Below are positions 1 to 64,000 of a stretch of DNA of 64,000 nucleotides, in pieces (positions within the stretch are counted from its first letter, which is position 1; each line of letters opens with the position of its first letter). The DNA is taken from contig NZ_SNUS01000001.1 of NCBI RefSeq assembly GCF_012027635.1, forward strand, positions 124,001-188,000. Direction: 5' to 3'. The position numbers and the translations under genes are program-made. Under the pieces are notes generated by a model. The model worked only from the letters and a program-made list of their open reading frames with translations. It was not told the DNA's origin and searched no databases. The stretch is from Thermococcus sp. 21S9 (GTDB lineage: Archaea > Methanobacteriota_B > Thermococci > Thermococcales > Thermococcaceae).

Positions 1-777
1 ATCGTGCTTGTGGATGCTCTCGTTGCTGATGACTTTCACGTGGAGTTTGCCCCTAAACTTCTCTCGGGCCTTGACGAAAATCTCGCGCGCGACATCTTCA
101 ACGAACTTCGGGTTCGCGAACATGCCCTGAACGACCGCGTTCTCGTCAACCGTCTTCAGGAGTGTATACGTCGGGTGGCTGAAGGAGCTCTCCACGACGT
201 CAATCATGTCTTCGAGCGCTATCTCCTCGTCGAAGGCCGTCCTGACCTCGAGCTCGCCGATGGCCCTCTGTATGTGGGTCTTGCCGTTGTTGTTGGCCAT
301 CGCGTGCGGGCAGGCGGTGTTGCCTATAACCCTGACGCGGAGAACCTTCTCGAATGTGCCGTCCTCGTTCTTGATGACGCCGACCTCGACGTCGTAGGGC
401 TCGTAGCTCGTCTTCCCGCTCGCCGGCGTTTCCCTGGGGATTATGAGGTGGGTCTTAATCCAGACTTCCGCCCTTCTATGCGGATGCTTGCCCTCAAGGC
501 GCCTTATGACAGCCCTTCCAAGCTCCTCAAGCGAGCTGTGGGCTTCCCTAACCTCTTCCTCCACGGCCTCGCTCATGGCCTCGGTTATGCTCTCCACGAG
601 CCTGCTCATGTGGATTCCCTTTTTCTCGGCAGGGACGTCTATCGTGACCTCGAAGAGCGGGAGGAACGTGTAGACCTTTCCCTTCCAGTTAATCTTGGCG
701 ACGCTCCTGAGGTTAGTTATGCCGACGCGCCTGAGGGGTTCTCTAATCTCCGGAACTTCTTCCTGAGTCTCAATCAC
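1..777 (-). CDS. mptA: GTP cyclohydrolase MptA (type IV), C-terminus cut by window edge
   Basis: Fe(II)-dependent GTP cyclohydrolase that opens the pterin branch from GTP in archaea. The minus-strand translation begins [19 protein letters not shown], then carries [22 protein letters not shown] and the family motif [12 protein letters not shown] (complement of about 281-315). It reads off the left edge at [14 protein letters not shown], a segment near the family C-terminus. A GTG start at 777 follows GGGTGAG with normal spacing. It is the last visible gene of the operon led by aIF1A, 41 bp after the DUF1699 gene. It may supply pterin for the tungsten enzyme and Moco genes elsewhere in the window (inference). 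Confidence 0.92.
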
Positions 778-818
778 TTCTCTCACCCGGGGTTGGCTTG
801 AGAAAAGGTCTTTTAAAG

Positions 819-1211
819 TTAAGCCCGGAGCTCGTTCACCATGTAGTAAACGGTCCTCAGGGGAATACCGAGGCGCTCGCTGATTTCCCGCATCGGAACG
901 CCCTTCCTGGCCAGCTCGCGGACGAGCTTCACCGTTTTTTCGTCGTACTTCCTCGGCCTCCCTCTTGGCCTGTTCTCGGGGACGAGCTCTATACCGAGCT
1001 GGCTGAGGGCATAGATAACCCTCTTGGAGACCTTTGGATAGAGACTCGGCGGACAGCTTATCCTCTTCACGTTGGGCGCGTTCTCGAGGATTTTGACTAC
1101 GACCTCCTTGGTCGGCCTTAAACTAACGTAAACCTCGGTGACGTCCTCATTGAGCTCGGAAAGCTTCCGCAGGAGTTCATCGTAGGTTTTGGCGCTCACC
1201 CGAACCTTCAT
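819..1211 (-). CDS. DUF1699-type helix-turn-helix protein
   Basis: 130-residue basic protein. The N-terminal half (1-80) is an alpha/beta region beginning [20 protein letters not shown]. The C-terminal half holds an AT-hook-like [10 protein letters not shown] (about 82-91) and then a helix-turn-helix ([29 protein letters not shown]), so DNA binding is likely. The DUF1699 name is from recollection of the family. It starts 4 bp after the DUF530 stop and lies before mptA, so it is co-transcribed with them. No target is evident. Confidence 0.75.
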
Positions 1212-1215
1212 GCCC

Positions 1216-2469
1216 TCACCCCTGCAGGAGGTCGAGGAAGCGCTTGGCCTTGTCGCTCTTCGGCATGAACTTCTCGAACTTCTTCAGCTCGCTCTCGCTG
1301 AACAGAACCTTGTGCAGGCCGGAAATCACGAACTTCTTTATGGCCTCCTCCAACTCGGCCTCGTCAATCCCGAGGACCTCTGCGACTTTTCCTTCGTCGT
1401 ATGGACTCATGCCGTAGAGCAGAACCCCTCCGAGGAGGTAGTTGGGAATCGTTGTTATGTCCTTCCTCTTCCCGGTCAGCTGTTCCTCCATCTCGCACTT
1501 CCTTATGACGTAGATGCTCCCCTGACCGGTCTTGAAGTCCTTCTCGTGCCTGAAGGGCAAATCAAGGATTGAGTAGTGGCAGTCGACGCAGAGCTTTATC
1601 CCGGGGAAGATACCCAGGGTCTCGCGCTCCGTCGAGGAGGTGAGGAAGTAGTAGCGGAAGATGTCCAGGCCGAGCTTTTCGGCGCCGTTCTCGGGGTCGA
1701 GGGAGGCGTAGGCAAGTGCGAGGTTGTCAACGGTGTAGTGGTTGTTTATGAGAACTCCCCTCGTCTTCACGAACGTCAGAACGCGCCAGCGGAACCTTCT
1801 CCCGAAGCGCTTCCTGAGCTCCATCTCGATGTCTGCATCGGCCGGAAGGTCGAGTCTTGCTTTCTTCAGCCTGTTGTTCTCGAAGTATTCAACCTCAATC
1901 CTTATGCTCTTCGTCCTGACGGTTCCCTTCTCGCGGAGCTTGCCCTTTATGAACTTGAAAGTCTCTCTGACCTCGATGCTCTCCTTGGCCAGAAGGCGCA
2001 ACACGTCGCCGGAATAGGCGAGGTGCGGAAGGACTTCGAGCCTGCCGAGCTTCACGGGCTTCTCAACGGCCCTGACCTTCTCGAAGTTCTCCTTCGTTAT
2101 GGCATCTATCGGAATCTCCTTCCTGCCGAGCTTGAAGGTATAGTTGGCCGAGAGCAACGCCAAGGCCATCTTGTGGGCGGTTATAGCGGAGCGGAGCCTC
2201 TCAAGGGCCAAAGCCCTGTTGTGCTTCTTCCTGTAAATCCACTGGAGGTGGGGGTCCTTGTTCTTCTTGTCCATGAAGCGGACGGAGGGAGCCGTTTCCC
2301 CAACGCGCCTCTCGAGCTCGTCCTGGAGGTCGTTCAAAAGGGAAACGTTGCGCTGGAGGGTGTAGGCTAACTTAGCGGGCTCGAAGTTTTCGAAGAGCTC
2401 ACCCAGGTCTATGCCTATATCGTCGAGTATCTTGTTGACCTGGGCGACGAGCTCTTCAGTCGTCGTCAT
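1216..2469 (-). CDS. DUF530 family protein
   Basis: 417-residue soluble, charged protein of unknown function, recalled as DUF530, a family found beside topoisomerase VI in Thermococcales. The N-terminal ~120 residues are helical ([19 protein letters not shown] and on), the middle is basic, and a CVDC plus later C spaced about 30 residues apart could bind a metal. The C-terminal part ([30 protein letters not shown]) looks like a winged helix. Its ATG overlaps the top6A stop by 4 nt (ATGA), so translation is probably coupled. A DNA-related role is inferred from this linkage only. Confidence 0.7.
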
Positions 2470-3626
2470 GGTAGCAAATCACCGTTGTTTATCTTTTCCG
2501 GTAAATACTCCTTGGCGACGAACTCGAGGGACTTATTAGCCAGAGCCTGCTGTTCAATCCTGACGCCCCACTTGAGGGCCATCTTGAGCTGTCTCTGCCA
2601 CTCCTTGTTCTGGAACCAGGGGTACTCCATTTCCTCAAGGATTCTCTTGTAGTCGCCCGTCGGACCACCTTTCTTGTTGGGCGGGATTCCCTTGAGCTTC
2701 TCGGTGACGTTCTCTAAACCATAGCGCTTTATGTCGTCCATCGTCATGCCCACGAACCTCGCCTCGGGCGTTGCAAGCTTGTCGCTGAGGTAGGCGAGGT
2801 TTATCGAGCCCTGCTTTATGGTGGAGTAGATGTACCAACCGTAGGGGTCGCCATCGGTGAAGACGATGATTGGCAGGCCTTCCTCGTAGTGAAGCCTGTG
2901 GATTAAACGCCTGACGCCACGCGAGGCCTGTCCCTGGGTCGCTATGATTAAAGCTTTCTCCTTCTTCGGGAACTTTTCCTCGATGAGACGGTCGGCCATA
3001 GCGGCGGTCTCGACAACGAGGGCGTAGTCAACGTTTATCTCCGGGAACTGAATGTGCTCGACCGTTCCCGGGACGGCCCAGCCACCGCTTCCGAGCTTGC
3101 TCGCGTTGAACTCGTCCTCACCGTCGCGGATGACTATGTCACCGTAGATGTAACCGCGCCTGTCCGCTGTGATGTGCATCTCCTCACGCAGGACTCCGAG
3201 CATCCTCTCCAAATCCTCGATAATCGGGTCGCTCTCGCGCTGGTCCTCGAAGGTGTTCTCCTTCGTTCCGGGAATCGTGTGCTTGTTGGCGTAGTAGGCT
3301 TCACGAAGGCTCGCGTGCTTGCCCTCGGCGACGAGCCTTTTCACGTAGGCCATTATGAGCAGGGTTTGCATGAACTTTCTGGCATGAGCAACGTTGAGGA
3401 AGTAACGCCTCGAAAGCTTATCGCCCATTCTGATGAGCTTGGCCTTCTCGTCGAAGTAGACGTTGTTTAAACCGCGCGTTGGTATGTCAAAGTAGGGGTT
3501 CTTGCCCGACTTAATGGCCTCGAGGACGCTCCTGCCGTACTCCTCAAGCTTGCTGAGCACTTTTCTCGGGTCGTAGGAGAACTTCTCCTTGGGCCTCTCG
3601 CGCTTTATTGCCTTGGATTTAGGCAT
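2466..3626 (-). CDS. top6A: DNA topoisomerase VI subunit A
   Basis: Catalytic subunit of the type IIB topoisomerase (Spo11 relative) that cuts both DNA strands through tyrosines and passes a duplex. The 386 residues are normal for the family. The CAP/winged-helix region carries REAYY at about 108-112, the site of the active tyrosine, and the Toprim domain shows [12 protein letters not shown] with the DxD metal site. Start and stop overlap its neighbours (8 nt with top6B, 4 nt with DUF530), which suits equal production of the two subunits. Confidence 0.97.
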
Positions 3627-5307
3627 TCTCGCTCACCTCCTGCCCCTTGGAGGCAAAGTGACTCTCTATAAACCTGATGAAGTACTCCCTAATCTTCTCC
3701 TCAGGCTCGCCCGTGAGAACGCTTAAAGCCCTCGCTATCTCGGGCACGTACTTCTCAAAGGTTTTCTTCCTCTTGACCTGGTAGAGGCGTCTGTGCTTTC
3801 CGCTGAGGTAGGTTTGGAGCCTTCTCGCCGCGTCCATTATGGCCAGGCGAATCTCGTTGTAAATCTCGTCAACGCTCGCTATGCTCTGCTTTCCGGTTCC
3901 GGTGTAGGGGACGTGGACTGAAACGACGTTAATCATGAGCACGAGCGGGGTTCTGTCGAGGTCGTCAACGCGGTAGCGCTTCCAGTCTATCGAGCGGGCC
4001 GCTTGAGTGGTCACACACGAGCCAGCATCGAAGAGGAGTGGAACGCGGTTCGCGTATCTTAAAAGCTCGAAACCGCTCGGTATCTCACCACCATAGGCCA
4101 GGCCGACCTCGACCTGGAAGGGGATTCCGCCGGAGTATACCTTCGGGGGCCTCGTTACGGCCGTTACGAATTCAGGCTTGAGGATTCCCTTCAAACCCTT
4201 CTCGATGTTCTCCTCGCCTATGGGCCTGAGGCCGTGTGTCGGTGGAGCGAGGAACTTCATGTACTTGAAGGCCTCGACTATCTCCTCTGCCTCGTGCCAG
4301 GTGAGTTTTTCGGGCGGTTTCTCCATCATCCTCGCGACCTGCTTGACGACCTTGGTGTAGCCCTTGAAGGAGCGGAGAACGGCTTTAACCTCCCCCTTCA
4401 TGAGCCTCTCGTAGAGCTGTTCCTGAACCTTCTTGTCCTCGACCGTCTTGATGAGCCTCAGTGCCGCTATGTACTCGACGAGCTCGTCAACCTTCTTGTC
4501 GCTTATCCTCGAAAACTCGCCGACGAGGAAGCGCCTCACGCTCGTCCTTCTCGTCTTCTTGGCCATTCTATAAACGTCGTCCGTGAGAACGCCCTTCGGG
4601 TGGGGCTTCATCTCAACCGGCGGTTCCGGAATCTCGTCGCTCGAGCGCGGGAAGACGATTAGCCTTCCGTCGGGCTCAATGAGCTCGATGTGTGCGTGTG
4701 GATTCGCTATCGCGGTGAGCTTGAGGTACCAGTAGACACCCTGCTTGGAGCGCATGTACTTGACGTTCTTGACTTCGAGCTCTATCCTCGTCCCGTGCCA
4801 GCCGTCCGGGTTCGGGTGCTTCTCCTTCTTTACGATTTTACCCTCGTTTCTGTCAACGTCAATCTTTACCCAGGCCTCTATTATCTCGTTGCCCGTCGAG
4901 GTCACGACGCGCGTGGCCTTTCCGCTCGTTATCTGGGCGAACATCACCGCACCGCTTATACCGATACCCTGCTGGCCCCTGCTCTGTATGTTCCTGTGGG
5001 CCTTCGTTCCGGCCAGCATCTTTCCAAAGACGTGGGTTATGTACTTCTCCGGGATTCCCGGGCCGTTGTCCTCCACAACCACCTTGTAGTGCTCCCTTCC
5101 GAGTTCCTCAATCTCGACCCTTATGTAGGGGGAAATCCCGGCCTCCTCACAGGCGTCGAGCGAGTTCGTCACTGCCTCGTGGACGAGCGTTGTAAGCGAG
5201 CGGACTTTTCCGGTGTAGCCGAGCATTGCCGCGTTTCGCCTGAAGAACTCGCTGACGCTCTGGATTTTGAACTCCTTAAAGAGCTGATTCGCCTCGGCCA
5301 TGCTCAT
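3619..5307 (-). CDS. top6B: DNA topoisomerase VI subunit B
   Basis: ATPase subunit of topoisomerase VI that dimerises on ATP binding to close the DNA gate. GHKL motifs are visible: [14 protein letters not shown] (N box), [10 protein letters not shown] (G1), and [13 protein letters not shown] (G2). The transducer domain fills the second half. Length 562 aa is typical. The start overlaps the KH gene stop by 4 nt and the stop overlaps the top6A start by 8 nt, so the pair is translated from one message. Confidence 0.97.
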
Positions 5308-6002
5308 TCCTCCAGTTCGTTCTCGGGCCCGCCCTCAAGGGCCTCGTAGTAGGCAGAACTCTCAAGCTCGAGGTCCTTCTTGCGCCTTTCGAGGTAGCGG
5401 TAAACGACGCCGTGGGGCGAGCCCTTGGCGAGCTTCTCGATGGCCGTCCTGGCCACCTCGACCTGAATCGGATTACCGATAATCGCGACGGTCTTTCCGT
5501 AAACGCTCACGTCTGCACCGCTCATCTCCTCGATAATCTCCCGCGTCCTTCCTTTCCGTCCGATTATCCTGCCTCTGACCCTCGGCAGGGCGTTCTTCTC
5601 GTTTCCGACGACTATGTCGGTTAGGTTCACGACCTCGAGGATTTCACCCTCGTTGAAGAGCCTGAATGCCCTCTCCGGCGAGAAGCCCCTTCCGATTGCA
5701 AGAACAACATCCCTCGCCTTCCAGACCGCGAGCGGGTCCCTGGTTTCCTTCGTGGAGGTGATGAAGACCTCCCCGGTCTCGCTGTCCACCTCTATTTTCG
5801 TGCCTGTGCGCTCCTCGATTTCCTTCTTGGTCTTGCCCTTTCTACCTATGAGGACGGCTATCCTCTCCTTCGGAATCCTGACGAACTCCTCCTGCTCGCC
5901 CTCGGCCACGTAATCAATCTCGCCGAACTCGGGCTCTTCAATCGGTTTTCCATCCTTATCAACGCGCTCGTACTTCTTCAGGAGTCTCTCAAACTCGTCC
6001 AT
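5304..6002 (-). CDS. Double-KH RNA-binding protein, Dim2/Pno1 (Krr1-like)
   Basis: 232-residue protein with two KH domains: KH1 around IPKERIAVLIGRKGKTKKEIEE and KH2 around RVRGRIIGRKGRTREIIEEM, both with the GxxG loop (GRKG). Archaeal members are related to eukaryotic Dim2/Pno1, which bind the 3' end of small-subunit rRNA during maturation. The neighbouring Rio1 kinase and aIF1A agree with a 30S-assembly role. I chose ATG at 6002 because GAGGTGAG sits just before it and overlaps the Rio1 stop; the longer TTG frame from 6017 lacks a site. Confidence 0.9.
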   Translation of the reverse strand: MDEFERLLKKYERVDKDGKPIEEPEFGEIDYVAEGEQEEFVRIPKERIAVLIGRKGKTKKEIEERTGTKIEVDSETGEVFITSTKETRDPLAVWKARDVVLAIGRGFSPERAFRLFNEGEILEVVNLTDIVVGNEKNALPRVRGRIIGRKGRTREIIEEMSGADVSVYGKTVAIIGNPIQVEVARTAIEKLAKGSPHGVVYRYLERRKKDLELESSAYYEALEGGPENELEE

Positions 6003-6006
6003 GCTC

Positions 6007-6783
6007 TCACCTCTCAATCAGCTCGCGGAGCTTAACCTCGTAATCCTCAACGTCAACCCCCTTCCTCGCGAAGTAGTTGGTAACGTTCCTCAGGTCGCGC
6101 TTTAAAAGCTCGACGCTCATGCGGTTTCTCCTGACGGTGGCCTGCGACCAGTCTATGACCACCGGCCCGTCCCAGAGCAGGACGTTGTACTCGCTCAAAT
6201 CGCCGTGAACCATGTCACCGCGCTTCCAAAGCCTCTCGATGACGCCGATTAGGTAATCGTAGAGCTCCTCAAAGTCGCTTCTCTCAAGCTCTCTCTCAAC
6301 GTCCTTCAGCCGTGGAGCCGGCATCTCGTCGCCGATGAACTCCATTACCAGGACGTTGTTGCGAAAGATTATCGGCTCGGGAACGCGGACGGCGTACTTT
6401 ATCGCCCTCTGGAGGTTCTTGAACTCCCTCCGGGTCCACTGGAAGACGAGCTTCCGCATGTCCTTCGGCAGGTAGCCGATGCGCGGGTCCGCCGCGAGGT
6501 ACTCCCATATCCTCCTGAACTCGGTGGTGTAAGTTCTGTAAATCTTCACCGCTATCCTGTTGCCCTCCGAATCAACCCCAGCGAAGACGTTTGCTTCCTT
6601 ACCCGTGCTTATTACGCCGTAGAGCTCCTCGATTTTACCGCGACGGTGGAGGTAGGCCAGGGTTTCCTTGGTCGTTCTGTCGAAGACCTCGTTGGCTATC
6701 TTGTAGAGCTCGCTGTCCTTCTCCCGCCTATCCCTGAGGCCCAGTATCTCCTCGACTTCCCTTTCAAGGGCTTCCTCGCGCAT
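6007..6783 (-). CDS. rio1: Rio1-type serine protein kinase
   Basis: Atypical kinase/ATPase needed for late 40S/30S ribosome maturation. The P-loop-like STGKEANVF, catalytic lysine in IAVKIYR, catalytic loop HGDLSEYNVLLW and metal site VVIDWSQA are all present, and the C-terminal KGVDVEDYEVKLRELIER is Rio1-like. About 258 aa. ATG at 6783 is favoured over GTG at 6792 because GTGGTGG precedes it. It lies 17 bp after aIF1A and 4 bp before the KH gene. Confidence 0.93.
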   Translation of the reverse strand: MREEALEREVEEILGLRDRREKDSELYKIANEVFDRTTKETLAYLHRRGKIEELYGVISTGKEANVFAGVDSEGNRIAVKIYRTYTTEFRRIWEYLAADPRIGYLPKDMRKLVFQWTRREFKNLQRAIKYAVRVPEPIIFRNNVLVMEFIGDEMPAPRLKDVERELERSDFEELYDYLIGVIERLWKRGDMVHGDLSEYNVLLWDGPVVIDWSQATVRRNRMSVELLKRDLRNVTNYFARKGVDVEDYEVKLRELIER

Positions 6784-6800
6784 CGCCACCACTCACGGGC

Positions 6801-7169
6801 TCAGAACAACAGCTCCCCGCCGGAGAGGAAGTCCTGGCTTATCTTGCCCTTCCTGAGGAGCCAGTCCACCTGGGTCCTCGTGTAGCGGTAGACGATGTCC
6901 CCGCGCTCGTCGGTCTGAACCGGCCAGGGCTGGACGATGACGACGTCGCCAACGCGCATCCACATCCTTCTCCTGAGCTTGCCCGGAATCCTGCATCTCC
7001 TTATCTTGCCGTCCTCACAGCGGACGTCCATCCATCCGGCACCGAGGGCCTGCTCTATGACTCCGAAGAGCTGTCCCTGGCTCCTGTCCGGGAGGGGAAC
7101 GCGAATAACCTCGTCGCCCTCCACCTGCCTGTTCTTCTTTTTACCGCCCCTACCTTTCCTGTACGCCAT
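6801..7169 (-). CDS. eif1A: Translation initiation factor aIF1A
   Basis: S1/OB-fold factor that binds the A site of the small subunit during initiation. The basic tail [14 protein letters not shown] is followed by the OB core ([55 protein letters not shown] and on) and the helical end [16 protein letters not shown] at 7169 is chosen over the longer frame to 7232 because GGAGGTGAT lies 6 nt upstream and the family begins with this basic tail. First gene of the leftward superoperon. Confidence 0.95.
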
Positions 7170-7197
7170 GAGCATCACCTCCAACCGCTTTGTTTGA

Positions 7198-7209
7198 GCC
7201 CTTATAAGC
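7198..7209 (-). promoter_or_regulatory. Promoter of the aIF1A-Rio1-KH-top6-mptA operon
   Basis: On the minus strand AGCTTATAAG forms a TATA box about 25-30 bp before the expected transcription start near 7178-7180, leaving a very short leader that carries GGAGGTGAT. It is the only good archaeal promoter seen for the eight-gene run. Confidence 0.6.
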
Positions 7210-7303
7210 TTACCCATGCAAAAATTCTCCAACTGCCCTTTGGCCCCAGACTTTTAAAATTTTTGCAACGTGATTACACACTCCTGTCCAGTATGGGAAC
7301 ATC

Positions 7304-7315
7304 AAAGTTTAAAAA
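7304..7315 (+). promoter_or_regulatory. TATA box of the metal ABC transporter operon
   Basis: AAAGTTTAAAAA lies 30-40 bp before the ATG at 7345, with GAGGTGGG between. Position fits an archaeal TATA box with a start near 7333. The 7232-7344 gap otherwise holds only the opposite aIF1A promoter and a second AT stretch (CTTTTAAAATTTTT, 7251-7265). Confidence 0.5.
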
Positions 7316-7344
7316 CGAACCGAAATACTTGAGGTGGGATTGGC

Positions 7345-8139
7345 ATGACCGCGGTGGAGGCAGAGAACCTTACGATACTCTACGAGGGCAAACCTGCTTT
7401 GAGCGACGTGACGTTCAGGTTAGATGAAGGTAAAACCCTGCTCCTCCTCGGCCCGAACGGTGCGGGAAAAACGACGCTTTTGAAAACGATAGCCTGCTTC
7501 CACCGCGAGTACAGGGGAAATCTCCTCGTCTTTGGAAGGAACCCCTGCGACGCGAGGCATCTGATAGGCTACGTCCCCCAGAGCAGTTCCCTCAACGAGC
7601 GCGTTCCCTTAACGGCCCTCGAAGTTGTCGCGATGGGCGGGCTCTACAGGAGGGGCTTCGTTCACTTCAAGATTCCGGAGGAGGTTCTGAAGAAGGCCGA
7701 GGAGGTTCTAACCTTCGTGGGCCTCGGCCACGTTAAGGACAAACTCTTCCGCGAGCTTTCAGAGGGACAGAAGCAGAGGGTCCTGCTCGCGAGGGCTTTA
7801 ATGAGCGACCCCAAGCTTCTCCTCCTCGACGAGCCCCTCTCAGCGTTGGACCCGAGCGCGAGGGCAGAGGTAACGAACGTCCTCAGCAAGATAAAATCCG
7901 AGAAGAACGTCACGATGATAATAACAACCCACGACATAAACCCGCTCCTTGAGATAGGCGACCTCGTGATGCTGATTAACAAGAGGCTGATAGCCTTTGG
8001 AAAACCGGAGGAAGTCCTAACGGATGGAGTCATCAAGTCCGTCTACGGCCCGCTGGCGAAGGTAATCCCTGTCGGCGGAAAGCTCTACTGCATAACCGGC
8101 GACTTCCACCTCCACAGGGACAGGGGTGGTGGGCTGTGA
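7345..8139 (+). CDS. Metal (Zn/Mn-type) ABC transporter, ATP-binding protein
   Basis: 264-residue ABC ATPase of the ZnuC/MntB branch. Walker A GPNGAGKTT (about 34-42), Q-loop in GYVPQSSSLNERVPLTALEVV, signature ELSEGQKQR, Walker B LLLLDEPLSALD and the switch histidine in TTHDINPL are all intact. Its stop overlaps the GTG start of the permease by 4 nt. No solute-binding protein gene lies nearby, so that part is encoded elsewhere. Metal specificity cannot be read from the sequence. Confidence 0.88.
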   Translation: MTAVEAENLTILYEGKPALSDVTFRLDEGKTLLLLGPNGAGKTTLLKTIACFHREYRGNLLVFGRNPCDARHLIGYVPQSSSLNERVPLTALEVVAMGGLYRRGFVHFKIPEEVLKKAEEVLTFVGLGHVKDKLFRELSEGQKQRVLLARALMSDPKLLLLDEPLSALDPSARAEVTNVLSKIKSEKNVTMIITTHDINPLLEIGDLVMLINKRLIAFGKPEEVLTDGVIKSVYGPLAKVIPVGGKLYCITGDFHLHRDRGGGL

Positions 8140-8957
8140 TTCCCGAGTTCATACTGAGGGCAATCCTCGCGAGTGTAATGGTCAGCGTCCTCCTCGGCCT
8201 GCTGAGCCCGCTGATAAACACCAAGGGTTTGGCTTTCCTCACTCACGCGCTCTTTCACGCCCTCCTCCTTGGAGCCGTCCTCGGAATGATTCTGGCTTTG
8301 CTGTTCAACAACTACGCCCTCGTAACCCTCGTCGCGCTCATAGTCACGATTGCAATCGTCCTAATCATAGCCCAGCTCGAAAAGCTCGGTTTCACCCCCG
8401 ATTCGGCCGTAGGAATAGTGGCGAGCTTCGTTGCAGGCCTAACGGTTCTCGGCTTCGGAATCCTCTACAAGGTCATGGCGAGCAGGCCCTACTTCCCGCT
8501 TACCGAGAACATCGTTTCCTACCTTACGGGCGACATATTCCTCATAACCCTCAACAACCTGACGGTTCTAATCCTCGGCGGTGCGCTCATCTTCTTTGTC
8601 CTCCTCTTCCTCTACCGCGACTTCCTCTACCTCAGCTTCGACCCGGAGGGGCTTGAGAGCTACGGCGGGAACGCGAGGGCCTACCTCATGATTCTCTACG
8701 TCCTCGTGGGGGCGATTGGCGCTTTAATCGTCCAGACGGTTGGACTAATAACCCTCCAGGTCGTTGCAGTTCTGCCCGGCGCGATAGCGCTCATGGTGAG
8801 CTCGGATTTGAGGAAGGTCCTCGCGGTTAGCCTGCTTTTAACCCTCACCGTCCAGCTCTCGTCGGTTGTTCTGGCATACTTCACGGCAATCCCGCCGAGC
8901 GGTATAGCGACCATAATGCTGGGCGTAATCTACGGCGCGCTCCTCTTCCGGAGGTGA
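8136..8957 (+). CDS. Metal ABC transporter permease (ZnuB/MntC family)
   Basis: 273-residue polytopic protein with about eight hydrophobic helices, beginning VIPEFILRAILASVMVSVLLGLLSPLINTKG; the opening and the late segment VGLITLQVVAVLPGAIALMVSSDLRKVL are typical of ABC-3 permeases. GTG start at 8136 overlaps the ATPase stop and follows GGTGGTGGG. Forms the membrane channel driven by the preceding ATPase. Confidence 0.88.
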   Translation: MIPEFILRAILASVMVSVLLGLLSPLINTKGLAFLTHALFHALLLGAVLGMILALLFNNYALVTLVALIVTIAIVLIIAQLEKLGFTPDSAVGIVASFVAGLTVLGFGILYKVMASRPYFPLTENIVSYLTGDIFLITLNNLTVLILGGALIFFVLLFLYRDFLYLSFDPEGLESYGGNARAYLMILYVLVGAIGALIVQTVGLITLQVVAVLPGAIALMVSSDLRKVLAVSLLLTLTVQLSSVVLAYFTAIPPSGIATIMLGVIYGALLFRR

Positions 8958-8961
8958 AACC

Positions 8962-9660
8962 GTGGGGCGGAAGATAGCGGGCATCGACGAGGCCGGCAGG
9001 GGGCCGGTGATAGGTCCGATGATCATCACGGCCATAGTCGTTGACGAGGATAAACTCGAGGAGCTCGAAGCCCTTGGGGTTAAGGACTCAAAAAAATTGA
9101 CACCGAAGAGGCGCGAGAAACTGTTTGACGAGATTCTAAGCCTCGCTGATGATTACGCCGTTCTAATCCTCTCGCCGGAGGAGATAAGCTCCCGCGAGGG
9201 AACGCTCAACGAGTTCGAGGTCAAGAACTTCGCGAAAGCGTTGAACTCCCTGAAGGTGAAGCCCGACGTGATTTACGCCGATGCCGCCGACGTTGACGAG
9301 GAGCGCTTTGGAAGGGAGCTGAAGGAAAAGCTGGACTTTGAGGCTGAAATTATAGCGAAACACCGCGCCGACGCTCTCTTTCCGGTGGTTTCTGCCTCTT
9401 CCATAGTTGCAAAGGTTACAAGGGACAGGGAAATCGAGAGGCTGAAAGAGAAATACGGAGAAATAGGGAGCGGTTATCCGAGTGACCCAAGGACGAGGGC
9501 GTTTCTTGAGAATTATTACAGGGAGCACGGAACGTTTCCTCCGATTGTGAGAACCGGCTGGAAGACGCTGAAAAAGATTGAGGAAAAGCTCAGGGCGGAA
9601 ATGGAAATCAAAAAATCAAAGAGGAGCCAGCTCAGTCTCGAGGACTTCCTAGGGAGTTAG
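8962..9660 (+). CDS. rnhB: Ribonuclease HII
   Basis: Removes ribonucleotides and RNA primers from RNA-DNA hybrids. Motifs GIDEAGRGPVIGPM (DE pair), DSKKLTPKRREKL, YADAADVDEERF and HRADALFPVVSASSIVAKVTRD give the DEDD active site. 232 aa, with a basic C-terminal tail after about 200 (KKIEEKLRAEMEIKKSKRSQLSLEDFLGS); SQLSLEDFL near the end resembles a PCNA-interaction (PIP) box, as known for archaeal RNase HII. GTG start at 8962 follows GGAGGTGAAACC. It converges with and overlaps the next gene by 4 nt. Confidence 0.96.
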   Translation: MGRKIAGIDEAGRGPVIGPMIITAIVVDEDKLEELEALGVKDSKKLTPKRREKLFDEILSLADDYAVLILSPEEISSREGTLNEFEVKNFAKALNSLKVKPDVIYADAADVDEERFGRELKEKLDFEAEIIAKHRADALFPVVSASSIVAKVTRDREIERLKEKYGEIGSGYPSDPRTRAFLENYYREHGTFPPIVRTGWKTLKKIEEKLRAEMEIKKSKRSQLSLEDFLGS

Positions 9661-11048
9661 CTTTTCCCCCGGTTGAACTTTTCTGAGACCCATTCCTTGA
9701 ATCCATTCAGCCTCTCCCAGTAGAAGTCCAGGGAGCTTCTGAAGGCCTCCCACCTGAGGAGCTCGTTCAGCGCGACACCTATGACGACCGAGGCCGGTGG
9801 AACGAGAACCGTTGCGTAGAAGCTGAACTGCGTCTTCCCGCCGAGGGCGTACTGGAGGGCGAAGAGACCGATGGTGCTCCAGAAGACCATGAATGGTGCG
9901 AGGATTCCGGGCTTTCTCCGGTGAAGCCAGGGCATTGCAAAGATTAGAACGACCATGCCGAGGAGGAGAACCGGGTCGGTGCTCGCGAAGACGTTGGGGT
10001 TGAAGTGGAAGGGAAACGCTTTGTAGTTGACAAACCACTGCCAGAAAGGCGAGGTGTTCGGGTTCGGGCCCTTGTAGCTAAGGTGCCATCTGAAGCTCCC
10101 AAGGAACTGCTCCAGCCAGGGAACGAATCCTATAGCCTTTATTATCGTGATTTCGGGAATCAGGAACGCTATTCCGGGGATTATGACGACGATTGAGAAG
10201 AACCTTATGAACGACTTCTCCCTCTTGAGGGCCCTGAAGAGCAGAACAGGCCAGCCAAAGGCACCGCTGAGCTTCGTTGCCCCCGCCAAACCTATCGCCA
10301 CGGCCGAGCCCAGCTCGCTCTCGTAGGCGAGGGCAAAGACGAAGAGCGCGACGAAGAAGGCAACGTGAATGTCGAGCATGGCGGTGATTGAAGTCGCTTG
10401 GAGCGTCGGGTCCGCAACTACGAATGCAAGCGCTATGAGCGACGCAAGGTAGCTTTTGCTTATCCTGTAAGTGGTGAGGACCACAAGGAGCTCTATGAGG
10501 GCGAACTCGATTATGCCGGGCAGACGCCAGTTGATTGGTTTGTCCCCGAGCAGAACCATGCTCAGCATTATGAAGTCCTTTCCGAGGAAGGGGTGCTCCG
10601 TGTTGAGGTAGTTCTGTATGTTCTCCTTGTCGGGATACCTAAAGCCAGGGACGACGTAATAGCTTCCTGGAGGGAGCTCCGCGGAGAGGTTGGTCAGAAA
10701 ACCCCGGTACCTGTCCTTCGGAATCTCGTAGTAAACGCCGGGAAAGTTGTAGTATTCAAGCCTGAACCTTACACCGCTGAAGGCCGCGATGGCATCGGCC
10801 GTGCTCAGGTACTTGAACTTGTCGCTCTCGTTTGCGAAGATGACGTTGACGCCGTAGGTACCGTTGAACTCGTAGGTAACGTTCACTCCGAGAATGTGAA
10901 GGACGTTTCTGCTCGCGGGCACGTACCAGACCTCGTCGCCGATGTAGTCGTCGAGGCTCGGCTGAGAAGCGAAGTGATACTCGAACCAGACCGTCCCGGC
11001 CATCGTGAGGGCGACGATTAGAACGAAGGCAACCCGCTTCCAGTCCAT
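9657..11048 (-). CDS. Dolichyl-phosphate-mannose--protein mannosyltransferase family membrane protein (GT39-like)
   Basis: About 463 residues with an N-terminal membrane helix (MDWKRVAFVLIVALTMAGTVWF), an acidic DDYIGDEVWYVPASRN loop that matches the acidic active-site loop of GT-C mannosyltransferases, an extracellular region with possible glycan sites, then about eight more helices. Expected to use a lipid-linked sugar as donor on the outside face; acceptor unknown. ATG at 11048 is preferred to GTG at 11057 because GCGGTG lies 6 nt before it. Divergent from the methyltransferase at 11109, sharing an AT-rich promoter block. Confidence 0.75.
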   Translation of the reverse strand: MDWKRVAFVLIVALTMAGTVWFEYHFASQPSLDDYIGDEVWYVPASRNVLHILGVNVTYEFNGTYGVNVIFANESDKFKYLSTADAIAAFSGVRFRLEYYNFPGVYYEIPKDRYRGFLTNLSAELPPGSYYVVPGFRYPDKENIQNYLNTEHPFLGKDFIMLSMVLLGDKPINWRLPGIIEFALIELLVVLTTYRISKSYLASLIALAFVVADPTLQATSITAMLDIHVAFFVALFVFALAYESELGSAVAIGLAGATKLSGAFGWPVLLFRALKREKSFIRFFSIVVIIPGIAFLIPEITIIKAIGFVPWLEQFLGSFRWHLSYKGPNPNTSPFWQWFVNYKAFPFHFNPNVFASTDPVLLLGMVVLIFAMPWLHRRKPGILAPFMVFWSTIGLFALQYALGGKTQFSFYATVLVPPASVVIGVALNELLRWEAFRSSLDFYWERLNGFKEWVSEKFNRGKS

Positions 11049-11077
11049 TATTAACACCGCTGGAACTAAGCGGGCAA

Positions 11078-11090
11078 CGTTTTTAAGCCT
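11078..11090. promoter_or_regulatory. Shared AT box of a divergent promoter pair
   Basis: CGTTTTTAAGCC is placed so that it can act as TATA box rightward for 11109 (start at or just before the ATG, so a leaderless message) and leftward (GGCTTAAAAACG) for 11048. The 60-bp gap has no other AT block. Confidence 0.45.
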
Positions 11091-11108
11091 CCCCCCTTAG
11101 CCGAGAAC

Positions 11109-12260
11109 ATGCTCGAGGGAATCATCGAAGAGAAAGTCAGGGAGGCAATGGAGCTCATACGGCGCGGTTTCGACGAGAAGAAGCTCCGCGCGAGGCTTGG
11201 AAAGGATTGGGAGCTGATAGCCGAGATAGCGAGGGCAAGGATTAGGGCTAAAGACAAGTTCTCGCGCGACGACCTGTGGATGGACCTTGAAGGACTTCGC
11301 TACGCCACCCACGAGGTGGTCGCAAAGTACCGCGCCGAGCGCCTGAGGGAGTTCGGAGTCAGGAGCATCGCCGACGTCTCCTGTGGAATCGGAATCCAGC
11401 TCATCTTTTACGCGATGAAAGTCGAGAAAGCCTATGGAATCGACATAGACCCGCTCAAGATAGAGCTCGCAAGGAGGAACGCCGAGCGCTACGGCGTTAC
11501 CAACATCGAGTTCATAAATGCAGATTCACTCGCGCCTGAGACCATCGAGAAAATCGATGCTGAGGTAATCTTCTCAGACCCGGCCAGACCGCCGGAGATG
11601 CCCGAGAGGAGGCTTGAGGATTTGCTCCCCAGCCCGCTGGCAATCTACAACGCCTACAAAGGCAAGACCGATGCGTTCATATTCGACCTCCCGCCCCAGA
11701 TGAGGCGCGAGAGGGTTCCTTGGAAGGGCGAGTTCGAGTACATTGATTTGCACGGCCACCTGAACAGGCTGACCTTCTACACCGAACCACTCGCCAAAGC
11801 CGATAGGAGCGCCGTAATCCTTCCGGCTGGAGTCAGGCTCGAGAGCGACCCGAACCTTGAGGACATCGTCGAGTGGACTGAAACGCCCGGCCAGTACCTC
11901 TACGAGATTCCACAGGCCGTTGATTACGCCGATTTGCTCAACGAGCTGTTCCACGTTCTCAGCGGGAACGCGAAGATGCTCCTCCGCGAGAAGAGGCGCG
12001 TTCTGGCTACGGGCAACGAGCCGATTAAGAGTCCCTACCTCAAGAGGACCTACTCAGTCGTTGCCGTCCTGCCCTTCCATCCGGTCAGGATTAACGACCT
12101 CCTGAAGAGGGAAGGCTTCGGAAGGGCGACGCTGAAGATGAGCGTTCCCCAAGGGGAGTACTGGAAGATAAGGCGGAAGATAGAGGCCGGCCTGAAGGGC
12201 GAGAGAAGGGCCTTCGTTTTCAAGGTCGGGGAGAAAGCGGTTGTAGCTGAGGCGCTATAG
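11109..12260 (+). CDS. Class I SAM-dependent methyltransferase with THUMP-like C-terminal domain
   Basis: 383 aa. Helical N-terminus to about 85, then a Rossmann methyltransferase core: [18 protein letters not shown] (motif I), [21 protein letters not shown], and motif [21 protein letters not shown]. The C-terminal ~100 residues ([42 protein letters not shown]) resemble the THUMP-like RNA-binding domain. An RNA substrate is inferred but unidentified. The leader appears absent or very short. The 3' end overlaps the opposing small gene by 6 nt. Confidence 0.75.
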
Positions 12261-12449
12261 CTCCTCTATCCTCGCGTTTCTAATCTTCTTCGAGCCTATT
12301 CTAAGCTGTTTGAAGTAGTTGACGTGTTCCTCGGGCAGAAAAGCCTCAAGGCTCGTTGATTTGAGGCGCTTCTTTCTCTTCTTCGGCTTTTCTTCCGGAT
12401 TTGCCTTCGGCCTTGCCCCCGCTAGGAATTCATCGAGCTTCCTGTTCAT
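12255..12449 (-). CDS. TIP-like small basic protein (Thermococcales inhibitor of PCNA)
   Basis: 64-residue lysine/arginine-rich, low-complexity protein: [20 protein letters not shown], a KKRKKR stretch, then [26 protein letters not shown]. Its place between a methyltransferase and glmS matches TK0808 of T. kodakarensis, reported as TIP, a mostly disordered protein that binds PCNA and disrupts the trimer. Identification rests on remembered gene order and on the conserved C-terminal half; LDEFL and LEAFL may contact PCNA. Promoter CTTTATAC is near 12480 on the minus strand. Confidence 0.7.
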
Positions 12450-12566
12450 TCGCCCACCCGGTGAAGATTGAAGCCGTCGTATAAAGGCTTTTTCCCTGGT
12501 TCAACCTTCTTAGGAAAGCTTTTAACTTCCGGGGTTTATCAGGGGAGAGAGTAAGGGGTGATGATA

Positions 12567-14375
12567 ATGTGTGGAATCATCGGCTACATCGGCGAGCGAC
12601 GGGCCTGCGAGGTAATCGTCAAGGGGCTCAAGAGGCTCGAGTATCGCGGTTACGATTCTGTTGGTGTTGTAACGGAGGAAAACGGGAAGCTGTACATAAA
12701 GAAGGGCGTCGGGAGCGTTGATGAGGTCGTTGAAAAGCTCAACCTCCTCGATATGCCCGGTAAGAGGGGCGTCGGCCACACCCGCTGGGCAACGCACGGC
12801 GTCCCGAACGATATTAACGCTCACCCCCAGAAGGACTGCACCGGGAAGATAGCTCTCGTTCACAACGGCATAATCGAGAACTTCGCGGAACTGAAGAAGG
12901 AGCTTGTCGAGAAGGGTCACACCTTCGAGAGCGACACCGATACCGAGGTTATCGCCCACCTCATAGAAGAGGAGCTGAAATCGAGCGAGAACTTTGAGGA
13001 AGCCCTGAGAAAGGCTCTCCTGAAGCTTAAAGGCTCCTTTGCTCTCGGTGTCATCTACACTGAAGAACCCGACAGGCTCTACTTCGTCAGGAACGAGAGC
13101 CCCCTCGTGCTCGGAATCGGCGAGGGCGAGAACTTTGGAGCCAGCGACGTCCCGGCCTTCCTTGAGTACACGAACAAGGTGGTTTTCCTCGACGACATGG
13201 AATACGCGGTCGTTACGAAGGACTCGTGGGTCGTGAAGAGGCTCGAAACCGGTGAGGAAGTCGAGAAGGAGGTCAAAACGATAGACTGGACGCTTGAAAT
13301 GGCCGAGAAGGCAGGTTTTCCGCACTTCATGCTCAAGGAGATATTCGAACAGCCGAGGGTTCTCAGAGATGCCATTCACGGGAACGCGAAGGTAATACGC
13401 GACGTTGCGAGGGCGATAGCGGATTACGAGAAAATCTTCATCGTCGCGATGGGGACTTCCTATCACGCGGGCCTCGTCGGCAAATACCTTCTCCAGAGGC
13501 TGGCGAAGAGGGTTCCAATCGTTGAGGACGCAAGCGAGTTCCGCTACGAGTTCGAGGACCTGATTGATGAGAACTCCCTCGTCATAGCGATAACCCAGAG
13601 CGGTGAAACGGCGGACACGCTTGCCGCTATGAAGCTCGCGAAGAGGAAGGGGGCGAAGGTTTTAGCTATAGTCAACGTGGTCGGCAGTATGGCGACGAGG
13701 ATAGCAGATTTAACGCTCTACACCCACGCAGGGCCCGAGATAGGCGTTGCAGCGACGAAGACATACACAACCCAGCTCGCGGTTCTCACGATGCTCGCCA
13801 TAGAGCTGGCCAGAACCCTCGGAACGGCCGATGAAGAGTATCTTAAAGAGCTTGAAGATGGCCTAAGAAAGGTTCCCGAGGTCGTTGAGGAGGTTCTTAA
13901 CCTGAACGAACCGCTCAGGGAGCTCGCAGAGGGTCTGAAGGACAGGGAGAACTTCTTCTACATAGGCAGGGGCATAGGCGTTCCGACAGCCCTTGAAGGT
14001 GCCCTAAAGCTCAAGGAGATAAGCTACATCCACGCCGAGGGACTGAGCGCGGGCGAGCTCAAGCACGGGCCTTTGGCCCTGATTGAGGACGGCGTTCCGA
14101 TTGTGGCGGTAGCGCCGAACGGCAAGACCTTCGACAAGATGCTGGGCAACATAGAGGAAGCAAAGGCGAGGGGAGCGCACATAATAGCCCTTGGCTCCTC
14201 CGAAAGGTTGCGCGAGGTCTCGGATGCGTTCATTGAAATGCCCGACCTTGACGAGACCCTTACCCCGATTCCCTACATCGTCCCGCTCCAGCTTCTGGCT
14301 TATCACCTTGCCGTGCTGAGGGGCAACGACCCCGACAAGCCGAGGAACCTTGCCAAATCCGTTACGGTTGAATGA
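12567..14375 (+). CDS. glmS: Glutamine--fructose-6-phosphate aminotransferase (isomerizing)
   Basis: Makes glucosamine-6-phosphate from fructose-6-phosphate and glutamine, feeding UDP-GlcNAc for glycans. ATG at 12567 puts the nucleophile at Cys2 ([15 protein letters not shown]). The GATase II half has [11 protein letters not shown] and HNGIIENF; the second half has two SIS domains ([58 protein letters not shown]) and ends [12 protein letters not shown]. 602 aa. GGGGTGAT precedes the start. aglB follows 10 bp later, probably in one transcript for glycoprotein synthesis. Confidence 0.97.
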
Positions 14376-14385
14376 GGTGGTGTGA

Positions 14386-17373
14386 ATGAAGACAGACGTT
14401 AAAGAAAAAAGGAAACGTAAGGGGGCCAAAACCGAGCTCTCCAAGTTTTACGTATATTTCAGGGAGTACGGGTTGCCGATTATAGTGCTCCTCTTCGCGT
14501 ACGTTGGCTACAAGATAAGGGCAGTCACGTCGAGCTACAAGACGTTCCTTGACCCGGACACCTTCTTCCACTTCGAGATGTACAAGCTGGCAATCCACGA
14601 GTGGATTCCCAAGTATTACGCCTACGCCGAGCCCCCGATGGGCATAAAGGCCAGCGGTTACCTGGCGCTCTACACGATGCAGGCACTCTTCTACAAGATA
14701 ACCCACGCGCTCTTCGGCTGGAGCGAACTCCAGGCCTTCAAGGTCTGGCCACCGTTCGTCGGCGCGATGATAGTCATAGCCGTCTTCCTCGTCGGCAGGA
14801 AGCTCCACTCAAACTGGGCCGGCTTCTGGGGAGCAGGCTTAATGATGGGCTTCTACGGGGCGATAACAAAGACCTACTCCGGAAACAACCGTGGTGAAGG
14901 ACCCTTCATGATGTTCTTCCTCTTCGCCTTCTACTTCCTGCTGGTTTACCTCGACGAAAAGGAGTGGAACTGGAAGAAGATAGCCGGCGCGGTGGCGTTC
15001 CTGATACTCAGCCCGATTTACATGGGAGTCTGGACGGGTAGCCCGCTCGGTGTCATGATTTTCCTCGCAACCGGCGCAGTTGTCCCGGTCGTGTTCTTCG
15101 CCCTCGGAAGGATGGAGGAGCTCAAGCGCTTCGTCTTCGAGTACTACCCGATACTCGGCGTTTCCATAGTGCTCGGACTCATCGGGGCCCACGTCAGGTT
15201 CGTTGGAATCGGGCACTTCCTTGTCTTCGCCCTCGAGGTTCTCCTCGCGATGGTGGCCCTTGCGGTGGTCATGCTCTACGGTGAGAGGGTCGGCCTCAAC
15301 TACTCCGACATGGCCCACAGGCTCGGAACCGTCATCGGCGTCTCGATAGCGGGATTCGTTGCCATATACGCCTACTTCGGAAAGGACCTCTTCAACTTCC
15401 TCAAAGCCGCGACGCGCTCAACCCCCCTCTACCAGACCGTTGCCGAGCTCCAGGGCCTCAGCTTCAGCCAGGTCATAAAGACCTTCAGCCTCAAGCCCGT
15501 ATACCAGGGTGGAGTCGTCGTTAAGGGCGACAGCATAATCTTCCTCCTCTCCGTCGCGGGACTCGCGGTTCTAATATGGAGGTTCTACAGGCACGTCAAG
15601 GAGGGAAGCTACGAACTTTACAAGGACTTCATGCCAATTTTCTACTACTTCGGCGTCCTCTACCTCTACGTGCAGGCCATCAGGTTCTCGTTCCAGGCAT
15701 CGGGGGCGGTCATACTCCTCGCGGGCATCGCCCTCGGTGAGGCGTTCCTCTTCGTTGAGAACATGAAGGACACGACCACCACAAAGGCACTCTATGCACT
15801 CTTCCTCGTGATGATTCTCTTCCCGATGCCCTACATCAGCGCGAGCTACTCCTACAACAACCAGAAGCTCATGATGAACTCCTACAAGCTCATAAACCCC
15901 AAGATGCCCGGTAGCGTTCCGGAGGCGTGGACTGACGCCCTGTTCTGGCTCAAGAACCACAGCGACCCCTACGCGACCGTCCTCAGCTGGTGGGACTACG
16001 GTTACTGGGAGGAGTCCAGCCTGCTCAGCCACAGGAGGGCCGTCAGCGATGGTGGTCACGGTTACGACAGGAGGTACATAATAGCGAAGTTCTTCTCGCA
16101 CTATGACGCGAAGGGCGAGGTCGACCTTGAGGCCTGGGAGGACAGGTACGTTATAACCTTCCTTGACCCGTTCGACGGCCAGAGCGACTTCGGCAAGTTC
16201 GGGGCAATAGCCTACCTTGGAGGCGCCATCACTCACGGCGAGAACTATGGAATGTTCGGCTACGTCCCAGCCCAGAACATTGTAATCCAGAACAACACGG
16301 TCTACGTCAACCTCGGCAACAACCAGTACATAAAGCCCAAGATGACGGTTGACCTCGTCAACGGGCACTTCTACAAGGCCAACGGAAGTTACTCACCGTA
16401 CGTGCTCTACATCGTCCCGTACAAGACATCAAACAACCAGGTTTACCCCGTTGGAATACTCGCCTATGAGAAGATAGCCTTCAGCAACTACGTGAGGCTT
16501 GCACTCCACCTTCCGTACTCAATTAAGGAGTGGGACGCCCAGAAGCTCTTCGCCAACTTCAAGCTCGTCTACACCGGCTACAACGGCTACCTCAAGAAGC
16601 AGGGAATCTACGACCCGAGTGTCAGGGTCTACGAGTTCACTCCCTTCGCGATATACAGGATGGACTTCCTCCAGAATGGAACATGGAAGCCATTCTACAG
16701 CACCATGGCCGGTGGAAAGCTTCCCCTCGGCAACCAGACGCTCAGGCTCTGGATTTCGGCCTTTGGACGGGACGTCAAGAACGGCACCATAATCTTCGAA
16801 GCCTACAACGGAACCAAGCTCATCGAGAGAAAAGTGGTTGCGGAGAACGTCTACGTTAACCACCTCAACGAGACGCCGGTCGAGGTTCACCTCTACGTGC
16901 CCAACGCCACCAAGTACCGCTTCCTCCTCATCCAGGACGGCCCGGTCGGCGTTACGAACGGCCCTGTCTACGTTGATGGAAAGCTTGGAAACCCGAGCTG
17001 GGTCATTGCTCCCGGTCAGAGCGGAACGATTAAGCTCACCGAGGCCTTCGACAGGAACTACACCGACGTCAAGTTCACCCTCAGGGGCGTCGTCTACTAC
17101 TACATAGCCCCCAACGGGCCGGACATCTACAAGCCGGACTTCTATCTCGAACCGCACATGGACATCGTGGGCTACATTCCGGTGAAGACCATCCCGAGCG
17201 TCAAGAAGGGCGACAACGTAATCACCGGAAAGGCCAGCGTTCCCGCGGACTTCATTGATAGCTACATAAACGAGCTCAAGAAGAAGTACGGCGACAAGGT
17301 CGTCATCGTCAGCAAGAGGATTGAGCCGATATTCATCGCGAAGAAGACCTACGTCCTCTGGGAGGGGAGCTGA
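14386..17373 (+). CDS. aglB: Oligosaccharyltransferase AglB (STT3 homologue, long type)
   Basis: Transfers lipid-linked oligosaccharide to Asn in N-X-S/T sequons on the outside of the membrane. 995 aa: about thirteen membrane helices to residue ~480 with the first acidic loop DPDTFFHFEMYKL, then a large soluble domain with the diagnostic WWDYGYWEESS (about 543-553) and a DFGKFGAI segment that fits the DK motif (DxxKxxxI). The rest is beta-rich. A basic KEKRKRKGAK patch precedes the first helix. Follows glmS. The 3' end overlaps the convergent methyltransferase by 25 nt. Confidence 0.95.
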   Translation: MKTDVKEKRKRKGAKTELSKFYVYFREYGLPIIVLLFAYVGYKIRAVTSSYKTFLDPDTFFHFEMYKLAIHEWIPKYYAYAEPPMGIKASGYLALYTMQALFYKITHALFGWSELQAFKVWPPFVGAMIVIAVFLVGRKLHSNWAGFWGAGLMMGFYGAITKTYSGNNRGEGPFMMFFLFAFYFLLVYLDEKEWNWKKIAGAVAFLILSPIYMGVWTGSPLGVMIFLATGAVVPVVFFALGRMEELKRFVFEYYPILGVSIVLGLIGAHVRFVGIGHFLVFALEVLLAMVALAVVMLYGERVGLNYSDMAHRLGTVIGVSIAGFVAIYAYFGKDLFNFLKAATRSTPLYQTVAELQGLSFSQVIKTFSLKPVYQGGVVVKGDSIIFLLSVAGLAVLIWRFYRHVKEGSYELYKDFMPIFYYFGVLYLYVQAIRFSFQASGAVILLAGIALGEAFLFVENMKDTTTTKALYALFLVMILFPMPYISASYSYNNQKLMMNSYKLINPKMPGSVPEAWTDALFWLKNHSDPYATVLSWWDYGYWEESSLLSHRRAVSDGGHGYDRRYIIAKFFSHYDAKGEVDLEAWEDRYVITFLDPFDGQSDFGKFGAIAYLGGAITHGENYGMFGYVPAQNIVIQNNTVYVNLGNNQYIKPKMTVDLVNGHFYKANGSYSPYVLYIVPYKTSNNQVYPVGILAYEKIAFSNYVRLALHLPYSIKEWDAQKLFANFKLVYTGYNGYLKKQGIYDPSVRVYEFTPFAIYRMDFLQNGTWKPFYSTMAGGKLPLGNQTLRLWISAFGRDVKNGTIIFEAYNGTKLIERKVVAENVYVNHLNETPVEVHLYVPNATKYRFLLIQDGPVGVTNGPVYVDGKLGNPSWVIAPGQSGTIKLTEAFDRNYTDVKFTLRGVVYYYIAPNGPDIYKPDFYLEPHMDIVGYIPVKTIPSVKKGDNVITGKASVPADFIDSYINELKKKYGDKVVIVSKRIEPIFIAKKTYVLWEGS

Positions 17374-18038
17374 GCTTTCTCCCCTCTAACCGCTATGAAC
17401 GCTCCGAGCCCCTTACATTTTTTGTAACATTTTCTATCCACCTTCTCCGCGAGGCCGAGGAACGGCCAGAACGAGGGGAAGAATATCACCCCGGCGCTCT
17501 CGACGTTGGTAAAGCCGGCGTTTCTGAGGAGCTCCTCCAGCTCACCCGGCGTGTAGAAGCGCGCGTATCGGTATGCAGTCTCGACGAAGAGGCTTTTTAG
17601 GCGTTTGAACAGGAACCAGAGGCTTCTCCCGTTCATCGTTCCGATTAGAACCTCTCCTCCAGGCTTTAAAACGCGATGGATTTCCCTTAAAACCCTCTCC
17701 GGCTCGTGGATGAACTCGAACATCGTGACGCTGAGAACGAGGTCAAAGCTCTCGTCCGGAAATGGGAGCGAGTAGGCGTCTCCTTTGACGCAGTCGAGAC
17801 CCTTCGAGCGTGCTATTTTGAGCATCTCCTCGCTCGCGTCGAGGCCGATTACGTCGAAGCCCCGCCTTTTGAGCTCGAGCGTGTAGTTGCCGGTTCCACA
17901 GCCGAGGTCGAGGGCTTTGCCGGACCCGGTTTTAAGCATGGAGAAGACGAGCCATTTCTCGATTCTGTCAACGTACCGACCGGTCTTCGTCCTGTACCAG
18001 TCGTCGTAGCGGTGGGCTATCCTATCGAAGTACTCCAT
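17349..18038 (-). CDS. Class I SAM-dependent methyltransferase, UbiE/Methyltransf_11 type
   Basis: 229 aa beginning MEYFDRIAHRYDDWYRTKTGRYVDRIEKW, with motif I ALDLGCGTGNYTLEL, acidic loop VIGLDASEEML, KGDAYSLPFPDESFDLVLSVTMFEFIHEPERVLREIHRVLKPGGEVLIGTMN. Typical of small-molecule or lipid methylases; substrate unknown. The ATG at 18038 overlaps the stop of the thiamine-binding gene (TGATG); the longer frame to 18146 is its out-of-frame shadow. Third gene of a MoaD-MTH1187-methyltransferase operon. Confidence 0.8.
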   Translation of the reverse strand: MEYFDRIAHRYDDWYRTKTGRYVDRIEKWLVFSMLKTGSGKALDLGCGTGNYTLELKRRGFDVIGLDASEEMLKIARSKGLDCVKGDAYSLPFPDESFDLVLSVTMFEFIHEPERVLREIHRVLKPGGEVLIGTMNGRSLWFLFKRLKSLFVETAYRYARFYTPGELEELLRNAGFTNVESAGVIFFPSFWPFLGLAEKVDRKCYKKCKGLGAFIAVRGEKAQLPSQRT

Positions 18039-18319
18039 CAGAGCTTCACCTTGCCCTCGATGGTGAGCTCCTTGTCGGTTCTGTCGTCTATCCTGAGACT
18101 TATGACCACGCGCTTCGCCCCAGCCTTCAAAATCGCCTCGTGGCACTTCTTAACCAGCTGGAGGATTTCGTCCACCGAGCCCTCGACGACGGTTCCCATG
18201 GGACAGAGCTGGTATTTTAGGCCACTCTCCTCGATTATCCTGATTACGGGCTTCAGATACTCGCCGACGCTCGGGCTCCCCGTCCCGAGGGGAAAGATGC
18301 AGAGTTCCGCGACGGCCAT
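18038..18319 (-). CDS. MTH1187/YkoF family thiamine-binding protein
   Basis: 93 aa, MAVAELCIFPLGTGSPSVGEYLKPVIRIIEESGLKYQLCPMGTVVEGSVDEIL: a ferredoxin-like fold family (formerly DUF77) linked to thiamine or its pyrimidine (HMP). The fold and PLGTGSPSVGEY motif are clear; the ligand is inferred from the family. Start and stop overlap both neighbours by 1-4 nt. Pairing with a ThiS/MoaD-like carrier is suggestive of thiamine or sulfur-transfer chemistry. Confidence 0.82.
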   Translation of the reverse strand: MAVAELCIFPLGTGSPSVGEYLKPVIRIIEESGLKYQLCPMGTVVEGSVDEILQLVKKCHEAILKAGAKRVVISLRIDDRTDKELTIEGKVKL

Positions 18320-18600
18320 CAGCCACCACCGGCGGGCGGGAATATGTGCACCTCGTCGTCGTCCTTGAGTTCGGTGTCAAGGCCTTTCAGGTGGAGGATG
18401 TTGTGTCCGTTCACGAGAATCATACCGTCTATCGGCTTGTTCGGTCCGACGCGGGGACTCTCAAGAAGTTCCTTCTTGATTTCAGGGCTGTAGTGTTCGG
18501 CGAGGTAGTCTATGAGTTCTCTCACGGTCTTCACACCGTGAACCTCAATCTCCTTCCTTCCGATTAGTTCGCGGAACGTCGCGTAAAACTTCACCCTCAT
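18319..18600 (-). CDS. MoaD/ThiS-family ubiquitin-like sulfur carrier
   Basis: 93 aa beta-grasp protein MRVKFYATFRELIGRKEIEVHGVKTVRELIDYL, with C-terminal DDDEVHIFPPAGGG. The terminal glycines are the activation site in MoaD and archaeal SAMP proteins; here three glycines end the chain where two are usual. Start ATG 18600 follows GGGTG with 6-nt spacing; the GTG at 18609 is less likely. Roles could be molybdopterin (tungstopterin) sulfur transfer or protein conjugation. moaC is at 54349, far from this gene. Confidence 0.85.
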   Translation of the reverse strand: MRVKFYATFRELIGRKEIEVHGVKTVRELIDYLAEHYSPEIKKELLESPRVGPNKPIDGMILVNGHNILHLKGLDTELKDDDEVHIFPPAGGG

Positions 18601-18672
18601 CAGAGGCACCCATTGTTAATGGATGGAAACCCTTAAAGCAATTTCCTCTTACTATCTTAAGGTGGCGAGAAA

Positions 18673-19419
18673 GTGCTAAACGTTGAACCTGGCGAGTATT
18701 ACTCCATCATTGATAAGCTGTTTGCATCAAGGATAGTTGAGGCCGTTGAGCCCCTTGGTGCAAGCGTTGAGAGGATTGACGTTAAAATAAGGCCCGATGG
18801 GAGGGTGCTTTTTCTAACGTTTGAGATTGACGTCGTCCAGCACAGTCTCGCGGGCATAGTTGACCTCGAAACCATCATTCAGGGAATCCTTGAAAAGCTC
18901 ATCCAGGATGCCAACGCGTCATTTGGACGGCTTTACGGGGTCACCTTCGCACTGGATGGTCTTAAGGTGAGGGAGAACGTTCCAAAGGAAGGAAAGAAGG
19001 CGGAGATCAAACTAATTGTCAGTGGGCCTCCGGAAATGGAAGACGCTCTGAGGCGCCTCGGGAGGGGGCTTATGATAACCCTGAAAGACTGGGGAATTCC
19101 CCTGGCATCCGTGACCGTAACGACCGACGACCCAATCTCGCCAAAGACGGTCTCAATAGTCCTCCGGCTGACGAAGAGGATGAGCGAAGCGGAGAAAAAT
19201 ACGCTTCGGGAAGCGGTGGAGGCCAAAGCCAAAAACTACGCAAAAGCCCTGCTCCCCAAAAGCCTTGAGGTTCACGTCAAGGTTCTCGACCCGAGCGACA
19301 GGAACATTGCCCAGGTGATGAGAAGGGCCAGGGAGATAGAGAAGGAAGTTGAAATGCTCACCAAGGATGAGGAAATCAGAAAGCTCATGGAGGCCTTAGG
19401 TAAGTCTCCCTCGCCCTGA
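18673..19419 (+). CDS. Conserved hypothetical protein, 248 aa
   Basis: Not recognised. Soluble, mixed alpha/beta, no signal peptide or membrane helix. The sequence seems to hold two similar halves: ERIDVKIRPDGRVLFLTFEIDV and ASVTVTTDDPISPKTVSIVLRLTKR, each followed by a long helix; the C-terminal helix EIEKEVEMLTKDEEIRKLMEALG is strongly charged. GTG start at 18673 follows AAGGTGGCG. Divergent from the MoaD operon; its 3' end overlaps the convergent adenylate kinase gene by 35 nt. Confidence 0.7.
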   Translation: MLNVEPGEYYSIIDKLFASRIVEAVEPLGASVERIDVKIRPDGRVLFLTFEIDVVQHSLAGIVDLETIIQGILEKLIQDANASFGRLYGVTFALDGLKVRENVPKEGKKAEIKLIVSGPPEMEDALRRLGRGLMITLKDWGIPLASVTVTTDDPISPKTVSIVLRLTKRMSEAEKNTLREAVEAKAKNYAKALLPKSLEVHVKVLDPSDRNIAQVMRRAREIEKEVEMLTKDEEIRKLMEALGKSPSP

Positions 19420-20056
19420 TGTAGTCGAGCAACGGGTGGATTCTCTTCCAAACCTCCTCAACGCTCCCATCGCCGTCAACCCTCACGTATATCCCCTTGT
19501 TGCGGTAGAACTTTATTATCGGCTCCATGTTCTTCGTGTAGATTCTGTACCTCCGCTCCACGACCTCGCGCCTGTCGTCCCTCCTCTGAATCAGCTCCGA
19601 GCCACAGACGTCGCATATTCCGGGCTTTTTGGGCGGGTTGTGCTTGACGTGGTAAACCGCGCCACAGTTCGGACAGATTCTCCTCCCGCTTATCCTCTCG
19701 ACGCTGGTTTCGAGGTCTATGAAAATCTCAAGGGCCAGGTCAAGCCTTATCCCGTGGTCGTATAGGTAGCTCTCAAGGGCCAAAACCTGCTCCGGAGTCC
19801 TCGGATAGCCGTCAAGGATGAAGTTCTCCCTCTGGCGCCTCAACTTGGAGATTATGAGCGTGTTCACAATCGTGTCAGGAATCAGTTCACCTCTGCTCAG
19901 GTAGGCCTCCATCTCCTTCCCTATCGGCGTTCCGCGCTCTATCTCCTTTCGTATCAGGTCGCCCGAGGAAATATACGTCAGACCGTAGCGCTCCACTATC
20001 CTGTGGGAATGCGTGCTCTTTCCGCTCCCTGGAGGGCCGAAAATCAGAATGTTCAC
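19385..20056 (-). CDS. adk: Adenylate kinase with zinc-type lid
   Basis: Interconverts ATP+AMP and two ADP. 223 aa with P-loop GPPGSGKST (7-15), NMP-binding region SSGDLIRKEIERGTPIG, FILDGYPRTPEQ, and a lid carrying CPNC and CDVC that should hold a structural zinc, followed by RRDDRREVVERRYRIY. This is the long, bacterial-like adenylate kinase fold seen in Thermococcales. Monocistronic, divergent from the DUF2258 gene. Confidence 0.95.
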   Translation of the reverse strand: MNILIFGPPGSGKSTHSHRIVERYGLTYISSGDLIRKEIERGTPIGKEMEAYLSRGELIPDTIVNTLIISKLRRQRENFILDGYPRTPEQVLALESYLYDHGIRLDLALEIFIDLETSVERISGRRICPNCGAVYHVKHNPPKKPGICDVCGSELIQRRDDRREVVERRYRIYTKNMEPIIKFYRNKGIYVRVDGDGSVEEVWKRIHPLLDYIRARETYLRPP

Positions 20057-20113
20057 CGCGCACCACCATTAAACATTTATGCACACGAGTTGAATAAACT
20101 TTTGGTGGTGGCC

Positions 20114-20560
20114 GTGAAGCTGAGCACTGGTTACGTCCGCGCGAGCGGTTACGCCCACAAGGTAAGGCGCGTTCTATTCGCTCTGGCGAGGAAAAAAGTC
20201 GAGCCCAAGGAGATTATCCGTGCCTCGGCCGAACTCAACCAGAGGATTTTCGAGGAGTTCCAGAGGCTCAACGTCTCGAAGGAGGACGTTGTGAGGATTA
20301 CCGTCGAGTTCCAAATCAAGGACGGCTCGATAGTCTGGGACTACGACTCACTCAGGATTGAGGTCTACAGGAAAGGCGAGGAAGAGAGACTCGCGAAGGC
20401 GATGGAGGAAGTGGAAGAGCGCGAGAGGGAACTCGAGGAGAAGATTAGGGCCATCGAAGAAGTCGCCCTCAACCTCAAGAAGCTCAGCGACGAGCTAATC
20501 GAGAGGATTGAAGAACTCAAGCAGGAGCACACCTCACTCAAGCTCAGGGAAGAGCTATAG
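20114..20560 (+). CDS. DUF2258 family protein
   Basis: About 148 aa: a conserved N-terminal domain [48 protein letters not shown] with [20 protein letters not shown], then a C-terminal coiled coil (about 95-148: [22 protein letters not shown] and on). The DUF2258 name is recalled, function unknown. Start GTG at 20114 (after GGTGGTG) or GTG at 20108; upstream codons overlap the adk promoter region. The 3' end overlaps trmY by 17 nt. Confidence 0.75.
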
Positions 20561-21149
20561 AGTCAAGGAAGATGTTGACGTAGGCAACGACGTGGGAAGC
20601 GAGGTAGCTCTTTTTCCCGACGCTTACTTTTTCCGCTATTCCCTCCAAGAATGCCTCGTCCTCCCGGCTCAGCCCCTCGTGGTCGCCGAGGACGAAAGCA
20701 ACGTTTCCTCCGAAGGAAACCCTCTCTATCGGCCTGCCCTCCTCGTGAAGGTAGTAGAGCCTTGAGTTCTTGAGCGTCAGCCTGATGACGTCTTCAAAGG
20801 TCCTGTTGCTCACGTAGAGGCCGGGGTAAACCTCAACATCCTTCCCGGGCTCTTTCAGCCCCTCACCGGCCTTGAGCGCTTTCATTATCAGCTTCGCCGT
20901 GCTCCTCTCGTCGGGATTGAGGCGAACCTTCAGCTTCGGCCCATCAAAGCGTATGGCCTTCGGCGGGTTTGGCGGGCCGTAGAGGAGGAGCCAGACGCGG
21001 ACATTTTTTCGGAAGCCGTGAGAGAGCAGAAAAGCGGAGTTTAGAAACCGGCAGAGGACGTCTATCCTCCCGCTCGTGCCAGGTAAATCGCTCAGCTTGA
21101 AGTCGGGGCTCGTTCTGGCCTTGTTGGCCTTGATTATGAAGGTTCTCAA
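20544..21149 (-). CDS. trmY: tRNA (pseudouridine(54)-N(1))-methyltransferase TrmY
   Basis: SPOUT-class enzyme that methylates pseudouridine 54 in the T-loop of archaeal tRNA. 201 aa, with [50 protein letters not shown] and the C-terminal knot region [22 protein letters not shown] followed by [16 protein letters not shown]. These segments are characteristic of TrmY. Transcribed 1 bp after the DUF2095 gene. Confidence 0.93.
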
Positions 21150-21150
21150 C

Positions 21151-21534
21151 TCACCCCCTCCCGTGCCTCTCGTACCAGCCCCACTCCTTCTTCGGCCCGA
21201 AGGCCCTTACTCCCTTCTTCGCGAGCGTTATCCTCAGTTCTTTCGCAATCTCGGGCGTTATCTCGCCCCTGCTTTCCATCCAGTTGATTATCTCCAAAGC
21301 CTCTTCGTCGGTCTCGCATCTCCGGAGGAAGTCTATGACCGTCGGCTCGTAGCCGGCAAAGCTCCTCGGCTCGGCCTCCTGCTCACCCTCCTCCTCGTCG
21401 GCCCGGAAGGCCTCTATCGGAACCCCACCTTCCTCAAGCTCCTTCGCGAGGGCAGGGAAGCGCTTCTCAAACTCCTCTTTATCGTACTCCTGCCACGCGA
21501 AGTCGTCAACCGGTTTCTTTTTCTTGCCGTCCAT
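21151..21534 (-). CDS. DUF2095 family protein
   Basis: 127-residue acidic protein: [44 protein letters not shown], an acidic linker [10 protein letters not shown], then a helical domain ([64 protein letters not shown]). I recall this family as DUF2095, no known function. ATG at 21534 follows GGTGTG; the GTG at 21540 is an alternative. Likely co-transcribed with trmY, one base apart. Confidence 0.72.
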
Positions 21535-21592
21535 AGGCACACCGATTGGGTTACGGCAGTGGGCTTATAAACCCCACCCCGAAGGGGAGAGC

Positions 21593-22030
21593 ATGAAGGG
21601 CTCGTACTTCCTCGTTATCAGGCTCAATGAAGGGAAGAGGATTCGCACGAAGGGGAAAACCTTCGAGCTCAAGCCGGGTTACTACGTTTACGTCGGCTCG
21701 GCCATGAACTCCCTCGAAAAGCGCGTCGCGAGACATTTCAGGCGGGAGAAAAGGTTACACTGGCACATTGACTACCTCCTCAAAGAGGCCGAGCTCCTCA
21801 GGGCTTACCTCATCGCGAGCGAGGTGAAGCTGGAGGAGAACCTCTCGCGCGAGGTTTCTCGCTTCGGTGAGCCGGTTCCGGGCTTCGGGGCCGGCGACGT
21901 TAGGGTAAGCACGAACCTCTACCGCTTTGATGACGAGCCGGACGAAGCCCTGAAGGGAATCCTCGATAAGCTCGGACTGGGCTGGAAAATCGTTAAAAGC
22001 GAAGATGACATAGGGAAAATACGGTGGTGA
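21593..22030 (+). CDS. GIY-YIG-like (DUF123/Uri) nuclease-fold protein
   Basis: 145 aa starting MKGSYFLVIRLNEGKRIRTKGKTFELKPGYYVYVGSAMNSLEKRVARHFRREKRLHWHIDYLL. GYYVYVGSA matches the GIY-YIG core of the DUF123 branch, with R/H residues after it; the C-terminal SREVSRFGEPVPGFGAGD holds a possible metal site, though the cysteine/histidine cluster of some relatives is not obvious. Nuclease activity is inferred from the fold. The ATG follows GAAGGGGAGAGC. It precedes the toxin-antitoxin pair by one base. Confidence 0.78.
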   Translation: MKGSYFLVIRLNEGKRIRTKGKTFELKPGYYVYVGSAMNSLEKRVARHFRREKRLHWHIDYLLKEAELLRAYLIASEVKLEENLSREVSRFGEPVPGFGAGDVRVSTNLYRFDDEPDEALKGILDKLGLGWKIVKSEDDIGKIRW

Positions 22031-22031
22031 T

Positions 22032-22232
22032 ATGACAGTCATCGAGGCCGTCTACGACGGCGAGACTTTCAGGCCCCTAAAAAAGGTAAACCTCCCGAAG
22101 GGGGCGAGGGTCAAGGTAATCGTCGGCGAGACGATATGGGACCTACTTGAGGAGATTGAGGGAATTCCCGTTGATGCAAACGTCGAGGAAGTGCTCGAAG
22201 ATGTCAGGGGACGAAAGAGGGTTCGTTATTGA
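22032..22232 (+). CDS. AF2212-type antitoxin (VapB-like)
   Basis: 66 aa: MTVIEAVYDGETFRPLKKVNLPKGARVKVIVGET, an AbrB/SpoVT-like beta DNA-binding half characteristic of the DUF104/AF2212 antitoxins, then an amphipathic helix (WDLLEEIEGIPVDANVEEVLEDV) that would wrap the toxin. The ATG overlaps no gene but follows the GIY-YIG stop by one base; its 3' end overlaps the PIN toxin by 32 nt. Confidence 0.85.
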   Translation: MTVIEAVYDGETFRPLKKVNLPKGARVKVIVGETIWDLLEEIEGIPVDANVEEVLEDVRGRKRVRY

Positions 22233-22683
22233 CACTAACGTCATAGTCGGAGCGTTCTTTTACGAAAGGAACTACCCCCAGATTAGAAACAAACAAGCGG
22301 TGCTCAGAAAATGCAGATTGATACTCGACTTGGTGAAAGGGAAAAACGTCGCAATCCCCCGAGTGGCAGTTGTTGAGGTCATAAGCGTTGTAAAAAGGAT
22401 AAGCGGGGATACAAGTCTCGCCATCAGGCTTGGAAACGCCGTCGAGGCATCATTTGAGGTAGTGTCCGAGGAGGAAATATACGGAATCGCCAAGGAAACT
22501 GCTTCATTAGTTGCGCCTTCTGGATTCGATACTTATTTCCTTGCCCTGGCACTAATGAAGGGATACAGTCTGATAACGCGTGATAAAGCCCTTTGTTCGC
22601 ATTCAAAGGATTTAAACGTTCCTTGTCTTCTCATTGATGAATCTACCGATGACAAAATGATTAAAGAATTCTTGGGGGTGTGA
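22201..22683 (+). CDS. vapC: PIN-domain toxin (VapC-like)
   Basis: 160-residue Mg-dependent ribonuclease toxin candidate. Acidic residues: D in FVIDTNVIVGAF, E in VAVVEVISVV, D in SGFDTYFLALAL and D in LITRDKAL, giving the PIN tetrad. The start ATGTCAGG at 22201 overlaps the antitoxin gene, standard for VapBC. Base composition falls in the second half (AT-rich), hinting at transfer. Only 2 bp separate its stop from the GGGP synthase start, so the lipid gene may depend on the toxin promoter. Confidence 0.88.
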   Translation: MSGDERGFVIDTNVIVGAFFYERNYPQIRNKQAVLRKCRLILDLVKGKNVAIPRVAVVEVISVVKRISGDTSLAIRLGNAVEASFEVVSEEEIYGIAKETASLVAPSGFDTYFLALALMKGYSLITRDKALCSHSKDLNVPCLLIDESTDDKMIKEFLGV

Positions 22684-22685
22684 AC

Positions 22686-23447
22686 ATGCTCGAAATAGGC
22701 AAAGTCGAGCGCTACATTCACAAGAAGCTGGAGAAGGAGAAGCTCCACTTCGTTCTCCTCGACCCGGACGACGTTTCACCGGAAACCGCCGGGAAGATAG
22801 CGGAGATGAGCGAAAGCATTGGCGTTGACGCGATAATGGTCGGAGGCTCGACCGGGGCCGAGGGAGACGTTCTCGACAACGTTGTTAAGGCGATAAAAGA
22901 TTCCTCCAGCCTGCCGGTAATCCTCTTCCCCGGCTCGCACGGCGGGATAAGCAGGTACGCCGACGCGATATTCTTTATGAGCCTCCTCAACTCGCGGAAC
23001 CCCTTCTTCATAACCGGCTCTCAAGCTTTGGGAGCCTTCACCGTCAAGCGCTACGGAATAGAGCCGATTCCGATGGCTTATTTAATAGTCGAGCCCGGTG
23101 AAACGGTGGGCTGGGTTGGAGATGCGAAGCCGATACCGAGGCACAAGCCGAAGATTGCCGCCGCTTACGCTTTGGCCGGACAGTACCTCGGTATGCGCCT
23201 CGTTTACCTCGAAGCGGGCAGTGGAGCGCCACAGCCGGTTCCGCCCGAGATGATTGCCCTCGTGAGGAAGGCCATAGACGTTCCCCTCATCGTTGGAGGG
23301 GGCATAAGAACCGGGGAGCAGGCGAGGAGAGCGGTTGAAGCGGGGGCCGACATCATCGTTACCGGAACGGCGATAGACAAAGCGAAAACCATTGAGGAAG
23401 CCAGAGAAAAGCTGGAAGAGCTCAACGCAGGGATTAAAGGAAAGTGA
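22686..23447 (+). CDS. Geranylgeranylglyceryl phosphate synthase
   Basis: First committed step of archaeal ether-lipid synthesis: joins sn-glycerol-1-phosphate to geranylgeranyl diphosphate. 253-aa TIM barrel with HFVLLDPDDVSPETAGKIAE, VGGSTGAEGDVLD, VILFPGSHGGIS, YLIVEPGETVGWVGDAKPIPR, YLEAGSGAPQPVP and VGGGIRTGEQARRAVEAGADIIVTGTAI; the phosphate-binding loops are intact. ATG 22686 is preferred to GTG 22680 by spacing from GGGGGTGTG. Confidence 0.95.
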   Translation: MLEIGKVERYIHKKLEKEKLHFVLLDPDDVSPETAGKIAEMSESIGVDAIMVGGSTGAEGDVLDNVVKAIKDSSSLPVILFPGSHGGISRYADAIFFMSLLNSRNPFFITGSQALGAFTVKRYGIEPIPMAYLIVEPGETVGWVGDAKPIPRHKPKIAAAYALAGQYLGMRLVYLEAGSGAPQPVPPEMIALVRKAIDVPLIVGGGIRTGEQARRAVEAGADIIVTGTAIDKAKTIEEAREKLEELNAGIKGK

Positions 23448-23559
23448 CTTTTGCACTCTTTCCTTCCGTTTCATTTGAGGGTTGAACCACAACTCTTTTT
23501 ATAGGGCTGAAACCACATGGGTTGACATAGGTCCAGAGGGGCCCAGGGAGGTGATAGAG

Positions 23560-23691
23560 ATGATAGCGGTGAGAGGTGAGGACGATGACGGTGGTAAGGA
23601 GTGCAGTGGGGACCTCAAGGACGTTCAGGGGCAAGCTCAGGGACGCGTTTCTGCTGTCGTTCCCAGCCCTGTTCCTGTGCCTGATATTTGA
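23560..23691 (+). CDS. Possible upstream leader ORF (43 aa) overlapping mgtE
   Basis: ATG at 23560 stands 5 nt after GGGAGGTGAT, a stronger ribosome site than that of mgtE. It encodes MIAVRGEDDDGGKECSG and ends at 23691, overlapping the mgtE frame out of phase. A TATA-like CTTTTTATAGG lies near 23496-23506. A short acidic N-terminal peptide ahead of a magnesium transporter recalls bacterial leader peptides, but nothing proves translation; it may be chance. Confidence 0.3.
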   Translation: MIAVRGEDDDGGKECSGDLKDVQGQAQGRVSAVVPSPVPVPDI

Positions 23692-24775
23692 CTTCGTCGG
23701 CGGTGCTGTTCTCGGTAAGAACTGGGACACCATAATGAGCTACTTCCCGATTCTGGTCTTCATAATGCCCGGCCTCATGGATTTGAGGGGCAACATCTTC
23801 TCGGCCCTCGCGTCCCGCTTCACGACCAAGCTCAACCTCGGTCTCATCGATAGCGTCCGCGACCCGGAGGTGACCACTCAAATAGTCATGGCAATCCTCA
23901 GCAGTAAAATTCCCCTCGTTGTACTCTGGGTTGTCGGCCTGTTCCTCGTCCATAACTTTGTTCAGGACGTCATAGTCCTGCTCATGGTTGTCGCGTCGGC
24001 GATATTCATTGGAGTTATCCTTGGCTATGGAACCGCCCTGATTACGATAATCCCCTTCAAGAAAGGCTACGACCCGGATTTAATCGCGGCACCGCTCATA
24101 AGCTCAATAGCGGACCTGATAACGATGCCTACGATGGTCTACTTCGCACTCCTCTACCTACACCACGAGCGGGCGTTCTACGCGCTGTCTTTCACGATGC
24201 TCGCCCTGCTTGTGCTCTTGGCACTAAAAGCCAGGTTTAAGCAGGAGCACAGGCGCGCCTTCGGAGAGCTGGCAGCGATAATCGGCGCGATGGCGCTCAT
24301 CGAGACCGTAACCGGTGGCTTGCTCGTAACATACGAGAAAATCATCAACGCGGTAATCATCGTCAGCGTCATGTGGCCGAGCGTGAACGACAGCATGGGC
24401 AACTTCGGCTCGATAATAGCGGCGAAGGTTTCCACCAAGATTCACCTCGAGGGCGTTGAGGCCGTCAAGAGCAGGGAGACGCTCTACGATTTCCTCTCGC
24501 TCCTAATCCTCGCACCGATAATCGGCTATCTGACGAACCTCATCTCGATGTGGGTTGTGGTCCACTACATCCACAGGCCCGCGAGAATCCTCTGGAACTT
24601 CGTGCTCGGCTTCCCGCTGATAATACTCGTGGCGATGCTCATCGGGCTCGTCGTGGCGATACTGGCGGACAAGTACAACTGGGACCCCGACAACGTGGCT
24701 ATCCCAGTAGTCACGACGCTCAGCGACGTCATAGGAACGATGTTCCTCGTCTGGGTGGCGCTGAGTGCAATATGA
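23585..24775 (+). CDS. MgtE-type divalent cation (magnesium) transporter, tandem membrane domains
   Basis: About 396 aa with two MgtE membrane units of roughly five helices each: repeat 1 has IMPGLMDLRGNIFSALASRFTTKLNLG, repeat 2 has WPSVNDSMGNFGSIIAAKVSTKIHLEG. The paired G-N-I/F-x-S segments are the cation-path signature. Unlike bacterial MgtE it lacks the cytosolic N and CBS sensor domains, so both halves of the pore are in one chain. ATG 23585 after GGTGAG is chosen; GTG 23576 is an alternative. Confidence 0.87.
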   Translation: MTVVRSAVGTSRTFRGKLRDAFLLSFPALFLCLIFDFVGGAVLGKNWDTIMSYFPILVFIMPGLMDLRGNIFSALASRFTTKLNLGLIDSVRDPEVTTQIVMAILSSKIPLVVLWVVGLFLVHNFVQDVIVLLMVVASAIFIGVILGYGTALITIIPFKKGYDPDLIAAPLISSIADLITMPTMVYFALLYLHHERAFYALSFTMLALLVLLALKARFKQEHRRAFGELAAIIGAMALIETVTGGLLVTYEKIINAVIIVSVMWPSVNDSMGNFGSIIAAKVSTKIHLEGVEAVKSRETLYDFLSLLILAPIIGYLTNLISMWVVVHYIHRPARILWNFVLGFPLIILVAMLIGLVVAILADKYNWDPDNVAIPVVTTLSDVIGTMFLVWVALSAI

Positions 24776-24782
24776 AAAAAAG

Positions 24783-25016
24783 TCAAGCCTCGGAGAGCAC
24801 CTTAAAGGAAAGCTTTCCGTCCTTCACAATTTTTCTGAGCTCCTGAATGAGTCTCCTATCGCCAACGAGCTCCATTCTGACTTCGGACATACCGGTCGCG
24901 TCGGGCGGAAGGAAGTGTATGTCCTTAATCCTGCCACCAACCTTCGAGAGAAGACGACCAAGGATGCTCCCCCTTTCCTTGTAGGGGAGTCTCATGTTAA
25001 CTTCAAGGATTTGCAT
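24783..25016 (-). CDS. Small ACT-like domain protein
   Basis: 77 aa, MQILEVNMRLPYKERGSILGRLLSKVGGRIKDIHFLPPDATGMSEVRMELVGDRRLIQELRKIVKDGKL: a beta-alpha-beta-beta-alpha-beta pattern like a stand-alone ACT domain. Ligand unknown and the family is not firmly recognised. GGTGATG precedes ATG 25016. A minus-strand TATA (TTTTATAGG) lies near 25048-25057. Converges with mgtE, 7 bp apart. Confidence 0.6.
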   Translation of the reverse strand: MQILEVNMRLPYKERGSILGRLLSKVGGRIKDIHFLPPDATGMSEVRMELVGDRRLIQELRKIVKDGKLSFKVLSEA

Positions 25017-25125
25017 ACCCATCACCGCTTTATTCTTTGAAAAAAGACCTATAAAACCTTTTTCATGAGCGGGGATTATCGGTTTCTGAGGAGAATATTC
25101 CCAAGAGTTATTACGGGTCCGGTAG

Positions 25126-25136
25126 ATTTTTATCTC
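25126..25136 (+). promoter_or_regulatory. TATA box of the M55 peptidase gene
   Basis: GATTTTTATCT sits about 30-40 bp before the ATG at 25166. The rest of 25026-25125 contains only the opposite promoter and no ORF. Confidence 0.45.
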
Positions 25137-25165
25137 AGCGCTTCTATATCCCTCTGGTGATTGCC

Positions 25166-26011
25166 ATGAGGGCCTTCATTTCTCTCGACCTTGAGGGTTT
25201 ACCCCATATCGTCAGCAGGGAGCACCTCTTCGTGAAGGGCGCCCTCTACGCGGAAGCGAGGAAGATAGCGACCGAGGTTGTAAGGGTCGTCGCCGAGACG
25301 CTCCACCACGAGCTCGGGGTTGATGAGGCTGTCATAGCGGACAGCCACGGCCCGATGGTAAACATCCTCGTGGACGAAACGCCGGACTACGTCAGGCTCG
25401 TCAGGGGCTTTCCGAGGCCGTTGAGCATGGTCGCCGGGGCGAAGGGGTCGGACTTCGCAATCTTCCTCGGCTACCACGCCAAGGCCGGAACCGGCGGGGC
25501 AACCTTTGATCACACCTACAGCGGTGCGACCGTTGACAGGCTTGAGATAAACGGCGTTGAGGTCAGCGAGACCCTTTTGAACGCCTACCTGCTCGGCGAG
25601 TGGAACGTTCCGGTTGCAATGGTCGCCGGAGACAAAGCGCTGATAGAAACGGACGTGAAGACTCACCTCCCCTGGGCGGTCGGCGTTCCGCTGAAGGAGA
25701 GCTTCGGCAGGTATTCGGCAATGAGCCCGGGAATGGAAGGAATAAAGGAGCTCCTCCGCGAAGGAACCCTTGAGGCCTTCAGGCGCGTTGAGCGCGGTGA
25801 GGTCAAGCCACTGAAAACCGAGAGGCCGGTCGAGGTCAAGCTCCGCTTCCTCAACAGCGCCTACGCGGAAGTCGCCGAGCTGTTGCCCTTCGTCGAGAGG
25901 CTTGACGGAAAGACCGTCCGCTTCGAGGCGGAAAGCGTTGAAGATGCCTACAGGACCTTTGAAGTTCTCGTTCTGGCTTCCGCCGGTGTTAACTCGATAG
26001 TGAACCGCTAA
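25166..26011 (+). CDS. M55 family D-aminopeptidase (DppA-like)
   Basis: 281 aa. Zinc-ligand motif FISLDLEGLPHIV (D8, E10), EAVIADSHGPMVN, the conserved FLGYHAKAG and HTYSGATVDRLEINGVEVSETLLNA match the DppA family of self-compartmentalising D-aminopeptidases. Substrate in archaea is not known. ATG 25166 (MRAFISLDLEG) preceded by GGTGAT is used; upstream codons MIA at 25157 are less likely. Monocistronic. Confidence 0.85.
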   Translation: MRAFISLDLEGLPHIVSREHLFVKGALYAEARKIATEVVRVVAETLHHELGVDEAVIADSHGPMVNILVDETPDYVRLVRGFPRPLSMVAGAKGSDFAIFLGYHAKAGTGGATFDHTYSGATVDRLEINGVEVSETLLNAYLLGEWNVPVAMVAGDKALIETDVKTHLPWAVGVPLKESFGRYSAMSPGMEGIKELLREGTLEAFRRVERGEVKPLKTERPVEVKLRFLNSAYAEVAELLPFVERLDGKTVRFEAESVEDAYRTFEVLVLASAGVNSIVNR

Positions 26012-26012
26012 C

Positions 26013-26020
26013 GATTTAAG
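26013..26020 (+). promoter_or_regulatory. TATA box for the H/ACA RNA
   Basis: GATTTAAG lies 25 bp before the first base of the RNA stem at 26042, the normal archaeal TATA-to-start distance, right after the peptidase stop codon. Confidence 0.5.
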
Positions 26021-26041
26021 CGGAAGTCCATAACTCAAATC

Positions 26042-26112
26042 GCCCCCGGGAAACCGCGGGGGATGAGCGCCTCGGCGAGCCGTGAGTCCCCTTCGCTCCC
26101 CGGGGGCACAGT
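26042..26112 (+). ncRNA. Box H/ACA guide RNA (pseudouridylation guide), candidate
   Basis: Single-hairpin H/ACA layout. Lower stem GCCCCCGGG (26042-26050) pairs perfectly with CCCGGGGGC (26099-26107) and is followed at once by ACA (26108-26110). Internal pocket arms are AAACCGCG (26051-26058) and TTCGCTC (26092-26098). Upper stem GGGGA/TCCCC (26059-26063/26087-26091) leads to a kink-turn-like TGA...GTGA pair under a CGC-CTCG-GCG loop, the usual L7Ae site. The distance from pocket to ACA (16 nt) fits the rule. The pocket would accept a target of the form AGCGAA-UN-CGCGGUUU (inferred). Which rRNA site it guides is unknown. Confidence 0.75.
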
Positions 26113-26328
26113 TTTCACGCTCACTCCGGTGGAACTTGAGTGACCGGAAAAACACTTTTTGTCGTTATGGGTTAGTTTTTAGCCATTGAGAAACTTCATG
26201 ATTAACTTAGTGTACATGAAAGTCCGCTCAAGTTAACGAATGGACTTAACTCCCCCAGTTTTGTCAAATGTACCCCTTTTCGAAGCCCTTATATTCCCCT
26301 GCCCGAAAAATCTTCGAGGTGATACCGT
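26113..26328. other. Non-coding gap between the H/ACA RNA and the tungsten oxidoreductase gene
   Basis: 216 bp without an ORF. It holds T-runs that may end the small RNA (TTTT at 26112, TTTTT near 26156 and 26176), an inverted repeat TTAACTT (26202-26208) and AAGTTAA (26230-26236), and the promoter listed next. AT-rich compared with flanking genes. Confidence 0.5.
26288..26296 (+). promoter_or_regulatory. TATA box of the AOR-family gene
   Basis: CTTATATTC stands about 33-40 bp before ATG 26329, with GAGGTGAT (26315-26322) as ribosome site. A start near 26313-26318 and a short leader are expected. Confidence 0.55.
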
Positions 26329-28248
26329 ATGGAAGTCAAAGGTGGTTACTGGGGTAAGATTCTGAGGGTCAACCTGACGACGGGAGAGATTAAGGTCGAG
26401 CCCCTCCCCGAGAACTTCCCGAGGAAGTACCTCGGTGGCGTCGGCTTTGGAACGAGACTCCTCTACGACGAGGTTCCGGCCGGAGCCGACCCGCTCGGAC
26501 CCGAGAACAAGATGATTATCACCCCCGGTCTCTTCGTCGGAACCGGAATCGGAACGGGTTCCAAGACGGCCTTCAACTTCAAGAGCCCGCTCACCGGTGC
26601 CTACGGCCGTTCGATGGCTGGCGCCAAGATGGGTGAGGAGCTCAAGAAGGCCGGTTACGACGTCCTTATCATTGAGGGCCAGAGTGAGGAGCCGGTTCTT
26701 CTCTACATCAAGGACGATGAGGTCAAGCTCGTTCCGGCAAACGAGTACTGGGGCCTCACCACGGGCGAGGCGAGAAAGAAGGCCAAGGAGGAGTACCCTG
26801 GCTTTGCGACCGCTTTCATCGGCCCGGCCGGCGAGAACCTTAGCCTTATTGCAACGATAGACACCGACGAGAGGCAGGCCGGTAGGGGTGGCCCCGGAGC
26901 AGTCCTCGGAAGCAAGAAGCTCAAGGGAATCGTCGTCAAGGGCACCAAGAAGATACCGATTGCCGAGCCCGAGAAGCTCCGCGAGCTCATCAAGAAGTGG
27001 GCAATGATATTCAAGGACCACCCAGCCACTAAAGCCGACATGGACTACGGAAGCGGTGAGTTCCTCGACTGGATGAACCGCGAGAGGGGAACCTTCCCGG
27101 TTAGGAACTGGCAGATGGGCTTCTTCAAGAAGGCCTACGAGAGGCTCAAGGAGATGCAGGAGAAAGGTTTGCAGTTCAGGGTTCACATCGAGATTGACCC
27201 CTACTACTGGGCGCCCAAGTACCGCGTCGGGAGGAGACCCTGCCCGATGTGCAACAAGCCCTGCAGTCAGTACATCAAGGTCGAGAGCGAGAAGTGGGGC
27301 ACCTTCATGACCGACGGTCCGGAGTACGAGACCCTCTACTCCTTCGGTGGAGCCCTTGAGCTCGACGACTTCGAGACCGTCGCGTATCTCAACTACCTTG
27401 CGGACGAGCTCGGTCTTGATACCATCTCCGCCGGTGTAACAATCGCCTGGGCCATGGAGGCCTATGAGAGGGGCCTTCTCACCAAGGAAGAGGCCGACGG
27501 CCTTGAGCTGACCTTCGGCAACGGCGAAGCTGCTGTTGAGGCCCTCAAGAAGATGGCCTACCGCGAGGGCAACCTCGGAAAGCTCTTGGCCGATGGTGTC
27601 AAGAGGGCCAGCGAGAGGCTCGGCAGGGGAAGCGAGAAGTTCGCGCTCCACGTTAAGGGCATGGAGCCCCCAGCTTATGACGTCCGCGGTATAAAGGGAA
27701 TGGCTTTGGCATTTGCAGTCAACGTTCGCGGTGCCGACCACCTCACGAGCGGTGCCTACGGAACCGAGCTCGTCGGCAAGTGGTGGAAGTTCGAGGGCGT
27801 TGACAGGACCAAGGCCGAGAACAAGGGCTTCGAGATTGCCTTCCACGAGAACCTCATGGCCATCTACGACGCCACCGGTGTCTGTAAGTTCTCAAGGCAC
27901 ATGTACTTCCTTGAGGGCTTCCCCGAGCTCGTCGAAGCGGTTACCGGCATGAACATCGGCGAGGCCGAGCTGATGGTCATCGGCGAGAGGATAATGAACA
28001 TCGCCAGGGCTTTCAACGTCCGCGAGGGCTTCACCAGGAAGGACGACACGCTCCCGTACAGGATTATGTGGGAGCCGATTCCAGAGGGGCCGAGCAAGGG
28101 CTTGCACGTCCCGCCGTGGGAGCTCGACAGGATGCTCGACGAGTACTACCAGGCCCGCGGATGGAGCAGGGACGGAATCCCGACCAAGGCCAAGCTCATG
28201 GCCCTCGACCTGCCGGACATCGCAGACGACATTGGAGCAGGGATTTAG
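26329..28248 (+). CDS. Tungsten-containing aldehyde:ferredoxin oxidoreductase family enzyme
   Basis: Oxidises aldehydes to acids with ferredoxin as acceptor, using a bis-pterin tungsten cofactor and a [4Fe-4S] cluster. 639 aa. Cluster ligands CPMCNKPC (C305, C308, C312) and C519 in DATGVCKF are present; pterin-binding segments GVGFGTRLL, AGRGGPGAVLGSKKLKGIVVKG and DVRGIKGMAL are visible. It differs enough from classic AOR (about 605 aa) that I cannot say whether it is AOR, FOR, GAPOR or a WOR4/5-type; GAPOR and WOR4 are near this length. Highly biased codon use suggests strong expression. Monocistronic, no partner ferredoxin subunit. Confidence 0.88.
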   Translation: MEVKGGYWGKILRVNLTTGEIKVEPLPENFPRKYLGGVGFGTRLLYDEVPAGADPLGPENKMIITPGLFVGTGIGTGSKTAFNFKSPLTGAYGRSMAGAKMGEELKKAGYDVLIIEGQSEEPVLLYIKDDEVKLVPANEYWGLTTGEARKKAKEEYPGFATAFIGPAGENLSLIATIDTDERQAGRGGPGAVLGSKKLKGIVVKGTKKIPIAEPEKLRELIKKWAMIFKDHPATKADMDYGSGEFLDWMNRERGTFPVRNWQMGFFKKAYERLKEMQEKGLQFRVHIEIDPYYWAPKYRVGRRPCPMCNKPCSQYIKVESEKWGTFMTDGPEYETLYSFGGALELDDFETVAYLNYLADELGLDTISAGVTIAWAMEAYERGLLTKEEADGLELTFGNGEAAVEALKKMAYREGNLGKLLADGVKRASERLGRGSEKFALHVKGMEPPAYDVRGIKGMALAFAVNVRGADHLTSGAYGTELVGKWWKFEGVDRTKAENKGFEIAFHENLMAIYDATGVCKFSRHMYFLEGFPELVEAVTGMNIGEAELMVIGERIMNIARAFNVREGFTRKDDTLPYRIMWEPIPEGPSKGLHVPPWELDRMLDEYYQARGWSRDGIPTKAKLMALDLPDIADDIGAGI

Positions 28249-28297
28249 ACATCCTTTGCCTTTTTATCTCTACTCTACTAAAGGGGGAATATTAACA

Positions 28298-28636
28298 TTG
28301 AGTACTTATCTCCAGAAACTAAGAGAATTCGTTGACTATGTTGAAGACATTGCAACGAAATCAGAATATGGCTTAGACCCAAAAAAGAGTGAAAGAATTA
28401 GAATAGAGTTCATGACGCTCAAAACATTTGCACATTCTAACATATATTTGGCAGGTAACATGGACCACCTCGCCGAGCTCAAATTTCTAGAAAGTAAATT
28501 TAACACCATTCTCACAGAAGCTGAGAGTCGTTTTGAGATATATAAAGCAAAACAAGATTGCAAATGGCTAAAATATATTTGTGTGTTAGTTATTAGTAGT
28601 GGTCTATTAACGGCTATCTTGAGGATGGTCGGATAA
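28298..28636 (+). CDS. AT-rich ORFan with C-terminal membrane helix
   Basis: Not recognised. About 112 aa from TTG 28298 (GGGGG ribosome site upstream): STYLQKLREFVDYVEDIATKSEYGLDPKKSERIRIEFMTLK, helical middle, then WLKYICVLVISSGLLTAILRMVG, a single membrane helix at the end (tail-anchored). Base composition is far lower in G+C than the neighbours and codon use differs (AAA, ATA, TTA), suggesting recent acquisition. The longer frame from 28232 would overlap the previous gene. Confidence 0.55.
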   Translation: MSTYLQKLREFVDYVEDIATKSEYGLDPKKSERIRIEFMTLKTFAHSNIYLAGNMDHLAELKFLESKFNTILTEAESRFEIYKAKQDCKWLKYICVLVISSGLLTAILRMVG

Positions 28637-28698
28637 GTATTTTTTAATCAACCTTTACCCTTTTATCCCCTTCCCTCTTATTCTCTCCGGTGGAGGAA

Positions 28699-28851
28699 AT
28701 GGACGAGAAGCTAAAGGCCTGCAAGAACTGCCGATGGTTCGGGCCGATTGACTCCTACTTCCTGACCTACGGGATGTGCAGGAAGCACATGAAGACTGTC
28801 CACATGAACTTCGTATGTGGGGATTGGGAGCCGTTATGGGGCGAGCGCTAA
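28699..28851 (+). CDS. 50-residue four-cysteine protein (probable zinc-binding)
   Basis: Small gene with a good ribosome site (GGTGGAGG) and ATG at 28699: MDEKLKACKNCRWFGPIDSY, then YGMCRKHMKTVHMNFVCGDWEPLWGER. Four cysteines (CxxC, later C and C) with two histidines between suggest one zinc site. No family recognised. The stop overlaps the 3' end of the convergent ATPase gene by 18 nt. Confidence 0.6.
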   Translation: MDEKLKACKNCRWFGPIDSYFLTYGMCRKHMKTVHMNFVCGDWEPLWGER

Positions 28852-30063
28852 AGCGTCCCTCCAGTCAAAGACCCCTGCATTCTCGGGCTCCCGTGGGAGG
28901 ACGCTCCTGTCCAGGACGACGAGGAGGTTAACCTCAGCTCCCGCGCTCTCAAACTTGTTTTCAGCCTTTCTAATGTCCCGCTCTCTAAGTTTCTCCTTCC
29001 ACTTGACCTCGGCGACCAAGTAGAGCCTCCTGTTCTTCACAAGGGCAACGTCGAGCTCAAGCTCCGGCTTCTCAATCCTGACGGGCTGAAGGCCGTAGTG
29101 CTGGGCGAAGAGACGTTCAAAGAACACCTCTACGTAGTGGGGCAGTTTTTCCTCCAGCAATCTGCGGACGGTTTTCTGGGGAAGACCTGTCTCGAAGAAA
29201 CCATACTTTGTGTTCAGGTAGTACGCGAAGTCCACGAGGGGCGATACATGGCGGTAGCGGTAGACCTTCCTTTTCTTTCCGAAGACGGGGATTCTCTCAA
29301 GCAGGCCCATTCCCGCGAGGGTTTCGAGGTATGGCGCTACGGCTCCCGGGGAAGCGTTCTCCAGCAATCCCCGAGAAGATAGCTCCCCCGCTATTTCCCC
29401 AGTGCTTACCTTTCCCCCGGCAACGGCCTCAAGGATTGCCCAGTATCTCCGGGTAAGCTCGCGCTCTTCCTCGGTAAATATCTCCCCCACGAGGCCGGGA
29501 ACGTAGTCCTTGAGAACGGTACCGATGACGTCAAAGGTTTCGACGCCGTAGGATTCCACCGTAGGAGCGAGCCACGGTTCCTGAACGAGAACGGCGAGCT
29601 CTACGAGGGACCTGCCTTCAAAACCAATGGAGTGAACGAACTTTAGGGCGTCAGAAGGCCTGACGAGGCCAACCTCATGGGCGTGGAAGAGGCCCAGCAA
29701 CGGACTGCTCCTCCCGAGGAACCTCCTGAAGTAATGCCTCGTCGAGGTTATGAGGGTCAGTTCACCCTTTCCCGACAGGCCCTGGAGAAGCGAGAAAAAC
29801 GGCTCTCCGAGGCGATGAAACTCGTCAACGACTATTCTACCTGTTTGGAGGAGAAGCGGGAGAAACTTCATGAACTCGTCAAGGGCCATTCTCTCCCCGT
29901 TCTCCACATCGATGAGCTCCGAGCCCCTCGTAACGATGAAGTATCTCGCATAGTTTCCCCTTTCGCGGACGTAGAAAGTCTTTCCCGTCTTTCTGCGCCC
30001 GTAGAGAAGCAACCACTTCGCTTTGAGGGCAACGTCGAGTTCGGGCCTTTCTATAATGGCCAT
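28834..30063 (-). CDS. Archaeal ATPase with DUF234-type C-terminal nuclease-like domain
   Basis: 409 aa. N-terminal P-loop LLLYGRRKTGKTFYV, Walker B RIVVDEFHRLG and LITSTRHYFRRFLG (sensor) belong to the archaeal AAA ATPase family; a winged helix lies around 245-305; the end has ELDVALVKNRRLYLVAEVKWKEK, a PD-(D/E)xK-like D...ExK typical of DUF234. These lineage-specific, often duplicated genes have unclear roles, perhaps mobile or defensive. ATG 30063 follows GGTGG across a perfect inverted repeat. Confidence 0.82.
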   Translation of the reverse strand: MAIIERPELDVALKAKWLLLYGRRKTGKTFYVRERGNYARYFIVTRGSELIDVENGERMALDEFMKFLPLLLQTGRIVVDEFHRLGEPFFSLLQGLSGKGELTLITSTRHYFRRFLGRSSPLLGLFHAHEVGLVRPSDALKFVHSIGFEGRSLVELAVLVQEPWLAPTVESYGVETFDVIGTVLKDYVPGLVGEIFTEEERELTRRYWAILEAVAGGKVSTGEIAGELSSRGLLENASPGAVAPYLETLAGMGLLERIPVFGKKRKVYRYRHVSPLVDFAYYLNTKYGFFETGLPQKTVRRLLEEKLPHYVEVFFERLFAQHYGLQPVRIEKPELELDVALVKNRRLYLVAEVKWKEKLRERDIRKAENKFESAGAEVNLLVVLDRSVLPREPENAGVFDWRDALALAP

Positions 30064-30086
30064 TAGTATAACCACCATTATACTAA
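30063..30086. repeat. Perfect 9-bp inverted repeat at the ATPase start
   Basis: TTAGTATAA (30063-30071) and TTATACTAA (30078-30086) flank a 6-bp centre that contains the GGTGG ribosome site of the ATPase gene, and its first base is the A of the start codon. It could be a repressor site or an RNA hairpin hiding the ribosome site. Confidence 0.65.
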
Positions 30087-30106
30087 TTTTCCCTATTCTT
30101 AAAAGC

Positions 30107-30952
30107 CTAACGCTTGAACACCCTAACGTCAACGACCACGTGCCAGACGCCGGGGGCGTAGCGCTTGATAATCAGCTCGTTGAGCTTCTCGGCCTCGTAG
30201 CCATATTCTCTCGCCATCCTCCGGAAGGTTGCGAAGGGTTCCTCGGGCATCAGCCTCTCGGGCACGGTGTTGTGGTAATGAATAATCGCCTCGTCCTTCG
30301 CTATGCTCAGGGCCTTCGGTATGAACTCGGCGGTCTTCACAACGTAGCCCATCAGAACCCTGTCGGCTATGTTTTCAGCGGGAAAGTCGCGGTTGTCGAT
30401 ATTGTAGGGCGTCATCAGGTCTTGGACGTTGTTCAGCCAGATGCTCTCCACTAAAAAGCGGAAGGTGTATGGGTCCTTCTCAATCGCTATAACCCTCGCC
30501 CCCTTGTGGACGGCCATCGGGAGGCTCAGATGGCCTATTCCCGCGAACATGTCAACGACCAGCTCGCCCGGCCTCGCCACTTCCGCCATTCTGACGCGCT
30601 CCTTGACGTTGGCCGGCGAGAACATGATTTTGGCAACGTCGAGCTTGTATTTGACGCCGTTTTCAACGTGAACGGTAACGGTGTCCCCACCGTAGAGAAC
30701 CTCGTAGTCCGGCTTCCGGGTTTCGCCGTGTATGTGGCCTTTCCTGAGGACGGTTTTAACGCCCAGAACTTCCGCGTAAACCTCTGCTATCCTGTGTTTG
30801 TAGGGCTCAAGCTCCGGCCGGAGGGGCAGAATCAGAACGTCGCCAATCTGGACCCAGTGCTTGGGGAGCAATCTAACCAGCTCAGGCGGAAGTTCCTTCG
30901 AGAGTATCTCCCGTATGCGGGGTTTTATGACCTGGGTTCGCTTCGCTCTCAT
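30107..30952 (-). CDS. taw2: tRNA(Phe) wyosine aminocarboxypropyltransferase Taw2
   Basis: Transfers the aminocarboxypropyl group of SAM to 4-demethylwyosine-37 of tRNA-Phe. 281 aa: N-terminal D1-like domain (LLPKHWVQIGDVLILPLRPELEPYKHRIAEVYAEVLGVKTVLRKGHIHGETRKPDYEVLYG), then Rossmann core with VVDMFAGIGHLSLPMAVHKGARVIAIEKDPYTF and the active NIDNRDFP and MGYVVKTAEFIPKAL. Length and DMFAGIGHLS favour Taw2 over Trm5, which is longer and carries N1-methylation motifs. Confidence 0.88.
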   Translation of the reverse strand: MRAKRTQVIKPRIREILSKELPPELVRLLPKHWVQIGDVLILPLRPELEPYKHRIAEVYAEVLGVKTVLRKGHIHGETRKPDYEVLYGGDTVTVHVENGVKYKLDVAKIMFSPANVKERVRMAEVARPGELVVDMFAGIGHLSLPMAVHKGARVIAIEKDPYTFRFLVESIWLNNVQDLMTPYNIDNRDFPAENIADRVLMGYVVKTAEFIPKALSIAKDEAIIHYHNTVPERLMPEEPFATFRRMAREYGYEAEKLNELIIKRYAPGVWHVVVDVRVFKR

Positions 30953-31032
30953 CTTGGTCCCTTCGTCAAAAAGCGATAGGAAAGCCTTAAAAACTTAAAG
31001 GACGGATTTAGGGTGAGAACCATCGGAGGTCG

Positions 31033-31377
31033 ATGAACGGTATGGAGGACGAGCCCCCGAATAGTGGGCTGTTTTCGAGGCTGTTTGGCCGTAAGGAGGA
31101 GGCACTTCTTGAGCAGAGGCTGAGCGAAGAGGCGTATGAAGACTACCGCAGGCTTCTCATGCGGGCCAGGCCCGAGGTGGACGGCTCGAAACTGACGGTT
31201 CGCCTCGCGGACGGGGTCGTTGAGCTCGACAAAGGCGTCCTGAGGGTTAAGGCCAAAGATAAAAGGTCGGCCGAGAAGATTTTGAGGAACCTTCACCACT
31301 ACGAGCAACCCCCGAGCATCTGGCCGGCCTACGGGCTCAGCTACTCGATTAAGAAAAAGAAGAGAATGATTCTCTAA
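31033..31377 (+). CDS. Small hypothetical protein, 114 aa
   Basis: Not recognised. Acidic start MNGMEDEPPNSGLFSRLFGRKEEALL, a helical part, then LTVRLADGVVELDKGVLRVKAKDKRSAEKILRNLHHYEQPPSIWPAYGLSYSIKKKKRMIL with a basic tail; no membrane helix. GGAGGT is 2 nt before ATG 31033 and 11 nt before ATG 31042, so the second may be the real start. Divergent from taw2. A TATA-like CTTAAAAACTTAAA lies near 30995. Confidence 0.65.
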   Translation: MNGMEDEPPNSGLFSRLFGRKEEALLEQRLSEEAYEDYRRLLMRARPEVDGSKLTVRLADGVVELDKGVLRVKAKDKRSAEKILRNLHHYEQPPSIWPAYGLSYSIKKKKRMIL

Positions 31378-31388
31378 CGGACCAGAAG

Positions 31389-31397
31389 CTTTAAATT
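31389..31397 (+). promoter_or_regulatory. TATA box for the box C/D RNA
   Basis: CTTTAAATT lies about 25 bp before the expected 5' end of the small RNA near 31416. Confidence 0.55.
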
Positions 31398-31415
31398 CTT
31401 CCCTTCTACCTCTCT

Positions 31416-31475
31416 TCGCGGATGACGACCCTTGCCCAGTCTGAACTGTGATGACGTCGGTATTAGCTGACGCAG
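31416..31475 (+). ncRNA. Box C/D guide RNA (2'-O-methylation guide)
   Basis: All four boxes in the archaeal layout: C ATGACGA (31422-31428, one change from RTGATGA), 12-nt guide CCCTTGCCCAGT, D' CTGA (31441-31444), 3-nt spacer, C' GTGATGA (31448-31454), 12-nt guide CGTCGGTATTAG, D CTGA (31467-31470), closed by GCG/CGC. By the N+5 rule it would methylate the G in ACUGGGCAAGGG and the U in CUAAUACCGACG of a target RNA. It has its own TATA box. Lies between a small gene and the Cas4-like gene. Confidence 0.85.
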
Positions 31476-31524
31476 GGGCGGGGAGGTTCGCGGGCCGATG
31501 AACCGCCCACCGGAGGGAAGAGAA

Positions 31525-32163
31525 GTGGGGAACAACGGAAACGCTGAAAACGACGGGCTAATAGAGTTCTACGCGAGCGAAGCCCTGACCTGTCCGAGGC
31601 GGATATACTTCCGCCTGAAGGGCTACCCTCCAAGGTGGCCCGAGAACGTCAAGGTTAGGCTTAATCAGGGCGTTAAAACCCACGAGGTCCTCGGACAGAT
31701 TCTCAGCAAACGTTTCGGCTTCGAGCTCGAGAGACACCTCGTCCTGCGCTCAAGGAAGCTCGGTTTCGAGATTCACGGGAGAATAGATGCGTTTCGCGAG
31801 TTTCCAATCGAGATTAAGGGGAAGACGAGTCTGCCGAAGGTGCCCTACGACTACCACCTGGCTCAGCTCAACGTCTACCTGCGGTGGGCCGAGGCGGAAT
31901 ACGGATACCTATACTATATTAAACTCCACGACGAGCCGACGAGGATAATCGGCAAGCTCGACATGTCGAACTTTCCCGTGATAAAGGGCCCGAACTTCAG
32001 GGCCTTTGAGATTCCCTACGACGGCAAGCTCTTCAAGGAGACGCTCAGGCACTTCTACTCGGTCAAAAAGGCCTACGAGAAAGGGAAACCCCCCGAGGGC
32101 TGGAGGAGCTATGCCTGCAAGTTCTGTCCCTACCGCTACCTCTGCTATCCTGGGGACGAGTGA
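31525..32163 (+). CDS. Cas4/RecB-like PD-(D/E)xK nuclease, stand-alone
   Basis: About 212 aa. First cysteine in ALTCPRRIYFRLKG; nuclease core GRIDAFREFPIEIKGKTSLPKVPYDYHLAQLNVYL with D, E-x-K and QxxxY; C-terminal CKFCPYRYLC completes four cysteines for an iron-sulfur cluster, as in Cas4. No CRISPR array or other cas gene is in the window, so this is a solo Cas4-like exonuclease, perhaps for repair. GTG 31525 follows CGGAGGGA; ATG 31498 lacks a good ribosome site. Confidence 0.8.
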   Translation: MGNNGNAENDGLIEFYASEALTCPRRIYFRLKGYPPRWPENVKVRLNQGVKTHEVLGQILSKRFGFELERHLVLRSRKLGFEIHGRIDAFREFPIEIKGKTSLPKVPYDYHLAQLNVYLRWAEAEYGYLYYIKLHDEPTRIIGKLDMSNFPVIKGPNFRAFEIPYDGKLFKETLRHFYSVKKAYEKGKPPEGWRSYACKFCPYRYLCYPGDE

Positions 32164-32165
32164 AT

Positions 32166-32221
32166 TTTGTGGTTGGTAATCACAAAGTTCCTGCCAATCT
32201 TTGGGGTTGGTGACCACAAAG
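32166..32221. repeat. Two direct copies of a 22-bp palindromic-looking element
   Basis: Copies at 32166-32187 and 32200-32221 agree at 19 of 22 positions, centred on GGTTGGT and ending CACAAAG. Each has TTTG at one end and CAAA at the other, so it can fold on itself. They fill the gap between convergent genes, where they may act as terminators for both. Confidence 0.7.
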
Positions 32222-33097
32222 CTACTCCTTTTTCACAACCCACCTGAGCCCGTTATCGACCACTGCCTCAACGAGCCCGCGGTTGTAGAGTTCGGCCACG
32301 AGGGCCCGAAGGGGCACGAGGTTCAGGGCGAGCTTTTGAGGGGTAACCTCGACGCGATAGTGGTTCATTATCCCGAGCGCGAGCTCTTCAACGGTCATCG
32401 GCTTCCGGAGGAACTCAAGGGCGAGCTTTTCAACCTCATCCAGGCGGTTGAGGTTGAATTCGAGCGTTTCAACGGCTTCGTCGCCCTCCACGGACCTTCC
32501 GTGTGAGGGAATGAGCAGATAGCCCCTCTCGGCGAAGTCCCTGAGCGTCGTGAGGGACTCCCTGAAAAGGGCCCAGTCCACGAGGTATGGAACGCCGACC
32601 GCGCCTATGAGCTTTTCGCCGAAGAAGGAGTCGCCCGCGTAGAGCAGGCCGTTCTCACCATCGAGGACCCCAGTCATTCCAGGGGAGTGGCCGTTTAGCT
32701 TTAAGGCCTTCAGTCCGAAAAGCTCATCGCCCCACTCGAAGACCGCGTGAACCTTCACTTCATCGGCAGAGTACGCCAGAAAACCCCTCGGTGCCCTCGA
32801 ACCGAAGGTCAGGATTTCCCTGTTGAGGGGGCTCTCTGCTATGGAGAACTCGAATCGATGAACGAAAAGAGGGGCGTCAAGCTTCGGAGAAACGGCCACG
32901 TGGTCGGCATGTCCGTGCGTCGCGAGCTGGGCTTTGAGGGGAAGGTCGAGCTTACGCAATTCTCGCCTGAGGTCCTTGTGCCTCCCGCTCCCGTGGCCGG
33001 GGTCAACGAGAACGGCCCCTTCATCGACGACCCGAAGGAGCGTGGAGGGACTTCCGGGGTAAAGGTAAGCAGAATCGCCGAGCTTTCTCAACGCCAT
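32222..33097 (-). CDS. Metallo-beta-lactamase fold hydrolase
   Basis: 291 aa from ATG 33097 (MALRKLGDSAYLYPGSPSTLLRV). Motif THGHADHVA gives HxHxDH; LNGHSPGMTGVLDG (third metal His), LYAGDSFFGE (bridging Asp) and LIPSHG (last His) complete the two-zinc site. A C-terminal winged-helix-like region after ~215 (RKPMTVEELALGIMNHYRVEVTPQKL) resembles the LACTB2-like subgroup, some of which are nucleases. Substrate unknown. Stop adjoins the repeats at 32166-32221. Confidence 0.85.
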   Translation of the reverse strand: MALRKLGDSAYLYPGSPSTLLRVVDEGAVLVDPGHGSGRHKDLRRELRKLDLPLKAQLATHGHADHVAVSPKLDAPLFVHRFEFSIAESPLNREILTFGSRAPRGFLAYSADEVKVHAVFEWGDELFGLKALKLNGHSPGMTGVLDGENGLLYAGDSFFGEKLIGAVGVPYLVDWALFRESLTTLRDFAERGYLLIPSHGRSVEGDEAVETLEFNLNRLDEVEKLALEFLRKPMTVEELALGIMNHYRVEVTPQKLALNLVPLRALVAELYNRGLVEAVVDNGLRWVVKKE

Positions 33098-33159
33098 ACT
33101 ACCACCGGAGAAGTTAGGAACCAATCAATAAAAGGCTTTGGAAGGAAAGAAAAGGGGCA

Positions 33160-33339
33160 TCAAACGTGCCTGGCGTAGAGGGTCTTCCTTCCCTCGGCCT
33201 TGGCCCTCTTGACGGCCTTCTCGACGAGGGCCTTGAGCTCCTCCTCAAGGGCGTCGTAGAACTCCGGGCTGACCCTCATCTCGGGGTCGATGTTCTTAAC
33301 GAGCTCCTTAACCTTGGACTTAACAATCAACTCGGCCAT
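33160..33339 (-). CDS. DUF1931 histone-fold-like protein
   Basis: 59 aa, MAELIVKSKVKELVKNIDPEMRVSPEFYDALEEELKALVEKAVKRAKAEGRKTLYARHV. The helix-strand pattern and terminal KRAKAEGRKTLYARH resemble the histone fold, but it differs from the true Thermococcus histones (no MAELPIAPV start). DUF1931 name is recalled. ATG 33339 follows GGAGGTGTG. Promoter GTTATAAAGG on the minus strand near 33388-33398. DNA binding is inferred only. Confidence 0.78.
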   Translation of the reverse strand: MAELIVKSKVKELVKNIDPEMRVSPEFYDALEEELKALVEKAVKRAKAEGRKTLYARHV

Positions 33340-33435
33340 TTTACACACCTCCTTATCTGGCCTTTGAGGCCGTCCTTAGTTCATCGTTCCCCTTTATAAC
33401 TTTTCTCCTCCGAGAGTGCCTGGAAAAACGGAAAA

Positions 33436-33448
33436 GGTTAAATTAACC
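33436..33448 (+). promoter_or_regulatory. Palindromic TATA region of the cyclic-2,3-DPG operon
   Basis: GGTTAAATTAACC, with 6-bp arms about one central base, covers the AT-rich promoter position 28-40 bp before ATG 33476 (GAGGTGAGG ribosome site). Symmetry may mean regulator binding over the TATA box. Confidence 0.45.
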
Positions 33449-33475
33449 CGAGGTAATCGAGTATGAGGTGAGGTA

Positions 33476-34777
33476 ATGAGGAGGCTCGCCCTAATCGACG
33501 GCGAGCACTATCCTCCGGTGACCAAATGGGCCATTGAAAAACTCGGCGACGTGTGCTGTGCGGTCTTCCTCGGTGGTGGTGAAAAGATAGGCTCGCCCGA
33601 GAAGCTTGCGGAAGAACTCGGGGTAAGGCTTTACGTTGACGAGGACCCTTTGAAAGCTCTTGAACTTGCACTTTCGGAGAACGATGTTGATGAGGTCGTT
33701 GACCTGAGCGATGAGCCCGTTGTCGATTACAGCGCAAGGTTCCGGATAGCGTCAATCTGCCTGCGCAATGGAGTTACATACAGGGGAGCCGACTTCGAGT
33801 TCAGGCCCGGGGAGCTGATAAAGCCGTCAAAGCCGACCATAAGCGTCCTCGGCCTCGGAAAGCGCGTCGGGAAGACGGCAGTAGGGAGCTTCGTCGCGAG
33901 GGTTCTGAAAGAGAGATACCGCCCCGTCGTTGTCACGATGGGCAGGGGCGGGCCGGAGAGGCCGGAGCTCATAGAGGGCGAGAGGGAAGAGCTGACGCCA
34001 GAGAACCTCCTAAAACTCGCGGAGATGGGCAAGCACGCCGCTTCGGACCACTACGAAGATGCCCTCGTCGCTGGAGTGACGACCATCGGGTGCCGGCGCT
34101 GTGGGGGAGGAATGGCGGGCTTTCCGTTCTTCCACGTCGTCCACGAGGGGATAAAGCTCGCCGAGGGGCTTCCACACGATATCATCATAGCCGAGGGAAG
34201 CGGGGCAACGATTCCGCCGGTTTTGGCGGACGGCTACATCACCGTCCTCAGCACCCTCCAGCCGAGGGAAACCGTTGAGGGCTTCTTCGGACCCTTCAGG
34301 ATTGGTCTAGCGGATATAGCGGTAATCACCATGACGGACGTTGAGCCCCGGAAGGCCGAGGAGTTCCGGGACTTCGTGAGGAGGATTAATCCCAACGCTG
34401 ACGTCCACTTGGTCCGGTTCACGCCGAAACCGCTCGGCGAGGTCTCGGGGAAGAGGGTTGCGCTCTTCATGACTTCCGAGAGAGCAATTAAGAGGGCCGT
34501 TGGAGATATCGAGGGACTCGGTGCCGAGGTTGTCTTCGCCAGTGGAAACCTCTCGAAGAGGCCCTCACTTGAGGGTGACCTCGGGAAACTCGGGAGAAAA
34601 ACGGGGGTTGATGCAGTCCTCGTTGAGCTGAAAGCCGCGGCGGTTGACGTCGTGACGAGGTGGGCCCTTGAGAGGGGCATCGAGGTGGTTTACCTCGCCA
34701 ACGAGCCGGTCAACGTGGACGGCAAGGACTTAAGGAAGGCAGTTCTGGAGCTCGCCAGGAGGGTGGTGGGGAGATGA
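33476..34777 (+). CDS. cpgS: Cyclic 2,3-diphosphoglycerate synthetase
   Basis: ATP-dependent closure of 2,3-diphosphoglycerate to the cyclic thermoprotectant. 433 aa: [24 protein letters not shown], a P-loop [59 protein letters not shown] and [16 protein letters not shown]. The gene for 2-phosphoglycerate kinase overlaps its end by 4 nt, so both steps from 2-phosphoglycerate are in one operon. Confidence 0.92.
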
Positions 34778-35634
34778 TAATCGTCACGGACCCCGAGAGG
34801 AGGGTGCAGTTGCCGTTTTCGCGCGGAATCCTAACTCGTTCTATAACCCTGGCCGGGGTGGATGTTGGTATAGCTTACATAATCGCGAGCGAGGTTCAGC
34901 GGGAGCTCGTGGAGAAGAGGAAGCGCGTTGTGAGCACTGACGAGATAAGGGAGCTCACCTACCGGAAGCTCATCGAGCACGGGCTCAGGAAGGAAGCAGA
35001 GCGCTACCTCTTCTGGCGCGAGTTCAGGAGGAAAAAGGTTCCGCTCGTCGTCCTCCTCGGGGGCGTTACCGGCGTCGGAAAGTCCACGATAGCGACGGAG
35101 CTGGCCTTCAGGCTCTCGATAAGGACGATAATCGGCACCGACACCGTTCGAGAGGTCATGAGGAAAATAATAGCGAGGGAGCTTCTGCCCGATTTGCACG
35201 CCTCATCGTTTTTAGCGTGGCGCGAGCTCAAGGGGGCGAGCAGTCTGATTGAGGGCTTCGAGAGCCAGGTCAGGCACGTTTCCGTTGGCGTTAGGGCCGT
35301 CCTCGACAGGGTTCAGCGCGAGGGAATGAACGCGATAATCGAGGGGATACACCTAATTCCTGGCTTCATCGAGACCAACGAGAACGCCTTCATGTACATC
35401 CTGACGGTGAGCGACAGGAAGGCTTTGGAGGCCCACTTCTACGAGCGCTCGCGCTACAGCAAGAGGCCGGCAGAATACTACCTCGAACACCTCGACGAGA
35501 TTCTCTGGCTTCAGGAGTACATAGTCAGGAAGGCCAGGGAGCACGGAGTAAAGGTCATAGAGAACGTCGAGCTCGAAAAGACCGTGAACGAAATAATGGA
35601 AGACCTCATGGAGCGCCTCCGCGAGAGCCTTTGA
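34774..35634 (+). CDS. pgk2: 2-phosphoglycerate kinase
   Basis: Makes 2,3-diphosphoglycerate from 2-phosphoglycerate and ATP. 286 aa: N-terminal ATP-cone-like region ([30 protein letters not shown]), then a P-loop kinase core [47 protein letters not shown] and [18 protein letters not shown] overlap with cpgS. The 3' end overlaps the convergent phosphoesterase gene by 29 nt. Confidence 0.93.
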
Positions 35635-37120
35635 GCTTCCACACCCCGAGGAGCCTCCTGCTCCCCCACGTGGCCTGGACCTCGAAGGCTATCACCATGC
35701 ACGGGTAGACGTCTATCACGTTGAAGCTGTTGCCGAAGGGGTTTCTGTGGAGCTCCCAGCTGACCGAGCCGGCGTTTATGACGATTGTGTTTTCTACGCG
35801 AACTGCAAAGGCGTTGCCCCCGTGCCCGGTCAGGACGAGCTCAACGCCCCTCTCTGTCAGGAGCTTCAGCACGTCGCCCGCGTCCTCAAGGAACCCGCGC
35901 TCCCTGCTCCTTGGTATCGGAACGACGTTGTGGTGCATGAAGACAACCCGAAAGTTCTCGGCGTTGTCCAGTTCCTCCGCCAGCTTCCTCTGGCCGAACC
36001 TCCCCACGACGCCTATCTCGGTCTCGTACTGCGGTGTTGAGACCGGAATGAACGTGAATCCGTCGAAGGAGAGCGGTTCAGGTTCTCCGAAGTACTCGGG
36101 GAAGAGTTCGTAGCCGAGGTATGTCATGTCGCTGTGGCCCGGGACGACGAGCTTCGGCCTCTCAATCCTATCCCAGAGCTCCCTGGCCCGCTGGAAGTTC
36201 CGCTCAATGCCCATGTCGACGACGTCGCCGTTGTGGACGATGATGTCGGGCTTGAGGCGGTTGTTTATCAGGTTCACCACGTTCTCGAGCACCTTCCTCC
36301 TGAAGTAAACCCTGTCCGAGACCTTGCTCTCGCTGAGCTGGACTATCCTGAGAAGTCGTTTTCCCCTGGGGACGAAGAGCTTTGGCTTAACGGGCCTGTG
36401 CTGAGCTTTAACCTCCTCGCCGGTGACGCGCCGTATCGTGACTTCCACTTTGCCATCGTCGTGTATCGTAACGATGTTGTAGCTGTTGACGTCACCGCGC
36501 CTCGTCTTCCGGCAGGAGGTACAGCCGGCGTTGTCAACAACCAGGTCCTCGACGCGGTAGACGTTGGGGACGTGCTTGTGACCGCAGAGGTAGAGCGTGA
36601 CGTCGTTTCTGAGGAGCAAATCGAGGACGTCCCCAGCGTTGAAGAGAACGTTTCTCTCGCGCCCGGTGTTCGGGAGTGGGACGAGGTGATGATGGGAAGC
36701 CACTATCTTGATTCTCCTGTCTGAGTATTCCTCGAGCCTCTCCTTCAGCCAGCGGAACTTGTGCTTTCCGATTCTGCCGTCGCTCAAATCAGGAATCGTC
36801 GAGTCCACCCAAATGAGAACGCCGTCCCTGAACTCGTAGACGCCGTTTAGCGGGCCGATGAAGTCCTCAAAGAGGTCGTAGCCGACGTTCCTGACGTCGT
36901 GGTTGCCCGGAACGACGACGAGGGATTTCTGAATCTTCTTGAGCTCGTACTCGGCCCTCTCGTACTCCTCGCGGAGACCGTTGTTGGTGACGTCGCCAGT
37001 GTGGACGACGAAGTCAAAGTTCAGCCTGTTCACCTCGTTGGCTATCAGGTCGTAGGCGTAGCCCTTGTAGGCGCTCTCGCCGGTGATATGGGTGTCGCTT
37101 ATGTGGGCAATCCTTATCAT
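35606..37120 (-). CDS. Tandem metallophosphoesterase with one degenerate domain
   Basis: 504 aa made of two calcineurin-like units. Unit 1 (1-250) is complete: [45 protein letters not shown]. Unit 2 (about 265-495) keeps [23 protein letters not shown] and TGHGGN, but its first motif is LSESKV instead of DxH and GNHD has become GHSD, so at least two metal ligands are lost. Unit 2 is probably structural or regulatory. Substrate unknown. Confidence 0.85.
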
Positions 37121-37126
37121 GGCACA

Positions 37127-37534
37127 TCACTCCGCCGCGATGGCGGTTTCAAGCTTTCTCCTGCTGGCCGAGAGCAAATCGCTGAGGCTGAATATCCCGA
37201 CGATTTTCCGGTTCTCACTCACGAGCATGTGCTTTATGCCCTTCTTGGCCATTATGTCAAGAACCTCGCGAAGCGGGGTGTTGGCGTCCACCGTAACGAG
37301 CTCCCGCGTCATTATCTCCCTGACCGGGGTCGTGTTGGGCTTGCCCGGAATCACAACTCGCCTTATAACGTCAGTTTTCGTGAAGAAGCCGACGACCTCG
37401 TTGTTCTCCACAACGACGAGCGAGCCTATGTCGAACTCCATCATGACCTCGCAGGCCTGCTTTACCGTATCCTCCGGCGAAACGCCGATGAGTTTCCGCG
37501 TCATGTAAACCCTAATCGGGGCGTTCTCGTCCAT
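37127..37534 (-). CDS. CBS-domain pair protein
   Basis: 135 aa with two CBS motifs: MDENAPIRVYMTRKLIGVSPEDTVKQACEVMMEFDIGSLVVVENNEVVGFFTKTDVIRRVV and VREIMTRELVTVDANTPLREVLDIMAKKGIKHMLVSENRKIVGIFSLSDLLSASRRKLE. Likely an adenine-nucleotide or SAM sensor; effector unknown. ATG 37534 after GGGGTGAT. Starts 4 bp past the amidotransferase stop and ends 6 bp before the phosphoesterase start, so the three genes form one leftward operon. Confidence 0.88.
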   Translation of the reverse strand: MDENAPIRVYMTRKLIGVSPEDTVKQACEVMMEFDIGSLVVVENNEVVGFFTKTDVIRRVVIPGKPNTTPVREIMTRELVTVDANTPLREVLDIMAKKGIKHMLVSENRKIVGIFSLSDLLSASRRKLETAIAAE

Positions 37535-37538
37535 AGTA

Positions 37539-38324
37539 TCACCCCAGCGGAAGGCGTTCGATTCCACCGGGCGTTATTAGAAGCGCGGTGCCATTTGGGA
37601 TGTTCTTCCAATCCGCTTTGTGGTAGAGCTCAAGGGTCGAGCTCGCAACCGCGAGAACATCGCCGTCGAGCTCAATCAGCCTCGCGTAGTCCCGGTGAAG
37701 GTCGTTCTTCCAGTACTCGTTGGTCATGTAGGCAGTTACAAAAGCCCTCCAGTGCCCGTCGGGTAGGAGGAACAGCGTGGCCGTGTTGAAGGTTGTCTTC
37801 GCCAGCGACGCCCCGAGTGAGTAGTGCTTCAGGAGTTCTTCCTTTTCAGGCCTCTGAAGGACCCTGCACAGATAGGCAGAGAAGGCGTAGCTGTCCGAGG
37901 CGTCCCTCAGGTCCTCCCCCTCGAACCCCGCCAGCGCGATAATCTTTTCCTTCTCGAGGTCGCCGTTGTGGAGGAACCAGAAGGAAAAACCGCGCCTCGT
38001 GGAGAATGCGAAGGGCTGGACGTTGAAGAGCCCGAGCGAACCCTGGGACGACGCCCTCGCGTGGGCGAGGAGAACGGCATTATCGCTTTCCCGAAGGAGC
38101 TCAACGAGCCTCGAAAATCCCTTCCCATCCTCAAAGACTGCCCTTGCCGAGCGGTAGTGGTGAACGCTTCCATCGCTCAGGAGGACGTAGCCCCAGCCGT
38201 CGCGATGCTGGCTCTTTCCGCCCCTCCTCGCACGGTAGGGGTCGTTCTCGGCAGACTTCATGAAGGCCCTGGCGAGGGACTCAATCCCCTCCCCCGGCCC
38301 CATGGCAAAGAGTATCCTGCACAC
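37539..38324 (-). CDS. Class II glutamine amidotransferase (YafJ-like)
   Basis: 261 aa. GTG at 38324 is chosen because it puts the catalytic cysteine at position 2 (VCRILFAMG, read as Met-Cys) and GAGGTGG lies 6 nt upstream; the ATG at 38342 would bury the nucleophile. Family segments QHRDGWGYVLL, LLAHARASSQGSLGLFNVQPF, FWFLHNGDL and DASDSYAFSAYL are present. Acceptor subunit unknown; perhaps acts alone as a gamma-glutamyl hydrolase. First gene of the operon with the CBS protein. Confidence 0.85.
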   Translation of the reverse strand: MCRILFAMGPGEGIESLARAFMKSAENDPYRARRGGKSQHRDGWGYVLLSDGSVHHYRSARAVFEDGKGFSRLVELLRESDNAVLLAHARASSQGSLGLFNVQPFAFSTRRGFSFWFLHNGDLEKEKIIALAGFEGEDLRDASDSYAFSAYLCRVLQRPEKEELLKHYSLGASLAKTTFNTATLFLLPDGHWRAFVTAYMTNEYWKNDLHRDYARLIELDGDVLAVASSTLELYHKADWKNIPNGTALLITPGGIERLPLG

Positions 38325-38402
38325 TGTTTCCACCTCACTCATCTACGTCTCCAAACCCCAAAAGCTTTTAGGTGACCTTACCAACGGGGAAAAGGTGAGG
38401 GG

Positions 38403-39266
38403 ATGGAGCGCGCGGTTCTCAACGTTATGTCGCGGATTGGCCTCCACAGGAAGCTCTACGAGAGGAACGAGGAAGCTGTTAAGCAACACCTGATAGGCGA
38501 GATAATGACGGCCCTCGGCTGGGACTGGAACAACCCGGAGGAGGTCAGGCCCGAGGAGAGGACCGAGGACGGGAGGGCCGACTACGCGCTCCTCCTCAAC
38601 GGCGAGATTGTGGCTTTCCTTGAGGCGAAGAACCTTTCGGTGAACGTAATAAAGCGCGACGAACCGCTCCGCCAGCTCGCCCGCTACTGCTTCAGCAGGG
38701 GCGTCCGCTACGGAATCCTCACCAACGGCGCCAAGTGGGTCGTTGTTAAAGCATTTGCCGAGGGAACTTCCCTTAGGGACAGGGTTCTCTTCACCGTTGA
38801 TTTGGAGGAGGAACCCCTTGAACGGGTGCTCGTAAAGCTCTCCCTGCTCTCCAAGGACAGGATAGGAAAATTGGAGCGCCTTGCCACGCTTCTCAACGCC
38901 TTTGAGATAGCCTACAAGAGCCTGCTCAACGAGGGGTTTGGGGAGGAAGTCCTCCTTAATTACCTCCGCGCGAGGGGCAAACCCTCCATAGTGCCCGTGG
39001 ACAAGCTGTCGGGCGTTGAGGTTCCGAAGGCAGTCTACGTTCACGAAAACGGCTGGAGACCCCTGCCCCTCGGCGACAGGAGCCTTAAAGGGGCCCTCCT
39101 GGCGGTTCTCGACTACCTTGAGGGAAGGTCAAGCGGGGAAAAGCGGGAAGAGGTTAGAAAAGCTAAAAAACTGCTCTCCAGGATGGAGCTTCCGCCCGAG
39201 AAGGTCGTTCTCCTCCTCCGCGAGATAGAGAAGGACGAGGGAATAAAGATTGGGGTAGAGGTTTAG
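38403..39266 (+). CDS. HsdR-N/PD-(D/E)xK nuclease-domain protein
   Basis: 287 aa resembling the N-terminal nuclease domain of type I restriction subunits: helical NEEAVKQHLIGEIMTALGWDWNNPEEVRPEE, then DGRADYALLLNGEIVAFLEAKNLSVNV (D ... E-x-K) and QLARYCFSRGVRYGILTNGAKWVV. No helicase part. C-terminal 130 residues carry a helical region and EVPKAVYVHENGWRPLPL. Normal G+C. It faces the restriction-modification pair and overlaps its last codons by 4 nt; whether it belongs to it is unknown. Confidence 0.72.
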   Translation: MERAVLNVMSRIGLHRKLYERNEEAVKQHLIGEIMTALGWDWNNPEEVRPEERTEDGRADYALLLNGEIVAFLEAKNLSVNVIKRDEPLRQLARYCFSRGVRYGILTNGAKWVVVKAFAEGTSLRDRVLFTVDLEEEPLERVLVKLSLLSKDRIGKLERLATLLNAFEIAYKSLLNEGFGEEVLLNYLRARGKPSIVPVDKLSGVEVPKAVYVHENGWRPLPLGDRSLKGALLAVLDYLEGRSSGEKREEVRKAKKLLSRMELPPEKVVLLLREIEKDEGIKIGVEV

Positions 39267-40540
39267 GTTTTTCTAGTGTAGAGCTCAAGTGCGAGTGCAA
39301 TTAGAACCGCTCCCCTAAGGTAGTTGTACTGGGCAACGATGTCGTCAGTGCCAAGTGGACGGAGTTTCTTCCCGTCCTTACCGAGTTCTCTAAGGAACCC
39401 AGAAATTATTGAGTCAACGAGGTTCCCAAGGTCGTCAAGGAACTCATCTAAAGAGTTTGCCTTCTTGCGGAGTTCGATGAACTTCTCAAATTCGTAACAT
39501 CTTAGAAGGTAATCCCTAAGCATGTCTATAGTTGATTTTCCTTCATTTGCTCTGAGCCTGAGCTCGTTTAACGTCAGAACAAGAAACATCCACAAGTCAT
39601 CGCCGACTCTATCCTTAATATCGTTTCTCAAAAGCTCTTCAAGCCCTTTTCCCGTGAACCTTTGGAAAAACTCGTCACCCCAAAGGATTCCGATTTCAAC
39701 TGTGAAGTCATCTTTCCTCAATAGGACCCGGCGCTTCTCAAGAAATACATTCCTTAAAATTTCCTCGATATCATCTGGAGGTTTCGTGAACTGTCTCTCG
39801 CCAGCGTGAAGGATGTACCCCTTAGAGAGCAGTTCCTTTATCTTTCCCCCCAGATGTCGTTCCTCGCTCAGGTAACCAACCAGGGATGTGTATCTCCCCT
39901 TGTTCAGGTTATTGGGGGTTAAAAGCTCTCCAGATTCGTTGAAGAGCGTCACGACTAGTAGATTTACATTTTTAATGCCTTTCTTAAGTAGGGCATTCCT
40001 GAGTTTGACATTAGAATCCTCAAGTAGCCCCAAGAATCTCACAAACTTATCGGTCAGCGATTCCTGACCCGTTCTTCCTCCTGTGTGCTCGCTCGTTCTA
40101 AGCTCAATGAGGTCTAGTGTATTGTTTTTAACCCGTATAAAGTCAATTTGTGAGCGTTTCTTCTTTTTTATTTTGACTCCAAAGTGCTCCTCAATGAATT
40201 TATCAAGATTGTAGTTGATGTGATTCGCCCCAATCCAAAGCCCAATGAGAGACTCTGTGAAATTGCCGATTCGAGGTCCTATGGAAGCGTAAGTTCGTTT
40301 CATGAAAACATACCATTTTGGAGCTATCTCTTCCAGGGCATCTCGATGACCTTCATTTTCAAGGTTAATTAGGCCCGAGAGAACACGCTCAAAAAGAGGG
40401 ACCTCTCCAAAGTTTCCGTTTCCAAGGAGCATTGGAACAACAGTTTCCTCGAAATACGAGCGGAGGTACTGCTTTTGAGCCCTTAATGTGGCGTTTTCTG
40501 AAATCAACTTATCGGGAACGAGATAAAGCAACAGATACAT
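39263..40540 (-). CDS. Putative restriction endonuclease of a novel type II pair
   Basis: 425 aa, family not recognised. It lies 6 bp downstream of the DNA methyltransferase and shares its lower G+C. A possible PD-(D/E)xK core is SQIDFIRVKNNTLDLIELRTSEHTGG (D133, then E146-L-R148, with R in place of the usual K). The C-terminal half is helical. Endonuclease function is inferred from partner context and the weak motif; it might also be an unrelated accessory subunit. Confidence 0.55.
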   Translation of the reverse strand: MYLLLYLVPDKLISENATLRAQKQYLRSYFEETVVPMLLGNGNFGEVPLFERVLSGLINLENEGHRDALEEIAPKWYVFMKRTYASIGPRIGNFTESLIGLWIGANHINYNLDKFIEEHFGVKIKKKKRSQIDFIRVKNNTLDLIELRTSEHTGGRTGQESLTDKFVRFLGLLEDSNVKLRNALLKKGIKNVNLLVVTLFNESGELLTPNNLNKGRYTSLVGYLSEERHLGGKIKELLSKGYILHAGERQFTKPPDDIEEILRNVFLEKRRVLLRKDDFTVEIGILWGDEFFQRFTGKGLEELLRNDIKDRVGDDLWMFLVLTLNELRLRANEGKSTIDMLRDYLLRCYEFEKFIELRKKANSLDEFLDDLGNLVDSIISGFLRELGKDGKKLRPLGTDDIVAQYNYLRGAVLIALALELYTRKT

Positions 40541-40546
40541 GCACCT

Positions 40547-41803
40547 TCACCTCCTCATGACTAGCAGGTGCTCCGTGGGAGTCCGTTCATCGGGAAGACC
40601 AGTAGCGGGATTTGTTCTCGACTTAAAGAGTCTTCTCGCAACAATTTCATCAATGTAAGTCTTCTCGTGAGTCCATCCGAGGTTCTCAAGATGTTCTCTG
40701 AGTATTTCATCAATAGGAACACGTATTCCCCTAATTTTGACTGGACCCACAAATATTGCCATTCGCTCCCTTACGTCATCATGGACATTGTTAAGAAACC
40801 TGGCCAGTGACTTGAAGTAGCAGTCGTAAATCTGTAGCAGCTTTGGGTGATTTAGGCCTTCCACACTCTCGCGGTATTCCCAGTAGAGATTACTCAAAAC
40901 TTCCTCGTCTGGGGGTTTTCTGTAAGGAATCTCCAGACGTGAGAGAGAACGAATATATTCCTCGGAGTATCCAAGCCAGAATAGTTCAAGTTTGAAGCTT
41001 CTGATATATTCCTGAGCTTGGAGGTATGGGGGAGATGTTAGCAAGAGGTGCACTTCTCTCTCAAGGTTCATCTCAATGCTATCAACCCCTGCTCGGACTA
41101 TCCCTTCCACCTTTTTCGGCCCCCTGCTTTGAAAGTCAGTTACTTTTTCAATAACTCTCATTGCCTCTTTGGCATACATTTCTTCCATTTTCTTGCGATA
41201 ATCCCCATTGAGTAACTCGGCAACCTTTTTCTTGGCGTATTTGGATTTATAGAGTTTTGCAATCTTCTCATCACTATATGAAAAATAGCGCGTGACTTTG
41301 AGGAGGGGTATGGCAACAAGAGGTTTTATGTTATCCGGCACAACTTCATGATAATAAGCCCAGACTCTCTTAAGAACTTCGAGGAATTCGGGAGGATGCC
41401 AGTAGTCCAAGTTACGCCATTTTGGTACGAATTCTCCGGGATACTCAAAATCGATTTCTAAATCATCAACAGAAACTTCCTCTTGATATGTCGAAGCCTT
41501 GACAAAGAGAGAAGTTATGGGATTCAAATCCCAGAGCAGATAGTTAACACCCGCAAGGGTAGCCTCTATGGCAACTGTTCCAGAGCCGGCGAAGGGGTCA
41601 AAGACCCACGAGTCCCGTTTTTCAGGCAAGTATCTCTCAATCGCAAAGCGAACAACATGGGGTATGAACTTGGCAGGATACATATAAAGTCCATGGGTAG
41701 CGTAGGTAGTTGAAGGGATAACATAACCCATTAGCTTTCTGAAGGAGACTTTCTCATACTTATTCTGAGGGAGTTTGATGTAGTTATCGAGGGTTCTCTC
41801 CAT
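40547..41803 (-). CDS. Site-specific DNA methyltransferase (SPPY, N4-cytosine type)
   Basis: 418 aa from ATG 41803. Motif I VFDPFAGSGTVAIEA (about 68-80) precedes motif IV LLTSPPYLQAQEYIRS (about 256); SPPY points to N4-cytosine methylation, and the I-before-IV order is the gamma or alpha-like layout. The long region between (100-250) is probably target recognition. AAGGTG precedes the start, and TTTAAAAATATACG just upstream is a TATA box, placing the start after the hypE-like stop; the frame to 41890 is not used. AT-richer than neighbours. Confidence 0.85.
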   Translation of the reverse strand: MERTLDNYIKLPQNKYEKVSFRKLMGYVIPSTTYATHGLYMYPAKFIPHVVRFAIERYLPEKRDSWVFDPFAGSGTVAIEATLAGVNYLLWDLNPITSLFVKASTYQEEVSVDDLEIDFEYPGEFVPKWRNLDYWHPPEFLEVLKRVWAYYHEVVPDNIKPLVAIPLLKVTRYFSYSDEKIAKLYKSKYAKKKVAELLNGDYRKKMEEMYAKEAMRVIEKVTDFQSRGPKKVEGIVRAGVDSIEMNLEREVHLLLTSPPYLQAQEYIRSFKLELFWLGYSEEYIRSLSRLEIPYRKPPDEEVLSNLYWEYRESVEGLNHPKLLQIYDCYFKSLARFLNNVHDDVRERMAIFVGPVKIRGIRVPIDEILREHLENLGWTHEKTYIDEIVARRLFKSRTNPATGLPDERTPTEHLLVMRR

Positions 41804-41850
41804 CGTTGACACCTTGAAATCCATGTGTTCGTATATTTTTAAAGCATCCT

Positions 41851-42825
41851 CTATACTACTTTCCACAGCTCGTCGCTCTCGGGTCTCCACGCGGGCCTCT
41901 CTTCGTTCTCCTCGACTATAACGCGCTTCTCCTCGGCTAAAAACTCCCCTATGATGCTCGCGGTTACCCCGTGGCTCAAAAGCTCCTCGACGGCTTTTTT
42001 CGCGTAATCCCTCGGAACCGAGGCGAGAAGGACGCCCGAGCTTATCAGACCGAGCGGGTTCAGGTGGAGGTAGTTGCAGAGGGTTTTCGTCTCCTCGCGG
42101 ATTGGAATCCTCTCGGCGTAGACCCTGAAGCCAAGACCCGAGGCATCGGCCATTTCGTGAATGCCGTTGAGCACTCCGCCCTCCGTCGGGTCGTGCATCG
42201 CGTTGGCAACCTTCCTGAGAATCCTTGCCTCGGGAAGGACACTCAGGTACTCGATAAGGGACGATGCACGCTCAAGGAACTCCTCTCCGAGTATCGGCGC
42301 GAGCCTCTCCCAGAGCTCCTCCGCGATTATGGCGGTTCCCTCGATTCCGGCCCACTTCGTCATGATTATTGCATCCCCTGGCTTCGCACCATCGGGCCTG
42401 ACGAGCCTCTTGGCCTCGCCGAGCATCGTTCCAACCACTATGGGCCTGTCGAGGCCGGGGGTTACCTCCGTGTGTCCGCCGACGACCGCAACTCCAAGCT
42501 TTTCGGCCTCGCGCGAGATTTCGTCGATTATTTCGCTCAAAAGTCCCTCGTCCGCGTTCTCCGGGAGGAGTATAGTCGTTAGAAACCACCTCGGCTCCGC
42601 GCCCATAACTGCCACGTCGTTCGCGTTAACGTGGACTGCATAAAAGCCGATTCTCTTCGTTGCCCCTGTTATGGGGTCACTGGAGGCAACGAGAGTCCCC
42701 TCAACCTTCAATGCCGTCCCGTCTATCCCCGTTCCCGGGCCGACGATGACACCTTTACCCTTTGATGGAAGCCTTGAGAGAACGAGCTTCTCAAGGAGTT
42801 CCGGAGGAAGTTTTCCGGGCTTCAT
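41851..42825 (-). CDS. AIR synthase family protein, HypE-like
   Basis: 324 aa PurM/HypE fold: KGVIVGPGTGIDGTAL, SSDPITGATKRIGFYAVHVNANDVAVMGAEPRWFLTTILLPE, VGGHTEVTPGLDRPIVVGTMLG, DAIIMTKWAGIEGTAII, HDPTEGGVLNGIHEMADASG and NPLGLISSGVLLAS. True HypE ends in PRIC with a carbamoylated cysteine; this ends ESDELWKVV, so it is not the cyanide-forming HypE. Substrate unknown. Confidence 0.82.
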   Translation of the reverse strand: MKPGKLPPELLEKLVLSRLPSKGKGVIVGPGTGIDGTALKVEGTLVASSDPITGATKRIGFYAVHVNANDVAVMGAEPRWFLTTILLPENADEGLLSEIIDEISREAEKLGVAVVGGHTEVTPGLDRPIVVGTMLGEAKRLVRPDGAKPGDAIIMTKWAGIEGTAIIAEELWERLAPILGEEFLERASSLIEYLSVLPEARILRKVANAMHDPTEGGVLNGIHEMADASGLGFRVYAERIPIREETKTLCNYLHLNPLGLISSGVLLASVPRDYAKKAVEELLSHGVTASIIGEFLAEEKRVIVEENEERPAWRPESDELWKVV

Positions 42826-42865
42826 CCAACCACCAAGGGAAGTTGGAGGAGGAAAAGAAAAGCCT

Positions 42866-44638
42866 TTAGGTGTAGTAGTACTCGCCCCTCTCCTTCTGCT
42901 CCCTGTCCTTCACCGAGCCTTCCTTGTTGGCCCTCGGTCTGCCGGTATCGGGGTCGCGCCTGAAGGTTATACCGACCGATGCCAGGAAGCGGTTCATTCC
43001 CTCGCGCATGCCCATCGGCTTGCTCGCCTTACCGAACCTGCCGGGCTGGCCCTCAAACACAATCAGCCTGTCGCTCAGGTAGTCAACCATCATGACGTCG
43101 TGCTCGACTATAAGTGCCGTCTTCTCGTTCTTGGCCATGAGCGAGCGGATTGCCTTCGAAACCGCCAGCCTCTGCTCGACGTCGAGATGCGCTGAGGGCT
43201 CGTCGAGGAGGTACAGGTCGGCGTCCCTTATCAGGCAGGCCACTATGGCAACGCGCTGGAGCTCACCGCCGGAAAGGTCGTTGACGTTCTTGTCGTAGAG
43301 CTCTGGAATTCCGAGCGGGTTCAGGAGCTCGCTCTTGTAGAAACTGCTCATGAGCTTGCTCGCGTCAATCTTGCTGAGGAGTTCATAAACCGTTCCGTCG
43401 TAGTCGGTCTTTATGTACTGGGGCTTGTACGAGACGGTAAGGGACCAGTCTATCTCGCCCTCCGTTGGCTTCTCGACTCCCGCGAGCATCTTCACGAAGG
43501 TCGTCTTACCGATTCCATTTGGACCGACGATTCCGACGACCTCGCCGATGTAGAGCTCGCCACCCTCGGCCTCGAGCCTGAAGGAGCCGTAGTCCTTCAC
43601 GAGCCTCGGATATTCGACGAGGATTTCGCCCTCCTGGCTTTTCCTCTCGCTCTTCTTGCTGAAGTTTATCTCGTAGGGCCTGAAGCGGACGTTCTCATCG
43701 CGGAGGTAGCCCCGGAGGAACTCGTTTATGCCGTTTCTGGTTGATTTGGGCTGAGAGAAGATACCATAGGCTCCGGGCTTACCGTAAACGACGTGAATTA
43801 TATCGCTCATGTAGTCGAGGATAGCAAGGTCGTGCTCGACCGCCAGGACGTTCTTTCCTGAGTCGGCGAGGTTCCTGATGATTTTGGCGACCTTGAGCCT
43901 CTGCCTTATGTCGAGGTAGCTCGACGGCTCATCGAAGAAGTAGAACTCCGCGTTTCTCAGGAGGGCCGCGGCTATGGCAACGCGCTGGAGCTCACCGCCG
44001 GAGAGCTGTCTTATGTCCCTGTCGAGGATTCCCTCGAGCTCAAGCTCCCTAACGACTTCCTCGAACCTTCCGCCCTCGTCGGCCTTCTTAAGCAGGTCCC
44101 GGACCTTTCCCCTAACGGCCTTTGGAATCAGGTCAACGTACTGGGGTTTCACGACCGGTCGAATCTCCCCGTTCTTCAGCCTCTCGAAGTACGTCTGGAG
44201 CTCGTTTCCGCGGAAGGCCTTAATCACGTTGTCCCAGGAGTCGTTGTCACCGCAGAGATTCGGCAGAAGCTGGCCGGAGAGGATTTTGACGGCCGTCGTC
44301 TTACCGGTTCCGTTGGGACCGAGGATTCCGACGACCATACCCTCCTTGACGACGGGGAGGCGGTAGAGGACGAAGCCGTTTATTCCGTAGCGGTGGACGC
44401 AGTCCTCGTCGAGTTGCTCCGGCAGGTTGACTATCGTTATCGCGTTGAAGGGGCACTTGTGAACGCAGATTCCACAGCCGGTACAGCTGGCCTCCTGTAT
44501 GACGGGCCTGTAGTTTTCCTCGTCTATGATTATCGCCTCACCGCCCATTCGGTTGACCGGGCAGACTCTCTCGCAGAGGAAGTGACCGCACTTGTCGGGG
44601 TTACACTTCTCGTAGTCGATGACCGCTATCCTCGCCAT
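42866..44638 (-). CDS. Ribosome recycling/translation ATPase ABCE1 (RLI)
   Basis: Splits ribosomes after termination. 590 aa: N-terminal [4Fe-4S] pair (CNPDKCGHFLCERVCPVN and CTGCGICVHKCPFNAI), NBD1 with GPNGTGKTT, LSGGELQRVAIAAALLRNAEFYFFDEPSSYLD and hinge, NBD2 with GPNGIGKTT, LSGGELQRVAIVACLIRDADLYLLDEPSAHLD. ATG 44638 (MARIAVIDYEKC) follows GGTGGTTACAG; a TATA CTTTAAAAT is near 44671-44680, so the longer frame is not translated. Confidence 0.97.
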   Translation of the reverse strand: MARIAVIDYEKCNPDKCGHFLCERVCPVNRMGGEAIIIDEENYRPVIQEASCTGCGICVHKCPFNAITIVNLPEQLDEDCVHRYGINGFVLYRLPVVKEGMVVGILGPNGTGKTTAVKILSGQLLPNLCGDNDSWDNVIKAFRGNELQTYFERLKNGEIRPVVKPQYVDLIPKAVRGKVRDLLKKADEGGRFEEVVRELELEGILDRDIRQLSGGELQRVAIAAALLRNAEFYFFDEPSSYLDIRQRLKVAKIIRNLADSGKNVLAVEHDLAILDYMSDIIHVVYGKPGAYGIFSQPKSTRNGINEFLRGYLRDENVRFRPYEINFSKKSERKSQEGEILVEYPRLVKDYGSFRLEAEGGELYIGEVVGIVGPNGIGKTTFVKMLAGVEKPTEGEIDWSLTVSYKPQYIKTDYDGTVYELLSKIDASKLMSSFYKSELLNPLGIPELYDKNVNDLSGGELQRVAIVACLIRDADLYLLDEPSAHLDVEQRLAVSKAIRSLMAKNEKTALIVEHDVMMVDYLSDRLIVFEGQPGRFGKASKPMGMREGMNRFLASVGITFRRDPDTGRPRANKEGSVKDREQKERGEYYYT

Positions 44639-44680
44639 CTGTAACCACCGGGCTAAGCTGAGGACGAGGATTTTAAAGGG

Positions 44681-44840
44681 TTGCGGGCAAGAAGCGTCCA
44701 CATCCTCACGTCACTGTCAGACAACAAAAAGGCGATTAACAACATGGGCAACGTAAAGGGAACACCGCAGAGGGTCTTCAGTATATGGAAGAGGGTGAAA
44801 AAGTCATAAACCAAGCGATACCCATCGTTCAAAGCGGGAG
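44681..44840. other. Unassigned gap between ABCE1 promoter and a membrane-protein gene
   Basis: About 160 bp with no convincing gene. The minus strand keeps a 63-codon frame (GTG 44844 overlapping the upstream stop) with a hydrophobic middle; the plus strand has an open run ending in SIWKRVKKS at 44808. Neither has a good ribosome site. Possibly a relic. Confidence 0.35.
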
Positions 44841-45110
44841 TCACGGCTTGTCATCAAGTCTGCGGACGTTCTTCTTCATGGGGGACTGCCTGTGGGCATA
44901 AATGGCGTCGGAGACGAACTTTCCGAATCCTATGCCCAGCCCCCTGATAGCAAGCCCTATGAGGAGTACAACCCCAACGAGGATGCCCAGGCTTTTGAAC
45001 TTGTAGAGGGACACAATAAACGGGCCCAGGATGATAGCAAACGCCACGACAACGCCCACTACCAAGAGCAACTTGTACCCGTACCTCTCCATGAAAAGAG
45101 CGAAGTCCAT
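44841..45110 (-). CDS. Small two-helix membrane protein
   Basis: 89 aa from ATG 45110 (GGTGGTGACC before it): MDFALFMERYGYKLLLVVGVVVAFAIILGPFIVSLYKFKSLGILVGVVLLIGLAIRGLGIGFGKFVSDAIY, then a basic cytosolic tail HRQSPMKKNVRRLDDKP. Two membrane helices; not recognised. TATA CTTATAAG (minus, about 45146-45153). Confidence 0.65.
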   Translation of the reverse strand: MDFALFMERYGYKLLLVVGVVVAFAIILGPFIVSLYKFKSLGILVGVVLLIGLAIRGLGIGFGKFVSDAIYAHRQSPMKKNVRRLDDKP

Positions 45111-45266
45111 GGTCACCACCATACATATGTACTTTAGTGGAGCTTATAAGCTTTTCATCCTAAAAGCAATTGAAATATTAACCCACCTAATTACAAAGTC
45201 ACTACTCTAAGATAAAAAACTTATCGAGCACGTGATGACCTCGTATCCGCTTCCACCCAAACATCC
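45111..45266. other. Intergenic spacer with one minus-strand promoter
   Basis: 156 bp, AT-rich. Contains the TATA box (AGCTTATAAG) of the membrane gene and an ACATATGT palindrome near 45123. GTGATGA at 45230 looks like a C box but no D box follows; no gene seen. Confidence 0.4.
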
Positions 45267-45866
45267 TTATGGGGAGCCTCTTACCTTCACCTTACCCCTC
45301 GTTTTCTCCATCAAAAACTCCATTAGTTCCTCGGCCTCGCCCTTTCTTACCTCAACGGTGAAGGTAACGCTCCCGGAGTAGTCCTCGCCAACGACCCTCG
45401 CACCGGCCTTCTCTATGGTTTCCCTAACCGTGTGGAACAGGCTGTAAGGAAAGGTAACCTGAAAACGCTCCGTTTCGTAAACCTCAACGATTCCCGCGTT
45501 CTCTATGGCCCTGCTAGCGGTCTCGCCGTAGGCCTTAACGAGTCCTCCGTAGCCGAGCTTTATCCCGCCGAAGTAGCGCGTGACCACGACGACCACGTTG
45601 CTCAGGCCTTTGTTCTGAATCACTTTCAGGACGGGCTTTCCGGCGCTCCCCTTCGGCTCGCCGTCGTCATCGTAGCGGACCGCGAAGTTCCGACCGTCGT
45701 TTATAACGTAGGCAGAGACGTTGTGGTTTGCGTCGCCGTGGTGGGCCTTAATTTTTGCGATAAATGCCTTGGCTTCCTCCTCGTTTTTAACGGGCGAGGC
45801 GTAGCCGATGAAGACCGACTTCTTCACAACGAGTCTGGCCGTCCCGACGCCTTTTAGAGTCCTCAT
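45267..45866 (-). CDS. YigZ/IMPACT family protein
   Basis: 199 aa: MRTLKGVGTARLVVKKSVFIGYASPVKNEEEAKAFIAKIKAHHGDANHNVSAYVINDGRNFAVRYDDDGEPKGSAGKPVLKVIQNKGLSNVVVVVTRYFGGIKLGYGGLVKAYGETA is the IMPACT domain, followed by an EF-G-V-like C-terminal domain (ETERFQVTFPYSLFHTVRETIEKAG). Eukaryotic IMPACT affects translational control; the prokaryotic role is unknown. One base after the HAD gene, so co-transcribed. Confidence 0.9.
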   Translation of the reverse strand: MRTLKGVGTARLVVKKSVFIGYASPVKNEEEAKAFIAKIKAHHGDANHNVSAYVINDGRNFAVRYDDDGEPKGSAGKPVLKVIQNKGLSNVVVVVTRYFGGIKLGYGGLVKAYGETASRAIENAGIVEVYETERFQVTFPYSLFHTVRETIEKAGARVVGEDYSGSVTFTVEVRKGEAEELMEFLMEKTRGKVKVRGSP

Positions 45867-45867
45867 A

Positions 45868-46314
45868 CTACCTCCTCAGAGTCGCTACGAGTTTCTTCTC
45901 GTTGAGGAGCATCTCTATCGCGTCCCTAACGTCCGTGACGACTATGTCACTCGCGAGGAGTGCATCAACGGTCGCCCCTTCCTGCCCAATCACGCAGAAG
46001 GCCAGCTCAGCCTTCTCAAGCATAGCAACGTCGTTGTTCCCGTTGCCAACGGCCACATAAGGAGCGTAACCCTCGGCAATCTCGGCCTTCTCGGCACCGC
46101 TTGAGACCCTCTCGATTCTAACGGGCAACCCTTTGAACTCCTCCTCAAGGGTTCCGAACGTGTCAGCGCTGAGAACGACCACTGTGTAGCGGTCGGCGAG
46201 CTTTGCGAGGAGCTCCTTGACGTCTTCTGGGACCTTTCCATCGACACCGAGCGTTCCATTCAGGTCAAAAAGGACCGTCCCAAACTCAAGCTTTCCGTAA
46301 CCAGGTATTTCCAC
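45868..46314 (-). CDS. HAD-superfamily hydrolase, soluble P-type-ATPase-like
   Basis: 148 aa with motif I VLFDLNGTLGVDG (nucleophile D; the second Asp is replaced by Asn), motif II VVVLSADTFGTLEE (S), a lysine in SSGAEKAEIA and motif IV VAVGNGNNDVAMLEKAELAFCVIGQEGA. This pattern matches soluble proteins related to the catalytic domain of P-type ATPases. A phosphatase is likely, substrate unknown. TATA CCTTTAAAAAC (minus) is near 46350. Confidence 0.82.
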   Translation of the reverse strand: MEIPGYGKLEFGTVLFDLNGTLGVDGKVPEDVKELLAKLADRYTVVVLSADTFGTLEEEFKGLPVRIERVSSGAEKAEIAEGYAPYVAVGNGNNDVAMLEKAELAFCVIGQEGATVDALLASDIVVTDVRDAIEMLLNEKKLVATLRR

Positions 46315-46420
46315 AGTACCACCCTTCCGGGGTTAAGTGCAAAGTTTTTAAAGGATTGGCTTCCAAAATGTTCCGGGATACATAATGGGCGAGTTAGGCC
46401 ATAACTCCGGGGGATAAGAA

Positions 46421-47236
46421 ATGAACCCACTCCTTGCGAGGCTTCGTGACAGGGAGGTCCTCGTCAGGCTCAACGCGTTCATCCTCAGTTATTTTGGGTG
46501 GATAGCCTTCGGCGTCCTTTACGGCTACATCGGCAGGTGGAGCGTTGATGTCACCAGAGAATTCTTAAAACTTCCCCTTACGTCAAGGTCTCTTGTTCTT
46601 GGACTCCTCCACTACACCCGCTCGATACCTCCGCTCTATGCAACCCTAAGGGGAGTCTACTACTTCGGATTCGCGGGTTCAATAGCGTTCATGGTTCTCT
46701 ACATCCTGCTGTACCTGCGTGACCTTAAAACCTCGGACGAGCTCCTCGCAAGGTACCTGATGGCGTACGCGGGAGCGGGAACCGTCTACCTAATATTCCA
46801 CATCCACGCCCCGCACTACGTTTACCACATCCCCGGATACTCCGTTGATAACACCCTGCTGACGAGGCAGGAGTTCGTATTACCGTCACTGCACAACACC
46901 TTCGCTGCGATAAACATCATAACAATCTGGAAGTACAGAAAGCGTCTTGGGGGAAAAGTTCTCATAGCAATCAACACGATAATCCCCTTCGCCACCGTGC
47001 TCCTCGGGCACCACTGGATATACGACGTCCTCACGGGTTTCCTCCTTGCATGGGCGGTTTCCCGCGTAACGGACGGATGGGCGGTAAGGATTCCCCGGAG
47101 CCTCTACCGCCTTGAGCTCAAATCACTTGGCGCCCTTACCATGTTCAACTTCGTCCTGGCAACACTGATGCTCCTCATAGCCCTCGACCCCCAGAAGTGG
47201 CTGATGGTAATCCGGAGCATCCTCAGCCAGCCCTGA
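46421..47236 (+). CDS. PAP2-family membrane phosphatase/transferase
   Basis: 271 aa, about six membrane helices. The PAP2 signature appears as FVLPSLHNTFAAIN (PSxH) and, 35 residues on, LLGHHWIYDVLTGFLLAW (H...D). The first PAP2 motif (KxxxxxxRP) is not seen, as in inositol-phosphoryl transferase relatives. Likely acts on lipid phosphates outside the membrane. GGGGGAT precedes ATG 46421. Confidence 0.78.
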   Translation: MNPLLARLRDREVLVRLNAFILSYFGWIAFGVLYGYIGRWSVDVTREFLKLPLTSRSLVLGLLHYTRSIPPLYATLRGVYYFGFAGSIAFMVLYILLYLRDLKTSDELLARYLMAYAGAGTVYLIFHIHAPHYVYHIPGYSVDNTLLTRQEFVLPSLHNTFAAINIITIWKYRKRLGGKVLIAINTIIPFATVLLGHHWIYDVLTGFLLAWAVSRVTDGWAVRIPRSLYRLELKSLGALTMFNFVLATLMLLIALDPQKWLMVIRSILSQP

Positions 47237-47239
47237 GAA

Positions 47240-47249
47240 AAGCTTATAA
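47240..47249 (+). promoter_or_regulatory. TATA box of tRNA-Thr
   Basis: AAGCTTATAAATG lies about 30 bp before the first tRNA base, right after the PAP2 stop codon. Confidence 0.55.
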
Positions 47250-47275
47250 ATGCCTGGCCTGTTCCTTAGAACGGT

Positions 47276-47352
47276 GCCGGGGTAGCCTAGCTCGGCAGGG
47301 CGGGGGACTCGTAATCCCCAGGTCCCGGGTTCAAATCCCGGTCCCGGCTCCA
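47276..47352 (+). tRNA. tRNA-Thr (anticodon CGT)
   Basis: Acceptor GCCGGGG pairs with TCCCGGC (one G-U pair), D arm with GCTCGGCAGGGC, anticodon stem GGGGA/TCCCC around loop CTCGTAA (anticodon 47310-47312), T arm GGTCCCGGGTTCAAATCCCGG with GGTTCAAAT, discriminator T, and an encoded CCA at 47350-47352. No intron. Reads ACG codons. Confidence 0.97.
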
Positions 47353-47769
47353 TCATTTTACAAGGATTCCGCGCTCTATGGTAACCGTCGCTTCTGCGGG
47401 CTTGTCCGATATTATCACGAGGTAGAACTGGCCGTCGTTGGGACTTCTCCAAACCCTACTCATGTCAGTGACGTCCTGGGCATAGAGGTAGCACAGGGCC
47501 CTTCCACCCGCCTTTAGCTTTGCAAGACCGGTAGAGTCTGTTATGCAAACAGTAACAGGCTCGGAAGAAGAAACGTGCACGGAAAGGGTCAGGAAGCTAC
47601 CCGAAATGGAAAAGTAGTAAGGGGAGTTGGGGCTCAGGGTTACGTGGTAGGTGGCGCTCGAGCCGGTAGCCACTACGAAACCGATGAATACCACTGCCAC
47701 CACTGAGAACGCGAAGACCATCGCTAAGAGCCGCTTGTTGCCCCTTGCACTCCTCGTCACGTTGAACAT
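47353..47769 (-). CDS. Membrane-anchored secreted protein, function unknown
   Basis: 138 aa: cytosolic basic N-terminus MFNVTRSARGNKRLL, one membrane helix (AMVFAFSVVAVVFIGFVVATG), then an outside beta-rich domain (ATYHVTLSPNSPYYFSISGSFLTLSVHVSSSEPVTVCITDSTG ... GQFYLVIISDKPAEATVTIERGILVK) with two cysteines. Not recognised. Its stop codon directly abuts the CCA end of the tRNA on the other strand. TATA TTTATAAGG (minus) near 47800. Confidence 0.65.
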   Translation of the reverse strand: MFNVTRSARGNKRLLAMVFAFSVVAVVFIGFVVATGSSATYHVTLSPNSPYYFSISGSFLTLSVHVSSSEPVTVCITDSTGLAKLKAGGRALCYLYAQDVTDMSRVWRSPNDGQFYLVIISDKPAEATVTIERGILVK

Positions 47770-47907
47770 TCCACTGCCACCATTGAATATTCCACAATAA
47801 CCCCTTATAAACCTTGAAGTTTAAACAATCCAAAACCACGGAGTAGTTACAAAGAAGGACTGGAAACCCACGAAATTGGAAGGAATCCAAAAAGTCGCCG
47901 AAAGAAC

Positions 47908-48759
47908 TTAAAGGTCGAGCCTTCTGAGGGCGTTTTTCGCCTTCCTCTCGAAGTCCTCCTTGTCCTGGTACTCCCAGTAGTGTTCGGAACTTGGAAATTC
48001 TCCAGCCTTGACCTCGCGGTTGTACTGACCCAGGGCATCCCGGATAATCTTCCCAAGCTCGGCGTAGCGCTTGGCGAAGGGAGGCGAGCTCTCGTAAATT
48101 CCAAGGAGGTCGTGCCAGACCAGAACTTGGCCATCAACGTACGGGCCCGCCCCGATTCCTATCGTTGGAATCGAGACCTCCTCAGTTACGAGCTTCGCAA
48201 CATCGGCCAAGACGAACTCAAGCACAACGGCAAAGGCCCCGGCCCGCTCAAGGGCTTTCGCGTCGCGCAGGATTTCCTCTATTTCCTCCTCCGTCTCGCC
48301 GGTGATTCTGTAGCCACCGAGCCTTAGATAGCGCTGGGGAGTTAAACCGGTGTGGCCCATAACCGGAATTCCCATTCTAACGAGCTTTCTGACGAGCTTC
48401 TCGTAGTCGGCACCGCCTTCAATCTTCACAGCATCGGCACCGGCCTGAATCAATCGAACGGCGTTCTTAACGCCCTCCTCGACGCTAACCTCGTAGCTGG
48501 AGAAGGGCATATCCGCTAAAACGAGCGCCCGCTTAACGGCCCTTGCAACGGCCCTTGTGTGGAAGACCATCTGCTCCATCGTCACGTTGAGCGTATTGTT
48601 ATCGCCGTAAACGACCATTCCGAGGGAATCGCCAACGAAGACGATGTCAATTCCCGCTGTATCCGCCAGGAGCGCCGAGGGATAATCGTAGGCCGTCACC
48701 ATCGTGATTTTCTCCTTCCCCTTCATCTCGCGGATTCTCTTGGGCGTTACCTCCCTCAT
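47908..48759 (-). CDS. panB: 3-methyl-2-oxobutanoate hydroxymethyltransferase (ketopantoate hydroxymethyltransferase)
   Basis: First step of pantothenate/CoA synthesis. 283-aa barrel with [86 protein letters not shown] and [25 protein letters not shown]. Typical length (260-285). Metal-binding D in GDSLG and catalytic E in VLEFV are present. Confidence 0.96.
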
Positions 48760-48826
48760 GCAACCACCTGCCTTCGTTTCGACGGCGGTCTAATTAACGG
48801 TTTCGATAGGGTTATATACCAACGTC

Positions 48827-48836
48827 GGTAATTACC
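48827..48836. promoter_or_regulatory. GGTAATTACC operator candidate of the RHH/PIN pair
   Basis: Perfect 10-bp palindrome between a TATA box (GTTATATACC, 48811-48820) and the ATG at 48850, at or just before the expected transcription start. Suits autoregulation by the ribbon-helix-helix antitoxin. Confidence 0.5.
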
Positions 48837-48849
48837 TACAGGTGGTGGC

Positions 48850-49110
48850 ATGGGCAAGGTTAAGACGAGCGTTTACGTCGATGAGGAACTGTGGAGGGAG
48901 TTTAAAGAGCTGGCCCTTCGGGAGGGAAGCGAGGTCAGCAGACTGCTGGAGGAGGCGCTGATGAACTACCTCATAAACGAGGTCTTGAAGGACGTTGACG
49001 ACTCCGAGGTTCCCCTGTGGTTCGAGCCACTCGACGTGGGTGGCGAGAGCAGTGAAAAGCTCCTGAGGGAGATGAGGGATGACCGCGAGGAGCGTTTACT
49101 TGGACAGTAG
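48850..49110 (+). CDS. Ribbon-helix-helix antitoxin
   Basis: 86 aa: MGKVKTSVYVDEELWREFKELALREGSEVSRLLEEALMNYLINEVL is a CopG/VapB-like ribbon-helix-helix, followed by an acidic toxin-binding tail ([34 protein letters not shown]). GGTGGTGG precedes the ATG. The 3' end overlaps the toxin by 32 nt. Confidence 0.86.
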   Translation: MGKVKTSVYVDEELWREFKELALREGSEVSRLLEEALMNYLINEVLKDVDDSEVPLWFEPLDVGGESSEKLLREMRDDREERLLGQ

Positions 49111-49543
49111 CGCAATCTTGAAGAGGTATCTGAACGAAAACGGAAGCGACCTCGTGAAGAAAGCCTTCAGGGACGCCTACAGAGGTGAGGTAAAGCTGGC
49201 CTTCAGCTTCTGGAACATAGGCGAGGTAATCGGAATATTCGACAAAAAGCTGAGGAGGGGCCAGCTCACAGAGGAGGAGTTCAACTTCCTGAAGAGGGGC
49301 TTCCTGGCGGAGGTAAAGCGGTTCACGAGGCTGGGTGTCCTTGAGGTCGTTCCCGTTCATTCCCTGCTCCTCGCCGATGCGTGGGAGCTGATTGAGAGGT
49401 ATCACATTTATCAGGCAGACGCCTTGCAAATAGTTTCGGCGAAGTACGTAAAGGCCGATGCCTTTTACACCGTCGACAGGAGGCTTCACGAGGTGGCCCT
49501 TAAAGAGGGCCTGAACTCAATTCTCGTGGGGGTGAGAGAATGA
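49079..49543 (+). CDS. vapC: PIN-domain toxin (VapC-like)
   Basis: 154 aa. PIN acidic residues: D in [13 protein letters not shown] in [12 protein letters not shown] in [13 protein letters not shown], and D in FYTVDRRL. Likely a tRNA- or rRNA-cleaving ribonuclease held by the preceding antitoxin. Its stop overlaps the archease ATG by 4 nt, so the RNA-processing genes downstream share its message. Confidence 0.88.
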
Positions 49544-49965
49544 GAACCTGGGAGCACTACGAGCACACGGCAGACATAGGCGTTCGCGGTTACGGCTCAA
49601 CGCTGGAGGAGGCCTTCGAGGCTGTTGCATTAGGTCTCTTTGATGTTATGGTGAACGTGAGGAAGGTCGAGCCGAGGGAGTGTCGCGAGGTTGAGGTGGA
49701 GGAAGAGGACCTGGAGGCGCTCCTGTACAGCTTCCTTGAGGAACTCCTGGTGCTCCACGACATGGAAGGGTTAGTCTTCGGCGACGTCAGGGTCAAGATA
49801 GAGAAGACAGAGAACGGCTACCGCCTCAAAGCAAAGGCCTGTGGCGAACCTTTAAGCGAGAAGCACGAACCAAAGGAGGAAGTTAAGGCGATAACCTACC
49901 ATGACATGAGGATTGAGAAACTGCCGGACGGGCGCTGGATGGCGCAGTTCGTCCCCGACCTGTGA
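49540..49965 (+). CDS. Archease
   Basis: 141 aa, [40 protein letters not shown], then [23 protein letters not shown] and [13 protein letters not shown]. The metal-binding D and H residues (HTADIG, TYHDM) are conserved. Archease activates the RtcB ligase and, in Pyrococcus abyssi, modulates the tRNA m5C methylase encoded next to it. Both partners are in this window: the methylase directly downstream and rtcB at 52847. Confidence 0.94.
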
Positions 49966-49974
49966 GGTGATTGG

Positions 49975-50910
49975 ATGAGCGCGAGGGACGTTATCAAGGA
50001 AACCAATCCCCCATTTTACGAGCGCTACTCAAAGCTCGACGATTCGGACGAGTTCTGGGAGTTCATGGTTAGGCCACTCAGGCAGAGCATAAGGGTGAAC
50101 ACCCTCAAGGCACCGCTCGAGGTTGTTGTTGAGAGACTCAGAGAGGAGTTCGAGCTTGAACCGATTCCCTGGGTCAGGGAGGGGTTCTTCATCAACGTTG
50201 ACAACCTCGCGAAGGTTCCGGAGCACGGCCTGGGCCTAATCTTCGGCCAGGAAGCGAGCTCGATGATTCCGCCGGTGGTTCTTGAGCCGAGGCCGGGGGA
50301 GCTGGTTCTCGACATGGCCGCTGCGCCGGGCTCGAAGACCGGGCAAATAGCCCAGTACATGGAGAATGAAGGCTGTATAATAGCAAACGACCCCAACAGG
50401 GATAGGGCCAACGTCCTGACAGCGAACCTCAACAGGATGGGTGTTCTGATAGCGAGGGTAACGACGAGGGACGGGGCCAGATTTGCGCGCTTCGAGAATA
50501 CCTTCGACAGGGTTCTATTGGATGCACCGTGCTCCTCGGTCGGAATGATACGAAAGAGCTGGCGCTTCCTGAGGGAGTGGCGTGAGAAGGCCGTCGTCAA
50601 GTACATGAACATTCAGAAGAGGCTCATCTTGGCGGGCTACAAAGCGTTAAAGCCCGGCGGAACTCTCGTATACTCCACATGCACGATAGACCCGCTTGAG
50701 AACGAGGAGGTCGTTGACTACCTCCTGAGGAAGACCGACGCGAGGCTTGAAAAGATAGACCTGCCCGTGAAGACGAGCGAGCCAGTCCTCGAGTGGGAGG
50801 GGAAGACATACTCGGACGAGCTGAAGAAGGCCCTGCGCATACACCCGAACGACAACGACACAGAGGCGTTTTTCATTGCAAAGATAGTCAAACCGGGTGA
50901 TGGGGAATGA
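49975..50910 (+). CDS. RsmB/NOP-type tRNA (cytosine-5-)-methyltransferase
   Basis: 311 aa: N-terminal RNA-recognition part (SIRVNTLKAPLEVVVERLREEFELEPIPWVREGFFI), then GLIFGQEASSMIPPVVLEPRPGELVLDMAAAPGSKTGQIAQYM (motif I), motif IV VLLDAPCSSVGMIRKSW and motif VI LVYSTCTIDPLENEE with the two catalytic cysteines. Corresponds by context to the archease-linked tRNA m5C methylase of P. abyssi. GAGGTGATTGG precedes ATG 49975. Confidence 0.9.
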   Translation: MSARDVIKETNPPFYERYSKLDDSDEFWEFMVRPLRQSIRVNTLKAPLEVVVERLREEFELEPIPWVREGFFINVDNLAKVPEHGLGLIFGQEASSMIPPVVLEPRPGELVLDMAAAPGSKTGQIAQYMENEGCIIANDPNRDRANVLTANLNRMGVLIARVTTRDGARFARFENTFDRVLLDAPCSSVGMIRKSWRFLREWREKAVVKYMNIQKRLILAGYKALKPGGTLVYSTCTIDPLENEEVVDYLLRKTDARLEKIDLPVKTSEPVLEWEGKTYSDELKKALRIHPNDNDTEAFFIAKIVKPGDGE

Positions 50911-51347
50911 GCAACCCGAGGGATGAGATTGGGAAAACCGGCGATGCCGAGCTCGTCAAAAGGCTCCTTATCGAGAACTACGGTTATGCTCCGGAGCTAA
51001 TCTACGAGATAAGGGGCAACCACAGCAAGGTCTACGCCTACAAGCCCTGTCAGTTGAAGATAAGCGACACCGGCAGGAGGGGAATCTACTTCGGCAGGAT
51101 AGAGAGCGACGGAATAAGGCTGACGATTGAGGGTGCCTTCCTCGTCGGACCGAAGGCGACGAAGAACGTCATCGAGCTGGACGACGAGCGGGCAAGGCGC
51201 TACCTGGCTGGGGAGAGCGTGGAAGTTGACGTGCCGGACGGCTGGGTGCTCCTCAAATGGCGCTCCTACTACCTCGGCTCGGCCAAGGCCAAGAACGGGA
51301 GATTACTCAACTACGTCCCGAAGGAGAGGAGGCTGAGGCTGGATTAG
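50907..51347 (+). CDS. PUA-like RNA-binding companion of the m5C methylase
   Basis: 146 aa, not firmly recognised. MSNPRDEIGKTGDAELVKRLLIENYGYAPELIYEIRGNHSKVYAYKPC, then beta-rich GIYFGRIESDGIRLTIEGAFLVGPKATKNVIELDDERARRYLAGESVEVDVPDGWVLLKWRSYYLGSAKAKNGRLLNYVPKERRL. The repeating small strands and GxxxGxG-like turns resemble the PUA part fused to bacterial RsmF-type enzymes. ATGA overlap with the methylase start-stop supports a joint role. Confidence 0.68.
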   Translation: MSNPRDEIGKTGDAELVKRLLIENYGYAPELIYEIRGNHSKVYAYKPCQLKISDTGRRGIYFGRIESDGIRLTIEGAFLVGPKATKNVIELDDERARRYLAGESVEVDVPDGWVLLKWRSYYLGSAKAKNGRLLNYVPKERRLRLD

Positions 51348-52747
51348 ATTCTGAAGCCTTCCACCTTTATTATCCCCGTTTTGTAGAGCAGGTAGAGCGT
51401 CAGGAAGTACAGGTTATCGGCCCAGTCAGGCTTTACGTAGTTCTCCAGCCAGAGGACGGCCAGAGCGGTGAGAACCCACGCAAGGGTTCCCCAGACGAGA
51501 CCCCTCGCGAGCTCCATTGGTGGGAGAACCTTCGGGAGGACGTCGCGGAGGTAGTAAACCGTCGCCCCAAGGAAGAGGGCCTGGCTGACCACCGTTCCGT
51601 AGACGGCACCGAGGAGTCCGAAGAGCCTTATGAAAATCAGGTTCAGGATGAAGTTGGCGATGTTCGCGAAGACCAGCGTGTTGACGGCTTCCTTCTCGCG
51701 CCCGATTGCCATGAGGAGGTTCTGACCGATGAAGGCCGGGAAGTAGAAGAGCACTATTAGCGACATCGGCCCCATGAGCTTCATCGCAGGAGCATACTTG
51801 TCGCCGAAGAGCAGGGGAATGTAGTAGGGAAGGCTCGTCTGGGAGTAGAGCACGATGCCAATCGCTATTAAGAGAAGGCTCTTGGTGGACTCGAGGATTG
51901 GCCCGCGGAGCCTCTCGAGGTTGCCCTCGTGGTGGGCCTCGCTCATCTTGGGGAATAGCACCGAGCCGAAGGACTGGGGAATGAAGTATATCGCCTTGAA
52001 AATCGTCGCGCCGACGTTGTAGAATCCCGTCGCGACAGCTCCGAGGAGCTTTGAAACCATCATTATGTCAACGTTCCAGAAGAAGAGGCCGGTTAAAGTC
52101 TGGAGGGAGAATGGAAGACTCTTCCTGAGAACCTCCCTCATAGACACACTGCTCCCCCGAGGGAAGTCCCTCACAAGCTTCCTGTAGTCAGCGTAAAGGA
52201 AGGCGAGGACTATTAGGTCGGCCACGATGTAGGAAACAACAATCCAGGGGAGGCCGTAGCGGGCAGTGAAGAGCACGAAGAGGAGGAGAAGGGCCCTTTT
52301 TCCAAACTCGGCCAGCGCGACCGGATGCGTTCTGCCCTCGATGTAAAGGATTGAGTAGATGGAATCGAGGAGGAAGCAGAGGAGAGGGTCGAAGGCGAAG
52401 ACGAGGGTGAGGAAGATGACCTCTTCTGGATAGCCGAGGACCTTGAGGAGCGCGTAGAGGATAACCTCTGAGAGGGCGAAGAGCAGGAAGCGGGCCTTCG
52501 TCACCGTTTTGAGGAGGGGAATGAAAATCTCCTTGTCCCTGCTGGCCTCGCGGGTGAGGTAGGTATCGAGACCGAAGTTGACGAAGGCCGTCGTTATGGC
52601 CGAGAAAGCGAGAACTGTCGAGTAGATTCCAAAGTCCTGAACGCTGATAACCCTGATTATGTAAATCGTGAAGATGACCATTATTATACTCCTCGCGAAG
52701 CTACCCGCCATCAGGTGTCCGATGTTCTTGAGCAGGTTCCTGGCCAT
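51344..52747 (-). CDS. Oligosaccharide flippase family protein (MOP superfamily)
   Basis: 467 aa with about 12-14 membrane helices: MARNLLKNIGHLMAGSFARSIIMVIFTIYIIRVISVQDFGIYSTVLAFSAITTAFVNFGLDTYLTREASRDKE is the Wzx-like opening, with FPKMSEAHHEGNLERLR mid-chain. Probably moves lipid-linked glycans across the membrane, which would feed AglB or the mannosyltransferase. Convergent with the previous gene, 4-nt overlap. Confidence 0.85.
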   Translation of the reverse strand: MARNLLKNIGHLMAGSFARSIIMVIFTIYIIRVISVQDFGIYSTVLAFSAITTAFVNFGLDTYLTREASRDKEIFIPLLKTVTKARFLLFALSEVILYALLKVLGYPEEVIFLTLVFAFDPLLCFLLDSIYSILYIEGRTHPVALAEFGKRALLLLFVLFTARYGLPWIVVSYIVADLIVLAFLYADYRKLVRDFPRGSSVSMREVLRKSLPFSLQTLTGLFFWNVDIMMVSKLLGAVATGFYNVGATIFKAIYFIPQSFGSVLFPKMSEAHHEGNLERLRGPILESTKSLLLIAIGIVLYSQTSLPYYIPLLFGDKYAPAMKLMGPMSLIVLFYFPAFIGQNLLMAIGREKEAVNTLVFANIANFILNLIFIRLFGLLGAVYGTVVSQALFLGATVYYLRDVLPKVLPPMELARGLVWGTLAWVLTALAVLWLENYVKPDWADNLYFLTLYLLYKTGIIKVEGFRI

Positions 52748-52846
52748 CGAAGGATTTTCGGATGACCCGTATAAAGGAGTAGCGGTTGGAAATTCGGTGC
52801 TAAGGTTTTAAAGTTCCGGCGTTAGAATACCCTAAGGGTGAGAACC

Positions 52847-54286
52847 ATGGTGCCGTTGAAGAGAATAGACAAAATCCGCTGGGAGATTCCCAAGTTCGAC
52901 AGGCGGATGCGCGTTCCGGGCAGGGTTTACGCTGACGACCAGCTCATCGAGAAGATGCGCCAAGACAGGACGCTGGAGCAGGCCGCCAACGTTGCCATGC
53001 TTCCCGGCATATACAAGTACTCAATCGTTATGCCCGACGGTCATCAGGGCTATGGCTTCCCGATTGGAGGTGTCGCGGCGTTCGACGTGAAGGAGGGCGT
53101 GATAAGCCCCGGAGGCGTCGGATACGACATCAACTGTGGTGTCAGGCTCATCAGAACCAACCTCACCGAGAAGGAGGTAAGACCACGCATCAAGGAGCTC
53201 GTTGACACGCTCTTCAAGAACGTCCCGAGCGGACTTGGAAGCAAGGGAAGGGTAAGGCTTCACTGGAGCCAGCTCGACGACGTGTTGGCTGACGGCGCCA
53301 AGTGGGCCGTTGACAACGGCTACGGCTGGAAGGAGGACCTGGAGCACCTTGAGGAAGGCGGGAGAATGGAGGGAGCAGACCCAAGTGCGGTAAGCCAGAA
53401 GGCAAAGCAGAGGGGTGCGCCACAGCTCGGTTCCCTCGGCTCAGGAAACCACTTCCTTGAGGTTCAGGTCGTTGACAAAATCTACGACGAGGAGATAGCC
53501 AAAGCGTACGGCCTCTTCGAGGGGCAGGTCGTCGTGATGGTCCACACCGGTTCGCGCGGTCTCGGCCACCAAGTGGCGAGCGACTACCTCAGGATAATGG
53601 AGAAGGCCAACAGGAAGTACGGAATCCCCTGGCCCGACCGCGAGCTTGTCAGCGTTCCCTTCCAGAGCGAAGAAGGTCAGAGGTACTTCAGCGCGATGAA
53701 AGCGGCCGCGAACTTCGCCTGGGCCAACAGGCAGATGATAACCCACTGGGTCAGGGAGAGCTTCGAGGAGGTCTTCAAGAGGAAAGCGGAAGATATGGAG
53801 ATGCACATCGTTTACGACGTCGCCCACAACATAGCGAAGGTGGAGGAGCACGAGGTTGACGAAAGAAAGGTCAAGGTCGTCGTCCACAGGAAGGGAGCGA
53901 CGAGGGCTTTCCCTGCCGGCCACCCGGACGTGCCGAGAGCTTACCGCGACGTAGGACAGCCGGTTCTCATTCCGGGCTCGATGGGAACCGCGAGCTACGT
54001 CTTAGCCGGAGCCGAGGGCTCGATGAAGGAAACCTTCGGAAGCTCCTGCCACGGCGCAGGAAGGCTTCTCAGCAGGAAGGCCGCAACGAGGCAGTACCGC
54101 GGTGACAGGCTCAGGAACGAGCTCATGAAGAGGGGAATCTACGTCCGCGCGGCCTCGCTCAGGGTCGTTGCGGAGGAGGCGCCGGGTGCCTACAAGAGCG
54201 TCGACAACGTCGTCAGCGTCGTCCACCAGGCGGGTATAGCGAAGCTTGTCGCGAGAATGCGCCCGATGGGCGTCGCGAAGGGCTGA
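52847..54286 (+). CDS. rtcB: RNA-splicing ligase RtcB, without intein
   Basis: Mn/GTP-dependent ligase joining tRNA exon halves (2',3'-cyclic phosphate plus 5'-OH). 479 aa: [37 protein letters not shown] (metal Cys), [35 protein letters not shown] and [15 protein letters not shown] with the guanylylated His. In Pyrococcus the gene is often interrupted by an intein near the NCG segment; here it is continuous. ATG 52847 follows GGGTGAGAACC. Confidence 0.97.
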
Positions 54287-54308
54287 CCCGTCTTTTCCTT
54301 TCAACTTA

Positions 54309-54319
54309 CCCTTATAAGC
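54309..54319 (+). promoter_or_regulatory. TATA box of moaC
   Basis: CCCTTATAAGC lies about 30-40 bp before ATG 54349, which follows GAGGTGG. Confidence 0.5.
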
Positions 54320-54348
54320 CCAAAAAACTATTCTCCTGAGGTGGTCCC

Positions 54349-54813
54349 ATGGAGCTGACCCACGTTGATGAAAAGGGCGTGAAGATGGTCGAGGTCGGGC
54401 ACAAAGATGTGGTTTTTCGAAAGGCTGTTGCAAAGGGCAGGATTAAGCTCAAACCGGAAACGATAGAGCTTATCAAGGCAGGCAAGACAAAGAAGGGCAA
54501 CGTGATAGCGACGGCCCAGATTGCCGGCATTCTGGCGGTAAAGAAGACGCCCGAGTTAATCCCCCTCTGCCACCCGATACCGCTGACCGGCGTTGACATC
54601 TCCTTCGAGTTCGGCGAGGACTACATCGAGGCCACCTGCGAGGTTAGGGCGTACTACAAGACCGGCGTCGAGATGGAGGCCTTAACCGGCGTAACGGTCG
54701 CACTGCTCACGATATGGGACATGGTGAAGGCCGTCGAGAAGGACGAGAACGGCCAGTATCCGGTGACCAGAATCGAAAACGTTAGGGTCGTGGAGAAGAT
54801 TAAACAGAAATGA
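54349..54813 (+). CDS. moaC: Cyclic pyranopterin monophosphate synthase accessory protein MoaC
   Basis: Second step of molybdenum/tungsten pterin cofactor synthesis. 154 aa: [73 protein letters not shown], and [43 protein letters not shown]. The K, C-H-P and E-x-M-E-A-L-T-G motifs are intact. Serves the tungsten enzymes of this lineage. Confidence 0.96.
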
Positions 54814-54861
54814 CCAGTAAGGGTTATAACTGACACCTACCACGTGCGCTCGGTGAGGGAG

Positions 54862-55374
54862 ATGTACGAGGTCAAGAAGAGCAAGTCCGGTTACGTCTTC
54901 GACCTTCCGAGGGAAAGGATAGCCTTCATGTTCCTGAAGGACGGAACCTACATGATGTTCCACGACGAGGAGTTCCTCTGCTACTCGCCGAAGCCCGTCG
55001 AGGTTTCGAGGGAGGAACTCGAGCGCTTCGAGGAAACCGGCGAGATGCCCGAACTGATAAAGAAACTCAAGGCCCACGATTTTCCGAGCGAGTGCGTGGT
55101 AAAGAGACTGCCACCCATAGACGAGGATTTGAAGCCCTTCAACCCGAACAGGAAGTGCGTCGTAATCTTCACCGGCTTTCAGGATACGGTGATAGACTAC
55201 GTTGAGCGCGACGGGGTAACTTACGCTGTCGCGAGACTCGTGGACGAGCCGGACAAAGTCTGCAGGTTCGTCGGAAAGGGCAACTACAAGATTGCCGCGG
55301 TCAGGCTGAAGAGGAACCAGCCCTGCATGAGCAGGGAGGAGTTCAGAAAAGAGCTGGAAAAGCTGAAAGAATGA
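54862..55374 (+). CDS. Conserved hypothetical protein, 170 aa
   Basis: Not recognised. MYEVKKSKSGYVFDLPRERIAFMFLKDGTYMMFHDEEFLCYSPKPVEVSREELERFEETGE, helical linker, then NRKCVVIFTGFQDTVIDYVERDGVTYAVARLVDEPDKVCRFVGKGNYKIAAVRLKRNQPCMSREEF. Soluble; five cysteines. ATG 54862 after GGTGAGGGAG is favoured over GTG 54844. Convergent with AMP phosphorylase, 5 bp apart. Confidence 0.65.
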   Translation: MYEVKKSKSGYVFDLPRERIAFMFLKDGTYMMFHDEEFLCYSPKPVEVSREELERFEETGEMPELIKKLKAHDFPSECVVKRLPPIDEDLKPFNPNRKCVVIFTGFQDTVIDYVERDGVTYAVARLVDEPDKVCRFVGKGNYKIAAVRLKRNQPCMSREEFRKELEKLKE

Positions 55375-55379
55375 AAGGC

Positions 55380-56891
55380 TCAGATATTTCCGATTCGCTG
55401 GAGGACCATTCCCTCTATTCTTATCGGCTCGGCCCTCCTCGCGAGAACTATCGCCTGGTCGAGCCTCGCCTCGTGCTCGGCGTGAATCGTGAAGAGCGGG
55501 TCGCCTTCTTTGACCTTCTCGCCGACCTTGACGTAGAGCTCCAGTCCGGCACCCTTGTCCTCGGGAGCTCCGGCGGCCCTCGCGATGGCAGTTATCGCCC
55601 TGTTGTCTATCGCGGTGACGTAACCGCTCGTTGGGGCCGTGAAGGTGTAGGTCTTGTCGCCTATCGGAATCTCTTCGGGCTTGATGTTGGGGTCTCCTCC
55701 CTGGGCCTCGATGATTTCCTTCATCTTCTCCCAAGCCTTTCCACTCTCGAGAATTTCCCTGGCCATCTTCTTGCCCATTCCCTGGGGCGCAACTCCGCCC
55801 ATCTCGAGCAGGATTCCGGCCAGCCCGGTGGCCTTCTCTATCAGGCTTCCCGGCCCCTTTCCGGTCATGAGCGTCATAAGGGCTTCCCTCGCCTCGAGCG
55901 CCGGGCCGACGGTGTGTCCTATAGGCTGGCCACCGTAGGTTATGGCCACCTCAACGTACTGGCCGAGCCTCTTGCCGAGCTCTATGAAGTCCCTCGCGAG
56001 GGCCCTCGCCTGCTCGACGGTCTCAACCTTGACGCCCTTTCCTGTTGGAATGTCTATGAGGACGTACTGGCTTCCCATGGCGTACTTCTTGGACATTATG
56101 CTCGCGAGCATGAGCCCAGTCGGGTCGATGCTGAGGGCGCGCTCGGCCTTGATTGTGATGTCATCTGCGGGAGCGAGGTTCAAGGCTCCTCCCCAGACGA
56201 GGCACGCGCCGACCTTCTCGACTATCCTCTTGATTTCGTCGAGGGAGAAGCTGACGTTTGCGAAGACCTCGACGACGTCTGCAGTTCCAGCGGCGCTGGT
56301 TATGGCCCTTGAGCTGGTCTTCGGGATTGTTAACCCAGCAGCGGCAACGATGGGCACGACGAGTATGTTGGTCTTGTTGCCCGGAACGCCACCGATGCTG
56401 TGGACGTCCATTATCGGCTTCCTGTCGATGTCGAGCATGTCACCGGTTTCGGCCATTGCTATGGTTAGGGCCGCAATCTCGTCCATATCGAGGCCGTTTA
56501 TCTCGAGTGAGGTGACAAAGGCACTTATTTCGATGTCCCTGAGCTTCCTGTCGACGATGTCCCTGATTATTGCTTCAATCTCGACCTTTCTGAGCTTCTC
56601 TCCGTTCATCTTCTTCTTTATGTAGCGGACACTCTCAGGGGTTCCAGCAGGAATAACCGCAACGGTCTCCCCTTCGGAGAAGCTGTGGAGTTCAAGGACG
56701 TCCCTGCTAACTCCAACCTCCCCCCTCTCCACGAGGTTGCTTATGACAACGCTTCCGTAGACCGTCTTCTTCCCGGCTTCGAGCTTCACAAGGTCATCCG
56801 GGTGGAGTTTGGCCTCCTTGGCGTCCTCTTCGTTTATGAGAACCGAATACCGACCGCTGTAGAAGTCGAGAATCCTGACCTTTGCCCTCAT
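55380..56891 (-). CDS. deoA: AMP phosphorylase
   Basis: Converts AMP and phosphate to adenine and ribose-1,5-bisphosphate, the entry to the archaeal type III RuBisCO nucleotide route. 503 aa, longer than bacterial thymidine phosphorylases because of an extra N-terminal domain of ~84 residues ([35 protein letters not shown]), then [55 protein letters not shown]. Promoter CATTTAAGT (minus) near 56935; ribosome site GGGGGTG. RuBisCO and the isomerase are not in this window. Confidence 0.95.
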
Positions 56892-57008
56892 TCTTTCACC
56901 CCCTGTGAATTTATCTTCTCTGTCAAAGCGTACTTAAATGTTTTCGAGAAGCGTGCGCCAAAAGGAAAGACATGAAAAATCTCAATAGTCAGAGACTTGT
57001 AGAAGTCT

Positions 57009-57257
57009 TCAATCGGAGAGGCTCTCACCGTACTGAACCTTGGATTGTATTATAGTTTCGAGCTCACCGGTTCTCAGTAGCAGTTTGATAACGTCCCCCG
57101 TCACGTCCCTGATTGCGGGAGGAAGCACACCTGAGCCGGACAAGTAGTACTTGACGACCTCCTCCAGGGGGGCGGTGTAAAGCTTTCCGTTGAAGACAAA
57201 AACCTCACCTTCGTTTATCTCCACAAGTTTGTCGTTATACCCCAGCTTGGTTCTCAT
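57009..57257 (-). CDS. Small hypothetical protein, 82 aa
   Basis: Not recognised. MRTKLGYNDKLVEINEGEVFVFNGKLYTAPLEEVVKYYLSGSGVLPPAIRDVTGDVIKLLLRTGELETIIQSKVQYGESLSD: a beta-hairpin start then helices, no membrane segment. A long purine ribosome site (GGGGGTGGGGGG) precedes ATG 57257; TATA TTTTAAAAC (minus) near 57293-57301. Confidence 0.6.
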   Translation of the reverse strand: MRTKLGYNDKLVEINEGEVFVFNGKLYTAPLEEVVKYYLSGSGVLPPAIRDVTGDVIKLLLRTGELETIIQSKVQYGESLSD

Positions 57258-57344
57258 CGCCCCCCACCCCCAGAATAGGAAGCACAACAGAGGTTTTAAA
57301 ATTTAACGGCCCAGAAAAGTTTAATAACAGAGGGTAAAAGAAGG

Positions 57345-57593
57345 TCAGAGGTTTCTGACTTCCTCGTCTATTGATTCCTCAAGGGTCCTCTCCCAGTCGT
57401 CGACGTCGAACTGCTCCAGCTCGCCTTCAAGTTCCTCTTTGAGGCTCATGACACGCCTCTTGAGGGCAGTCTTGGTCTCCTCGTCGTAGACAACGTAGTA
57501 CGGGTTGTTCTTCGCTGAGAGGTAGAGGATTGCCAGTATTATGACGAGGATGAAGAGTATTATGACCAGCCCGTAGAGGATGACCTCCGCCAT
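57345..57593 (-). CDS. Single-helix membrane protein linked to MinD
   Basis: 82-83 aa: MAEVILYGLVIILFILVIILAILYLSAKNNPYYVVYDEETKTALKRRVMSLKEELEGELEQFDVDDWERTLEESIDEEVRNL. One N-terminal membrane helix, a cytosolic coiled helix and acidic tail. Its ATG shares a base with the MinD stop (TGATGG), so the two are coupled; it could be a membrane partner or activator for this MinD (inference). Confidence 0.7.
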   Translation of the reverse strand: MAEVILYGLVIILFILVIILAILYLSAKNNPYYVVYDEETKTALKRRVMSLKEELEGELEQFDVDDWERTLEESIDEEVRNL

Positions 57594-58372
57594 CACTTCT
57601 TCCCTCCGAATATGGCTTTGAAGACCCTCTTAATCGGGCTCTCGGGCTCGGGCGGCTGCCACTTGATTCCGGCAAGCTTGGCCGCGAGCTGTTTGATGGC
57701 TATGGCAGCGGGGCTCGTGGGGTTCTTGATGACGAGCGGGACACCGTAGGCGCTGGCCCTCTTGACCTCGGGGTCTTCCGGAATCATGGCCAGGACCGGG
57801 ACCTCGAGGATAGCCTCTATTTCTTCCTTGGTGAGTTCGGTCTTCTCGTTGGTGACCCTATTGAGAACAACGCCGAGCGGGAGGGTTCCAAGCTTCTCGG
57901 CGATGAGCTTGGTCTTGAGCGAGTCAGTTATGGCAGAAATTTCCGGGTTGGTGACGATGATGAGCTCCTTACCGATGAGGAGAGCTGTTACGGAGGTCAT
58001 CTCAAGTCCCGCTGGCGCGTCGATGAGGACGAAGTCCGCCATCTGACCGATTTCCCTCATGAGCTCCCTGAGCCTCTCGGGCTTGGCCTTCTTGACCTTT
58101 TCAAGGCTAAGTCCACCTGGTATGACCTTGACTCCAGCCGGTCCCTCGTAGATTGCGTCCTTGAGGTCAGCCTCCCTCGCGAGAACGTCGTGGAGCGTGA
58201 TTGGTATGTCCTCCATTCCAAGGACGAGGCTAAGGTTTGCCATGGTCAGGTCAGCGTCGAGGAGAATCACTTCCTTGCCGAACTGGGCTAAAGCAACACC
58301 CAGGTTTGCCACGGTTGTAGTTTTACCGGTTCCACCCTTTCCGGATGCAAAAACTATTGAACGCCCTTCCAA
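57593..58372 (-). CDS. minD: MinD-family P-loop ATPase
   Basis: 259 aa deviant-Walker ATPase: SIVFASGKGGTGKTTTVANLGVALAQFGKEVILLDADLTMANLSLVLG (KGGTGKT), VLIDAPAGLEMTSVTALLIGKELIIVTNPEISAITDSLKT, and a C-terminal amphipathic part. TTG at 58372 is proposed as start: GGAGGTG lies 6 nt before it, and the TATA box (CCTTAAATTAG, minus, near 58410-58420) would start transcription after the ATG at 58405. No MinC/FtsZ neighbour; localisation role inferred. Confidence 0.88.
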   Translation of the reverse strand: MEGRSIVFASGKGGTGKTTTVANLGVALAQFGKEVILLDADLTMANLSLVLGMEDIPITLHDVLAREADLKDAIYEGPAGVKVIPGGLSLEKVKKAKPERLRELMREIGQMADFVLIDAPAGLEMTSVTALLIGKELIIVTNPEISAITDSLKTKLIAEKLGTLPLGVVLNRVTNEKTELTKEEIEAILEVPVLAMIPEDPEVKRASAYGVPLVIKNPTSPAAIAIKQLAAKLAGIKWQPPEPESPIKRVFKAIFGGKK

Positions 58373-58504
58373 AGCCGACACCTCCGGTAAAATCATGATA
58401 GGCATGTACTAATTTAAGGCCTATGGTGCACTGCGAATATCGCTTATGGAGAAGTGCTTTTAGCTTTTGCGGTGGAAATAAAAAGAAGTAATCGCCAGAA
58501 ATGT

Positions 58505-59314
58505 TCATTCGGCGTTCTCGTCCTTTTCTTCCTTTGTCTTGGCGGTGTATGCTTTCGCAGCATCACCAACTGCCTGGAACAGCTTCAGCATCTCCATCGG
58601 GAGCGGTAGAACTATGACGTTGCTCTTATCGCTGGCAACGTCGCTTATCGTCTGAAGCGTCCTGAGCTGAAGGGCCATCGGGTGCTCGCTGATTATCTGC
58701 GCGGCTTCACGGAGCTTCTCGGCAGCCTGCCTCTCGGCCTCGGCAAGGAGAATCCTTGCCCTCCTCTCCCTTTCGGCCTCTGCCTGCTTGGCCATTGCCC
58801 TCTGCATTCCGCTGGGGAGCTCAACGTCCTTTATCTCAACGGTGGTTACCTTGATACCCCACGGGTCCGTTGCCTCGTCGATAATCTTCTGGAGCTGGAG
58901 GTTGAGCTTCTCCCTCTCACTCAACAGCTCGTCGAGGTGCGCCTGTCCAATGACACTCCTCAACGTCGTCTGGGCAATCTGGCTGGTGGCCATTATGTAG
59001 TTGCTGACCTGAGTGACGGCCTTAACAGGGTCGACGACGCGGAAGTAGACGACCGCGTTGACCCTGACCGGAACGTTGTCCTTGGTTATGGTCTCCTGAA
59101 CCGGAACGTCGAGAACCCTCGTACGGAGGTCAACTATGACTGCCTTTTCGAAAATCGGGATTATGAAGAACAGTCCCGGACCCCTGGCACCGACGACCCT
59201 ACCGAGACGGAATATAACAGCCCTCTCGTACTCCTTGACGATTTTTATGGCGCTTGCCAGTATAATCAAAACAAAAAGCAAAACGATTCCCAAAACGATG
59301 GTCCCAATCGCCAT
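58505..59314 (-). CDS. Stomatin/prohibitin (SPFH) membrane protein
   Basis: 269 aa: N-terminal membrane helix ([20 protein letters not shown]), SPFH domain [73 protein letters not shown], then a coiled-coil and a C-terminal leucine-rich part. Matches Pyrococcus p-stomatin, a substrate cleaved near its C-terminus by the protease encoded upstream. Start overlaps the stop of that gene (ATG 59314, one base). Confidence 0.94.
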
Positions 59315-60654
59315 CAGCTATCACCCCTAACTTTTTCAACTATAAGAGTCAGCCCCCTGACCTCAAGAACCTTAACCCTCTCCCCGACCCTAATCATCGA
59401 GCCGTCCTTGGAGACTGCCTTCCATAGCTCTCCGCGGACTTTAATTATGCCCTCGGGGTTAAGGTCCTCAACAACCTTGCCGACCTCCCCAACGAGTTCT
59501 TCCCTGCCCGTCTCGGGTTTTCTACGGTGGGCCTTGACAACAGCGGCCATTCCGAAGAGGAAGAACAGGGCAAGCAGGACTCCAGTAACGATTATCGCCA
59601 CCCTGAGGGTCTCGAAGGTTGAAGCGCTCACGAGGTAAACACCTCCACCACCTTTGCCGAAGAGTATCAGACCGCCGAGGATGAAGCTAATGAGCCCCGC
59701 GACGGTGAATAGTCCAAACGTTGGTGTCAGCGCCTCCGCAATGAAGAAAATCATGCCGAGGATTATTAGCACAAGGCCGGCCTCGTTGTAGCCAAAGTAT
59801 CCCATTCCAATGACACCGAGAACGAGCAGTATCGCCCCGAGGGTTTCCGGAACGTGCCAGCCGGGCGTTAGAAAGCCGAAGACAAGGCCGAGCATCCCTA
59901 CCACGAAGAGAAGGTAGGACACAGCGGGGTTAGCAAGGAACGTGACTATGCGATAGCTGATTGATGGATTCAATTCCTTAACTTCAACGTTCGTGAAATT
60001 TAAGGTGACGTAGCCCTTTCCGGCCACGGGAACCTTCGTTCTCATTCCATTGGCCTTCTTAAGGAGGTCGGGAACGTCGTCCGCTACCACCTCAATCACG
60101 TGGGCGTTCAGAGCCTCTTCGGGTGTCAGGCTCAGGTCTTCCAGCACGAACTTCTCGGCGGCTGTTACGTTTCTACCGCTTTCCTCTGCGAGAGAGCGCA
60201 TGTAGGCGGTGTAGAAGTTCCTAATCTTTGCTGGAGCGCGTATTATACTCCCGTTGGCGGCGTAGCCGAGTATTGGCTCGCACGCCCCTATGCTCGTTCC
60301 GGGGGCCATTGCTATTAGATGGGCGCTCATCGCGATGTAAGTTCCGGCGGAAGCCGCTATTGCGCCCCTTGGGTAAACGTAGATTATCACGGGAACCGTC
60401 GAGTTCTGGATGAGAGAAACGATGCGCATCATCGCGTCGCCCTGACCACCGGGCGTGTTGAGCTCTATAATCAGAGCCTCGGCGTTGTTTTCCTCGGCGG
60501 TCTTTATGTAGCTCGCGAACTGGTCGGCGGTGTACTGTGTTATCGTGCCGTCTATCTTGCCCACGTAGACCACTTTCTTATCAGCGGAAACCCCAGGGAG
60601 GAGCAGTATTGAAACGAACAGTATTACGAGCAGGGCACGCTTCATGGCTCTCAT
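59314..60654 (-). CDS. NfeD/ClpP-type membrane serine protease (STOPP)
   Basis: About 446 aa. Signal segment ([24 protein letters not shown]), ClpP-like protease domain ([53 protein letters not shown]; catalytic Ser in [15 protein letters not shown] and Lys in [13 protein letters not shown]), four to five membrane helices (about 235-360), and a C-terminal NfeD OB domain ([32 protein letters not shown]). As PH1510, it should cleave stomatin. Start may be ATG 60654 or 60645; a TATA in 60676-60684 implies a very short leader. Confidence 0.9.
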
Positions 60655-60669
60655 CAGAGGGAATACCAC

Positions 60670-60700
60670 TTAAACGTTTAAAACTTTTGCCTGCAGGCAA
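60670..60700. promoter_or_regulatory. Two perfect palindromes in a divergent promoter
   Basis: TTAAACGTTTAA (60670-60681) overlaps the leftward TATA box of the protease operon; TTGCCTGCAGGCAA (60687-60700) lies between it and the rightward TATA (CATTTATATG, about 60713-60722). Both are perfect over 12 and 14 bp and look like regulator sites. Confidence 0.55.
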
Positions 60701-60742
60701 GAGTTAGGAAAGCCATTTATATGCCGGACCCCAATGGGGAAC

Positions 60743-61063
60743 ATGCTGACCGGAACATACCGGAAGTACCGCCTTGCGGACCGCCTTACGGAAGGTGAAC
60801 TGAAACGGCAACTTGCGAGAAAGCTTGTGATGGAACTCGCAAGGTACTCACACAGAGAGCCCTTCTGGGAAACCGTTCGAGAGCTCGGACTGAGGCCTGA
60901 CCACGTCAAGGAGGTAATGCTCTTCCTTGAGGAGAACGGGGAAATCGAGATAAGGCGCTCCTCCGACGGAAAGAGGCTATGGGTCCTGACCCTAAGGGAT
61001 ATAAGGCGCAATCCCGTAAAGCTCGACCGATGGTTAGCGTTGAAAAAACCGCAAAGGAAATGA
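60743..61063 (+). CDS. Small winged-helix-like protein
   Basis: 106 aa from ATG 60743: MLTGTYRKYRLADRLTEGELKRQLARKLVMELARYSHREPFWETVRELGLRPDHVKEVMLFLEENGEIEIRRSSDGKRLWVLTLRDIRRNPVKLDRWLALKKPQRK. The helix pattern plus EIRRSSDGKRLWVLT wing suggests DNA binding; no family named. The TATA box about 22-28 bp before the ATG suggests a leaderless message. Overlaps the DNA glycosylase start, so both may act in the same pathway. Confidence 0.65.
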   Translation: MLTGTYRKYRLADRLTEGELKRQLARKLVMELARYSHREPFWETVRELGLRPDHVKEVMLFLEENGEIEIRRSSDGKRLWVLTLRDIRRNPVKLDRWLALKKPQRK

Positions 61064-61875
61064 TACGCAACGGCACCTGGGCCTTCAGGGACGGCACGTT
61101 CTACCAGGCCCTGAGGCTGAGCAACGGGAAAACTGGAGTGGTCGCCTACGACGGGGACTTCCTCTTCCCCGAGAACTGGGGGAGAGGGGAGAGAAGAGAG
61201 GCGAGGGAAAAGCTAACCTTCATTCTCGGCCTCGACACGGATTTGGATTCCTTCTACGCAGAGATAGGCGATTCGCCCTTCGCGTTCCTCATCGAGGAGT
61301 TCTACGGTCTAACGATTCCCGCATCGCCGGGCCCCTACCAGGCCCTCGTCGAGGTGATAGCTCAACAACAGGTTAACTACGAGTTCGCCCAGCGGACGAT
61401 TAGGAACCTCGTGGAACTCGCAGGAGAGTCAGTTGGCGAACTCTACGCTTTTCCGACTGCCGAGCGGATTGCAGGGCTGAGCGAGGAGGAGCTGAAGAAG
61501 GCCAGACTCGGTTATAGGGCGGGCTACATAAAGTCCCTCACGGAGCTCTATTTAAAGGGTGAGCTGAACCTCGAACTCTGGGACCGGGAAGTCGATGATG
61601 CTATCAAATACCTCACGAGGTTCCGCGGGATAGGGAAGTGGAGCGCGGAGCTGTTCCTTGCTTACGGACTTAGGAAGAACGTCTATCCGGCGGGAGACCT
61701 CGGCCTGAGGAGGGGAATAGCGAAGATTTTCGGCAAAAGGCCGAAGGAGGTTAAGGAGAGGGACGTTAGGGAGCTCATCGAGCCCTACGGAAGGTGGAAG
61801 GGGCTTTTGGCCTTCTACATCCTCTGCTACGACAGGAAGACCGAGATGGAGAGGAAGGTTAAAATACGGAGTTGA
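61030..61875 (+). CDS. HhH-GPD DNA glycosylase (AlkA-like)
   Basis: Base-excision repair enzyme. 281 aa: N-terminal beta domain MVSVEKTAKEMIRNGTWAFRDGTFYQALRL as in AlkA, helical GPYQALVEVIAQQQVNYEFAQRTIRNLVELAG, helix-hairpin-helix LTRFRGIGKWSAELFLAYGL and catalytic Asp in YPAGDLGLRRGIAKIFG. No Fe-S cysteines and no lysine at the hairpin (W instead), which favours a monofunctional alkyl-base glycosylase. Start 61030 or ATG 61060 (touching the previous stop); both lack a strong ribosome site. Confidence 0.83.
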   Translation: MVSVEKTAKEMIRNGTWAFRDGTFYQALRLSNGKTGVVAYDGDFLFPENWGRGERREAREKLTFILGLDTDLDSFYAEIGDSPFAFLIEEFYGLTIPASPGPYQALVEVIAQQQVNYEFAQRTIRNLVELAGESVGELYAFPTAERIAGLSEEELKKARLGYRAGYIKSLTELYLKGELNLELWDREVDDAIKYLTRFRGIGKWSAELFLAYGLRKNVYPAGDLGLRRGIAKIFGKRPKEVKERDVRELIEPYGRWKGLLAFYILCYDRKTEMERKVKIRS

Positions 61876-61896
61876 AGAACATTAGGCGGTGGGACA

Positions 61897-62064
61897 ATGC
61901 TAGTTGATATGAAGACCCTCTCCGTTCTAATGGAGATGCGAAGCAAAAGGAGGGTAAAGAAGGGCTCCGCCGAGAGAATGCTGGGCATACTCGAAGGAAA
62001 ACTGCCCGAGGGCATGACCAGTGTGGAACTGATTAGGAAGATAAGGGAGGAGGAGTATGATTAG
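61897..62064 (+). CDS. VapB-like antitoxin, 55 aa
   Basis: Short gene with GGCGGTGGG before ATG 61897: MLVDMKTLSVLMEMRSKRRV, then KKGSAERMLGILEGKLPEGMTSVELIRKIREEEYD. Matches the size and helix pattern of small archaeal VapB antitoxins. Own promoter GTTAAAATACGG lies in the end of the glycosylase gene (about 61857-61868). Overlaps the toxin start by 8 nt. Confidence 0.72.
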   Translation: MLVDMKTLSVLMEMRSKRRVKKGSAERMLGILEGKLPEGMTSVELIRKIREEEYD

Positions 62065-62512
62065 AGCATATCTCGACACAAATGTCCTTCTGAACGTATG
62101 GTTTAAGGAAGAGGACCCAAAAACAGGAGCCAAGCTGTGGGAGGCCCCACTTCGGATTTTAGAGCTCATTGAAGAAGGCAAAATTGAAGGTGTGGTCTCA
62201 ATATTCACACTTATGGAAAGCGCCCACGTCTTCAAAAGGAACGGACTGAACCCCGAGAGAGTCAGGGAGATTGAAGACGTTGGTATAGAGGTTTACATTC
62301 CCAACGAACTCGTTTTAATTGACGCTTTCTCCTTCCAACTAAAGCTTGGAACCGACCCCTATGACTCCGTTGCGCTGGCTTCTGCACTGGCATCGAGGTG
62401 TGATGTTCTGGTAACAAGGGATGAGTCATTCAGAAAGAAGGTACGGGAGCAGATAACAACACTTAGTCCGGAGGAATTTATTGAATGGATTTCCATGCGT
62501 GATGAACCATGA
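62057..62512 (+). CDS. vapC: PIN-domain toxin (VapC-like)
   Basis: 151 aa: D in MIRAYLDTNVLLNVWF, E in TLMESAHVF, D in TDPYDSVALASALAS and D in LVTRDESF form the PIN site. Base composition is lower in G+C than neighbours. Its end overlaps the first of two coiled-coil genes by 4 nt, making a four-gene unit. Confidence 0.87.
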   Translation: MIRAYLDTNVLLNVWFKEEDPKTGAKLWEAPLRILELIEEGKIEGVVSIFTLMESAHVFKRNGLNPERVREIEDVGIEVYIPNELVLIDAFSFQLKLGTDPYDSVALASALASRCDVLVTRDESFRKKVREQITTLSPEEFIEWISMRDEP

Positions 62513-62856
62513 AAGTAACGGTTGTTCTGCCCCGCGAGAAGTTCAAATCCCTGAAGGGAAGGGACGTTAAAGCCCTAATCAAGGAGAACCTCCCTAAAGT
62601 TGAGGAAACCCTCAGAGCCGAGAGGGAGGAGTTCCTTCGGGAGAAAATTGGGAAGCTCGAGGAGAAGCTCCGGGAAATGGAGAACCAGCTCGACGAGCTG
62701 AGGGCGTTCTACGAGAAGGCCTTGAATGACAAGGAACTCATGATGACCGAGCGCGATAAGCTGAGAAAGGAGAACGAAGAGCTGAGGAAAAGGCTCGAAG
62801 AGAGGAGAAGTTCACAAGACGTGAACAATTCGTTCACGGAGCGTGAACGAAGATGA
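62509..62856 (+). CDS. Coiled-coil protein in the third toxin-antitoxin operon
   Basis: 115 aa, not recognised. Beta-like start MKVTVVLPREKFKSLKGRDVKALIKENLPKVEETL, then a continuous coiled coil (about 36-100: EEFLREKIGKLEEKLREMENQLDELRAFYEKAL and on), and a polar tail. Its last codons contain two TTCAC-N5-GTGAA palindromes. Starts on the VapC stop and ends on the next start, both by ATGA overlaps. Confidence 0.72.
   Translation: MKVTVVLPREKFKSLKGRDVKALIKENLPKVEETLRAEREEFLREKIGKLEEKLREMENQLDELRAFYEKALNDKELMMTERDKLRKENEELRKRLEERRSSQDVNNSFTERERR
62811..62847. promoter_or_regulatory. Two tandem TTCAC-N5-GTGAA palindromes
   Basis: TTCAC-AAGAC-GTGAA (62811-62825) and TTCAC-GGAGC-GTGAA (62833-62847), centres 22 bp apart, lie inside the first coiled-coil gene just before the ATG at 62853. 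The core TCAC-N5-GTGA is that of the Thermococcales glycolytic motif bound by TrmBL1, but outer bases differ. Confidence 0.5.
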
Positions 62857-63248
62857 AGCTCACAATCAAACCCGATAGGGGCTTCGGGAAGGTTGAGGTC
62901 GAGCTCGGCGAGCTCTCGGCCGAGATTGAGAAGCTCGCGGAGCGCTACGGCGTTCCCCCTGAGAGGATTATTGAAATCGCACTCACCGGGGAGTTCAAGA
63001 AGTCAAAGGGAGAGCTTGAGCAACTCGAAAAGAAATCTGAGGAGCTTGAAAAGAAGGTCTGGAGGCTCGAAAAGGAGTACGCCCCGCTTCGCTACAAGGC
63101 CTACGGCCTTAGCGAGGACAACAAAATTCTTGCAATCGAGCTATCGGGCCTGATAGCGGAGAACAACCAGTTAAGGCGCTTCTTGAGGCTCCCCCCGAAC
63201 AGGAACCTTGAGCTGAGAAAGCTTATATCCTACTACCTTCAAGGTTGA
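62853..63248 (+). CDS. Second coiled-coil protein of the operon
   Basis: 131 aa, not recognised. MKLTIKPDRGFGKVEVELGELSAEIEKLAERYGVPPERIIEIALTGEFKKSKGELEQLEKKSEELEKKVWRLEKEYAPLRYKAYGLSEDNKILAIELSGLIAENNQLRRFLRLPPNRNLELRKLISYYLQG: short beta start, RHH-like helices, coiled coil (50-80), second helix pair. It resembles its upstream neighbour in layout and they may pair. The last codons hold the promoter of the box C/D RNA. Confidence 0.72.
   Translation: MKLTIKPDRGFGKVEVELGELSAEIEKLAERYGVPPERIIEIALTGEFKKSKGELEQLEKKSEELEKKVWRLEKEYAPLRYKAYGLSEDNKILAIELSGLIAENNQLRRFLRLPPNRNLELRKLISYYLQG
63222..63228 (+). promoter_or_regulatory. TATA box for the second box C/D RNA, inside a coding region
   Basis: CTTATAT within the last codons of the coiled-coil gene, about 25-28 bp before the RNA start near 63250. 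Confidence 0.5.
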
Positions 63249-63249
63249 A

Positions 63250-63310
63250 GCGCGGATGATGACAGCGAATTGCACCGAACGCTGTGATGACGAGGACTGG
63301 CCCTGACGCC
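63250..63310 (+). ncRNA. Box C/D guide RNA (2'-O-methylation guide)
   Basis: C ATGATGA (63256-63262), 12-nt guide CAGCGAATTGCA, D' CCGA (63275-63278, one change), 5-nt spacer, C' GTGATGA (63284-63290), 12-nt guide CGAGGACTGGCC, D CTGA (63303-63306), closed by GCG/CGC. By the N+5 rule the predicted targets are the A at position 5 of UGCAAUUCGCUG and of GGCCAGUCCUCG. It starts 2 bp after the coiled-coil stop codon. Confidence 0.87.
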
Positions 63311-63395
63311 GTCCCGGGCCGGCCGTGAGGAATCCAAGACGGGATGAGCGAAGGCGATGATATACCCTATGAGCGCCGAGCCGGTCCGGGGCGTT
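63305..63395 (+). ncRNA. Candidate structured RNA with long stem and kink-turn-like hairpin
   Basis: CCCGGGCCGGC (63313-63323) pairs with GCCGGTCCGGG (63380-63390, one G-U), extended outside by GACGC/GCGTT. Inside is a hairpin GGCG-ATGA-TA...TA-TGAG-CGCC (63353-63377) with the tandem GA layout of L7Ae kink-turns. No ACA box at the right distance and only degenerate C/D boxes, so class unknown. It overlaps the D-box end of the preceding guide RNA. Confidence 0.5.
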
Positions 63396-63423
63396 GGATA
63401 AATTCCAATTTTCTGGACAAAGC

Positions 63424-63435
63424 AAAATTTATAAA
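63424..63435 (+). promoter_or_regulatory. TATA box of the amidase gene
   Basis: AAAATTTATAAACC lies about 25-30 bp before the expected start near 63455; GGGGGTGT precedes ATG 63478. Confidence 0.55.
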
Positions 63436-63477
63436 CCATTGAACCGTTTCTTGCCCTACTGCACGGGGGTGTACAGC

Positions 63478-64000
63478 ATGAAGAGGTTAAGTGCACTGGT
63501 TATCGTGGTTTTCCTTCTGGCCATGGTTCCGGCCTTCCACCCGGTTGGGGCCACCCAGACGGACCTTAGCGGGTACACCATCTGCGTCGATGCTGGCCAC
63601 GGCGGAACCGACCCGGGAGCGGTTGCGAACGGCGTCGAGGAAAAGGACATCAACCTCGCGATAGCCCTCAAGGTTGCCAAGCTCCTTGAGGAGGACGGTG
63701 CGAAGGTCGTTCTAACAAGGGACGGCGACTACTACGTTTCCCTCTCCGACAGGGTGAGCATAGCCAACTCCGCCGGCTGTGACATCTTCATCAGCATACA
63801 CGCCAACGCCGCGAGCGACACCTCTGCGAGCGGATTCGAGGTCTACCACTACTACGGCTCGACCAAGGGTAACCTGCTCGCAACGTACGTTGACGAGGAA
63901 ATAGCCAAGGAAATCCCGCTCAAGAACAGGGGCGTCAAGGAGGCCGGCTTCTACGTCATCAAGTACACCACCATGCCGGCGATACTCATCGAAACCGGCT
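63478..64000 (+). CDS. Secreted N-acetylmuramoyl-L-alanine amidase (Amidase_3), 3' end cut by window
   Basis: At least 174 aa. Signal peptide MKRLSALVIVVFLLAMVPAF with cleavage after VGA, then a zinc amidase core: ICVDAGHGGTDPGA (His), EEKDINLAIALKVAKLLEEDGAKVVLTRDGDYYVSLSDRVSIAN (Glu), FISIHANAASDTSASGFEVYHYYG (His) and the end AILIETG with catalytic Glu. The fold cleaves bacterial murein, which archaea lack; an unusual substrate or defence against bacteria is possible. The frame runs to the last base. Confidence 0.88.
   Translation, partial: MKRLSALVIVVFLLAMVPAFHPVGATQTDLSGYTICVDAGHGGTDPGAVANGVEEKDINLAIALKVAKLLEEDGAKVVLTRDGDYYVSLSDRVSIANSAGCDIFISIHANAASDTSASGFEVYHYYGSTKGNLLATYVDEEIAKEIPLKNRGVKEAGFYVIKYTTMPAILIETG

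Follow-up and report, generated by a model that had tools for sequence, protein, structure and literature searches.

A box C/D sRNA with a 14-bp terminal stem in Thermococcus as the probable guide for C34 of elongator tRNA-Met

The locus and its two abutting RNAs

We analysed a structured RNA predicted within a 64,000-nt stretch of the Thermococcus sp. 21S9 genome (hereafter the window), the relevant features of which are listed in Table 1. A gene for a 131-aa protein is followed by an ordinary box C/D sRNA (RNA1), by the RNA under study (RNA2) and, 84 nt beyond RNA2, by the start codon of an amidase gene. The original prediction had placed RNA2 next to a C/D RNA and this is borne out, as the closing CGC of RNA1 runs to 63309 and the first base of the long RNA2 stem is 63310, with no spacer between them. 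Upstream, a PIN-domain gene (62057-62512) directly precedes two small genes (62509-63248) that have no Pfam match over the cutoff, the last of which is conserved beside the guide RNA in most of the family. Elsewhere in the window, Rfam matches above cutoff were an H/ACA RNA (Pab160, 26042-26110), a snoPyro_CD RNA (31418-31473) and a tRNA (47276-47349). We also noted a tRNA-Trp gene with a 62-nt intron (L113, G000:C1 about 560943-561082), a length equal to that of the known intronic C/D guide.

Table 1. Features of the RNA1-RNA2 locus, in window coordinates
Feature	Position	Strand	Basis
Gene for the 131-aa protein, conserved upstream of the RNAs; 3 nt separate its stop codon from RNA1	62853..63248	+	
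RNA1, ordinary box C/D sRNA	63252..63309	+	Rfam sub-threshold C/D matches; target pairings
RNA1 terminal stem, 3 bp	63252-63254 with 63307-63309	+	
RNA1 boxes C, D', C' and D	63256-63262, 63275-63278, 63284-63290, 63303-63306	+	
RNA1 D' guide, putative target 23S A870	63263-63274	+	pairing from 23S 866
RNA1 D guide, putative target 16S A1073	63291-63302	+	pairing with 16S 1070-1079
RNA2, box C/D sRNA, probable Thermococcus form of the tRNA-Met Cm34 guide	63310..63393	+	conservation, box register and spacing, covariation
RNA2 terminal stem, 14 bp, 5' arm	63310..63323	+	double changes in 10/14 pairs
RNA2 box C, GTGAGGA (GTGAVGA in most homologues)	63325..63331	+	aligned homologues
RNA2 D' guide ATCCAAGACGGG, 12 bp with 23S rRNA 644-655, predicted target U648	63332..63343	+	complementarity; shuffles
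RNA2 box D', ATGA (CTGA in most homologues)	63344..63347	+	aligned homologues
RNA2 K-loop stem-loop, GC-GAAG-GC	63348..63355	+	covariation, homologues
RNA2 box C', ATGATAT (ATGACGT or GTGACGT in most homologues)	63357..63363	+	aligned homologues
RNA2 D guide ACCCTATGAGCG, 10 bp across pre-tRNA-Met exon-intron junction, predicted target C34	63364..63375	+	complementarity, conservation
RNA2 box D, CCGA (CTGA in a few homologues and other genera)	63376..63379	+	aligned homologues
RNA2 terminal stem, 14 bp, 3' arm	63380..63393	+	covariation
TATA-like box AAATTTATAAACC, 3' of RNA2	63424..63436	+	read from sequence

A covariance model search matched RNA2 strongly in 55 of 61 genus genomes, and a 181-nt query was present in 33 genus genomes when 60 relatives plus the source genome were searched. 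At all 33 of these loci, and at most loci in other genera, the upstream 131-aa gene is present, whilst the amidase lies within 300 nt downstream at only eight of the 33. The original prediction had allowed for a leader of the amidase gene, and the short distance between the two would suit a cis-acting leader or riboswitch; as amidase synteny is not conserved, however, we rejected this as a general function. A TATA-like box (AAATTTATAAACC), which probably belongs to the amidase gene, also separates it from RNA2, and the constrained parts of RNA2 are its guides, making a leader role highly improbable. A promoter and terminator scan with models of bacterial type found neither.

Additionally, we observed guide turnover in the neighbouring RNA1, where the D' guide is nearly fixed while the D guide varies by species (L014, L023, L029), being of the GACTGGCC type or of the CAACGCTAT and AGCACCCT types. 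The GACTGGCC guide core of RNA1 recurs in two genomes of genus g12 (L199, L155), in a very short C/D-like unit (a C box, a 12-nt guide ending GGGACTGGCC, and CTGA) that abuts a canonical sR41-type RNA.

Terminal stem, boxes and register of RNA2

The terminal stem of RNA2 comprises 14 continuous, G+C-rich pairs, two of them G-U, and encloses exactly 56 nt, in good agreement with the long stem closing about 56 nt that had been described. Folded in isolation, RNA2 reaches -45.4 kcal/mol (z = -2.17), with three of 200 shuffles equally good, a result that is only suggestive by itself. As the isolated fold is thus only moderately above shuffles, the case for the structure rests on comparison. In an alignment of 51 homologues that was fitted to the model, 99.2 % of terminal stem cells are paired and changes on both sides occur in 10 of the 14 pairs; for the whole structure, 93.6 % of cells are paired and 14 of 19 pairs have such changes. 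The compensatory changes on which the original prediction had staked its structure are therefore present, amounting to 44 double-change cells compared with 8.3 in shuffles (0/500). An independent MAFFT alignment (A1) agrees, with six double-change pairs and 16 cells, and in four divergent genomes (L119-L122) the inner stem is largely rewritten yet still pairs. Further inner helices proposed by RNAalifold (UCC/GGG, 27-29 with 35-37; 19-21 with 73-75; 60-63 with 67-70) were discarded, as they are invariant or have one-sided changes only and would bury the guides.

RNA2 follows the box order of archaeal C/D sRNAs, with guides of about 12 nt, and matches the consensus letters only in part. In all 30 aligned homologues the spacing is exactly 12 nt from C to D' and 12 nt from C' to D; D' reads CTGA in 20 of these, box C is GTGAVGA or ATGAVGA and box D is mostly CCGA. 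That boxes of RNA2 itself are off consensus (D CCGA, C' ATGATAT) counts against a C/D assignment. The original prediction had held RNA2 not to be a standard C/D RNA, and whilst the deviating boxes stand, the exact 12-nt spacing in the correct register identifies it as a C/D sRNA. Across the 30 aligned rows the GA of box C and that of box D are invariant, and base 6 of box C with base 1 of box D forms an invariant G-C pair; beside the covarying terminal stem, these tandem G-A pairs would form the C/D kink-turn. At the second motif, 23 rows have G at base 6 of C' and C at base 1 of D', and seven rows have A at both, a switch that may represent one single event. The D'-C' loop extends in other species to a 5-bp full kink-turn stem, and the K-loop stem shows an exchange of G-C for A-U (11 of 47 rows), such that a covarying flanking stem of 2-5 bp points to a K-loop or K-turn at C'/D'. 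The tandem GA signals noted earlier are hence real, as parts of the C/D and C'/D' motifs rather than of the GGCG/CGCC hairpin in which they had been placed. That hairpin itself is at shuffle level, both in pairing (79.8 % vs 79.7 %) and in covariation (0.109 vs 0.108).

The long stem might instead serve mainly to process or protect a joint RNA1-RNA2 transcript, being cut to free both guides, which would be compatible with a C/D guide function. The direct abutment of the two RNAs, a stem of 14 bp where RNA1 and the canonical relatives have 3 bp, and the occurrence of tandem C/D units in two g12 genomes all favour this; as relatives with 3-bp stems evidently persist, however, we regard it as a tentative proposal, with the odds somewhat against it.

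Predicted targets of the two guides

The elongator tRNA-Met, absent from the tRNA lists, was located as an intron-bearing gene (G000:C1 197558), the exon-intron junction of which reads CGGCTCATA on the exon side and GGGCCACTCC on the intron side. The D guide of RNA2 pairs over 10 bp with GCUCAUAGGG across this splice junction, and C34 faces the fifth base upstream of box D (N+5), so that both the position of C34 and the pairing into the intron are those of a tRNA-Met Cm34 guide. The D guide motif CCTATGAGCNCYGA was found in 90 of 94 Thermococcaceae genomes (73 of 74 good ones), with controls near zero, and the target motif CTCATAGGG with an intron-length gap in 92 of 94, although this pattern also yields some unrelated matches. 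Pairing length alone was equalled by six of 200 shuffled D guides. The assignment of C34 therefore draws its weight from position, conservation and homology. No target for the D guide was found in a scan of rRNA. Two other complements were rejected: a perfect 12-nt match at C1:587285 falls within what appears to be coding sequence and has no Rfam match, and one beside a tRNA-Arg is on the strand opposite to the tRNA.

The D' guide forms 12 contiguous pairs with 23S rRNA 644-655, and none of 200 shuffled guides was as good; the guides of RNA2 are thus complementary to a tRNA and an rRNA. The predicted target of this putative 23S guide, U648, aligns approximately to E. coli 566. Conceivably, RNA2 acts through the tRNA-Met guide alone, the D' half and its unusual boxes being left over as a structural remnant. 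Sister genera have a different and variable D' guide, box C' is off consensus, box D' is ATGA in the clade of this strain, and tRNA guides without a second target have a precedent in the Pyrobaculum pattern cited in PMC7994747. Conversely, the D' guide core TCCAAGACGGG is invariant in the 51 homologues and has its 12 bp with 23S, and the K-loop stem covaries, such that we consider a single active guide unlikely.

Judged from sequence comparison, the first anticodon base of elongator tRNA-Met and one large rRNA site are very probably methylated under the direction of RNA2. In the proposed mechanism, the C/D kink-turn and the C'/D' K-loop would be the binding sites of L7Ae, with recruitment of Nop5-fibrillarin. 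The D guide would pair across the 5' splice site of the intron-bearing pre-tRNA-Met, placing C34 for methylation, and the D' guide would do likewise with 23S U648; as the D guide spans the splice site, methylation of C34 would precede splicing. RNA2 would be transcribed in tandem with RNA1, processed, bound by these proteins and active in methylation. Two published observations count against the assignment: Cm34 has been reported for the initiator tRNA-Met of P. furiosus, and not clearly for the elongator (PMC7668247), and the C/D circles listed for T. kodakarensis are all shorter than RNA2. RNA2 may already stand in small-RNA tables for that species.

Relationship to known tRNA-Met guides

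No Rfam family, including the sR41 and sR-tMet models, matched 63310-63395 at E-values up to 5, so that RNA2 does not reach the gathering cutoff of either. In sister genera, RNAs with the same guide are C/D RNAs with canonical boxes, mostly scoring 58-72 bits with Rfam sR41 (cutoff 54; one at 52) and 30-36 bits with sR-tMet (cutoff 50), and, with genus g13 and L145 as the exceptions, they directly follow the same 131-aa gene. The canonical form is also kept in three genus members (G016, G031 and G087, two of them incomplete), and one genome (G061) has CCGA with the C box CATGACGA and no RNA1. Given these forms, the remodelled RNA2 looks derived.

The unusual length and stem could suggest an H/ACA-type or categorically new guide RNA. 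As originally predicted, no H/ACA family in Rfam matches 63309-63395; a C/D RNA accounts for the box spacing, the targets and the homology alike, and RNA2 carries the D guide of the known tRNA-Met Cm34 family, which removes the grounds for a new guide type and leaves this explanation with hardly any likelihood. We therefore identify RNA2, with a probability of about 0.88, as a box C/D sRNA representing, in Thermococcus, the archaeal guide that directs 2'-O-methylation of elongator tRNA-Met at C34. This draws on what the genomes show: a conserved structure, the box register, guides of 12 nt, their complementarity to the targets, conservation of the tRNA guide and its target across the family, and synteny. 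A more specific proposal, to which we give about even odds, is that RNA2 is a mixed double guide, one sRNP methylating C34 of pre-tRNA-Met before splicing as well as 23S U648, and that it arose in a single genus by capture of an rRNA guide and of a 14-bp clamp stem, the stem compensating for weakened boxes and separating RNA2 from its abutting partner.

With this assignment, a Thermococcus RNA that is conserved yet missed by Rfam gains a function; RNA2 is moreover an example of a tRNA guide RNA rebuilt in stem, boxes and second guide around an unchanged tRNA guide. As it occurs in a genetically tractable genus, RNA2 also offers a test case for a long terminal stem replacing consensus boxes, and for one guide RNP serving both tRNA and rRNA.

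The function of RNA2 is of a known kind, since stand-alone, non-intronic C/D sRNAs guiding Cm34 of pre-tRNA-Met have been described (sR49 is predicted to do so in Pyrococcus), with the guide pairing into the intron and methylation necessarily coming before splicing (PMC2584109). With Pyrococcus sR49 and the sister-genus RNAs of Rfam sR41 (RF01126), RNA2 shares the D guide motif CCCTATGAGCG, the pre-tRNA-Met target and, in most genera, the place directly behind the same gene; the name sR41 denotes a different orphan guide in PMC2584109, and the equivalence of sR49 and sR41 is thus putative. RNA2 differs from the sR41-type RNAs in its terminal stem (14 bp rather than 3), in box C (GTGAVGA rather than ATGATGA) and box D (CCGA rather than CTGA), in a D' guide for 23S that replaces theirs, and in falling below detection by the sR41 model. 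The haloarchaeal sR-tMet (RF02163) has the same predicted Cm34 target and is likewise a stand-alone C/D sRNA whose pairing extends into the intron (PMC2584109), but the sister-genus RNAs score below its cutoff and RNA2 itself is unmatched. Further afield, human SNORD97 and SCARNA97, as described in PMC6601510, are C/D guides of elongator tRNA-Met C34, a likeness by analogy only. What is new in RNA2 is its architecture.
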